DNA of 36,957 nucleotides from Pseudomonadota bacterium (lineage in GTDB: Bacteria; Pseudomonadota; Gammaproteobacteria; Burkholderiales; Burkholderiaceae_C): positions 1-36,957 of the forward strand of contig JAFEEH010000241.1 in NCBI GenBank assembly GCA_018241185.1, written 5' to 3'. The notes beneath the pieces were generated by a model. That model was not told the DNA's origin. It ran no database searches and worked only from the letters and a program-made list of their open reading frames with translations. Of this stretch, positions 1 to 36,957 are shown in pieces (position 1 is the first letter of the stretch; each line of letters opens with the position of its first letter). The position numbers and the translations under genes were made by a program.

Positions 1-2824
1 CCTCGGCGGCCAGCCCGGCCAGCGCACGCCCGGCCATCGCGGCGCCCAGCCAGTCGCGCTGGCGGGCCCGGCGCAGCACGCGGGCGGCGGCCGCCCGCGC
101 CTCGGCCGTGCGGCCGCCCGCGGCCATCGCCTCGCACACCCAGCCGTGGTTGAGCGAGGCGAACAGGCCCTTGTCGTGCGAATCGAGCCAGGTCGCCGAT
201 TCCTGCAGCGCCTCGAGCACGGCTGGCTGCGGGTCGAGCATCCAGCGCGCATAGGCGGCCAGGCCATGGCTCATGGCGAACAGGTACAGGCTCTTGACCT
301 GCTCGCCCACCCGGTGGGCGGCCTGCGCGTCGTCCAGCGCGGCCTGCCAGCGGCCCTGCCAGAGGTTGACGCCCGCGCGCCAGCACAGCACCGAGCCCTC
401 GACCTCGTGGCCGCGGCCGGGCAGCGCCGCGAGGGCCTCGTCGAAGCTGGCGTGGGCGTCGTCGAAGCGCCCCAGGTCGCCCAGCACGCTGGCGCGGCAG
501 GCCATGGCATAGGCGATGGCCGGCAACGGCGCGCGGCTGCCCGGACGGCGCTGGCGCACGGCATGTGCCATCTCGTCCAGCAGCTCGACGGCACGGCCGT
601 AGTCGGCGGCCGAGGCCGCCGCCTGGCCCAGCGTGGTGCGCGCCTGGACGATGAGCGACATGTCCTGCAGGCGGGTGGCGTGGTCGAGCGCCTCCTCGCA
701 GTGCAGCAGGGCGTCCTTGGATTCGCCCAGGGCGTAGTGCAGGTAGCCGAGCCAGTACTGGGCGTAGGCCTGGCCCGTCGCGTCGCCGTGCGCGCGGGCC
801 TTGTCCACCGCGCGGCGCAGCAGGGCCTTCTCGTCGCGCGAGGGATCGAACACCGTGGCCAGGCCGAGGCGCCGCACCACCGAGCGCCAGAGCTGGTAGC
901 GCTCGGGCGTCGAAGGCAGGCGGTCGAGCATCTCGAGGGCGGCGCGGTACTGCGTTTTCGCGCGGTCGATGGACGAGGCCGACATCGCCTTGTCGCCGGC
1001 CATTTCGGCGTAGCGCGCCGCGGCCGCGAAATCGGCCGCGCCCGCGTGGTGGTAGGCCAGCGGCTCGCATTGCTCGAGCTCGGTCGCGCCATCGCGCGCG
1101 CGCAGCAGCTGCGCCACGCGCCCGTGCATCTCGCGGCGCTGCTGCAGGCCCAGCGTGCCGTAGACCACGTCACGCGTGATGCCGTGCTTGAAGCGCAGCG
1201 TGCCGGGCTGCTCGCCGGCGAAGAGCAGGTCCTGCGCCGCCATGGCGGTCACCAGCGGATGCTGGGCATCGCAGCCGGTGAGCTCCTGCAGCAGCCAGGC
1301 CGGGACCACGTTGCCGATGACGGCCGCCGCCCCGAGCACCGCGCCCTGCTGCGGCGCCAGCCGCGCCACGCGCGATTCGATCAGCGATTCGAGCCAGGCC
1401 GGTCCGCCGCGCAGCGCGTCCAGGCCGGCGCCGGTGTCGGCCGCCAGGTGGCACAGCTCCTCGAGGAAGAGCGCGTTGCCGCCGGAATGCTCGCGGATGC
1501 TGCTCACCACGAAGGGATCGGCGTCGGGCAGCAGGGTGCGGATCGTCGTATCGGCCTCGGCCCGAGACAGCGGCCCGAGCGCGAGCACGTCGGCCGCTGC
1601 CAGCTGGGCGTCGCCCAGCTCCAGCGGGCGCGTGGCCAGCAGCACCAGCAGCGGCAGATCGGGCTGCGCCGCCAGCGCGTAGACGACCTGGCGGGTCGCG
1701 TCGTCGGCCCACTGCCAGTCGTCGATGAAGAGCAGTTGCGGCGCCTGCCCTGCCAGCACGCCGACCAGCCGACCCAGCACCTGCAGCACCTGCTGCGCCT
1801 GCGCGGCGGCCGCCGCCGGCGTGTCGGCCGCCCGGCCCGGCAGGGCCAACTCGGGATGGCGCTCGCGCAGCTTGTCCGGCAGTGCGGCGATCACGCCGCC
1901 CAGCAGCGCCGGCGCGGCCAGGCCTGCCGCGGCCGGACCCAGGCGGGCGCGCAGCATCTGCAGGAAGGGCTGCAGGGGCTCGGCGCTGAGTTCGGCCTCG
2001 CAGTAGCCGCGCCACAGCGCGAAGCCGCTCGCCGAGGCGTGGCGCAGGAACTCCTCGGCCAGGCGCGTCTTGCCGACCCCCGCGGGGGCGGAGACCACCA
2101 TCAGCCGGGTGCGCCCCTCACGAGCCGCCGCGAGCGCCCCTTGCAGCGCGGCGAGTTCGGCCTCGCGCCCGACGAAGTCGACCAGCCCGCGGCGCGTCTG
2201 CGCCTCGAAGCGCGTGCGCAGCGCCGTGCGCGCGAGGATGCGGTGCACCGCGAGCGGGTCGTCGCGGCCCTTGAGCGCGAGCCGGCGGGCTTCGGTCTGG
2301 AAGAGGTAGCGGGCCGGGCCCAGCGTCTCCTCGCTGACCAGGATCTCGTCGCGCTCGGCGACGTCGCTCAGATGCTTGGCAATGCCGGGGGCGGCGCCGA
2401 AGAGCTCGAAGCGCCCGGCGATGCCGTGGGTGCCTTCGCGCACCAGCACCAGGCCCGCGTGGATGCCGCTGTGCACGTCCAGCACGATGTCATCGCGGTA
2501 GGCATGGCGGGCGCGCAGCGCGCGCACGCGCTCGTGCACCTCCAGTGCCGCCTGGGTCGCGCGCAAGCCATCGTCCTCGCCCGCCTCGGGGTGGCCGAAC
2601 AGGGCCTGGAGCCCGTCGCCCTGATACTGGTTGATGGTGCCGCCGCTGCGCTGCACCACCTCGTCGAAAGCGCGGCGCACATCGTCCTGCAGGGCCGCGA
2701 ACACCTCCGCCTCCAGCAGGCCAGACAGCCGCGTGGAATCCGACAGGTCAGTGAACAGCACCGTCATGTGCCGGCGCACGTCGCCCGGCACCCCCTGCAC
2801 CACGCCCTCTACGTTTCTCGCCAT
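1..2824 (-). CDS. Class III cyclase-like / AAA ATPase / TPR-type regulator (partial, C-terminus beyond the left edge)
   Basis: The frame is open from an ATG at 2824 to the window edge, giving about 941 residues without a stop. Residues about 18-170 form a class III nucleotide cyclase-like domain: the two metal-binding aspartates are visible in FTDLSDST (D26) and QYQGDG (D70). A Walker A motif, GVGKT (249-253), and a Walker B-like LLFIDDWQWAD (about 365-375) mark an AAA-type ATPase domain. The rest is Ala/Leu-rich helical sequence of the kind seen in TPR regions. The architecture matches cyclase-AAA-TPR signalling ATPases, which are usually about 1,000 residues or longer. Oddly, the segment that normally reads G-D-x-x-N-x-A-x-R-L reads GAAPGIAKHL, so the transition-state Asn and Arg are Gly147 and His151. 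A strong GGGAGG ribosome site lies 3 bases before the ATG. It is the last of three minus-strand regulatory genes, 87 bp after the CRP-type gene, so co-transcription is possible. The domain calls are firm; catalytic activity is uncertain. Confidence 0.85.
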   Translation of the reverse strand, partial: MARNVEGVVQGVPGDVRRHMTVLFTDLSDSTRLSGLLEAEVFAALQDDVRRAFDEVVQRSGGTINQYQGDGLQALFGHPEAGEDDGLRATQAALEVHERVRALRARHAYRDDIVLDVHSGIHAGLVLVREGTHGIAGRFELFGAAPGIAKHLSDVAERDEILVSEETLGPARYLFQTEARRLALKGRDDPLAVHRILARTALRTRFEAQTRRGLVDFVGREAELAALQGALAAAREGRTRLMVVSAPAGVGKTRLAEEFLRHASASGFALWRGYCEAELSAEPLQPFLQMLRARLGPAAAGLAAPALLGGVIAALPDKLRERHPELALPGRAADTPAAAAAQAQQVLQVLGRLVGVLAGQAPQLLFIDDWQWADDATRQVVYALAAQPDLPLLVLLATRPLELGDAQLAAADVLALGPLSRAEADTTIRTLLPDADPFVVSSIREHSGGNALFLEELCHLAADTGAGLDALRGGPAWLESLIESRVARLAPQQGAVLGAAAVIGNVVPAWLLQELTGCDAQHPLVTAMAAQDLLFAGEQPGTLRFKHGITRDVVYGTLGLQQRREMHGRVAQLLRARDGATELEQCEPLAYHHAGAADFAAAARYAEMAGDKAMSASSIDRAKTQYRAALEMLDRLPSTPERYQLWRSVVRRLGLATVFDPSRDEKALLRRAVDKARAHGDATGQAYAQYWLGYLHYALGESKDALLHCEEALDHATRLQDMSLIVQARTTLGQAAASAADYGRAVELLDEMAHAVRQRRPGSRAPLPAIAYAMACRASVLGDLGRFDDAHASFDEALAALPGRGHEVEGSVLCWRAGVNLWQGRWQAALDDAQAAHRVGEQVKSLYLFAMSHGLAAYARWMLDPQPAVLEALQESATWLDSHDKGLFASLNHGWVCEAMAAGGRTAEARAAAARVLRRARQRDWLGAAMAGRALAGLAAE

Positions 2825-2827
2825 GAG

Positions 2828-2846
2828 CCTCCCACTTTTTAGGGAG
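2828..2846 (-). promoter_or_regulatory. Hairpin that would bury the ribosome-binding site of the cyclase-like gene
   Basis: On the minus strand, CTCCC (2846-2842) can pair with GGGAG (2833-2829) across an 8-base loop, TAAAAAGT. The second arm is the Shine-Dalgarno sequence GGGAGG itself. Paired, the hairpin would hide the ribosome site; open, translation would be efficient. The pairing is seen in the sequence; a regulatory role is inferred. Confidence 0.4.
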
Positions 2847-2911
2847 ACAATTGTGACGCGCCGCGGGAAAACGCGGCAATCAGGCTGCAAGACCGGCCCG
2901 CGCCCTCGGAT

Positions 2912-3565
2912 TCACCAGCGGGCGGGCAGCGGCCGCAGCAGGACCAGGCGGCGTTCACGCACGGCGAGGTAGCCGCCGGTCTCGAGGTCCTTGAGCAGGC
3001 GGCTGACCATCTCTCGCGAGCAGCCGATCTCCGAGGCCAGCGCCTGGTGCGTGAGCCGCTCGGCGATGGACGGGGTGCCGTCCGGGCCCGGCGCGGCGCG
3101 CTCCTCCAGCACGCGGCGCAGGCGGCTGTAGACGTCCAGCAGGGCCATGCTGCGGGCGCTCTCGGTCGCCAGGCGCGCGCGGCGGATCAGGCGCTCGATC
3201 AGCCCGCGCGTGAATTCCGGGTCTTCGGCGATGTGGCGCAGCGCGCTCTCGCGCGTGACCACCACGCACACGGTGGGCTCGACGGCCTCCACGCTGGCCG
3301 AGCGCGTGCCGCCGTCCAGCGACATCTCGCCCACATACTCGCCGGGGCCGTGGTGGCTCAGCGTCACCTCCCGCCCGCGGGAATCGGACACGAAGGCGCG
3401 CAGCCGGCCCGACAGCACGATGTAGATCGTGTCGCCGCGCTCGCCCTCCTGGATGAGCAGGGCGCGCGTGCGAAAGCGTCGCTGCACGCCGCGCGCCGCC
3501 AGCCGGGCGACGTCGGCCGGCAGCGAGTCGGTGGATTCGGCAGGGGCAGCGGACCGCGGCGGCAT
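2912..3565 (-). CDS. CRP/FNR-family transcriptional regulator with cyclic-nucleotide-binding domain
   Basis: This 217-residue protein has the length and two-domain layout of CRP-family regulators. Residues about 17-125 are the cyclic-nucleotide-binding beta-roll. Its phosphate-binding cassette reads GEYVGEMSLDGGTRSASV, with the Gly-Glu, Arg and Ser positions that hold the cyclic phosphate in CRP. A C-terminal winged helix-turn-helix follows (THQALASEIGCSREMVSRLL). There is no N-terminal cysteine cluster, so it is not an FNR iron-sulfur sensor. The ATG at 3565 was chosen; a GTG at 3586 in the same frame would add seven residues. No Shine-Dalgarno precedes the ATG, but a TATAGT hexamer ends 7 bases upstream of it inside a perfect inverted repeat, so a leaderless transcript is possible. 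It lies between a LuxR-type gene and a cyclase-like gene on the same strand, which suggests a signalling module. The regulon is unknown. Confidence 0.87.
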   Translation of the reverse strand: MPPRSAAPAESTDSLPADVARLAARGVQRRFRTRALLIQEGERGDTIYIVLSGRLRAFVSDSRGREVTLSHHGPGEYVGEMSLDGGTRSASVEAVEPTVCVVVTRESALRHIAEDPEFTRGLIERLIRRARLATESARSMALLDVYSRLRRVLEERAAPGPDGTPSIAERLTHQALASEIGCSREMVSRLLKDLETGGYLAVRERRLVLLRPLPARW

Positions 3566-3567
3566 GC

Positions 3568-3584
3568 GCGGACTATAGGTCCGC
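3568..3584 (-). promoter_or_regulatory. Perfect inverted repeat around a TATAGT hexamer at the start of the CRP-type gene
   Basis: On the minus strand the sequence is GCGGAC-CTATA-GTCCGC, two perfect 6-base arms around a 5-base centre. A TATAGT hexamer (3577-3572), close to the sigma-70 -10 consensus, spans the centre and ends 7 bases before the ATG at 3565. A repressor bound here would cover the -10 element, so autoregulation is an attractive but unproven reading. Confidence 0.4.
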
Positions 3585-3661
3585 ACCGCCGGGCTGCCGC
3601 GCCGGGTGCCAGTGAAGCGACGCCTCGGCGACGCGGCGCCGCCTGCGCCGCGCCATCCCCC

Positions 3662-4333
3662 TTATTCGTTCGCGGCCACCATCCGCAGCGTGGAGACGAT
3701 CTGCGGCATGCGGGTGACGCGGTGGACGATCGCCCGGATGCTGGCGGCGCCCGTCTTCACCCGCATGTTCTTGATGTGCGTGCGCACCGTCGACATGCGG
3801 ATGCCCTGGCTCTCGGCGATCTCCTCGGCTGCCTTGCCGGCGCACAACTGGCCCAGCACCGACTGCTCGGTCGGTGTCAGCCCGCGCGCGCGGGCGTACA
3901 TCTGGAGGGTGAGCGGCTGCACGCCCGGCCGGCGGCTGCAGATGACCAGCACGGCATCGGTGGCCGTGCCGGAGCGGCCGGTGGCCAGCGGGACGAAGGC
4001 CAGGGACAGCGACTCTTCCGGATGCTCCAGCTCGACGATGCTGCGGCAGTCGCGCTCGGCGTCGTGCAGCGCCAGCCGGATGCGCGCATGCGCCGTGCCG
4101 TTCCCGGCGCACAGGGCGCCACCCTGGCCCTCACGCAGTACCCGCTGGCTGGCCAGCTCGCGCCGCGCCGGGTGATTCGCATGCAGGATTCGGCCGCCCA
4201 GGTCCAGCAGCAGCAGGCCGTGCTCGATCTCGTCGAGCGCGGCGGCGAACAGGGCCGGCCAGGCGGCCTCGAGCGGGGGCAGGGCCGCGGGCACCGTTTC
4301 TCCGCGGGCGGTATCGGTCTGGGGGATGGTCAT
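3662..4333 (-). CDS. LuxR-family regulator with N-terminal PAS-like domain
   Basis: This is a 223-residue protein. The N-terminal half contains a PAS-like segment (ALDEIEHGLLLLDLGGRILH, followed by AN at about residues 33-54) and could sense a ligand. The C-terminal 60 residues form a LuxR/FixJ-type helix-turn-helix: GLTPTEQSVLGQLCAGKAAE, then a recognition helix containing STVRTHIKN. There is no receiver domain with a phosphorylatable aspartate, so it is not a typical response regulator. The ATG at 4333 is preferred over an in-frame ATG at 4351 because AAGGAG lies 7 bases upstream of it. The gene ends 96 bp before the CRP-type start and is transcribed the same way. The 139 bp upstream contains several dyads (see 4346-4430). 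The target genes cannot be told from the sequence. Confidence 0.85.
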   Translation of the reverse strand: MTIPQTDTARGETVPAALPPLEAAWPALFAAALDEIEHGLLLLDLGGRILHANHPARRELASQRVLREGQGGALCAGNGTAHARIRLALHDAERDCRSIVELEHPEESLSLAFVPLATGRSGTATDAVLVICSRRPGVQPLTLQMYARARGLTPTEQSVLGQLCAGKAAEEIAESQGIRMSTVRTHIKNMRVKTGAASIRAIVHRVTRMPQIVSTLRMVAANE

Positions 4334-4345
4334 CGGGCACTCCTT

Positions 4346-4430
4346 CCTCATTTGTGATGAGGTCAGAGTGTGAAAAAACGCACGCCTCCCAAAAGGTGAG
4401 TATTACCCGTCGGCTTGTGATCCATTCACC
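4346..4430 (-). promoter_or_regulatory. Upstream region of the LuxR-type gene with three dyads
   Basis: Three short symmetries occur in 85 bp. CCTCAT-TTGTG-ATGAGG (4346-4362) is a perfect 6-base inverted repeat just ahead of the ribosome site. GGTGA-GTA-TTACC (4395-4407) and TGTGA-TCCAT-TCACC (4416-4430) are near-palindromes with one mismatch each, and their centres are about 22 bp apart, two helical turns. The second resembles a CRP half-site pair but has a 5-base rather than 6-base spacer. Assigning them to either nearby regulator is inference. Confidence 0.35.
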
Positions 4431-4472
4431 TTGCGCAGCGCCGCAGGGGCGGCTGCGGGCCGCGACAGGCCC

Positions 4473-5381
4473 TCACCCGGTCAGGCGTTCGAGCGCCTCG
4501 CGGTACTTGGCCGCGGTTTTCTCGATCACGTCTTTCGGCAGGCGCGGTGCGGGCGGCGTCTTGTCCCAGGGTTTGCCATTGATGCGCACCGCCTCGAGCC
4601 AGTCGCGCACGAACTGCTTGTCGTAGCTGGGCGGGTTGCTGCCGTCGGCCAGGGCCTGTTCGTAGCCCTCGACCGGCCAGTAGCGCGAGCTGTCGGGTGT
4701 GAGCACCTCGTCCATCAGCACCAGCGTGCCCTTTTCGTCGAGACCGAACTCGAACTTGGTGTCGGCAATGATCATGCCCTTGGTGAGGGCGATGGCCGCC
4801 GCCGTCTCATAGATGGCGATGCTGGTCTCGCGGATCTGCTGGGCCAGCTTGGGGCCGACGATCTCGACCACACGGTCGTAGCTGATGTTCTCGTCATGTT
4901 CGCCGGCGGCGGCCTTGGCGGCCGGGGTGAAGATGGCGCGCGGCAGCTTGGCGGAATTGGTCAGCCCCTCGGGCAGCGGCACGCCGCAGACCTGGCGGTT
5001 CTCCTGGTACTCCTTCCACCCGCTGCCGGCGAGATAGCCGCGCACCACTGCCTCGACCGGGATCGGCTTGAGCCGCTTGACCAGCATCGAGCGGCCCTGC
5101 ACCTGCGCCACCTCGCCCGGCTGCACCACCGACTCGGGCGCTTCGCCGGTCAGGTGGTTGGGGCACAGGGCGCCGAGCCGGTCGAACCACCACAGTGCCA
5201 TCTTCGTGAGGATTTCGCCCTTGCCGGGGATCGGCTCGCCCATGATGACGTCGAAGGCGCTGAGCCGGTCGCTCGCCACCATGAGGATGCGGTCCTCGCC
5301 CACGGCATAGTTGTCGCGCACCTTGCCGCGGGCGAGCAGGGGCAGGCTCTGGATGGAAGAGGTGTGGACAGTCGTGGTCAT
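4473..5381 (-). CDS. purC: Phosphoribosylaminoimidazole-succinocarboxamide synthase (SAICAR synthetase)
   Basis: PurC joins CAIR and aspartate with ATP to make SAICAR in purine synthesis. The 302-residue length is in the range of the longer bacterial and yeast-like forms. The N-terminal nucleotide-binding motif [20 protein letters not shown] is plain, followed by the family signature [20 protein letters not shown]. Later conserved pieces are [17 protein letters not shown] and [20 protein letters not shown]. The start is the ATG at 5381. The gene lies 120 bp downstream of the aldolase gene and on the same strand, but an intrinsic terminator separates them, so purC probably has its own promoter or depends on read-through. 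The purE and purK genes that often follow purC are absent; the next gene downstream is the LuxR-type regulator. Confidence 0.97.
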
Positions 5382-5438
5382 GGGGTCGGAGCCGGGGGGA
5401 AGGATCGAGGGAAGCAGCGACGGGGATTGTGCGCGCAG

Positions 5439-5462
5439 AAAAAAGCCACCGCGAGCGGTGGC
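5439..5462 (-). terminator. Rho-independent terminator after the aldolase gene
   Basis: On the minus strand GCCACCGC-TC-GCGGTGGC forms a perfect 8-base stem followed directly by TTTTTT. It begins 40 bases after the aldolase stop codon. This is a textbook intrinsic terminator for the aldolase transcript, separating it from purC. Confidence 0.88.
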
Positions 5463-5501
5463 CGGTCCGGTCGGCAGGGCGGCTGCCCTGCCTGCGCAAC
5501 T

Positions 5502-6389
5502 TCAGGTGATCGAGGCGCGGTAGATCGATTCCACGGCCTTGTCGAGCGCGGCGTCGAACTCGGCGTCGGACTGCTGGGCCGACAGGCCCTCGGTCAGCGC
5601 ACGGCTGAAGCTGGCGATCACGCCGGGGTTCTTGGCCAGCATGGCGTTCGACTCGTCACGGCTGTAGCCGCCCGAGAGCGCCACCACGCGCACCACCTTC
5701 GGATGCTGGACGAGTTCGCTGTAGAAGCCGTCCACGGTGGGGATGCTGAGCTTGAGCATGACGGTCTGGTCGGCGCCCAGCGCGTCCAGCTGCTTGAGGA
5801 TTGCGGCCTTGAGCAGCGCTTCGGCTTCCTTCTTGTCGGTCGCCTTGATGTTCACCTCGGGCTCGATGATCGGCATCAGGCCGGCGGCCAGGATCTGCTT
5901 GCCCACCTCGAACTGCTGCGCGACCACGGCGTCGATGCCCTTGGCGTTCGCGGCGTTGACGACCGAACGCATCTTGGTGCCGAACACACCCTTGGCCACG
6001 GCGCGGGCCAGCAGGCCGTCCAGGCCGGGCATCGGCTTCATGAGCTGCACGCCGTCGGCCTCGTCGGCCAGGCCCTTGTCGACCTTGAGGAAGGGCACGA
6101 CCTGCTTCTTGTCCCACAGGTAGGCGGCGGCGTCCTGGCCGTCGAACTGGCGGTCCATGGTCATCTCGAACAGGATGGCGCCGAGCACGCGCTCGCCGGT
6201 GAAGGCCGGGCTGCCCACGATGCGCGCGCGCATGGCGTGCACCAGGTCGAACATCTCGGCTTCGTTCTTGTACGCCGATTCCTCGACGCCGTAGAGCTTG
6301 AGCGCCTTGGGCGTGCTGCCCCCGCTTTGATCGAGCGCGGCGATGAAACCCTTGCCGCTTGCCACCTTGTCGAGTTGTTCCTTGTTCAC
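5502..6389 (-). CDS. fda: Class I fructose-bisphosphate aldolase (Schiff-base type)
   Basis: The enzyme splits fructose 1,6-bisphosphate into dihydroxyacetone phosphate and glyceraldehyde 3-phosphate. The 295-residue product is the compact class I form known from staphylococci: [18 protein letters not shown] at about residues 14-31, [18 protein letters not shown] (E176) and VMLKLSIP, where K213 is the likely Schiff-base lysine. It has none of the zinc-binding histidine motifs of class II aldolases. The start chosen is a GTG at 6389, because family similarity begins there; upstream in-frame starts would add a tail of about 31 residues with no family resemblance. It lies in a same-strand block with pgk and pyk, with the esterase gene between pyk and this gene. 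Betaproteobacteria more usually carry a class II enzyme at this locus, so replacement or transfer is possible. Confidence 0.93.
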
Positions 6390-6501
6390 AGCTTTGTCGC
6401 TCTCTGGTTCACCGCGCGGGCGGCGTATGGATGAATCGCAAGATTGTATCGACCGCCCTTTTGGCCACTGCTGCAAGCCCACTTGCGGGGGTGGGGCACG
6501 T

Positions 6502-7410
6502 TCAGCGGGGTCCGGACGGCAGTCCGATGAAGTCGAGCACCGGCGGCAGCACCGGCCCGCCGAGCCAGCGCAGGGGCTTGGCGATGGCGCCGACGAGCGT
6601 GATGTGGCTCAGGTCGTCGAAGCGCTCGGTACGCACCGGGACACCCGCGGCGCGCAGCCGCTGCACCATCTGGCCGGTGTTGCGATCGGGGTCGACCAGC
6701 TTGTCTTTGGACGCCGCCAGCAGCAGCGCCGGCGGCGAACCGGCGCGCGCGTGCACCAGCGGCTGCGAGTCGGCGGGCGTGTCCGGCCAGTTGAACGCCA
6801 CCTGCGCCTGCGGGTTCTCGATGGGCAGGAAGTCGTAGGGACCGGCCAGGCCGATCCAGCCGGCCAGCTGGCGCGGACTGGCGCCCAGCGCGCCGAGCCA
6901 GCGCCCGTCCAGCGCCACCATCGCCGCGTTGTAGCCGCCCGAGCTGTGGCCCATGACGTACACGCGGGCCGGGTCGGCCCCCAGCGCCGCCGCATGGTCC
7001 AGCGCCCATTTCACCGCCAGGGCGCTGTCCTGCACGAAGACGGGGTAGCGCGCCTGGGGCGACAAACGATAGTCGGGAACGACCACCACCGCGCCGCGGG
7101 ACGCCAGCGCCTCGCCGACGAACTTGTAGTCGGCGCGCTCCCCGCTCGACCAGGTGCCACCGTAGAAGAACACCACCAGCGGCCGTTGGCCGGGGGGTGG
7201 TGAGGCAGCCGTCTTCGGCGTGTAGATGTCCAGGCGTTGCCGCGCCTCCGGGCCATAGGCTCGGCCGGCGTCGAGGGCGAAACCGTCGTTGGGCGTCAGA
7301 CCGTTGACGAGGCGTATCGGCGAGCAGGCGGCCAGACCGAAAAGGCTGGCCAGGGCCAGCAACCAAGCGAGGCGGCGCCGGGGAAATGAGAAAGGCGGGG
7401 CGGGCAGCAT
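6502..7410 (-). CDS. Alpha/beta-hydrolase lipoprotein (esterase/carboxylesterase-like)
   Basis: This is a predicted 302-residue outer-membrane or periplasmic lipoprotein. The N-terminus has an arginine cluster, a hydrophobic stretch and a lipobox ending LAAC (Cys29), which is why the ATG at 7410 was preferred over one at 7491. The hydrolase core shows an oxyanion-type FFYGGTW (about 81-87, in place of the usual HGGG/HGGAW), a nucleophile elbow GHSSGG with Ser156, an acid region [12 protein letters not shown] and a C-terminal DDLSHITL with the likely catalytic His. These features fit the esterase/lipase or kynurenine-formamidase-like branch of the fold. The substrate is unknown. It sits between pyk and the class I aldolase on the same strand, but nothing in the sequence ties it to glycolysis. 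Confidence 0.85.
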
Positions 7411-7565
7411 GGGGGTTGTACGCGCGCCGGCCGCCCCCGGATTCGGCCGTGGCTTGCTGACGATGGCGCTGAACCGGCGCGCAGCGAGCATCGCCTTCCC
7501 GCCCGGTCACGCGCGTAGGACGCCCCAGCGCACCGCTGAAGGCGACGCACCCTTGCCGGTCGCCC

Positions 7566-9011
7566 TCAGCTCGCGCGACAGATCTTCAGCATGTTGGTGC
7601 CGCCCGGTGCACCCATCGGCTCGCCGCAGGTGATGGCGTAGACGTCGCCGCTCTGCACGATGCCGCGCTTCTTCAGGTGGCGCTCGGCCTGGTCGAGCGC
7701 AGCGTCGCGGTCGGTCTCCGAATCCATGAGCAGCGGGCGCACGTTGCGGTACAGCGCCATCTTGCGCTGCGTAGCCAGCCGCGAGGTGAGCGCGTAGACC
7801 GGAATGTGCGCCGCGTGCCGGCTCATCCACAGCGGCGTGGAGCCCGACTCCGTCAGCGCCACGATGGCCTTGGCGCCCAGGTGGTGGGCGGTGAAGAGCG
7901 CGCCCATGGCGATCGACTGGTCGATGCGCGCGTAGTGGCCGCTGAAGTCCAGGTCGCGCGTGGTGTCCTCGGCCTGCTCGGCGGCTTCGCAGATGCGGCT
8001 CATCTCCTGCACCGTCTCCAGCGGGTAGCGGCCCGAGGCGGTCTCGGCGCTGAGCATCACGGCGTCCGTGCCGTCGAGCACGGCATTGGCCACGTCGCTC
8101 ACCTCGGCGCGCGTGGGCACTGGGTTGGTGATCATCGACTCCATCATCTGCGTGGCGGTGATGACGACCTTGTCCATCTCGCGCGCCATGCGGATCATCT
8201 TCTTCTGCAGCGCGGGCACGGCGGCGTTGCCCACTTCCACGGCCAGGTCGCCGCGCGCGACCATGATGCCGTCGCTGGCCTTGAGGATCTCTTCCAGCTT
8301 GGGGATCGCCTCGGCGCGCTCGATCTTGGCGATCATGCCCGGCTTGTGGCCGAACTCGGCCGCCGCCACGTTGCACAGCTGGCGCGCCATCTCCATGTCG
8401 GTGGCGTTCTTCGGGAAGCTCACCGCCACGTAGTCGGCCTGGAAGCTCATCGCCGTCTTGATGTCCTCCATGTCCTTGGCCGTGAGGGCCGGTGCCGTGA
8501 GGCCGCCGCCCTGCTTGTTGATGCCCTTGTTGTTCGACAGCTCGCCGCCGAGCTTCACCGTCGTGTACACGGCCTCGCCGCGCACCGCGTCGACGGCGAG
8601 CACGATCAGCCCGTCGTTGAGCAGCAGCCGGTCGCCCGGCTTCACGTCGCGCGGCAGGTCCTTGTAGTCCAGGCCCACCGCATCGACGTCGCCCAGCTCG
8701 GTGCGCGAGGCGTCGAGCACGAACTTGGCGCCCGGCTCGAGCCAGATCTTGCCTTCGGCGAACTTGCCGACGCGGATCTTCGGGCCCTGCAGATCGGCCA
8801 TGATCGCCACCTCGCGCCCGGCCTTGCGTGCCGCTTCCCGCACCATGGCGGCACGGGCGATGTGGTCCTGCGCCGTGCCGTGGCTGAAGTTCAGACGCAC
8901 CACGCTGACCTTGTGCGTGATCATCTGCTCGAGGATTTCCGGCGTGCTGGATGCCGGCCCCAGCGTGGCAACGATCTTGGTGGCGTGGCGGGGAAGGCGG
9001 ATCGAACTCAT
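7566..9011 (-). CDS. pyk: Pyruvate kinase
   Basis: Pyruvate kinase converts phosphoenolpyruvate and ADP to pyruvate and ATP. The 481-residue length is normal. Visible signatures are TKIVATLGPASS at the N-terminus, VVRLNFSHG, the catalytic-lysine motif MIAKIERAEAI, the metal-binding segment SDGIMVARGDLAVEVG and the PK signature ITATQMMESMI. The C-terminal allosteric domain is complete. Two ATGs are possible; the one at 9011 is preferred because AAGGAG lies 7 bases upstream, whereas the ATG at 9017 overlaps that site. It follows pgk on the same strand, separated by 131 bp that hold a dispersed hairpin repeat. Confidence 0.98.
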   Translation of the reverse strand: MSSIRLPRHATKIVATLGPASSTPEILEQMITHKVSVVRLNFSHGTAQDHIARAAMVREAARKAGREVAIMADLQGPKIRVGKFAEGKIWLEPGAKFVLDASRTELGDVDAVGLDYKDLPRDVKPGDRLLLNDGLIVLAVDAVRGEAVYTTVKLGGELSNNKGINKQGGGLTAPALTAKDMEDIKTAMSFQADYVAVSFPKNATDMEMARQLCNVAAAEFGHKPGMIAKIERAEAIPKLEEILKASDGIMVARGDLAVEVGNAAVPALQKKMIRMAREMDKVVITATQMMESMITNPVPTRAEVSDVANAVLDGTDAVMLSAETASGRYPLETVQEMSRICEAAEQAEDTTRDLDFSGHYARIDQSIAMGALFTAHHLGAKAIVALTESGSTPLWMSRHAAHIPVYALTSRLATQRKMALYRNVRPLLMDSETDRDAALDQAERHLKKRGIVQSGDVYAITCGEPMGAPGGTNMLKICRAS

Positions 9012-9082
9012 GGGCATCTCCTTTTTGTATTCCCAACTGTATACACTTTGTCGCCGTGGCGACAGCCCCGAGTGGGTTGAAT

Positions 9083-9142
9083 GCCAAACAGGGCCGAAAC
9101 GCCCGTCCCGCCTGCGCGAACAGCTATCAATTCAGTAGCAAA

Positions 9143-9143
<1 letters not shown>
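9083..9143 (-). repeat. Dispersed intergenic repeat, copy A (after pgk)
   Basis: Read on the minus strand, this copy begins at the pgk stop codon and contains TTGCTACTGAATTGATAGCT, then GTTCGCGCAGGCGGGACGGG and a CCCTGTTTGGC tail. It matches the copies at 17156, 29646 and 34075 in order and spacing of its blocks. The left part can fold as GCTA/TAGC. Confidence 0.75.
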
Positions 9144-10336
<1,193 letters not shown>

Positions 10337-10515
10337 GGTGGAAAGGCTCTGAGAGCGGCTCGGATTGGACAAGCGGTGGGCGCAGCGCGCGGGCCTGCAA
10401 GGGCCGCCGGAACGGGGCTGCGCCGATGGAATCGATTGTAGGGAGGCCCCCGCCGCGGCCCTGTACGCCAAGACCCCGCCGCGCATCCCTTCATGCGTGC
10501 CTCATGAGCTCCAGG

Positions 10516-10531
10516 CCTCGGCAAGCCGAGG
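10516..10531 (-). terminator. Possible terminator hairpin after the LysR gene
   Basis: CCTCGGC-AA-GCCGAGG is a perfect 7-base inverted repeat 46 bases beyond the LysR stop codon. There is no run of T after it, so it is at best a weak or factor-assisted terminator. The rest of the 240 bp between the LysR gene and pgk shows no gene and should hold the pgk promoter, which I cannot place. Confidence 0.3.
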
Positions 10532-10576
10532 TCGGCCCCCGAGGCGCGCAACACAACCTGGGGCGGCTCGACGTTT

Positions 10577-11482
10577 TCATGAGGTGCCGGGCCGGGGCCG
10601 TTGTGCCACCAGCAGCTCGACGAAGGCGGCTGCGGCCGCGGACAGCGAACGCCGCGCGTCCGCATACACGCACACCTCGCGGTGGAAGTCCGGCGCGGCC
10701 AGGCGCACCATCGCCAGCCCCCAGGCACGCACCAGCGGCGACGAGTAGGTCGGGCACACGGTGAGACCCTGGCCCGCGGCCACCATGCCCAGCGCCGTCG
10801 TCATGTACGAGACCTCCTGCGTGCCCGGCCGCTCCAGCAGGGCCCGCGCATCGGCCGCGAGCTCGGGGGCGATGCGGCCGCGGAAGTCGCGCGTGGGGGC
10901 GATGAAGGTCCACGGCCCCAGCTCCGCCCAGCGCACCGACCGGCGCTTGGCGAAGGGGTGGTCGGGCGGACAGATCAGCCAGTGCCGGTCACGGAACAGC
11001 GTGCGGCGCGCGATCGCGTCGTCCACGGCGACATCCTGGCCCACCGCCAGCTCGACCTCGCCCGCCATCACCCCGTTCAGCAGCTGCTCGGGAAGCGTGT
11101 CGGCCAGCCGCACCTCCACCTCCGGGTAGCGCGAGCGGAAGGCCGCGATCGCCTGCGGCATCAGCGTGCAGGCCATGAGCTGCGGCGCGGCCAGGCGCAG
11201 CACGCCCTTCTTCTTGTCGCGCAGGTCGGTCACGCCCGCCACTGCGGTCTGCAGCCCGGCCAGCAGCCGATGCACCGAGGGGAGGAACTCACGGCCCGCT
11301 TCGGACAGCTGCACGCGGCGCGTGTGGCGGTCCAGCAGCTGCACGCCCAACTCGCGTTCGAGCTCGCGCACCAGCACGCTCAGCGCCGACTGGGTGAGGT
11401 GCAGTTCGCGCGCGGCGGCGGTGAAGCTGCCCGCCTGGGCGACGGCGGCGAAGGCGCGCAGCTGGCGCAGCGACAGATTCAT
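10577..11482 (-). CDS. LysR-family transcriptional regulator of the adjacent catabolic operon
   Basis: This 301-residue protein has the standard LysR layout. Residues 1-62 form the winged helix-turn-helix (LRQLRAFAAVAQAGSFTAAA, then HLTQSALSVLVRELE). The rest is the periplasmic-binding-protein-like effector domain, starting at about VLRLAAPQLM. Such proteins usually activate the operon they diverge from when a pathway intermediate binds. Here the divergent spacer to the VOC gene is only 87 bp and contains a perfect inverted repeat, TTCATC-AATG-GATGAA, next to the LysR start. Control of the 11570-17151 operon is inferred from position. The effector is unknown. Confidence 0.92.
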   Translation of the reverse strand: MNLSLRQLRAFAAVAQAGSFTAAARELHLTQSALSVLVRELERELGVQLLDRHTRRVQLSEAGREFLPSVHRLLAGLQTAVAGVTDLRDKKKGVLRLAAPQLMACTLMPQAIAAFRSRYPEVEVRLADTLPEQLLNGVMAGEVELAVGQDVAVDDAIARRTLFRDRHWLICPPDHPFAKRRSVRWAELGPWTFIAPTRDFRGRIAPELAADARALLERPGTQEVSYMTTALGMVAAGQGLTVCPTYSSPLVRAWGLAMVRLAAPDFHREVCVYADARRSLSAAAAAFVELLVAQRPRPGTS

Positions 11483-11490
11483 GGCAATCC

Positions 11491-11506
11491 TTCATCAATG
11501 GATGAA
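11491..11506. promoter_or_regulatory. Inverted repeat, likely LysR operator
   Basis: TTCATC-AATG-GATGAA is a perfect dyad with 6-base arms. It begins 9 bp upstream of the LysR start codon and 64 bp before the ribosome site of the divergent operon. LysR proteins typically bind such an AT-rich dyad in the shared promoter region and repress their own gene. The dyad is seen; the assignment is inferred. Confidence 0.55.
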
Positions 11507-11569
11507 TTTATTTCGATTGCATCATGGAACCGGTGCCCGTCCAATCGCGCTTCCCAAGGAGACAAGCCG

Positions 11570-12133
11570 ATGCCCGAGACCCCCGCCCCGGCGGCGCCCG
11601 CGAACCCGCCGATCCGCGGGCTGCACCACTTCGCCTGGCGCTGCCGCGACAGCGAGGAGACCCGCCGCTTCTGGGAAGACCTGCTGGGCCTGCCGCTGGT
11701 GCACGTGATCAAGAGCGACCACGTGCCCAGCACGGGCGAGTACTGCCCCTACGTCCACATCTTCTTCCAGATGCGCGACGGCTCCTTCATCGCCTTCTTC
11801 GATCTCGGCGACGACGTGAAGGCCGATCCCTCGCCGAATACCCCCGCATGGGTCAACCATATCGCGCTGCGCGTCGACGGCGTCGACGACCTGCTCGCGG
11901 CCAAGGCGCGCTTGGAGGCGGCGGGCGTCGAGGTGCTGGGCATCACCGACCACCACATCATCGAATCGATCTACTTCTTCGACCCCAACGGCATCCGCGT
12001 GGAATTGACCACGCCCACGGTGCCGCAGGCCGAGATGGACGCGCATGCGCTGAGGGCGCATGCGGACCTCGATGCCTGGACCGAACGCAAGGCGCAACTG
12101 CGCAAGGACCGCGAAGGGGTCGCGCATGCCTGA
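11570..12133 (+). CDS. VOC-superfamily protein (possible one-domain extradiol dioxygenase or related)
   Basis: The 187-residue protein holds one vicinal-oxygen-chelate module made of two beta-alpha-beta-beta-beta units. Candidate metal ligands are His in GLHHFAWRC (about 19-20), His in WVNHIALRV (about 99) and Glu in NGIRVELTT near residue 146. The C-terminal 40 residues are helical and charged. Single-module extradiol dioxygenases of about 190 residues exist, so ring cleavage fits both size and context, but VOC proteins also include isomerases, lyases and resistance proteins. The ATG at 11570 follows AAGGAG by 8 bases. The gene is first in the operon and its end overlaps the next gene by 8 bases, which implies translational coupling. 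Confidence 0.85.
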   Translation: MPETPAPAAPANPPIRGLHHFAWRCRDSEETRRFWEDLLGLPLVHVIKSDHVPSTGEYCPYVHIFFQMRDGSFIAFFDLGDDVKADPSPNTPAWVNHIALRVDGVDDLLAAKARLEAAGVEVLGITDHHIIESIYFFDPNGIRVELTTPTVPQAEMDAHALRAHADLDAWTERKAQLRKDREGVAHA

Positions 12134-13247
12134 GCTCCAGTTGGCCGTCATCGACGTCAAGCCCGGTGCGTCGCTGGAGAGCCAGTCGGGCCTGCAGATG
12201 CTGCGCCCGCGCATCTTCGGCGCCTACATGGCACCGCAAGGGCCGAAGAAGGTCGCGGCCATCGTGATGCACCCGACCAGCAACTTCATGGGCCATTACC
12301 TCATCGGCCCGCTGGCCGAGCGCGGCATCTGCTGCATGGGCCTGAATTCGCGCTACATGGGCAACGACACGCTGCTGCTCATGGAGCGCGCCATCCAGGA
12401 CCTGGGCGCAGGCGTGAAGCACCTGCGCGCGATAGGCTACGAGAAGGTGCTGCTCATCGGCAACTCGGGCGGTGCGGCGCTGTCGAGCTTCTACCAGGCG
12501 CAGGCCGAGCGCCTCACCGCCACACATTTTCCCGACGGCGACCCGACGCACCTGCATGCCGACGACCTGCCGCCGGTGGACGGCATCGCGCTGTGCGCGG
12601 CTCACCTGGGGCGCTCGCGCCTGCTGCGCGACTGGATCGACCCGTCGGTGACCGACGAGCACGACGTGCTCTCGGTCGACCCCGAGCTCGACATGTACGA
12701 CGCACGGCACCGCATGCCGTACAGCGCCGAGTTCCTGGCGCGCTTCCAGGGCGCGCAGAAGGCGCGCCTGGACCGCATCGAGCAATGGGCGCTGGGCCGG
12801 CTCGAGCAGCTGCGCAGCACGCCCGGTGCACCGCGCGACCAGGCCTTCATCGTCTACCGCACGCATGCCGACCCGCGCTGCGTCGATCTGTCGCTGGACC
12901 CGAACGACCGCGCCCCCGGCAGCGTCTGGGGCGACGCACGGCAGGTCAACTACTCGGCCAATGCCATGGGCCGCACGACCTCGCTCACGGCCTTCCTGTC
13001 GCAGTGGTCCTCGCGCTCGCAGGCCGACGGGCCGACCAACCTCGCACGCACCACCTGTCCCAAGCTGCTGCTGACCTACACCGCCGATCAGTCGACCTTC
13101 CCGAGCACGCGCAACGCCTGGCTACAGGCCGGCGGCGCCACGATCCGCAACGTCGACATCGTGGGCGGCAACCACTACCTGGCCGGCCAGCCGCACCTGG
13201 TGCCCAGGGCGGCGGACGCGATCGCCGAGTTCGCCCACGCGCTGTGA
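12126..13247 (+). CDS. Alpha/beta-fold hydrolase
   Basis: This 373-residue protein is predicted to be a cytoplasmic serine hydrolase. The strand-turn-helix LLIGNSGGAALSS gives the GxSxG nucleophile elbow with Ser114, and GGNHYLAG near the C-terminus supplies a likely catalytic His. The segment VMHPTSNFMGHYL (about 47-59) probably forms the oxyanion region. A large insert between about 130 and 270 would form a lid. In context it may hydrolyse a ring-cleavage product or an ester intermediate, but the sequence does not name the substrate. The ATG at 12126 overlaps the end of the VOC gene and follows AAGGGGT. I know of no characterised close relative. Confidence 0.8.
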   Translation: MPELQLAVIDVKPGASLESQSGLQMLRPRIFGAYMAPQGPKKVAAIVMHPTSNFMGHYLIGPLAERGICCMGLNSRYMGNDTLLLMERAIQDLGAGVKHLRAIGYEKVLLIGNSGGAALSSFYQAQAERLTATHFPDGDPTHLHADDLPPVDGIALCAAHLGRSRLLRDWIDPSVTDEHDVLSVDPELDMYDARHRMPYSAEFLARFQGAQKARLDRIEQWALGRLEQLRSTPGAPRDQAFIVYRTHADPRCVDLSLDPNDRAPGSVWGDARQVNYSANAMGRTTSLTAFLSQWSSRSQADGPTNLARTTCPKLLLTYTADQSTFPSTRNAWLQAGGATIRNVDIVGGNHYLAGQPHLVPRAADAIAEFAHAL

Positions 13248-13296
13248 CGCAAGAGCGCGCGATGCGCCAAGAAGAAAGACCCGAGACACCCCCATC

Positions 13297-14934
13297 ATGG
13301 AAAGCTTCCGATTCGCCGAGCCCTACGCGCTGCCCAGCTGGCCATTCGTGCCGCCCCCCGAACTGAACGGTGATGCCACCCGCCATCCCATCGTCATCGT
13401 GGGCGGCGGCCTGTCGGGCCTCACCCTGGCCTGCGACCTCGCGGTGCGCGGCATCCGCTCGGTGCTGCTGGACGAGGACGACACCGTCGGCGTGCGCGGC
13501 GCGTCCTCGCGCGGCATCTGCTACGCGCAGAAGAGCCTGGAGATCTTCGAGCGCCTGGGCATCTACGAGCGCATCGCGGCCAAGGGCATCACCTGGTCCT
13601 TCGGCAAGACCTTCTCCGGCGAGGAGGAGGTCTACAGCTTCAACCTCAAGACCGACAGCTGCTCGGTGCAGCCGCCCTTCATCAACCTGCAGCAGTTCTA
13701 CATCGAGTGGTTCCTGGTCGAGCGCATCCTCGAGCTGGGCCTGACGGACCTGCGCTGGAAGAGCCGCCTCACGCACATCGCGCCGCGCGAGGACGGCGCG
13801 ACGCTGCAGGTCGAGACGCCTGCCGGCAATTACGCACTGGAGGCCGGCTACGTCGTCGACGCCACCGGTGCCAACAGCCCCATCCGCACGCAACTCGACC
13901 TGCCGGCCCATGCCTCGCGCAGCACCGACCGCTGGTGCATCAGCGACGTGCGCTTCACCAAGCCGCTGCCCATCGAGCGCTGGACCTGGGTCGACGCGCC
14001 ATTCAACGACGGCCGCGGCGTGTGGCAGCACCTCATGGGCGACGGGGTCTGGCGCATGGACTACCAGATGCCCGAGGACTGCGACGTGGCCGAGATCAGC
14101 CAACCCGAGGTGGCCGGCGCGCGGCTGCGCGAGCAGCTCGGGCCCGAGGTGGAATTCGAATTCGTCTGGATCGGCCCCTACGGCTACCGCGACCACCTGC
14201 TGGAGCGCTTTCGCCACGGGCGCGTGTTCTTCATCGGCGACGCGGCCCACGTGGTGAGCCCCTTCGGCGCGCGTGGCGGCAACACGGGCATTCAGGATGC
14301 CGCCAACCTGGCGTGGAAGTTCGCGCTGGTGCTGCAGGGCCAGGCGGACGCGTCACTGCTCGACAGCTACGACGCCGAGCGACGCCCGGCGGCCGAGAAG
14401 AACCTGGAAGTGACCAGCCGCTCGGCACGCTTCCTCGCGCCGCGCTCCAGCGCCGAGCACGTCATGCGCAATGCCGTGGTCGCGCTGGCCAAGCGCCATG
14501 CCTTCGCGCGCGGCCTGGTCAACACGGGGCGCATGTCGGTGGCCAACGACTATCCACCTGCACCGCACCTGCCCGAAGGCAGCCGGACGGTGCAGAACGT
14601 GGCGCTGCGCGCGCCGGGCGGCGCGACCACGACGCTGGCGCAACTGCTGCGCGAGGGCACGCACGGGATCGCGCTGTGGCGCGCACCCTCGGCGGCCGAT
14701 GCCGAAGCGATGTCCACGGCCCTGGCCGGCCTGCCCGTGCGGCTCGTCGCGCTCGGCGGCAGCAGCGGCCTGCCGGCTTTCGAGGTCGGCGAATCCGAAC
14801 TGGCGCACCTGGACCTCGCGACGCCCGGCAGCTTGCTGCTGGTGCGTCCTGACGGCTACCGCGCAGCGCGCCTGACCATGCCGACGCCGGCCGTCACGGC
14901 CGCCGCCGTCCGCACCGCCTTCGCACTCACCTGA
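13297..14934 (+). CDS. FAD-dependent aromatic-ring monooxygenase (class A, PheA/TfdB/MhpA-like)
   Basis: The 545-residue protein belongs to the single-component flavin hydroxylases, which use NAD(P)H and oxygen to hydroxylate aromatic rings. Residues about 32-60 form the ADP-binding fold with GGGLSG (36-41) and an acidic end at LLDEDD. Around residue 312 is the flavin-ribityl motif GDAAHVVSPFGARGGNTGIQ, followed by DAANLAWKFALVL, typical of this family. The intermediate DG motif, normally CDGxxS, is VVDATGANSPIR here. A C-terminal thioredoxin-like extension from about residue 420 also fits the phenol-hydroxylase branch. It lies third in the operon, with 49 bp after the hydrolase. Ring hydroxylation as the first catabolic step is a reasonable inference; the substrate is unknown. 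Confidence 0.9.
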   Translation: MESFRFAEPYALPSWPFVPPPELNGDATRHPIVIVGGGLSGLTLACDLAVRGIRSVLLDEDDTVGVRGASSRGICYAQKSLEIFERLGIYERIAAKGITWSFGKTFSGEEEVYSFNLKTDSCSVQPPFINLQQFYIEWFLVERILELGLTDLRWKSRLTHIAPREDGATLQVETPAGNYALEAGYVVDATGANSPIRTQLDLPAHASRSTDRWCISDVRFTKPLPIERWTWVDAPFNDGRGVWQHLMGDGVWRMDYQMPEDCDVAEISQPEVAGARLREQLGPEVEFEFVWIGPYGYRDHLLERFRHGRVFFIGDAAHVVSPFGARGGNTGIQDAANLAWKFALVLQGQADASLLDSYDAERRPAAEKNLEVTSRSARFLAPRSSAEHVMRNAVVALAKRHAFARGLVNTGRMSVANDYPPAPHLPEGSRTVQNVALRAPGGATTTLAQLLREGTHGIALWRAPSAADAEAMSTALAGLPVRLVALGGSSGLPAFEVGESELAHLDLATPGSLLLVRPDGYRAARLTMPTPAVTAAAVRTAFALT

Positions 14935-14941
14935 ATCCGCC

Positions 14942-15133
14942 ATGCCCCTGATCACCGAGCCTCACATCCCCGACCCCGACGGCTTCTACGCCGCGTGGCT
15001 GCAGGCCCATGAGGGCCTGAGCGACGGCGCGAGCGCCGACCTCAACGCCCGCCTGGTGCTGCTGCTGGCCAACCAGTGCGGCGACCAGGCCACGCTGCTG
15101 GCCTGCATCGCGGCAGCGCGCGAAGCCGCCTGA
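14942..15133 (+). CDS. DUF2783-family small protein
   Basis: This 63-residue protein resembles DUF2783 members: IPDPDGFYAAWLQAHEGLS, then LNARLVLLLANQCGD and a short C-terminal helix. It has no signal peptide, membrane segment or metal motif. It starts 7 bp after the monooxygenase stop codon, so it is probably translated with it. From memory, small proteins of this family often accompany FAD monooxygenases, so it may be an accessory subunit or partner of the preceding enzyme. That role is inferred from position only. Confidence 0.8.
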   Translation: MPLITEPHIPDPDGFYAAWLQAHEGLSDGASADLNARLVLLLANQCGDQATLLACIAAAREAA

Positions 15134-15154
15134 ACCCGATTCCCACGATCCACG

Positions 15155-16126
15155 ATGAACACCACCGTCTCCTTCGCCTCCGCCTCCGACACCCGCGAGC
15201 AGAAGCCCCAGGTGCGCGAACTCGCGCCCGGCGTCTACGGCTACATCAGCGACTTCGATCCCAACTGCGGCTTCGTCGTCGCCGACGACCATGTCGTGCT
15301 GATCGACACGCGTCCCACGCCGCGCATGGCGCGCGACTTCCTCGCCGCCATCCGCACGGTGACCGACAAGCCGATGAAGTACATCGTGCTGACCCACTAC
15401 CACGCGGTGCGCGTGATGGGGGCCAGCGCCTTTCCCGAAGCGCAGGCCATCTTCGCAAGCAACGGCACGCTGGACTGGATCCGCACGCGCGGCCAGGCCG
15501 ACTTCGATTCCGAGGTGGGACGCTTCCCGCGCCTGTTCGCGGGCGTGGAAGAGGTGCCGGGCCTGACGGTGCCCACGGTCACCTTCGAGCGCGAGATGAG
15601 CCTGTGGCTGGGCAAGGGCCAGCAGGCCCGCGAGCTGCGCCTGCTGGCTCTGGGCCGCGGCCATTCGAGCGGCGACACCGTCGCCTGGCTGCCCGACTGC
15701 GGCGTGTGCTTCTCGGGCGACGTGGTGGAGAACCACTGCGGCGTGTACGCCGGCGACGCCTACATCCAGGACTGGGCCGGCACGCTCGACGCCGTGAAGG
15801 CGCTGCACCCGCGCGTGCTGGTGCCGGGCCGCGGCGCCGTGCTGCAGGGCGAGGCCGCCTGCGCCGAGGCGATCGACCTGACCAAGGACTTCCTCGCCAC
15901 GCTGCTGGGCGCCGTGCGCGCCGGCATCGACGCCGGCGACACGCTCAAGGGCTGCTTCGCACGCGCCGAGGCCGCCATGACGCCGCGCTTCGGCCAATGG
16001 CCGGTGTTCCAGCACGTGCTGCCCTTCGACGTCTCGCGCGCCTACGACGAACTCACGGGCACCGAGCACCCCGTCGTCTGGACCGCCGAGCGCGACCGCG
16101 AGCTCTGGCAGGTGCTGCGCGGCTGA
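15155..16126 (+). CDS. Metallo-beta-lactamase-fold protein with an altered metal site
   Basis: The 323-residue protein has the MBL fold order: FVVADDHVVLIDTRPT, a first motif YIVLTHYHAVRVMGA, LALGRGHSSGDTVAWLP, CFSGDVVENH and VLVPGRGAVLQ. The canonical first motif THxHxDH here reads THYHAVR: His81 and His83 are kept, but the aspartate is Val85 and the next His is Arg86. The usual PGHG is PGRG. His in GHSSGDT and Asp in SGD are kept. One metal ion may still bind, or the protein may act without the normal dinuclear centre. It lies 21 bp after the DUF2783 gene and should belong to the operon; a lactonase- or thioesterase-like step is possible but not shown. Confidence 0.85.
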   Translation: MNTTVSFASASDTREQKPQVRELAPGVYGYISDFDPNCGFVVADDHVVLIDTRPTPRMARDFLAAIRTVTDKPMKYIVLTHYHAVRVMGASAFPEAQAIFASNGTLDWIRTRGQADFDSEVGRFPRLFAGVEEVPGLTVPTVTFEREMSLWLGKGQQARELRLLALGRGHSSGDTVAWLPDCGVCFSGDVVENHCGVYAGDAYIQDWAGTLDAVKALHPRVLVPGRGAVLQGEAACAEAIDLTKDFLATLLGAVRAGIDAGDTLKGCFARAEAAMTPRFGQWPVFQHVLPFDVSRAYDELTGTEHPVVWTAERDRELWQVLRG

Positions 16127-16179
16127 GCGCCTTTCCCAGATCTGACTTTCGATTCCCACCCACCCAAGGAGACAAACCA

Positions 16180-17151
16180 ATGAACCGATTCGTGCGCGCC
16201 CTCGGCGCCTGCCTGGCCCTCGCGGCCGCCGGCGCCGCCGTGGCGCAGGGCGCCTACCCCAGCCAGCCGCTCAAGTGGATCGTGCCCTACGTGGCCGGCG
16301 GCGGCACCGACAACCTGGCGCGCTCGCTCGCCGATGCCATGCAGCCGTCCTTCGGGCAGCCGATCCTGATCGACAACCGTCCGGGCGCCTCGACCAACAT
16401 CGGCGTCGCCGCGCTGATGCAGGCCAAGCCCGACGGCTACACCATCATGCAGGCCGAGAACGCCGCGCTGCTCTTCAACGAGCACATGTTCGCCAAGCTG
16501 CCGTACAAGCCGGCGAGCGACTTCACCTACATCGGCGCCATCGGCCGCTTTCCGGTCGCGCTCGCCGTCACGCCCAACTTTCCTGCCAAGACGGTGGCGG
16601 AGTTCGTGAGCTACGTGAAGGCGAACCCCGACAAGGTGAGCTACGCCTCGCCCGGCAACGGCTCCCCGCACCACATGGCGATGGAGCTGTTCAAGCAGAA
16701 GGCCGGCCTCACGATCGCCCACGTGCCGTACAAGGGCGCGGCGCCGGCGATGACCGACGTGGTGAGCGGCCAAGTCGGCACCATGATGCTGGACCTGGCC
16801 TCGGGCCTGCAGTTCATCAAATCGGGCAAGGTGCGCGTGCTCGCCATCGCGCTGCCGCAGCGCGCCGCCGCCTTGCCCGACGTGCCGACCTTTGCCGAGC
16901 TGGGCTACCCCGACGTCAACGCCTACGCCTTCCACGGCCTCATCGGCCCGGCGGGCATGCCCAAGGAGGCGGTCGACCGCATCAACGCCGAACTGCACAA
17001 GGCGATGCAGGCGCCCAAGGTCGTGCGCCTGTTCGCCGACTTCGGCTTCGAGGCCATGCCAGGCACGCCGCAGGACTTCTACAAGACCGCCCGCGCCGAG
17101 AGCGAGCGCTGGGGCAAGATCATCCAGGCCGCTGGCGTGAAACTGGATTGA
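16180..17151 (+). CDS. Bug-family (tripartite tricarboxylate transporter) periplasmic solute-binding protein
   Basis: The 323-residue product starts with a cleavable signal peptide (MNRFVRALGACLALAAAGAA, cleaved after about AVAQ). The mature protein shows Bug-family hallmarks: YPSQPLKWIVPYVAGGGTDN, then ILIDNRPGASTNIG, KPDGYTIMQ, ASPGNGSPHHMAMELF and HVPYKGAAPAMTDVVSGQVG. These receptors bind organic acids for TctAB-type transporters. No tctA or tctB gene is nearby, as is common for orphan Bug proteins. The ATG at 16180 follows AAGGAG by 8 bases, in the same leader context as the VOC gene. As the last gene of the operon it most likely captures the substrate, probably a carboxylate, that the upstream enzymes degrade. 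Confidence 0.93.
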   Translation: MNRFVRALGACLALAAAGAAVAQGAYPSQPLKWIVPYVAGGGTDNLARSLADAMQPSFGQPILIDNRPGASTNIGVAALMQAKPDGYTIMQAENAALLFNEHMFAKLPYKPASDFTYIGAIGRFPVALAVTPNFPAKTVAEFVSYVKANPDKVSYASPGNGSPHHMAMELFKQKAGLTIAHVPYKGAAPAMTDVVSGQVGTMMLDLASGLQFIKSGKVRVLAIALPQRAAALPDVPTFAELGYPDVNAYAFHGLIGPAGMPKEAVDRINAELHKAMQAPKVVRLFADFGFEAMPGTPQDFYKTARAESERWGKIIQAAGVKLD

Positions 17152-17155
17152 CGCG

Positions 17156-17223
17156 AATTTGCTCCTGAATTGATAGCTGCTTGCGCCCGCCCCACGGGCG
17201 CTGCAGCCACTTTTGGCTTGAAA
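17156..17223 (+). repeat. Dispersed intergenic repeat, copy B, with a perfect hairpin
   Basis: The copy starts 5 bases after the Bug stop codon: TTTGCTCCTGAATTGATAGC, TGCTTGCGC, then GCGCCCG-CCCCA-CGGGCGC (17183-17201, 7-base arms) and a TTTTGGCTTGAAA tail. It fills the space between the convergent Bug and azlD genes. The hairpin followed by TTTT could act as a terminator for the catabolic operon. Confidence 0.8.
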
Positions 17224-17227
17224 TAGC

Positions 17228-17566
17228 CTACCAGCCCAGGACGAGGTGCAAAGGCAGGTACACCGCCATGCCCGCCAGCATGGTGCCCAGCACCCCGCCG
17301 CGCCAGAAGTACCAGAGCACGCCGGTCAGGGCGCCGTAGAGCCGGGCGTCCTGCCAGGTGTGGATGAACTGGCCGTTCGTCATCAGGATCTCCGGCGCGA
17401 TCACCGCCGCCAGCGCCGCGGCCGGCGCGTAGTGCAGCGCGCGGTGCGCCCACTCGGGCAGGCCCCAGGGCCGGTCGAGGATGAAGAAGAAGCAGCGCGT
17501 GAGCACCGTCACCGCGGCCAGGCCGACGATGACGGCCAGCGTCCACAGGTCGGTCTGGCCCTTCAT
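17228..17566 (-). CDS. azlD: AzlD-type small subunit of a branched-chain amino acid exporter
   Basis: The 112-residue protein is very hydrophobic, with about four membrane segments, and has AzlD-like features including the early LTRCFFFIL and LHYAPAAALAAVIAPEILM. AzlD pairs with AzlC in the inner membrane to export branched-chain amino acids or analogues. The ATG at 17566 overlaps the azlC stop codon (ATGA), which indicates translational coupling. It is the last gene of the def-fmt group. The substrate is inferred from the family. Confidence 0.9.
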   Translation of the reverse strand: MKGQTDLWTLAVIVGLAAVTVLTRCFFFILDRPWGLPEWAHRALHYAPAAALAAVIAPEILMTNGQFIHTWQDARLYGALTGVLWYFWRGGVLGTMLAGMAVYLPLHLVLGW

Positions 17567-18303
17567 CGCGCGTCCTCGGCGTCGGGGTTGAGTCCGAACT
17601 GCTTCTCGAGCCAGAAGCAAAGCAGGACGGCAGCCCCGATGGCCGCCACGATGTTCAGCTTGAAGGGCAATGCGAAGGCCGCGACCGCGGTGCCGCAGGC
17701 GATCAGCACGGCCAGCACGCGCAGCGGCGTGGTCGCCATGGAACAGGTCACGGCCACCAGGCTCAGCACGCCGGCGAAGCCCAGTCCCCACTGTGTCGGG
17801 ATGAAGTTGGCCAGCGCGATGCCCAGCAGGCTCATGCCCATCCACACGCACCAGTTGATGGCGTAGCCACCCACCAGGTAGGCCTCCTCGGCGTCGCGCG
17901 CCACGGGGTCGTCGCTCGGCTGCGGGAAGCGCCGCGTGAACAGCGCATAGCTCATGTCGGCCGTGAGGTAGCCGTGCAGCATGCGGCGCCAGCGCGGCAT
18001 GTGCATCAGGTAGGGCCGCAGGTGCAGGCTGAAGACGACGAAGCGCAGGTTGACGCAGAAGCCCGTGGCCAGCACGACCCAGGCCGGCGCGCCGGCGATC
18101 AGCAGCGGGATGGCGGCGAGCTGCGAGCTGCCGGCGAAGACCAGCAGCGTCATCGCCACGGATTCGGTCACGCTCATGCCGGCCTTGAGCATGGCCACGC
18201 CCGTCATCAGCCCCCAGGCGCCGATGCCGATGGCGATGGCCGCCATGTCGCGCCAGCCCTCGCGGAACGCCGGATGCCGCCGGATCGTGGGCGACAGGAA
18301 CAT
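17563..18303 (-). CDS. azlC: AzlC-type large subunit of a branched-chain amino acid exporter
   Basis: This 246-residue inner-membrane protein has the AzlC/YgaZ layout: FREGWRDMAAIAIGIGAWGL, then the signature TLLVFAGSSQLAAIPLL and the ATGFCVNLRFVVFSLHLRPY segment, followed by several more membrane helices. The ATG at 18303 shares one base with the fmt stop codon (TGATG), and the gene overlaps azlD by four bases, so all three are translated in series. Export of branched-chain amino acids is the known family role. Its position after fmt may only reflect operon growth. Confidence 0.92.
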   Translation of the reverse strand: MFLSPTIRRHPAFREGWRDMAAIAIGIGAWGLMTGVAMLKAGMSVTESVAMTLLVFAGSSQLAAIPLLIAGAPAWVVLATGFCVNLRFVVFSLHLRPYLMHMPRWRRMLHGYLTADMSYALFTRRFPQPSDDPVARDAEEAYLVGGYAINWCVWMGMSLLGIALANFIPTQWGLGFAGVLSLVAVTCSMATTPLRVLAVLIACGTAVAAFALPFKLNIVAAIGAAVLLCFWLEKQFGLNPDAEDAR

Positions 18304-19265
18304 CAGGCTTCGGGCAGGCCGAAGACCTGGCCGGGCTTGATGTCGAAGCCCCGGAGGAAGTCGGCCGCCGGCAGCCGCTTGCCGCCGGGGCGCTGGAGTT
18401 CGGTGAGGGTCACTACGGAATTGATAGCAGCTACCGCAATGCCGGCGGGCGCGGCAGCCAGAATCGTGCCGGGTTGCGCCCCAGACGGACCACCGTCCGC
18501 GCGGGCCGCCCACAGCTTGACCGTCTCGCCATCGATGTCGCCGCTGGCGCCGGGGAAGGGGTCGAAGGCGCGGATGCGCCGCACGATGGCCTCGGCCGGT
18601 TGCGCCCAGTCGATGCGCGCCTCGGCCTTCTCGACCTTGTGGGCGTAGGTCACGCCCTCGGAAGGCTGCGGCGTGCGCTGCAGCGTGCCGGACTCGGCCT
18701 GGCGCAGCGCCTGGACGACGAGGCGCCCGCCCATGGCGGCCAGCCGGTCGTGCAGGCGGGCGGTGTTGTCGTCGCCGATGGAGAGTGATTCGGCGATGAG
18801 CATGTCGCCGGTGTCCAGGCCGGCGTCCATCTGCATGATGGTGACGCCGGTCTGCGCATCGCCCGCCTCGATGGCCCGGTGGATGGGCGCCGCGCCGCGC
18901 CAGCGCGGCAACAGGCTGGCGTGGATGTTGAAGCAGCCAAGACGCGGTGTGTCGAGCACCCACTGCGGGAGGATGAGCCCGTATGCGGCCACCACCATCG
19001 CATCGGCATTCGCGGCGTCGAGGGCTGCCTTCGCCGCGGCGGCGTCTTCGGGGTACTTGCCGTCCAGCCGCAGGCTGCGTGGCTGCGCCACGGGCCAGCC
19101 CTGCTCGAGCGCATAGGCCTTCACGGGCGAAGCCTGCAGCTTCATGCCCCGGCCGGCGGGGCGGTCGGGCTGGGTCAGCACCAGGGCGATGTCGAAGCCT
19201 GCTTCCTTCAGGGCCTGGAGCGCAACGCGTGCGAATTCGGGCGTGCCCGCAAAGACGAGGCGCAC
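18303..19265 (-). CDS. fmt: Methionyl-tRNA formyltransferase
   Basis: Fmt formylates initiator methionyl-tRNA using 10-formyl-tetrahydrofolate. The 320-residue protein has the catalytic motif [33 protein letters not shown] and the C-terminal OB-fold region from about residue 210. The start chosen is a GTG at 19265, two bases after the upstream stop codon, giving [19 protein letters not shown] as expected. In the C-terminal domain the coding DNA at 18414-18460 resembles the core of the dispersed repeat found between genes elsewhere in this window. It is coupled to azlC downstream. The def partner gene lies two genes upstream, with a lipoprotein gene between. Confidence 0.96.
18414..18460 (+). 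repeat. Repeat-like core inside the fmt coding region
   Basis: CTACGGAATTGATAGC, then CGCAATGCCGGCGGGCGCGG, matches CTACTGAATTGATAGC and the following CGCAGGCGGGACGGGCG of copy A. It encodes part of the Fmt C-terminal domain ([10 protein letters not shown]) without breaking the frame. It may be a captured repeat fragment or a chance match. Confidence 0.4.
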
Positions 19266-19267
19266 GC

Positions 19268-19771
19268 TCAGTTCCGGTCGCCGTTGAGGTTGCCGGGCAC
19301 GAAGCGCAGGTCGTCGCCCGTGTGCCAGCGGCGCACCACGCCCTGCGGATCGATGTAGATGTAGAGCAGGCGCGGGCTGTTGGCCTGCAGGTAGCGCCAC
19401 TGCCAGACATCGCCGTCGAAGGAACTGACGCGCGTGACCTGCTCGGGCCGGCCGAAGGTGTAAAGCACGTCGGTCACACGCCACGCGTCGATGCGGATCG
19501 TCTGTGCGAACACCGCGTCGTTCATGGCCTGGGTGACCGCGACCACGCGACCGTCGGCACCCAGGTCGACGTCGTTGACCTCGAAGCCAGCCGGCTGGCG
19601 GGAGTACTGGAGCCGCTCGCCGCCGCCCGGCCGAGGGTAGATCGCGGTGGGCGCGCCCAACTGCTGCAGCGCCTCGGCGCGCGAGGCGCCCAGCGGCAGG
19701 CGAGCGGGGTCGCTGGCGCAGCCGGCCAACCCGATGAGGGCGGCGCCCAGGATCGCGGCGAAGCGGCGCAT
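19268..19771 (-). CDS. Predicted lipoprotein between def and fmt (BamE/SmpA-like)
   Basis: This 167-residue protein has a lipoprotein signal ending LAGC (Cys18), so it should be anchored in an envelope membrane. The mature part begins with [20 protein letters not shown], a helix-turn pattern like that of BamE/SmpA proteins, and a second similar unit ([20 protein letters not shown]) follows with the strand-rich VWQWRYLQ. The two-unit pattern suggests a duplicated SmpA/OmlA-type fold. The ATG at 19771 is two bases after the def stop codon, and its own stop is two bases before fmt, so the three genes are coupled. The function is unknown; a structural or assembly role in the envelope is an inference. 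Confidence 0.8.
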
Positions 19772-19773
19772 CG

Positions 19774-20301
19774 TCACGCCCCGCGGCGCCCGTCGCGCTG
19801 TTCCTCGCGCTGCTGCTTCACGAGCTTGGTCTTGATGCGGTTGCGCTTGAGCGGCGAAAGGTATTCGACGAACACCTTGCCGCGCAGATGATCCAGCTCG
19901 TGCTGGATGCACACCGCCAACAGGCCGTCGGCCTCGATCGTGCGGGCGTCGCCGTTCTCGTCGAGCGCGGTCACCTTCACGGCAGTAGAACGTTCCACCC
20001 CGTCGTAGATGCCGGGGACCGACAGGCAACCTTCTTCGTTGACGATCTTGTCGTCGCTCGCCCAGACGATCTCGGGGTTGATCAGCACCAGCGGCTGGTT
20101 GCGCTCTTCGGAAATGTCGATGACGACCACCCGCTCGTGCACGTCGATCTGGGTGGCGGCCAGGCCGATGCCGTTGGCCTCGTACATCGTTTCGACCATG
20201 TCGGCCACCAGGGCCTTGATGCGCGCATCCACGCCTTGCACCGGCCGGGCGACCGTGTGCAGGCGGGGATCGGGGTAGCTCAAAATGGTTCGCAGGGCCA
20301 T
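19774..20301 (-). CDS. def: Peptide deformylase
   Basis: Def removes the formyl group from nascent protein N-termini. The 175-residue protein has all three family motifs: [13 protein letters not shown] with the metal-binding Cys, and QHELDH with the two metal-binding His and the catalytic Glu. The ATG at 20301 gives the usual [15 protein letters not shown] start; an upstream in-frame start would add 36 residues without family resemblance. It is the first gene of the def-lipoprotein-fmt-azlC-azlD series and diverges from the LysM gene across 172 bp. Confidence 0.97.
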
Positions 20302-20371
20302 GAATCGGGGGGAAGTTGTGGCTATTTTCGCCATTTCCGCAACCCCACGCCCCTGCGCGGTGCGATTGACG

Positions 20372-20400
20372 TTGCCGTGCCGGGGGCTTCGGCGCAAAAT
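20372..20400 (+). promoter_or_regulatory. Weak sigma-70 promoter candidate for the LysM-dprA-smg genes
   Basis: TTGCCG (20372-20377) and CAAAAT (20395-20400) are 17 bases apart, 74 bp before the LysM start. Each hexamer matches the consensus at four of six positions. This is a by-eye candidate only. The remainder of the 172-bp divergent spacer must also hold the def promoter, which I could not place. Confidence 0.25.
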
Positions 20401-20473
20401 TCGTTGCAAATTGTGAGTATTTGTTCACCTGCCGGGGCGCGCCGACGCTGCGGGGGTGGGCGACCATCCGTCC

Positions 20474-21811
20474 ATGAAGCAGTCCAGCCTCCGCCTTCGT
20501 CCGCGCCCGCAACCTGCCGCCCTCGCCGGCGCGCTGGCCGCCGCCCTGACCCTGCTCGGTGCGGTCGACGGCGCGCAGGCGCAGACCTACCCTGTCACCC
20601 CGCAGCAACGCGCGACGGCCCAGCAGACGGCCGCGCAGGGCGTGCCGCTGTCCGAACTGGCGCCCAATGCGCCCGACGAATACACCGTGCGCCGCGGCGA
20701 CACGCTGTGGGCCATCTCACGCATGTATCTGCGCAGCCCGTGGCGTTGGCCCGAGCTCTGGGGCATGAACATGGGCGACATCGCCAATCCGCACCGCATC
20801 TACCCGGGGCAGGTGTTGTTCCTCGACAAGAGCGGCGGCCGCGCCCGCCTGTCGCTGCGCCGCGGCGCCGGCGGATTCTCGGGTGACGGCGGCACGATCA
20901 AGCTCTCGCCGCGCACGCGCTTCGAGTCGGCGTCGGACCTCGCGTTGCCGACCCTGAACCCCAGCCTGATCGAGCCCTTCCTGACCGAACCGGAAGTGGT
21001 CGACGAGGAAAGCACGATCACCCAGGCCCCACGCATCGTGGCCGGCAACGACAGCCGCGTGATGATGACCCGCGGCGATCGTCTCTACGCCCGCGGTGGC
21101 CCCAACACGCCGCTGGTCGAGACCCCCGGCCCACTCAAGACCTACCGCGTGTTCCGCGGCGCCGTGGCGCTCAAGGACCCCGTCACGAGCGAAATCCTCG
21201 GCTACGAGGCGCAATACCTCGGCAAGGTTCAGCTGCAGCGCGGCGAGAGCACCGAAGTCACCAGCCCGCAGGCCGCGACGGCCGCAGCACCCGCGGCCAC
21301 CGGCACGCAGCTGAGCGTTTGCGGCGAATGCACGGCACCGCCACCCGTCGTCGACACGACCCCTGGCACGCCACTGCCGGCGGGCACGACCGCCGTGCCC
21401 GCAACGCTCGACGTCGTGGCTGCACGCGAGGAAATCCGCGCCGGCGACCGCCTCCTGCCCGAACCGCCGCGCAAGCTCGTCAGCTATGTGCCGCGCGCGC
21501 CGCAACAAGTCATCACCGACGGCCGCATCGTGTCGATCTACGGCAACGCCGTGAGCTTCGCGGGCCAGAACCAGGTGGTGTCGATCAACAAGGGAGAGCG
21601 CGACGGCATCGAGAGCGGCCATGTGCTCGCCATCCTGAAGAACGGCGAGACCATCGTCGACCGTACCGGCGGCGGGAAGGAAACGCTGAAGCTGCCGAAC
21701 GAGCGCATCGGCCTGCTGATGGTGTTCCGCACTTTCACCAAGGTGTCGTACGCGCTCGTGCTCGAGATCACCGACACGCCGCGCGCCGGCGACCTGCTCG
21801 CCAATCCCTGA
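20474..21811 (+). CDS. Exported LysM peptidoglycan-binding protein
   Basis: The 445-residue product has a signal peptide (ALAGALAAALTLLGAVDG, cleaved near AQAQ). A single LysM domain follows at about residues 66-116: DEYTVRRGDTLWAISRMYL and YPGQVLFL, with an inserted SPWRWPELWGMN. The rest is an uncharacterised strand-rich region with an Ala/Pro/Thr-rich linker near residues 255-310. LysM binds the glycan backbone of peptidoglycan. The start at 20474 is preferred because an upstream GTG at 20456 lies before the basic region of the signal peptide. It is followed by dprA after 19 bp, so the two may share a transcript. The precise role is unknown. Confidence 0.9.
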   Translation: MKQSSLRLRPRPQPAALAGALAAALTLLGAVDGAQAQTYPVTPQQRATAQQTAAQGVPLSELAPNAPDEYTVRRGDTLWAISRMYLRSPWRWPELWGMNMGDIANPHRIYPGQVLFLDKSGGRARLSLRRGAGGFSGDGGTIKLSPRTRFESASDLALPTLNPSLIEPFLTEPEVVDEESTITQAPRIVAGNDSRVMMTRGDRLYARGGPNTPLVETPGPLKTYRVFRGAVALKDPVTSEILGYEAQYLGKVQLQRGESTEVTSPQAATAAAPAATGTQLSVCGECTAPPPVVDTTPGTPLPAGTTAVPATLDVVAAREEIRAGDRLLPEPPRKLVSYVPRAPQQVITDGRIVSIYGNAVSFAGQNQVVSINKGERDGIESGHVLAILKNGETIVDRTGGGKETLKLPNERIGLLMVFRTFTKVSYALVLEITDTPRAGDLLANP

Positions 21812-21830
21812 GGCCCGAGGGCCCGCGTCG

Positions 21831-22973
21831 GTGGAACGGGACGAGCTCGCCGGCTGGCTGCGGCTTGCCCTCACGCCGGGCGTCGGCGACGGGACGGCGC
21901 GGCGGCTGCTCGCGGCTTTCGGCCTGCCGGATGCCGTGTTCGGCCAGTCGCAGGCCGCGCTGGAGCAGGTCTGCAGTGCCGCGCAGGCGAAGGCCCTGAC
22001 CGCCGTCCCGCCCGACTTCGAAGGCGCACTCGCCCGCACCTGGCAATGGTTGCGCGAAGCCGACGGCACACCCGTCGCGCGTGCCATCGTGACGCTGGCC
22101 GATGCCGCCTATCCACCCGATCTGCTGCAGACGGCCGACCCGCCAGTCATGCTGTACGTCATGGGCCGGTCGCACCCTGCGCTCACCCGTCTGGCCGAAC
22201 AGGCCATCGCGATCGTCGGCAGCCGCAACCCCACGCCGCAGGGCGCCATCGATGCGCGCCTGTTCGCGCGCAGCCTGGCGGCCAGCGGCCTCACGGTGGT
22301 GTCGGGCATGGCACTGGGCGTCGACGGTGCCGCGCACGACGGCGCGCTGGACGGTGCCCCGCCGGAGATGGAACTCGCCACCGTGGCGGTGGTGGGCACC
22401 GGACTCGACCGCGTGTACCCGGCGCGCCATCGCGAGCTGGCGCACCGCATCGCCCAGCGCGGGCTGATCGTCAGCGAATTCCCTCTCGGCACGCCGCCGC
22501 TGAACCAGAACTTTCCCAAGCGCAACCGGCTGATCGCTGCCCTGTCGCGAGGCACCCTGGTGGTCGAAGCGGCCCTGGCGTCGGGCTCGCTCATCACCGC
22601 GCGGCTGGCGGTGGAGCAGGGCAAGGAGGTGTTCGCCATCCCGGGCTCGATCCACTCGCCGCAGTCGCGGGGCTGCCATGCGCTGATCCGCCAGGGCGCG
22701 AAGCTGGTCGAGTCGGTGCAGGACATCTTCGAGGAGCTGCAGCCCGGTGCAGGGCTGCACGACAGTGCCTTGGCTGCCGACACGGACGACGAGGACGCTG
22801 CACCGCATGGCCTGCTCGCGCACATGGGGCACGACCCGGTGAGCCTCGACGCCCTCGGCGCGCGCACGGGCCAGAGTGCCGCCGATCTGCAGGTCGCATT
22901 GCTCGAACTCGAGCTCGACGGCCAGGTTGCGCGCCTGCCCGGCGGCCTCTTCCAGCGTACGGCGCGCGGCTGA
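21831..22973 (+). CDS. dprA: DNA processing protein DprA (single-strand DNA and RecA loader)
   Basis: DprA protects incoming single-stranded DNA and loads RecA in natural transformation. The 380-residue protein has an N-terminal helical region (about 1-75), a Rossmann core with AIVGSRNPTPQG, VVSGMALGVDGAAHDGAL, FPLGTPPLNQNFPKRNRLIA, then GTLVVEAALASGSLITARLA, and a C-terminal winged helix (about 320-378). The start is a GTG at 21831, 19 bp after the LysM gene. No other competence gene lies nearby. It is widely conserved, so its presence alone does not prove competence. Confidence 0.96.
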   Translation: MERDELAGWLRLALTPGVGDGTARRLLAAFGLPDAVFGQSQAALEQVCSAAQAKALTAVPPDFEGALARTWQWLREADGTPVARAIVTLADAAYPPDLLQTADPPVMLYVMGRSHPALTRLAEQAIAIVGSRNPTPQGAIDARLFARSLAASGLTVVSGMALGVDGAAHDGALDGAPPEMELATVAVVGTGLDRVYPARHRELAHRIAQRGLIVSEFPLGTPPLNQNFPKRNRLIAALSRGTLVVEAALASGSLITARLAVEQGKEVFAIPGSIHSPQSRGCHALIRQGAKLVESVQDIFEELQPGAGLHDSALAADTDDEDAAPHGLLAHMGHDPVSLDALGARTGQSAADLQVALLELELDGQVARLPGGLFQRTARG

Positions 22974-22982
22974 AGGGCCATT

Positions 22983-23000
22983 CGTGGCGCATGCGCCACG
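22983..23000. repeat. 18-bp perfect palindrome between dprA and smg
   Basis: CGTGGCGCATGCGCCACG is a perfect 18-bp palindrome starting 10 bases after the dprA stop codon and ending 38 bases before smg. It could be a protein-binding site or an mRNA hairpin; with no loop and no T-run it is not a standard terminator. Confidence 0.6.
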
Positions 23001-23038
23001 TTCGCGCCCGCCTTCACCGTGCTGGGCTATATTGGGTC

Positions 23039-23554
23039 ATGTTCGAAGTGCTCGTCTTCGTCTACGAAAACTACTGGCGTGGTGACGCATGCCCCGAACC
23101 GCAACTGCTGGGCCGCAAGCTCAGCGCGAACGGGTTCGATGCCGACGAGATCCGCGAAGCCCTGCAGTGGCTCGACGGGCTGAGCTTCGCGACGCAGGGC
23201 CTGCAGTGGACGCGCCACGAGGACGATCGCAGCGCGACGGTCACGCTGCACATGGCCGAGGACGACAACTTCGTCGCGTCACCGAACACGATGCGCGTCT
23301 ATTCCGCAGCCGAGCAGGCGCACCTGGGCGCCGAGTGCCTGGGCTTCATCAGTTTTCTCGAATCGGCCGGGCTGCTGCCGGCGCGGCTGCGCGAGATCGT
23401 CATCGACCGCGCCATGGCGGCACCGGGCGATCCGGTGGCACTCGACGAGCTGAAGATCATCGTGCTGATGGTGCACTGGAGCACCGGCATCGAGCCCGAC
23501 GCGCTGATGCTCGACGAGCTGTGCGACGACACGCGCGACCGCGTGGCGCATTGA
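23039..23554 (+). CDS. smg: Smg family protein (DUF494)
   Basis: This 171-residue acidic protein matches the Smg/DUF494 family found beside dprA and def/fmt in many proteobacteria: MFEVLVFVYENYWRGD at the start, then LGRKLSANGFDADEIREALQ and WLDGL, and a C-terminal LDELKIIVLMVHWS. It has no signal peptide or membrane segment. The biochemical function of the family is unknown. The ATG at 23039 gives the family N-terminus. It ends convergently with the DUF1631 gene, with 48 bp between. Confidence 0.92.
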   Translation: MFEVLVFVYENYWRGDACPEPQLLGRKLSANGFDADEIREALQWLDGLSFATQGLQWTRHEDDRSATVTLHMAEDDNFVASPNTMRVYSAAEQAHLGAECLGFISFLESAGLLPARLREIVIDRAMAAPGDPVALDELKIIVLMVHWSTGIEPDALMLDELCDDTRDRVAH

Positions 23555-23602
23555 GACGCTTGCCTTGAGGCCGACGGCTCCCTCGACGAGCGCCGGCCGC
23601 AC

Positions 23603-26032
23603 TCAGTTGAGCAGACGCTCCGGGTTGGCGTCGAGCTTGGCCAGGGCCTCTCGCGTGGCGCGCGCGGTCAGCGTTTCTTCCTCGGCCGGGACCAGCAGAC
23701 CAGCCTGCAGGTAGGAAGCCAGGCGCCCGGCCTGGATGAGGAACTTGCGGCCGTCGGCGGCCGCGAACAGGTGCAGGTGCTTGCGCTCGCTGCGCCAGAC
23801 GAACTGCACCTGGCTGGCCCGGCCGTTGTGGTCGAGCATGAACCAGTTGCCCACCTGCAATTCGTGCGCCCAGGTGAGCATGTCCTCGGTCACCTTGGTG
23901 CCCGTGTTGGGCACCACTTCGATCGAAGCGGCGTCCACGCCCAGCAGCAGTTCGATGCTGGCGGCATCCATGGGCATTTCCGACCCGCCTTCCTCGTCGC
24001 CCACGAAGTCCTCGAGGTTCGTCAGGCGCGAGGCCATCGCTTCGATCTGCGCCGGAGAAATGGTCGCCGTCTTGGACATGAAGGCATCGGACAGCGTCTT
24101 GCCGATGGTCTTGATGTGCTCTTCCTGGGGCGCGCCCGTCACACCGAGCAGTTCCATGCCCTGGCGCAGGCGCTGCAGCAGCTTCGGCAGTTCCTGAATC
24201 ACGCGCGCCCGGTCGGTGCGGTTGGGTTTGGCGCTCGCGGCCCACACCAGTTCGGAGGCAACACGCTTGAGCATCACGGTCTGATCGTCCTGCCCGCCGT
24301 ACTTGAGCGCGGCCAGCGCCAATACCTCGGCCCAGACCTTGAACAGGAACTCGCGGATCTCCTCGCGCACCGGCATGTCGTTGAGCATCTTGCGCAGCTC
24401 GATGGTGTACTGGATCGCCATCGTCTCCTTCTGCTCGACCTGCTGCGCCACGCTCATGAGCTTCTTGGTCGCATCGCCCTGCGTCAGGTACTTGTTCAGG
24501 AAGGCCACGAACTCGTCGTAGACCAGCTTGAACACGCGCTGCCCTGTCTCGGGGTACTGCTCGATGACCTGGACCACTCGGCGGATCTCGTTCTCGAGTG
24601 CGCTGCCCGAGATGGCGGCCGCGTCGAAGCCCATCACCACCGAGCCCATGCGGTCGATCAGCATGCGGGCCGGGTGCTGCAGGGTGCCGAAAAACTCGGG
24701 CTCGGCGATGGCCACCCGCAGCACCGGCATCTGCAGGCGCGCAAACCACACGCGCGCCGAAAAGGGAATGCGCTCCTCGGCCAGGATGGCCTGGAACATC
24801 AGCGCGACGATCTCGACGGTGGCCTTGTCGGCGGTGGTCGGCGCCTGGCGCTTGAGTTCGTTGGACCGGCGCCGCAACTCCGCGGCGCTGCGCTGCACCG
24901 CCATCGCGCCGTCGCCGCCGACGTCCGCGCCCACCACATAGGCGGAACTGCCGACCTGGTAGGCGGCGCCCGCATCCGCGATGGCCGCCATGAACGCGGG
25001 AGAACCGCCCGGCACGGCGACGCCGCCCGATCCCGGGGGGCTGCCCAGCGGCGCGCCTGCCGGCACACCGCCGGTGACGGCGCCGACAAAGCGGCGCAGG
25101 CTCACGAGCACACCCTGCGCGCGCTGGCGCGCAGCCATGAAGGGCGACATGCCGGTGGCGACCAGCGTGTCCTGCCCCAGGCTCCCCGGCGCGCCGAGCG
25201 GCCCGGACGGCCGCACGCCAATCGCGGCCGGGGCAAAACCCGCCATGCCCGGAGGAATGCCGGCGGCGCTGCCGCCTCCGCCCTGCCAGGATGCGGACTG
25301 CGGCTGCGAAGCCATCGCCGTGGGATACCCCGCGCCCAGCGGTGCCGGCCCCGACGACCCCACCCCGCCGGCCGGCTTGCGCACCAGCCGCTTCAGGTCG
25401 ATCTCGGGCATCACGCCCTTGGCGATCAAAAAGGCGTTCGCCTCCTTGTAGGCCTTGACCGCCGCCTCGCCCAATTGCGCATGCAGCAAGCCCTGCACCT
25501 GGGTCCAGAGCTGGCGGCTCATGCCCGCGGCCAGCCACTGGTCGACCAGCAGCTTGGCCAGAAACTCCGGCTTGAGCACGTCGCCGGAGCGCAGTTCCTC
25601 GACGCCCTCGAGGTACTGGATGCGCAGACGCAGGTCGTTGAGTTCGAAGTTCGCCTTGTCCTGGATTGCAAGCGCCAGTCGCGAGGACAGGATGTTGTTC
25701 TCCACCACCTCGTCGCCGACGAGTTCGAGGCGCAGCGAGTTGCCGCCGCTAGAGGCGCTCTCCGAAACCACACCGGCCGTGCTGCCCAGCGCCTTGCGCC
25801 ACTGTGCGCGCGACAGCGACACCCAGCCCGACTCCGCACCGCGGTAGGCCACGAGGTTGTCGCGGCTTTCCTGCATCGTGCGCGCGGTGCCCGTTTCGTT
25901 GGCCAGCGACACCAACCGTTCGCGCACGGCCTGCGCAGCGCTGCCGATGGCGGCGTCGGTCGCCTGCACGAAGCGCTCTCGCGTCTCGCGGGCGAGCTGC
26001 AGGCCGAATTCGGACGCGGACGCGGTGCTCAT
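23603..26032 (-). CDS. DUF1631 family protein
   Basis: The 809-residue protein fits DUF1631, a proteobacterial family sometimes mislabelled thymidine phosphorylase; no phosphorylase motif is visible. Residues 1-215 are mainly helical, 217-355 are a Gly/Ala/Pro-rich low-complexity linker (runs such as GGGGSAAGIPPGMAGFAP), and 355-660 are helical again with repeated acidic-basic patterns. The C-terminal 140 residues (LTWAHELQVGNWFMLDHNGR, then FVWRSERKHLHLFAAADGRK) look beta-rich and PilZ-like. If that is right, it might bind cyclic di-GMP, but the RxxxR motif of PilZ domains is not obvious. The start ATG is at 26032. It stands alone between convergent smg and upstream secF. Confidence 0.82.
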   Translation of the reverse strand: MSTASASEFGLQLARETRERFVQATDAAIGSAAQAVRERLVSLANETGTARTMQESRDNLVAYRGAESGWVSLSRAQWRKALGSTAGVVSESASSGGNSLRLELVGDEVVENNILSSRLALAIQDKANFELNDLRLRIQYLEGVEELRSGDVLKPEFLAKLLVDQWLAAGMSRQLWTQVQGLLHAQLGEAAVKAYKEANAFLIAKGVMPEIDLKRLVRKPAGGVGSSGPAPLGAGYPTAMASQPQSASWQGGGGSAAGIPPGMAGFAPAAIGVRPSGPLGAPGSLGQDTLVATGMSPFMAARQRAQGVLVSLRRFVGAVTGGVPAGAPLGSPPGSGGVAVPGGSPAFMAAIADAGAAYQVGSSAYVVGADVGGDGAMAVQRSAAELRRRSNELKRQAPTTADKATVEIVALMFQAILAEERIPFSARVWFARLQMPVLRVAIAEPEFFGTLQHPARMLIDRMGSVVMGFDAAAISGSALENEIRRVVQVIEQYPETGQRVFKLVYDEFVAFLNKYLTQGDATKKLMSVAQQVEQKETMAIQYTIELRKMLNDMPVREEIREFLFKVWAEVLALAALKYGGQDDQTVMLKRVASELVWAASAKPNRTDRARVIQELPKLLQRLRQGMELLGVTGAPQEEHIKTIGKTLSDAFMSKTATISPAQIEAMASRLTNLEDFVGDEEGGSEMPMDAASIELLLGVDAASIEVVPNTGTKVTEDMLTWAHELQVGNWFMLDHNGRASQVQFVWRSERKHLHLFAAADGRKFLIQAGRLASYLQAGLLVPAEEETLTARATREALAKLDANPERLLN

Positions 26033-26125
26033 GAGGATGTGTCGGTGTGGGAGAAAATGTTACAGCACCACAGCGTGCCGCGCGCGGCCCTTGGGCACAA
26101 GCGCCTCAACCCGGGGGCCGAACGC

Positions 26126-26151
26126 AAAAAGGCCCGGCGAACGCCGGGCCT
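26126..26151 (-). terminator. Rho-independent terminator after secF
   Basis: On the minus strand AGGCCCGGC-GTTC-GCCGGGCCT forms a strong GC stem with a 4-base loop, followed by TTTTTG. It begins 20 bases after the secF stop codon and ends the yajC-secD-secF transcript before the DUF1631 gene. Confidence 0.92.
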
Positions 26152-26170
26152 GCCGCATCGTATCGGGTCC

Positions 26171-27124
26171 TCAGACCACCGCCCCGGCGTTCGGATCGTT
26201 GGGGTCATCCTTCTTGTGGACGGGGCCCTTGACCAGGTCCTCGCGCTTGACGCCGAGCCACATCGCGATGGCCGCTGCCACGAAGCACGACGAGTAGATG
26301 CCGAAGCAGATGCCGATGGTCAGCGCCAGCGCGAAGTAGTGCAGCGTCGGACCGCCGAAGAAGAACATCGACAGCACCACGAGCTGGGTGGAGCCGTGCG
26401 TGATGATGGTCCGGCTGATCGTCCCCGTGATGGCACTGTCGATGATCTCGACCGTCGTCATCTTGCGGTAGCGCCTGAAGTTCTCGCGGATCCGGTCGAA
26501 GATGACCACCGACTCGTTCACCGAATAACCCAGCACGGCCAGCACCGCGGCCAGCACCGCCAGCGAGAACTCCCACTGGAAGAAGGCGAAGAAGCCCAGG
26601 ATGATCACCACGTCGTGCAGATTGGCGAGCACGGTGGCCAGGGCGAACTTCCATTCGAACCGGAAGGCCAGGTAGATCATGATGCCGACCACCACCATGG
26701 CCAGCGCCTTCATGCCGTTGGTGGTGAGCTCCTCGCCCACCTGCGGGCCGACGAACTCGTTGCCCCGCATCGTGGCCGTCGCGTCGGCGGCCTTGAGTGC
26801 ATCCATCACCTGCGCGCTCTGCTGCGCCGAGGTCTGGCCCTTCTGCACCGGCAGGCGGATCTGCACGTCACGCGAGGAACCGTAGTTCTGCACCAGCACG
26901 TCGGCGTAGCCGAGCTTGGCGATCGTCTCGCGGACCTTGCCCACGTCGACCGGCTGTTCGTAGGCCACCTCCATCACCGTGCCGCCGGTGAATTCCACCG
27001 ACAGGTGCAGCCCGCGGTGGAAGATGAAGAACACCGCCAGCAGGAAGGTGATGATCGAGATCGCGTTCAGCACCAGCGCATGGCGCATGAACGGGATGGT
27101 CTTGTGAATTCGGAAGAACTCCAT
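26171..27124 (-). CDS. secF: Protein translocase subunit SecF
   Basis: SecF works with SecD in the inner membrane and uses the proton gradient to help pull proteins through SecYEG. The 317-residue protein has six membrane helices: the first at about 15-33, a periplasmic region of about 100 residues (VEFTGGTVMEVAYEQPVDVG), then five clustered helices with VLGYSVNESVVIFDRIRENF and GGPTLHYFALALTIGICFGI. The C-terminal tail is short and charged. The ATG at 27124 follows AAGGAG by 7 bases, and the gene begins 10 bp after the secD stop codon. A strong terminator follows. Confidence 0.97.
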   Translation of the reverse strand: MEFFRIHKTIPFMRHALVLNAISIITFLLAVFFIFHRGLHLSVEFTGGTVMEVAYEQPVDVGKVRETIAKLGYADVLVQNYGSSRDVQIRLPVQKGQTSAQQSAQVMDALKAADATATMRGNEFVGPQVGEELTTNGMKALAMVVVGIMIYLAFRFEWKFALATVLANLHDVVIILGFFAFFQWEFSLAVLAAVLAVLGYSVNESVVIFDRIRENFRRYRKMTTVEIIDSAITGTISRTIITHGSTQLVVLSMFFFGGPTLHYFALALTIGICFGIYSSCFVAAAIAMWLGVKREDLVKGPVHKKDDPNDPNAGAVV

Positions 27125-27134
27125 CGCGGGCTCC

Positions 27135-29018
27135 TTATTTGGCGTCGGCCGCGACGGCCGTGTCGGTGGAGGGCTTCCAGACCGTGCCGATGGACACGCT
27201 CTTGAGCTTCTTCTTGCGGCCGTACCAGAAGTTCACCAGCCCGCGCGAGAAGAACACGGCCGAGAACATCGAGGTGACGATGCCGATGCAGTGCACCACC
27301 GCGAAGCCGCGGATCGGGCCGGAACCGAAGGCCAGCAGCGCGATGCCGGCGATCAGCGTGGTGACGTTGGAGTCGAGGATGGTGCCCCAGGCGCGGTCGT
27401 AGCCGGCGTGGATCGCGGCCTGAGGCGACGCGCCGTTGCGCAGCTCCTCCCGCACACGCTCGTTGATCAGCACGTTCGAGTCGATGGCCACGCCGATCGC
27501 CAGTGCCATGGCCGCGATGCCCGGCAGCGTGAGCGTGGCCTGCAGCAGCGACAGGATCGCCACCAGCAGCAGCAGGTTCACAGCCAGCGCGATCGACGAG
27601 AACACGCCGAACAGCGCGTAGTAGATGCACATGAACACCATGATCGCCAGGAAGCCGTAGAGCACGCTCTTGAAGCCCTTTTCGATGTTGTCGGCGCCCA
27701 GGCTCGGGCCGATGGTGCGCTCCTGGATGATCTCCATCGGTGCGGCGAGCGAGCCGGCGCGCAGCAGCAGCGCCAGATCGTTCGCTTCGTTGATGCCCAT
27801 GGCGCCCGAGATGGAGAAGCGCGTGCCCAGTTCGCCGCGGATGGTGGCCACCGAGATCGCCTCGCCCTTGCCCTTCTCGAACAGGATGATGGCCATGCCC
27901 TTGTTGAGGTTCTCGCGGCTGACGTCGCGCATCACGCGGCCGCCCTTGGCGTCCATGGTGAGCGTCACGCCCGGTTCCTGCTTCTGCGAGTCGAAGCCGG
28001 CCTGCGCGTCGCTGAGGTTCTCGCCCGTCGCCAGCACCTGCTTCTTGACGATCACCGGCTGGCCGGTGCGCGTGGGGAAGCGTTCGGAACCGAAGGGCAC
28101 GGGCCCGGTGCCCAGCGCGGCGGCGCGGCCCTCGGGGCTCTCGTCGACCAGGCGCATTTCCAGGGTGGCGGTGCGGCCCAGGATGTCCTTGGCCTTGGCC
28201 GTGTCCTGCACCCCGGGCAGCTGCACCACGATGCGGTCCAGGCCCTGTTGCTGGATCACGGGCTCGGCCACGCCCAGCTCGTTGATCCGGTTGTGCAGCG
28301 TGGTGATGTTCTGCTTGAGCGCCTGGTCCTGCAGGCGGCGCGCCGCCTCGGGCTTGATGCTGATGGCCAGCTTCCAGTCGCTGCCGTCCTGGCTTTCCTC
28401 GGCCGTGAGGTCGGCGAACTGGTCGGTCAGGATGTTCTTGGCCGCATCCTTGGTGGCCGCATCGCGGAATCGTGCCTCGAGCGACTGGCCGTTGCGCGTG
28501 ACCGAACTGCCGCGCAGGTTCTTGTCGCGGAAGGCGCTGCGCAGGTCGCTCGCGAAGGTCTCGGCGCGCTTGTCCAGCGCACCCTTCATGTCGACCTGCA
28601 GCACGAAGTCCACGCCACCGCGCAGGTCCAGGCCGAGGTACATCGGGTAGGCGTGCAGCGCCGTGAGCCAGGCTGGCGAGCGCGAGGCGAGGTTGAGCGC
28701 CACGGTGTAGCCCGGGTCGCTCGCATCGGGGACCAACGCACGCTGCAGCACGTCGCGTGCCTTGAGCTGCTCGTCGGGCGTCGCGAAGCGCGCGCGCACC
28801 GAACTGGCATCCAGCGTCAGCAGGTCGGGCGTGAGGTTGGCCGCCTTGAGGGCCTCCTCCACGCGCGTCTGCGTGGAAGCGTCGACCTTGACGGTCGACT
28901 TGGCGGCCGAGACCTGCACGGCCGGCGCCTCGCCGAAGAAATTGGGCAGGGCGTAGATGAGCCCCAACAGCAGCACGATCACGATGATCGCGTACTTCCA
29001 GACCGGGTAACGGTTCAT
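27135..29018 (-). CDS. secD: Protein translocase subunit SecD
   Basis: The 627-residue protein has the SecD layout: one N-terminal helix (WKYAIIVIVLLLGLIYALPN), a large periplasmic region with the P1 head and the signature YLGLDLRGGVDFVLQVD, and five C-terminal helices with AMALAIGVAIDSNVLINERV. The ATG at 29018 gives the usual MNRYPVWKY start; a TTG at 29039 in frame would add seven residues. No clear Shine-Dalgarno is seen at the ATG. The 105-bp spacer behind yajC contains a strong inverted repeat (29063-29096). It is 10 bp upstream of secF. Confidence 0.97.
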   Translation of the reverse strand: MNRYPVWKYAIIVIVLLLGLIYALPNFFGEAPAVQVSAAKSTVKVDASTQTRVEEALKAANLTPDLLTLDASSVRARFATPDEQLKARDVLQRALVPDASDPGYTVALNLASRSPAWLTALHAYPMYLGLDLRGGVDFVLQVDMKGALDKRAETFASDLRSAFRDKNLRGSSVTRNGQSLEARFRDAATKDAAKNILTDQFADLTAEESQDGSDWKLAISIKPEAARRLQDQALKQNITTLHNRINELGVAEPVIQQQGLDRIVVQLPGVQDTAKAKDILGRTATLEMRLVDESPEGRAAALGTGPVPFGSERFPTRTGQPVIVKKQVLATGENLSDAQAGFDSQKQEPGVTLTMDAKGGRVMRDVSRENLNKGMAIILFEKGKGEAISVATIRGELGTRFSISGAMGINEANDLALLLRAGSLAAPMEIIQERTIGPSLGADNIEKGFKSVLYGFLAIMVFMCIYYALFGVFSSIALAVNLLLLVAILSLLQATLTLPGIAAMALAIGVAIDSNVLINERVREELRNGASPQAAIHAGYDRAWGTILDSNVTTLIAGIALLAFGSGPIRGFAVVHCIGIVTSMFSAVFFSRGLVNFWYGRKKKLKSVSIGTVWKPSTDTAVAADAK

Positions 29019-29062
29019 GATCGCGCGTATTGCCTGCAAAAACGCATGGGCCTCAACGGCGC

Positions 29063-29096
29063 GGAGGCCGGCCCCACTCGCGTGGCGGCGGCCTCC
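29063..29096. repeat. GC-rich inverted repeat in the yajC-secD spacer
   Basis: GGAGGCCG (29063-29070) and CGGCCTCC (29089-29096) are perfect arms around an 18-base interior that can pair further (CCCA with TGG). It lies between yajC and secD on the transcript and has no T-run, so it is more likely an mRNA structure or attenuator than a full terminator. Confidence 0.5.
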
Positions 29097-29123
29097 GGCA
29101 TGGGCGCCCGTGCGGCGTCTTCC

Positions 29124-29456
29124 TTACTTGTACGAACCCTTGGGCAGCACCTGCACCACGGCACTGCGCTGGACCTTGATCTCCACGCCGTTGGCGATTT
29201 CGAGCGTGAGGAACTGGTCGCCCAGCACGCTGATGCGGCCCAGCAGGCCGCCGGCGGTGGCCACTTCGTCGCCCTTGGCCAGCGCGTCGAGCATGGCGCG
29301 CGCTTCCTTCTGGCGCTTCATCTGCGGGCGGATCATCACGAAGTACAGCACCACGAACATCAGCAGCAGCGGCAGCATGCTGGCGAGCGAGGACATCATG
29401 TCGCCGCCACCGGAAGCGGCCGGGGCGGTCTGGGCGAAAGCAGTGGAAATGAACAA
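29124..29456 (-). CDS. yajC: Preprotein translocase accessory subunit YajC
   Basis: YajC is a small inner-membrane partner of SecDF. The 110-residue protein has one membrane helix (MLPLLLMFVVLYFVMIRPQ) and the typical follow-on KRQKEARAMLDALAKGDEVA, then GLLGRISVLGDQFLTLEI. The start chosen is TTG at 29456, giving MFISTAFAQ, the usual N-terminus of this family in betaproteobacteria, with GGAG 8 bases upstream. No ATG is available near this position; another TTG at 29468 would overlap the ribosome site. It is the first gene of yajC-secD-secF. Confidence 0.93.
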   Translation of the reverse strand: MFISTAFAQTAPAASGGGDMMSSLASMLPLLLMFVVLYFVMIRPQMKRQKEARAMLDALAKGDEVATAGGLLGRISVLGDQFLTLEIANGVEIKVQRSAVVQVLPKGSYK

Positions 29457-29645
29457 GGGCGTCTCCAACGGAGGTCAGGGATGGGAGCGCAGGCGCGGCC
29501 GGCGGCTCCGGGGCCGCAGGGCGCGGCCGGCACGCGCCACCCGGCGGGCGGCGCACAACCGGGGGATTGTATGCGCCGCGCCCGCGGCCACCGGGGCCTT
29601 TCCCGGCGGGCGATTCGGGGCATTGGTGCCCCTTGCCAGCCGCTC

Positions 29646-29715
29646 GTTCGCTATGTTTTTGATAGCTGCTCGCGCAAGCGGGGCGGGCGCCAGCGCCCGA
29701 TTTGACCCCAAAACC
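29646..29715 (+). repeat. Dispersed intergenic repeat, copy C, with a perfect hairpin
   Basis: Reads TTCGCTATGTTTTTGATAGC, TGCTCGCGCAAGCGGGG, then CGGGCGC-CA-GCGCCCG (29684-29699) and a GATTTGACCCCAAAA tail. It ends against the stop codon of the indolepyruvate oxidoreductase gene, pointing toward it. The flanking spacer to yajC is GC-rich and shows no gene. Confidence 0.8.
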
Positions 29716-29716
29716 C

Positions 29717-32700
29717 TCAGGCAGCCGCGCGCTGCGTGCCCTGCGGCGCACGCCAACGCGCGAGCAGGTCGTTCCAGCGGATGCGGGCGGCCGCCAGGTT
29801 GCGCTCCTTCACGTGGCCGTAGCCACGGATCTGCTCCGGCAGGGCCGCGATCTCCAGCGCCAGCGCATGGTTGTCGGCCGTCAGGCCGCGCAGCAGTTCC
29901 TCGATCGTGGCGCGGTACTCGCCGATCAGCGCGCGCTCGGTCTTGCGTTCTTCGGTGCGCCCGAAGGGGTCGAGCGCGGTGCCGCGCAGGCCCTTGAGCT
30001 TCGCCAGCAGCTTGAAGCCGGTGAGCATCGACGGGCCGTACTTCTTCTTGATCAGCTCGCCCTTGGCATTCTTCTTGGCCGTCGCCGGCGGCGCCAGGTG
30101 GTAGTTGAGCTTGAAATCGCCCTCGAACATGCCGTTGACCTGGTCCAGGAACGCCGTGTCGCTGTGCAGCCGCGCGACCTCGTACTCGTCCTTGTAGGCC
30201 ATCAGCTTGAACAGGTAGCGCGCCACCGTCTCGGCCAGCGTGCTCTTGCCCAGCGGCGCCTCGGCCTGCTGCACCTTTTGCACGAAGGCGCGGTACTCCC
30301 CGGCATAGGCGGCGTTCTGGTAGGCGGTGAGGAACTCCACGCGCCGCGCGACCAGCGACTCGACCGTCTCGCGCTTCTTGAACTCGATCACCTGTCCGGG
30401 ATTCAGCCGCCTGGCCATCTCGCCCGGCCGGTGCGCGGCCTGGCGGCCCCACTCGAAGGCCGCCTTGTTGGCGTCGATCGCCACGCCGTTGAGCTCGATC
30501 GCACGCATCAGCGATTCATGGCCCAGCGGGATCCAGCCCTTCTGCCACGCGTAGCCCAGGATCATCGGGTTGACGAAGATCGTGTCGCCCATCAACTGGG
30601 TCGCGGCCGCGTCGGCGTCGAAGGCGCCCACGCCCGCGTCGCCGACGGCCTTGGCGATCTGCGCCGCGCAGGCGTCCTGCGGGTTCTGCCAGTTGGCGTT
30701 CTTCACGAAGCTGGCCGTGGGCGCGCTGTGGCTGTTCAGCGCCACGTGCGTGCGGCCCTCGCGCATGCGCGCCAGCGTTTCGTAGTTGACGGTGACGATC
30801 GGATCGCAGGCCAGGATCAGGTCGGCCGCGGCCGTGCCCACGCGGGTGGTGCGGATGTCGTTCTGCGAGTCGCCGATGAGCACGTGGCTCCAGGTCGCGC
30901 CGCCCTTCTGCGCGAGGCCCGCCGCGTCCTGCGTGACGATGCCCTTGCCCTCGATGTGCGCCGCCACGCCCAGCAGCTGGCCGATGGTGATGACGCCCGT
31001 GCCGCCGACGCCGGCCACCACGATGCCCCACACCTGCCCGCCGTGCAGCGAAGGCAGTGCCGGCTCGGGCAGCGCGCCCATCTCGGCCGGCGTTGCGGCT
31101 TTCTCGGCCTTGGCCTTCTTCTTGAGTTGCCCGCCCTCGACGGTGATGAAGCTCGGGCAGAAGCCCTTCACGCAGCTCACGTCCTTGTTGCAGGTGCTCT
31201 GGTTGATGGTGCGCTTGCGGCCGAATTCGGTCTCCAGCGGCTCCACGCTCATGCAGTTGCTCTTGACGCTGCAGTCGCCGCAGCCTTCGCACACCAGCTC
31301 GTTGATGACGACGCGCACCGCCGGGTCGACGGCCTTGCCGCGCTTGCGGCGGCGGCGCTTCTCGGTGGCGCAGGTCTGGTCGTAGATGATGGCGGTGGTG
31401 CCGGCGATCTCGCGGAACTCGCGCTGGATCTCGTCGAGCTGGTCGCGATGCCGCACCTGCACCTTCTCGCCGTTGTAGGTGCCCGGAATCTGCACGCCCT
31501 CGTACTTCTGCGGCTCATCGGTGACGATGACCACCTTCTTCGCACCTTCGGCATGCAGGCTCTCGGCGATCTGCAGCACCGAGTGGCCCTCGGGCCGCTC
31601 GCCCACCTGCTGGCCGCCGGTCATGGCCACGGCGTCGTTGTAGAGCACCTTGTAGGTGATGTTCACGCCCGCCGCGATGCTCTGGCGGATGGCCAGCAGG
31701 CCGCTGTGGAAGTAGGTGCCGTCGCCCAGGTTGGCGAAGATGTGCTGCTCGTTCGAGAACGGCGCCTGGCCCACCCACGGCACGCCCTCGCCGCCCATCT
31801 GCGTGAAGCCGTAGGTGGCGCGGTCCATCCAGTTGGCCATGTAGTGGCAGCCGATGCCGGCCATGGCGCGCGAGCCCTCGGGCACCACCGTGCTGGTGTT
31901 GTGCGGGCAGCCGGAGCAGAACCATGGCACCCGGTCGGCGCCCTGCACGCCATCGGCCTGCAGCACCTGCATCGAGCGCTCCTTGGCCTCCAGGATGGCC
32001 ATCTGCGCCTCGACGCGCGCCACCATGTCGGCGCCGCCCGACTCGAGCACGCCGGTCTTCTTCAGACGCTGCACCAGCGCCTTGGCGATCAGCGCCGGGT
32101 TCAGGTCGGCGTTGGCGCGCAACAGCGTGTTGGCCGTCGGGTTGGGCATGGACCATTCGCCGCCCGAGTGGTCGTTGCCCAGCTCGTTGAATTTGCCCAG
32201 CACGTTGGGCCGCACGTCGGGGCGCCAGTTGTAGAGCTCTTCCTTGAGCTGGTACTCGATGACCTGGCGCTTCTCCTCGACCACCAGGATCTCCTGCAGG
32301 CCGGTCGCGAAGTCGCGCGTGAGCTGCGCCTCCAGCGGCCACACCACGTTGACCTTGTGCAGCCGGATGCCCAGCTGGCGGCAGGCCGCATCGTCCAGGC
32401 CCAGGTCGATGAGCGCCTGGCGCGTGTCGTTGAAGGCCTTGCCGCTGGCCATGATGCCGTAGCGGTCGTGGGGCCCCTCGATCACGTTGTGGTTGAGCCG
32501 GTTGGCGCGGATGTAGGCCAGCGCGGCGTACCACTTGTAGTGCATGAGGCGCGCCTCCTGCTCCAGCGGCGCGTCGGGCCAGCGGATGTGCAGGCCGCCG
32601 GGCGGCATCTCGAAGTCGGTGGGGGTGACGATGTCGACGCGCTCGGGGTCGATCATGGCCGTGGCGCTCGATTCGACGATCTCCTGGATCGTCTTCATGC

Positions 32701-33328
32701 CCGACCACACGCCCGAGAAGCGGCTCATCGCGAAGGCGTGGATGCCCAGGTCCAGGATCTCCTGCACGTTGGTCGGGAAGAACACCGGCGTGCCGCAGGC
32801 CTTGAAGATGTGGTCGCTCTGGTGCGCCGCCGTGCTGCTCTTGGAGATGTGGTCGTCGCCCGCCACCGCGATCACCCCGCCCCAGGGCGTGGTGCCGGCC
32901 ATGTTGGCGTGCTTGAAGACGTCGGAGCAGCGGTCCACCCCGGGGCCCTTGCCGTACCAGATGCCGAACACGCCGTCGAACTTGTTGCTGCCCTGCGGCG
33001 CGAAACCCATCATCTGGGTGCCCCACAAGGCCGTGGCAGCGAGTTCCTCGTTCACGCCGGGCTGGAAGACGATGTTCTGGGCCTTGAGGTACTTGCTGGC
33101 TTTCCACAGCGCCTGGTCATAGCCGCCGAGCGGCGAGCCGCGGTAGCCGCTGACGAACCCTGCCGTGTTCTTGCCCTGCTGCGCATCGCGCAGGCGCTGC
33201 AGCATCGGCAACTTGACCAGCGCCTGAACGCCGCTCATGAAGGCGCGGCCGTAGTCGAGGGAGTACTTGTCGTCGAGCGTGACCGTCTCGAGGGCCTTGC
33301 GGATGTGTTCCGGGAGGGGAGCGTTCAT
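29717..33328 (-). CDS. Indolepyruvate ferredoxin oxidoreductase, fused form
   Basis: This family oxidatively decarboxylates aryl-pyruvates, made by transamination of aromatic amino acids, to acyl-CoA and passes electrons to ferredoxin. The 1,203-residue protein is the long single-chain form. The N-terminal pyrimidine-binding region has GFVSGYRGSPLGGYD (about 57-71), the thiamine-diphosphate site shows GDGTYFHSGLL near residue 535, and a 4Fe-4S cysteine cluster CEGCGDCSVKSNC with STCNKDVSCVKGFCPSF lies at about 680-735. The gamma-like domain starts at GIVVAGVGGTGVITIGQLLG near 770, followed by a C-terminal helical region found in the fused family. The ATG at 33328 is preceded by GGAGACAAA at a rather long distance. 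The divergent Lrp gene across 190 bp is its likely regulator. Confidence 0.93.
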   Translation of the reverse strand: MNAPLPEHIRKALETVTLDDKYSLDYGRAFMSGVQALVKLPMLQRLRDAQQGKNTAGFVSGYRGSPLGGYDQALWKASKYLKAQNIVFQPGVNEELAATALWGTQMMGFAPQGSNKFDGVFGIWYGKGPGVDRCSDVFKHANMAGTTPWGGVIAVAGDDHISKSSTAAHQSDHIFKACGTPVFFPTNVQEILDLGIHAFAMSRFSGVWSGMKTIQEIVESSATAMIDPERVDIVTPTDFEMPPGGLHIRWPDAPLEQEARLMHYKWYAALAYIRANRLNHNVIEGPHDRYGIMASGKAFNDTRQALIDLGLDDAACRQLGIRLHKVNVVWPLEAQLTRDFATGLQEILVVEEKRQVIEYQLKEELYNWRPDVRPNVLGKFNELGNDHSGGEWSMPNPTANTLLRANADLNPALIAKALVQRLKKTGVLESGGADMVARVEAQMAILEAKERSMQVLQADGVQGADRVPWFCSGCPHNTSTVVPEGSRAMAGIGCHYMANWMDRATYGFTQMGGEGVPWVGQAPFSNEQHIFANLGDGTYFHSGLLAIRQSIAAGVNITYKVLYNDAVAMTGGQQVGERPEGHSVLQIAESLHAEGAKKVVIVTDEPQKYEGVQIPGTYNGEKVQVRHRDQLDEIQREFREIAGTTAIIYDQTCATEKRRRRKRGKAVDPAVRVVINELVCEGCGDCSVKSNCMSVEPLETEFGRKRTINQSTCNKDVSCVKGFCPSFITVEGGQLKKKAKAEKAATPAEMGALPEPALPSLHGGQVWGIVVAGVGGTGVITIGQLLGVAAHIEGKGIVTQDAAGLAQKGGATWSHVLIGDSQNDIRTTRVGTAAADLILACDPIVTVNYETLARMREGRTHVALNSHSAPTASFVKNANWQNPQDACAAQIAKAVGDAGVGAFDADAAATQLMGDTIFVNPMILGYAWQKGWIPLGHESLMRAIELNGVAIDANKAAFEWGRQAAHRPGEMARRLNPGQVIEFKKRETVESLVARRVEFLTAYQNAAYAGEYRAFVQKVQQAEAPLGKSTLAETVARYLFKLMAYKDEYEVARLHSDTAFLDQVNGMFEGDFKLNYHLAPPATAKKNAKGELIKKKYGPSMLTGFKLLAKLKGLRGTALDPFGRTEERKTERALIGEYRATIEELLRGLTADNHALALEIAALPEQIRGYGHVKERNLAAARIRWNDLLARWRAPQGTQRAAA

Positions 33329-33460
33329 GGTGCGGGTTTGTCTCCGTGGCTGTGCCTTGTGGGCGTGGCGTGGTCGGGGGGCTCAGGCGGTCGGGTGAAC
33401 ACACTTGCCCCGCGGCCATGATGCTCGCAAAGTGTATGCCCGGCGCGCCGACAGGTGTTT

Positions 33461-33504
33461 GCTTTCTATGCCTCAAACTCGGCCGTTGTAGAAAGCTCCT
33501 TTCT
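33461..33504. promoter_or_regulatory. Inverted and direct GAAAG/CTTTC repeats, likely Lrp-type operator
   Basis: GCTTTCTA (33461-33468) and TAGAAAGC (33489-33496) form perfect 8-base arms with 20 bases between them. A second dyad, GAAAG-CTC-CTTTC (33491-33503), overlaps the right arm. They lie 15 to 58 bp before the lrp start and in the shared promoter region with the oxidoreductase. Multiple spaced half-sites suit Lrp/AsnC proteins, which bind as multimers. The link to this Lrp protein is inferred. Confidence 0.5.
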
Positions 33505-33518
33505 CAAGGGCGGGAAAT

Positions 33519-33995
33519 ATGGAAAGAATAGATAAGTACGACCTCTCCATCCTGCAAGAACTGCAGGCCGATGCGCGTCTCACCAACGCCGAGCTCGCGC
33601 AGCGCGTGGGCCTGTCCGCCGCGCCCTGCTGGCGCCGCGTGCGGGCGCTGGAAACGGCGGGCTACATCAAGGGCTACCACGCCGAGATCGACCGCCACAA
33701 GATCGGGCTGGGCGTGCTGGCCTTCGTGCGCGTGGACACCGAGCGTGTCACCGGCGACGCCACGCGCAAACTGGAAGATGCGATCCGCCGCTTGCCCGAG
33801 GTGGTGGCCTGTCACTACATCAGCGGCACCGGCACCTTCGAGCTGCAGGTGGTCGCGCAGGACCTGGACGGCTTTTCGCGCTTCGCGCGCGAGCACCTCA
33901 TGAACCTGCCCAACGTGAAAGACCTGCACACGAGCTTTTCGCTCGGCGAGGTGAAGGCCAGCCGGGCGCTGCCGCTGGCGCATCTGAAGGGCTGA
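33519..33995 (+). CDS. Lrp/AsnC-family transcriptional regulator
   Basis: The 158-residue protein has an N-terminal helix-turn-helix (DKYDLSILQELQADARLTNA, then ELAQRVGLSAAPCWRRVRAL) and a C-terminal RAM ligand-binding domain from about residue 65 (LAFVRVDTERV through VVACHYISGTGTFELQVVAQ). Such proteins sense amino acids. The ATG at 33519 follows AAGGG by 8 bases. It diverges from the indolepyruvate oxidoreductase gene, and the spacer has strong repeats, so aromatic amino acids or their keto acids are plausible effectors. This follows from position and family only. Confidence 0.93.
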   Translation: MERIDKYDLSILQELQADARLTNAELAQRVGLSAAPCWRRVRALETAGYIKGYHAEIDRHKIGLGVLAFVRVDTERVTGDATRKLEDAIRRLPEVVACHYISGTGTFELQVVAQDLDGFSRFAREHLMNLPNVKDLHTSFSLGEVKASRALPLAHLKG

Positions 33996-34016
33996 GCTCG
34001 TTTTTCGTCTTCGGAC

Positions 34017-34075
34017 CAAATCGGCCCGCAGCGCCCGCCCTGATTGCGCCGGCAGCTATTGTTTTCATAGCAATA
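34017..34075 (-). repeat. Dispersed intergenic repeat, copy D (after lrp)
   Basis: Read on the minus strand: TATTGCTATGAAAACAATAGC, then TGCCGGCGCAATCAGGGCGG and a GCGCTGCGGGCCGATTTGG tail. It lies between lrp and the MFS gene, pointing back toward lrp. The GCTAT/ATAGC arms at its left end form a clear small hairpin. Confidence 0.75.
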
Positions 34076-34127
34076 CCGTGCCGGTGGCGACCGCGGTGCG
34101 CTAGGCACGCCACAATCACCGGGCCCC

Positions 34128-35753
34128 ATGCCGCCCATCGACCCCGAAGAAACGTCCCTCCCGCCCCTCAAGCCCCGGCCGCCCAAGCTCGCGGCGCTGG
34201 AGCCGCTGAAGCTTCCGGTGTTCCGCATGCTGTGGAGCACCTGGCTGATCGCCAACATCTGCATGTGGATGAACGACGTGGCGGCGGCGTGGATGATGAC
34301 CACGCTCACGTCCTCGCCGATCTGGGTGGCGCTGGTGCAGTCGGCCTCCACCTTGCCGGTGTTCCTGCTGGGCCTGCCCAGCGGCGCGCTGGCCGACATC
34401 CTGGACCGCCGACGCTGGCTGGTGGCCACGCAGTTCTGGCTGGCGGGCACGGCCATCGTGCTGTGCGCCGCCATCGCCCTGGGCTGGATGAACGCGCCGC
34501 TTCTGCTGGCGCTGACGTTTGCCAACGGCATCGGCCTGGCGCTGCGCTGGCCGGTGTTCTCGGCCATCGTGCCCGAACTGGTCACGCGGCCGCTGCTGCC
34601 GGCGGCCCTGGGCCTGAACGGCATCGCGATGAATGCCTCGCGCATCATCGGCCCGCTCACGGCCGGCGTGCTGATCGCCAGCGCGGGCAGCGTGTGGGTG
34701 TTCGCGCTCAACGCGGTGCTGTCGGTGGCCTCGGGCTTCGTGGTGCTGCGCTGGCGGCGCGAGCACACGCCCAACCCGCTGGGCCGCGAACGCCTGATCA
34801 GCGCGATGCGCGTGGGCGTGCAGTTCGTGCGCCAGTCGGCGCGCATGCGGGCGGTGCTCACGCGCATCGCGATCTTCTTCCTGCATTCCACCGCGCTGCT
34901 GGCATTGCTGCCCCTGCTGGCGCGCGGTCTGCAGGGCGGCGACGCCGGCACCTTCACGCTGCTGCTGGCCTCGATGGGCGCGGGCGCGATCCTGGCGGTG
35001 CTGTTCCTGCCGCGCCTGCGCCAGGCGCTGGGGCGCGACCAGCTGGTGCTTCGCGGCACGGCCCTGCAGTCGGTGGCCACGGCGGTGATGGCGGTGGCGC
35101 CCAACACCTGGGTGGCGGTGCCCGCGATGTTCTTCGGCGGTGCGGCGTGGATCACAGTGGCCAATTCGCTGTCGGTGTCGGCCCAGCTCGCGCTGCCCGA
35201 CTGGGTGCGCGCGCGCGGCATGGCGACCTACCAGATGGCCATCATGGGCGCGAGTGCCTTCGGCGCCGCGCTGTGGGGCAACGTGGCCGAAGCCAGCTCG
35301 CTGCGCACCAGCCTGCTGGTGGCGGCCGTGAGCGGCACGGTGGTCATGCTGCTGGCCCTGCGCTTCGTGACCGACCATGCCGACGAGGACGACATGAGCC
35401 CCGCGCAGGCCGGCTGGGCGGCCGGCCCGCCGCCCGAGCCGCCCGAGGAAAGCGGCCGCGTGGTGGTGACGGTCGAATACATCATCGACCCGGCGCGCGC
35501 CGCCGCCTTCCACCTCGTGATGCAGCAGACGCGCCGCGTGCGCCTGAGCCAGGGCGCCGTCGGCTGGGAGCTGTTGCACGACGTGGGCCAGCCCGAGCGC
35601 TACGTCGAGGAGATCGTCGACGAGTCGTGGACCGAGCACCTGCGCCGCTTCAGCCGCGCCACGGCCACCGACATGGCGCTGCGCGAGCGGCGCCTGGCCT
35701 TCCACATCGGCGAGTCGCCGCCGGTGGTGACGCGCTACGTCGTGCGGCGCTGA
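34128..35753 (+). CDS. MFS exporter of the EntS-like (MFS_3) group with a C-terminal soluble domain
   Basis: The 541-residue protein has about 10-12 membrane helices over residues 30-420, with an MFS loop motif GALADILDRRRWLV between helices 2 and 3. After helix 12 comes a Pro/Glu-rich linker (AAGPPPEPPEESGR) and a soluble domain of about 90 residues (VVVTVEYIIDPARAAAFHLV, then RYVEEIVDESWTEHLRRFSR) that looks like an antibiotic-biosynthesis-monooxygenase-type fold. This arrangement is known in the Pfam MFS_3 family (PF05977), which includes enterobactin-exporter-like proteins. The substrate is unknown. The ATG at 34128 has no strong ribosome site. It stands alone after copy D of the repeat and ends 12 bp from the convergent lipoprotein gene. 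Confidence 0.9.
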   Translation: MPPIDPEETSLPPLKPRPPKLAALEPLKLPVFRMLWSTWLIANICMWMNDVAAAWMMTTLTSSPIWVALVQSASTLPVFLLGLPSGALADILDRRRWLVATQFWLAGTAIVLCAAIALGWMNAPLLLALTFANGIGLALRWPVFSAIVPELVTRPLLPAALGLNGIAMNASRIIGPLTAGVLIASAGSVWVFALNAVLSVASGFVVLRWRREHTPNPLGRERLISAMRVGVQFVRQSARMRAVLTRIAIFFLHSTALLALLPLLARGLQGGDAGTFTLLLASMGAGAILAVLFLPRLRQALGRDQLVLRGTALQSVATAVMAVAPNTWVAVPAMFFGGAAWITVANSLSVSAQLALPDWVRARGMATYQMAIMGASAFGAALWGNVAEASSLRTSLLVAAVSGTVVMLLALRFVTDHADEDDMSPAQAGWAAGPPPEPPEESGRVVVTVEYIIDPARAAAFHLVMQQTRRVRLSQGAVGWELLHDVGQPERYVEEIVDESWTEHLRRFSRATATDMALRERRLAFHIGESPPVVTRYVVRR

Positions 35754-35765
35754 GTGCGGCGCCCG

Positions 35766-36143
35766 TCAACAGCGGCCCGCCGCCTTCAGCAGGGCATTGC
35801 ATGCCGGGCCGCCAGTCGCCGCACCCGCGCCAGGCGGCCTGCCAATCTCGCTGCACAGGGCGTCCGACACCGCGCGTCCGGTGATGCCCACCGCGCCCGT
35901 CACATAGCACGAGTACCGGCGCCCTGCCTGCGTCACGACCCGGTAGGTGGTCTTGATGCCCTGGTCCTGCCGATCGGAGATCTGGAAGCTTCCGGGCTCC
36001 AGGCCGAGCGCGAACGCCGTGTTCTGCTCGAGCGTGTCGGACGTGACGGCGGTCGCCGCACACCCCGCGAGGGCGAGCCCGACGAGCACCATGGCCATCC
36101 GGCGGGCCGCGGCACCCGGCCGCCGTGAGGTCGATGTGTTCAT
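35766..36143 (-). CDS. Small predicted lipoprotein
   Basis: The 125-residue protein begins with a basic region, a hydrophobic core and a lipobox LALAGC (Cys28), so it should be lipid-anchored. The mature part has four more cysteines (in YSCYV, ALCSE, PACNAL and the final GRC) that could form two disulfide bonds in the periplasm. No family is recognised. The ATG at 36143 has a strong GGAGGGG site 8 bases upstream and lies 12 bp after the stop codon of the repeat protein, so the two are probably one operon. Confidence 0.8.
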   Translation of the reverse strand: MNTSTSRRPGAAARRMAMVLVGLALAGCAATAVTSDTLEQNTAFALGLEPGSFQISDRQDQGIKTTYRVVTQAGRRYSCYVTGAVGITGRAVSDALCSEIGRPPGAGAATGGPACNALLKAAGRC

Positions 36144-36155
36144 CCGTGCCCCCTC

Positions 36156-36957
36156 CTACCAACCCAGGAAGCTGCTCGGCCGGCACAGCACGCTGTCGAC
36201 ACACCCCGTCTCGTCGAAGTAGAGCGTCGATATCGCGCCGCTGGGCAGCGCGTAGTCACCCAGGTAGCCGTTGCCCTTGGCGCCCTCGGCGTTCGCTTGC
36301 GCGACGAAGGCGGCCGCGTTGCCGGCGGGCGCGAGCCCGAAGAACGAGAAGGTGGCGGACTGCGAGACGTCTCGCACCATCACGAGGCGGGCGCCCTCGG
36401 TGAAGAAATAAGGCGTGCGCAGCCGGAAGCCGCGTCCCCCGGCGCTGTTCAGGGTCGCCATGAAGGCGTCGTCGGCCGTGGGCGATTCCAGCAGCTCATA
36501 GGCGAAGGTGGCGGCGCTGCCCGACGCCTTGCCGTAGATCGCCACCGCCGCACCGCCGATCAGGTACGACGGGGTGAAGCCGAAGAAGCCCTCGGCGCCC
36601 TGTGCGTTGGTCTGCGCCAGGTAGTCGGCGCCTGCGGACTGCGCGGGCAGCACCCGGTAGCTGAAGGTGGTGGTGGACGCGTCCTGCTTCTGATAGATGT
36701 ACGAGATCTCGCCGCCCACGCTGTAGGCACCGACCCAGGCGAAGCCGCGCGCGCCCTGCGCCTCCAGCTGCGCCGCCAGGGCAGCCGCGTCGGCCGGCGG
36801 CGCCTGCCGCTCGTAGGTGTAGGTGGCCGAAGCCGAGGTATCGCGGACGTAGGCTTCGACCAGCTCGATGCCGGCGGGGCTCTGCGTGAAGGCGAGGCCG
36901 CCCAGCAGGCGCAGGCCACGCGCGCCCTGGGCGTTCAACTGCGCCAGGAATGCGCTG
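36156..36957 (-). CDS. Tandem-repeat protein of unknown function (partial, N-terminus beyond the right edge)
   Basis: The frame is open to the window edge, giving about 266 residues with no start codon that looks real. It consists of five units of about 52-57 residues. Each begins with a helix-like motif, seen as LAQLNAQGARGL, LAAQLEAQGARGF, LAQTNAQGAEGF, MATLNSAGGRGF and VAQANAEGAKGN. Each then has strand-like stretches with aromatic residues such as EISYIYQK and TTTFSYRVL. The last unit ends with two cysteines and SSFLGW. The small lipoprotein follows 12 bp downstream. The regular helix-strand units suggest an exported or surface repeat protein, but the signal region lies outside the window. 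No characterised family is recognised. Confidence 0.8.
   Translation of the reverse strand, partial: SAFLAQLNAQGARGLRLLGGLAFTQSPAGIELVEAYVRDTSASATYTYERQAPPADAAALAAQLEAQGARGFAWVGAYSVGGEISYIYQKQDASTTTFSYRVLPAQSAGADYLAQTNAQGAEGFFGFTPSYLIGGAAVAIYGKASGSAATFAYELLESPTADDAFMATLNSAGGRGFRLRTPYFFTEGARLVMVRDVSQSATFSFFGLAPAGNAAAFVAQANAEGAKGNGYLGDYALPSGAISTLYFDETGCVDSVLCRPSSFLGW

Follow-up and report, generated by a model that had tools for sequence, protein, structure and literature searches.

Homogentisate dioxygenases are classed as cupins, and the one-domain VOC lineage is mostly uncharacterised, according to the accessible part of the source (PMC4250580). In Pseudomonas putida U, homogentisate is made by MhaAB, a flavoprotein of 566 aa with a coupling protein of 60 aa, and in strain LB400 the mhaAB pair adjoins hmgA1B1C1 (available text of PMC3053370). 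The hcdABC genes of Pseudomonas mandelii 7HK4 serve the degradation of 7-hydroxycoumarin, and the ring that is cleaved is that of 3-(2,3,5-trihydroxyphenyl)propionate; HcdA is a 62 kDa protein and HcdC one of 31.2 kDa (excerpts of PMC6222606). Given the size of HcdC, we infer that a 20-kDa band described there would be HcdB, which is the size of a one-domain VOC protein. In the ifc cluster of Variovorax V35, the VOC protein is 65.8% identical to FdeC, and disruption of the alpha/beta hydrolase gene was without effect (PMC11069340, text seen in part).

The locus studied here lies in the window, that is, the whole stretch of 36,957 nucleotides of contig JAFEEH010000241.1 that was analysed. Its features are as follows.

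10577-11482, minus strand: LysR-type regulator, 301 aa (Pfam HTH_1 and LysR_substrate), divergent
11491-11506, no strand assigned: candidate LysR-site inverted repeat, TTCATC-NNNN-GATGAA, between LysR and VOC
11570-12133, plus strand: one-domain VOC protein, 187 aa (Pfam Glyoxalase, 4.6e-18)
12126-13247, plus strand: alpha/beta hydrolase (AB), 373 aa (catalytic triad, predicted fold)
13297-14934, plus strand: class A FAD monooxygenase (FMO), MhaA-like, 545 aa (FAD_binding_3, 1.7e-60)
14942-15133, plus strand: DUF2783 protein, 63 aa (PF10932, 3e-24)
15155-16126, plus strand: metallo-beta-lactamase-fold (MBL) protein, 323 aa (Lactamase_B, 2e-15)
16180-17151, plus strand: Bug/TctC periplasmic binding protein, 323 aa (TctC PF03401, 4e-79)

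The VOC and AB genes overlap by 8 bp, and the gaps from AB through FMO, DUF2783 and MBL to Bug are 49, 7, 21 and 53 bp, respectively. The coordinates and families thus bear out the preliminary description of six genes, packed with overlaps or short spacers, that diverge from a LysR gene. The order of the seven-gene set, LysR-VOC-AB-FMO-DUF2783-MBL-Bug, is retained in 10 of 15 genomes of the same genus (the window's own included), as is the divergent orientation of LysR (10 of 15); the genes are kept together, and the operon stands. The dN/dS values lie between 0.03 and 0.17 across all seven genes against one related locus (L033), and between 0.18 and 0.32 across the six genes compared with another (L036). 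Conserved order and dN/dS confirm that the operon is real, beyond chance. Gene content and conservation also agree with an earlier suggestion that this is a LysR-linked operon for uptake, hydroxylation, cleavage and hydrolysis, and in our reading LysR would turn the operon on and Bug would bind the aromatic acid. The arms of the inverted repeat are identical in six of six aligned LysR/VOC intergenic regions, every one from the same genus, and the spacer differs in one of the six; the repeat is a candidate LysR site, a role that the sequence suggests.

The VOC protein has a single Pfam Glyoxalase match, covering residues 17-146, and is better called one-domain than "one-module", the term used previously. 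Residues H20, H97 and E145, which we take to be the metal ligands (two His and one Glu), and H63, H128 and Y135, presumably second-shell His and Tyr residues, do not vary across the 64 sequences aligned. A PROSITE-like extradiol signature occurs in 58 of these 64, the window's included, and in one of 20000 shuffles. The residue set of the type I extradiol dioxygenases of the one-domain lineage is complete in the window VOC. A solved relative, 9u42, labelled "Glyoxalase", matches it with an E value of 3e-39 and is closer to a VOC adjoining the gene for 4-hydroxyphenylpyruvate dioxygenase, HPPD (1e-84). The single-sequence fold prediction for the window VOC is weak, with a mean pLDDT of 43.9. 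We propose, from these residues and the gene contexts below, that the window VOC acts as a type I dioxygenase and cleaves the ring of a homogentisate-type diol.

It had been held that the gene combination does not match a homogentisate pathway. That view overlooks the nearest relative of the operon: many genomes have FMO-DUF2783-MBL as a hydroxylase module adjoining hmgA/fahA, and elsewhere HmgA is replaced by the VOC family; the dioxygenase slot in relatives is filled by HmgA, by an HmgA-like cupin or by a VOC of the window's family. The survey of the order covered 300 genomes, 82 of which encode HPPD. HmgA is found in 42 of these, a weak HmgA-like cupin only in 6, a VOC without an HmgA-type match in 28 and none of them in 6; given the six with neither HmgA nor VOC, HPPD demands no known dioxygenase. 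The 28 genomes with HPPD and VOC that lack HmgA span 17 genera and 10 families. HPPD is present in 37 of 44 genomes with the VOC versus 45 of 256 others, counts that ignore phylogeny and come from searches some of which scored the best 6-10 candidates per genome. The VOC gene follows the HPPD gene on the same strand in ten genomes, at 16-209 bp in nine and 1.6 kb in one, and HmgA is absent from all ten. These 28 genomes and ten HPPD-VOC arrangements make it probable that a homogentisate dioxygenase has gone unrecognised in this family.

The local gene orders include FAA hydrolase-HPPD-VOC-MaiA at one locus (L167), hppD-VOC-fahA in Ideonella, MBL-FMO-DUF2783-Bug-VOC-fahA in Sphaerotilus, and fahA-maiA-VOC near hppD in Acinetobacter. 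No PF04209 HmgA was found in the eight genomes in which a single operon (split by a contig end in one of them) combines FMO, VOC and FahA. Within a single genus (g66), three species have the VOC without HmgA and three have HmgA without the VOC. Both occur together in nine HPPD genomes, lying 1.5 kb apart in one cluster in G328, and two genomes (G258 and G051) have a VOC-FahA pair without FMO, with HmgA elsewhere in the genome. A literature search, mainly of open papers and with most subscription papers outside it, returned no paper on a VOC homogentisate dioxygenase. We put forward tentatively, and with some doubt, the wider proposal that HmgA is replaced in Burkholderiales, Acinetobacter and others by the one-domain VOC family, which would constitute one more class of homogentisate-type dioxygenase, so far unrecognised, and that the window operon is its most rebuilt form, a new para-diol pathway in which an AB of no named family would replace fumarylacetoacetase as well.

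In the VOC and FMO trees, the window VOC falls in a sister group outside the supported clade that contains every HPPD-adjacent VOC, and the window FMO falls in a sister clade of 35 rows outside that of the HmgA-adjacent FMOs, so the function of the window enzymes may differ. Among 80 named loci of the window's VOC group, fumarylacetoacetase is present in 8, AB in 27 and both in none. The eight come from Paraburkholderia, Caballeronia, Burkholderia, Hydrogenophaga and two MAGs; in them fumarylacetoacetase stands directly after a VOC that shares 58-68% identity with that of the window, and in Nitratireductor soli a VOC 67% identical to it stands with FMO, DUF2783 and MBL beside MaiA. Delftia tsuruhatensis NBRC 16741 (G168) and a further genome (G128) have HPPD and FahA and no HmgA; the sole VOC match of each is, respectively, 62% and 60% identical to the window VOC. 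These loci and the two HmgA-less genomes give slightly more confidence in a homogentisate-type reading. A frame of about 1000 aa beside many VOCs was considered as a pathway gene and rejected; by eye it reads as a valyl-tRNA synthetase, which we take it to be, so those VOCs merely occupy a fixed chromosomal place.

The FMO matches NCBIfam NF006002/PRK08132 with 513.8 bits (cut-off 416) and belongs to the same subfamily as an FMO that adjoins hmgA/fahA at another locus (L107). Together with the DUF2783 gene that follows it directly, it has the two-component layout of MhaAB, a 3-hydroxyphenylacetate 6-hydroxylase. In the 39 DUF2783 loci that were read, out of 58 places listed, FMO is present in 38 and MBL in 27. 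The dioxygenase is HmgA in 11 of them, an HmgA-like cupin in 3 and a VOC in 18, these last being loci chosen for a nearby VOC; 7 have none, and two never occur together. By analogy, we propose DUF2783 as an MhaB-like coupling protein of the FMO. The one paper listed for DUF2783 in the literature searched concerns denitrification control.

Canonical MBL proteins bear the ligand motifs HxHxDH and PGHG. The altered metal site ascribed earlier to the window MBL is indeed there: it has HYHAVR and PGRG in place of these ligands of the dinuclear metallo-beta-lactamase hydrolases. The alteration is a feature of the family: of 47 aligned sequences, that of the window among them, 46 carry V, R and R at the changed positions, and a single Asp and three His are retained in 46-47. 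The solved relative 8d2z (E 4e-101) has the same HYHAVR and PGRG. From these residues and its neighbours, the MBL is expected to have one metal site and to belong to the FMO-DUF2783 module. A literature search on 8D2Z and 9U42, with most subscription papers outside its reach, brought nothing relevant.

Neither Pfam nor NCBIfam has a family that matches AB at E 0.001. The GNSGG motif reported for it is present, and S114, D321 and H350 are conserved throughout both alignments made (14 of 14 and 21 of 21 sequences); motif and position suggest that they form the Ser-Asp-His triad. The predicted model (pLDDT 84.5) has an alpha/beta-hydrolase fold. A Foldseek search, in which families that rank low or are missing are not thereby excluded, gave esterases and lipases in the top rows and BphD at rank 38, indicating general alpha/beta-hydrolase kinship; the fold comes nearest to carboxylesterases, feruloyl esterases among them, rather than to C-C hydrolases in particular. 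Among 24 AB loci, a VOC is present in 12, an HmgA-like cupin in 3 and a fumarylacetoacetase (at least 45% identity) in none, and nine have no dioxygenase of the types sought. We propose that AB is a hydrolase of the ring-fission product, taking the place of fumarylacetoacetase.

On balance, we lean towards reading the operon as a homogentisate-type catabolic module in which two enzymes have been exchanged, VOC for HmgA and AB for fumarylacetoacetase. Every reaction is a proposal built on what was directly observed, namely gene content, conserved catalytic residues, conserved order, and the VOC/HmgA and AB/fumarylacetoacetase exchanges in relatives. FMO and DUF2783, acting like MhaAB, would hydroxylate a phenolic substrate, which is probably arylacetate-like, and so yield a para-diol. 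The VOC, as a functional stand-in for HmgA, would cleave the ring adjacent to its side chain, and AB would split the resulting diketo acid in place of fumarylacetoacetase, which, like maleylacetoacetate isomerase, is absent from the operon genes. The MBL would probably carry out a hydrolytic step coupled to the hydroxylase module. The window genome has a separate DUF2783-HmgA-FahA cluster on another contig (C9), which holds its sole PF04209 match (none lies on the window's contig); its FahA matches above cut-off are on C9 and C146. Since this cluster exists in the same genome, we infer that the operon acts on a compound related to 3-hydroxyphenylacetate or homogentisate, not on either of these themselves.

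Of the other readings, catecholic meta-cleavage and a flavonoid route compete most strongly. The operon might also be an isofunctional second copy of the 3-hydroxyphenylacetate/homogentisate pathway, as it has the same FMO-DUF2783-MBL-Bug module and a VOC of the HmgA-replacing family, and in G168 and G128 the one candidate found for a homogentisate dioxygenase is a VOC from the window's group. However, HmgA and FahA are present in all six operon-bearing genomes of the genus that were tested (the FahA frame of G002 contains a stop), which would make a second copy superfluous; besides, the window FMO falls in another clade, and we hold such a copy to be highly improbable. The pairing of the VOC with the GNSGG hydrolase had suggested a compact meta-cleavage route, in which FMO would make a catechol or triol, the VOC would perform extradiol cleavage and AB would be a C-C hydrolase. 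The complete type I residue set and the signature described above agree with the cleavage part of this suggestion; hcdABC likewise runs from a FAD hydroxylase through a type I extradiol dioxygenase to a hydrolase (accessible portion of PMC6222606), and half of the AB loci (12 of 24) pair AB with a VOC. The genome context, on the other hand, favours a homogentisate-type para-diol: relatives of the VOC and of FMO-DUF2783 occur in homogentisate clusters, VOCs close to the window's directly precede fumarylacetoacetase, and a scan of ten flanking frames, of which four had no match, turned up no recognisable meta-pathway gene. Catecholic meta-cleavage is therefore unlikely in our judgement.

A flavonoid or isoflavonoid A-ring route of the fde/ifc kind would employ the FMO to hydroxylate C8 and a VOC of the FdeC/IfcB type to open the A ring before a hydrolase acts. 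The host of the window is a Variovorax/Xenophilus-like member of the Comamonadaceae, and the ifc cluster of Variovorax V35 has an FMO, an FdeC-like VOC and an alpha/beta hydrolase (PMC11069340, in the text available). Cupins of the IfcD1/D2 type are nevertheless absent from the operon and the same ten flanking frames (four without a match), and DUF2783 is not named in the main text of that paper; we rate this route as quite improbable.

If the homogentisate-type reading is true, it names the missing homogentisate-cleaving enzyme of many HmgA-less tyrosine-degrading bacteria, gives DUF2783 a function as the coupling protein of FAD hydroxylases, and marks a family of alpha/beta hydrolases as a substitute for fumarylacetoacetase.

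The operon resembles mhaAB-hmgABC of P. putida U and P. xenovorans LB400, as far as the latter are described in the available text, in that a FAD monooxygenase gene is directly followed by that of a protein of about 60 aa; in relatives, an FMO of this subfamily and DUF2783 adjoin hmgA/fahA, and the same MBL and a Bug gene often accompany them. In contrast to mhaAB-hmgABC, the window has the VOC for HmgA and AB for fumarylacetoacetase and maleylacetoacetate isomerase, and its FMO and VOC form clades of their own, MhaA and MhaB being compared by description only. With hcdABC it shares an FMO, a type I extradiol dioxygenase and a hydrolase in one operon, and with ifc/fde of Variovorax V35 and Herbaspirillum an FMO, a VOC and an alpha/beta hydrolase, both comparisons being by description only. 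The accessible text on hcdABC mentions no DUF2783, MBL or Bug gene, and ifc/fde, in its description so far as available, differs from the window in having two cupins that act after the VOC (IfcD1/D2). The HPPD-VOC-FAH/MaiA tyrosine groups of Ideonella, Acinetobacter and others, whose VOC is annotated merely as "VOC family protein", have, for the dioxygenase step, a VOC from the one-domain family of the window. Unlike the window, these groups have an FAH-type hydrolase and no FMO, DUF2783 or AB, and their VOC is about 40-50% identical to the window's.

The preliminary description had read seven genes as a LysR-controlled operon, and all seven are present at the place it gave, here listed with one neighboring gene:

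10577-17151: LysR gene (-), divergent from genes (+) for a VOC protein, an alpha/beta hydrolase (AB), a class A FAD monooxygenase (FMO), DUF2783, a metallo-beta-lactamase-fold protein (MBL) and a TctC binding protein (Bug)
6502-7491 (-): esterase-type alpha/beta hydrolase (BD-FAE/Abhydrolase_3) adjoining pyruvate kinase; no operon link seen

The VOC and AB genes overlap by 8 bp, and the remaining gaps are 7-53 bp. Pyruvate kinase/phosphoglycerate kinase genes flank the operon on one side, and azlD/azlC and a formyltransferase gene on the other. A 6 bp inverted repeat (TTCATC/GATGAA) in the LysR-VOC intergenic region is kept in 6/6 aligned regions, all from the same genus. The genes are indeed kept together: the seven occur in the same order and orientation in 10 of the 15 genomes of the genus, the window's own included (G000, G001, G002, G005, G008, G010-G014), and in the other five a VOC of the window's family is absent at E 1e-12. 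The dN/dS values are 0.03-0.17 against locus L033 and 0.18-0.32 against L036, and the operon is conserved and probably functional. In L036 (genome G005), the Bug gene is immediately followed by a second FMO (11259-12929) of only 36% identity.

The named loci are the best 80 of 514 matches to the VOC alignment. Six of these 80 carry VOC-AB-FMO-DUF2783-MBL-Bug (Xenophilus sp. E41; Variovorax sp. OK212, E3, CF079, OV329, J22P240). WDL1 and WS11 have VOC-AB-FMO, with DUF2783, MBL and Bug undetected; a Rhizobacter MAG (L195) has VOC-AB-FMO-DUF2783; in L180, VOC is accompanied by an AB frame that is shortened, with FMO undetected; and the gene row of L178 is interrupted by a contig end. Plasmids of Variovorax SRS16 and PBL-E5 have Bug-VOC-AB-FMO-DUF2783 without MBL. 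The steadiest core is VOC-AB-FMO, with MBL and Bug variably present.

The reaction of the VOC is suggested by relatives beside 4-hydroxyphenylpyruvate dioxygenase (HPPD). In ten genomes (G093, G096, G103, G140, G147, G186, G222, G253, G313, G165; loci L165, L167, L168, L169), HPPD is followed by a co-oriented VOC gene, at a distance of 16-209 bp in nine and of 1.6 kb, holding a transporter-like frame, in one. No cupin homogentisate dioxygenase (HmgA) was found in these ten genomes, and wherever the stretch was read there is an FAH-type hydrolase and/or maleylacetoacetate isomerase (MaiA); G093, outside the FMO operons, has HPPD-VOC-FahA-MaiA (FahA, fumarylacetoacetase) and no HmgA match. L167, L168, L169 and L170 pair VOC with an FAA hydrolase (PF01557/PF18288); three of these loci also hold HPPD, and three hold MaiA. 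VOC lies beside HPPD in L252 and L254 as well, and the arrangement occurs on Acinetobacter and Ideonella plasmids too. Annotated records give hppD-VOC-fahA in Ideonella dechloratans, MBL-FMO-DUF2783-Bug-VOC-fahA in Sphaerotilus sulfidivorans and fahA-maiA-VOC near hppD in Acinetobacter baumannii; the annotation in the records read for HPPD/fahA-linked VOCs is "VOC family protein", nothing more. In the HPPD/fahA gene groups, the sole enzyme lacking an assigned step is the VOC, and the sole step without an enzyme is homogentisate cleavage. The VOC beside HPPD is a candidate homogentisate dioxygenase.

Among 300 genomes of the order, VOC (counted at E < 1e-60) is found in 44, with weaker matches in another 20; 53 have HmgA (strong PF04209 match), 12 a weak HmgA-like cupin and 82 HPPD. 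VOC is present in 37 of the HPPD genomes versus 7 of the 218 without HPPD (Fisher 9e-18, a test that ignores phylogeny). The 82 HPPD genomes comprise 42 with HmgA (nine of these with VOC too), 28 with VOC and no HmgA-type match, spread over 17 genera and 10 families, six with a weak cupin alone and six with none; within them, VOC versus HmgA gives Fisher 2e-5, again ignoring phylogeny. Replacement of HmgA by VOC has its counterexamples in the nine HPPD genomes with both enzymes and the six with neither, and G328, with VOC and HmgA within one cluster, also counts against it. That cluster (L256, contig C44), a single LysR-linked one, reads VOC, a 1.5 kb gap, HmgA, FahA. In G067, G112, G155, G152, G269 and G056, HPPD has within 2 kb of it a distant cupin relative of HmgA (PF04209 E 3e-6 to 7e-4), a possible second substitute for HmgA. 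Cupins akin to it occur alongside AB in Rhodococcus (L049, L057) and in G306 (L127).

A similar choice is seen in DUF2783 loci, of which 39 of 58 listed places were read. The dioxygenase is HmgA in 11, VOC in 18, an HmgA-like cupin in three and none of these in seven, with no two types together in any of the 39; the 18 were picked for VOC proximity, so these proportions are no census. FMO, VOC and FahA occur together in eight genomes (G073, G143, G176, G182, G198, G218, G298 and G322, the last divided between two contigs and its grouping read from positions), with fumarylacetoacetase in 8/8, HPPD in 5/8 and no PF04209 match at E 0.001. In genus g66, the VOC versus HmgA alternative switches between species. 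G258 and G051 have VOC-FahA adjoining MBL, yet HmgA elsewhere in the genome. Apart from the operon, the window's genome holds a DUF2783-HmgA-Bug-FahA-Bug cluster that begins at the edge of contig C9 (L032); its counterpart is complete in G008 (L130) as MBL-FMO-DUF2783-HmgA-Bug-FahA.

In a tree of 142 VOCs, whose deep forks are weak, all HPPD-locus VOCs fall in one 34-row clade (support 100/90), together with VOCs of FMO-DUF2783-VOC-FahA operons. The window's VOC lies outside it, grouped with VOCs of AB operons and those adjacent to a gene identified by eye, presumably valS (Acidovorax, Delftia, Comamonas, Hydrogenophaga, Polaromonas, Ramlibacter); the FMO tree has the same two-way split. In many Comamonadaceae, the position next to valS is a constant chromosomal location for VOC, whether or not FMO-DUF2783 accompanies it (L043, L080, L081, L131, L133, L134, L182-L186). 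Fumarylacetoacetase directly follows VOC in eight of the best 80 of 514 named loci (Paraburkholderia diazotrophica, P. silvatlantica, P. humisilvae, Caballeronia jiangsuensis, Burkholderia sp. L27, Hydrogenophaga palleronii, two Comamonadaceae MAGs), with VOCs of 58-68% identity to the window's, outside the 34-row clade. In Nitratireductor soli, a divergent MaiA gene adjoins VOC (67%), FMO, DUF2783 and MBL. HPPD, fumarylacetoacetase and a homogentisate-clade FMO are present in Delftia tsuruhatensis (G168) and in G128; neither genome has an HmgA match, and the sole VOC match in each is of the valS type. These loci and gene sets tie the window's side of the VOC tree to homogentisate-type chemistry. 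Pseudomonas acidovorans is today called Delftia acidovorans. A homogentisate route is noted in P. acidovorans in PMC3053370. Judged from sequence and gene context, homogentisate-type cleavage by both VOC groups is plausible, and its extension to the window's VOC less certain. Residues H20, H97, E145, H63, H128 and Y135 are invariant in 64/64 aligned VOCs, and the analogy with characterized dioxygenases of type I makes the first three the probable metal ligands.

AB has no match by sequence to Pfam, NCBIfam or solved structures at the thresholds used; its predicted structure is a confident alpha/beta-hydrolase model, nearest by fold to esterases and lipases, and S114 (in GNSGG), D321 and H350 are invariant in alignments. 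It is present in 27 of the best 80 of 514 named VOC loci, none of these 80 having AB and fumarylacetoacetase in one locus. The 24 AB loci have VOC in 12, an HmgA-like cupin in three (one the source locus of the cupin query), and, within the stretch read, no VOC, HmgA-like cupin or other dioxygenase sought in nine; fumarylacetoacetase at at least 45% identity is in none, with two weaker FAH-family matches.

The FMO belongs to NCBIfam PRK08132. DUF2783 partners in the 39 loci are FMO in 38 (the exception being L097), MBL in 27, FahA in 16 and AB in none; D13, F15, N35, L42 and A59 are invariant in 48/48 aligned DUF2783 proteins. In nearly the whole MBL family, three His and one Asp are kept and the other ligands are lost, so one metal ion would be expected to bind. 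PMC3053370 describes MhaAB of P. putida U, a 566-aa FAD flavoprotein and a 60-aa coupling protein that convert 3-hydroxyphenylacetate to homogentisate, and an MhaAB pair of LB400 adjoining hmgA1B1C1. Because of this precedent, the FMO partnership and the Roseomonas order hmgA-fahA-maiA-FMO-DUF2783-MBL-Bug, DUF2783 is read, by analogy, as an MhaB-type coupling protein. The evidence is stronger for a homogentisate dioxygenase family that has been overlooked than for the precise reaction in the window, whose operon we propose to be the homogentisate-type strategy in a new form, built with a VOC dioxygenase in place of HmgA and an alpha/beta hydrolase in place of fumarylacetoacetase.
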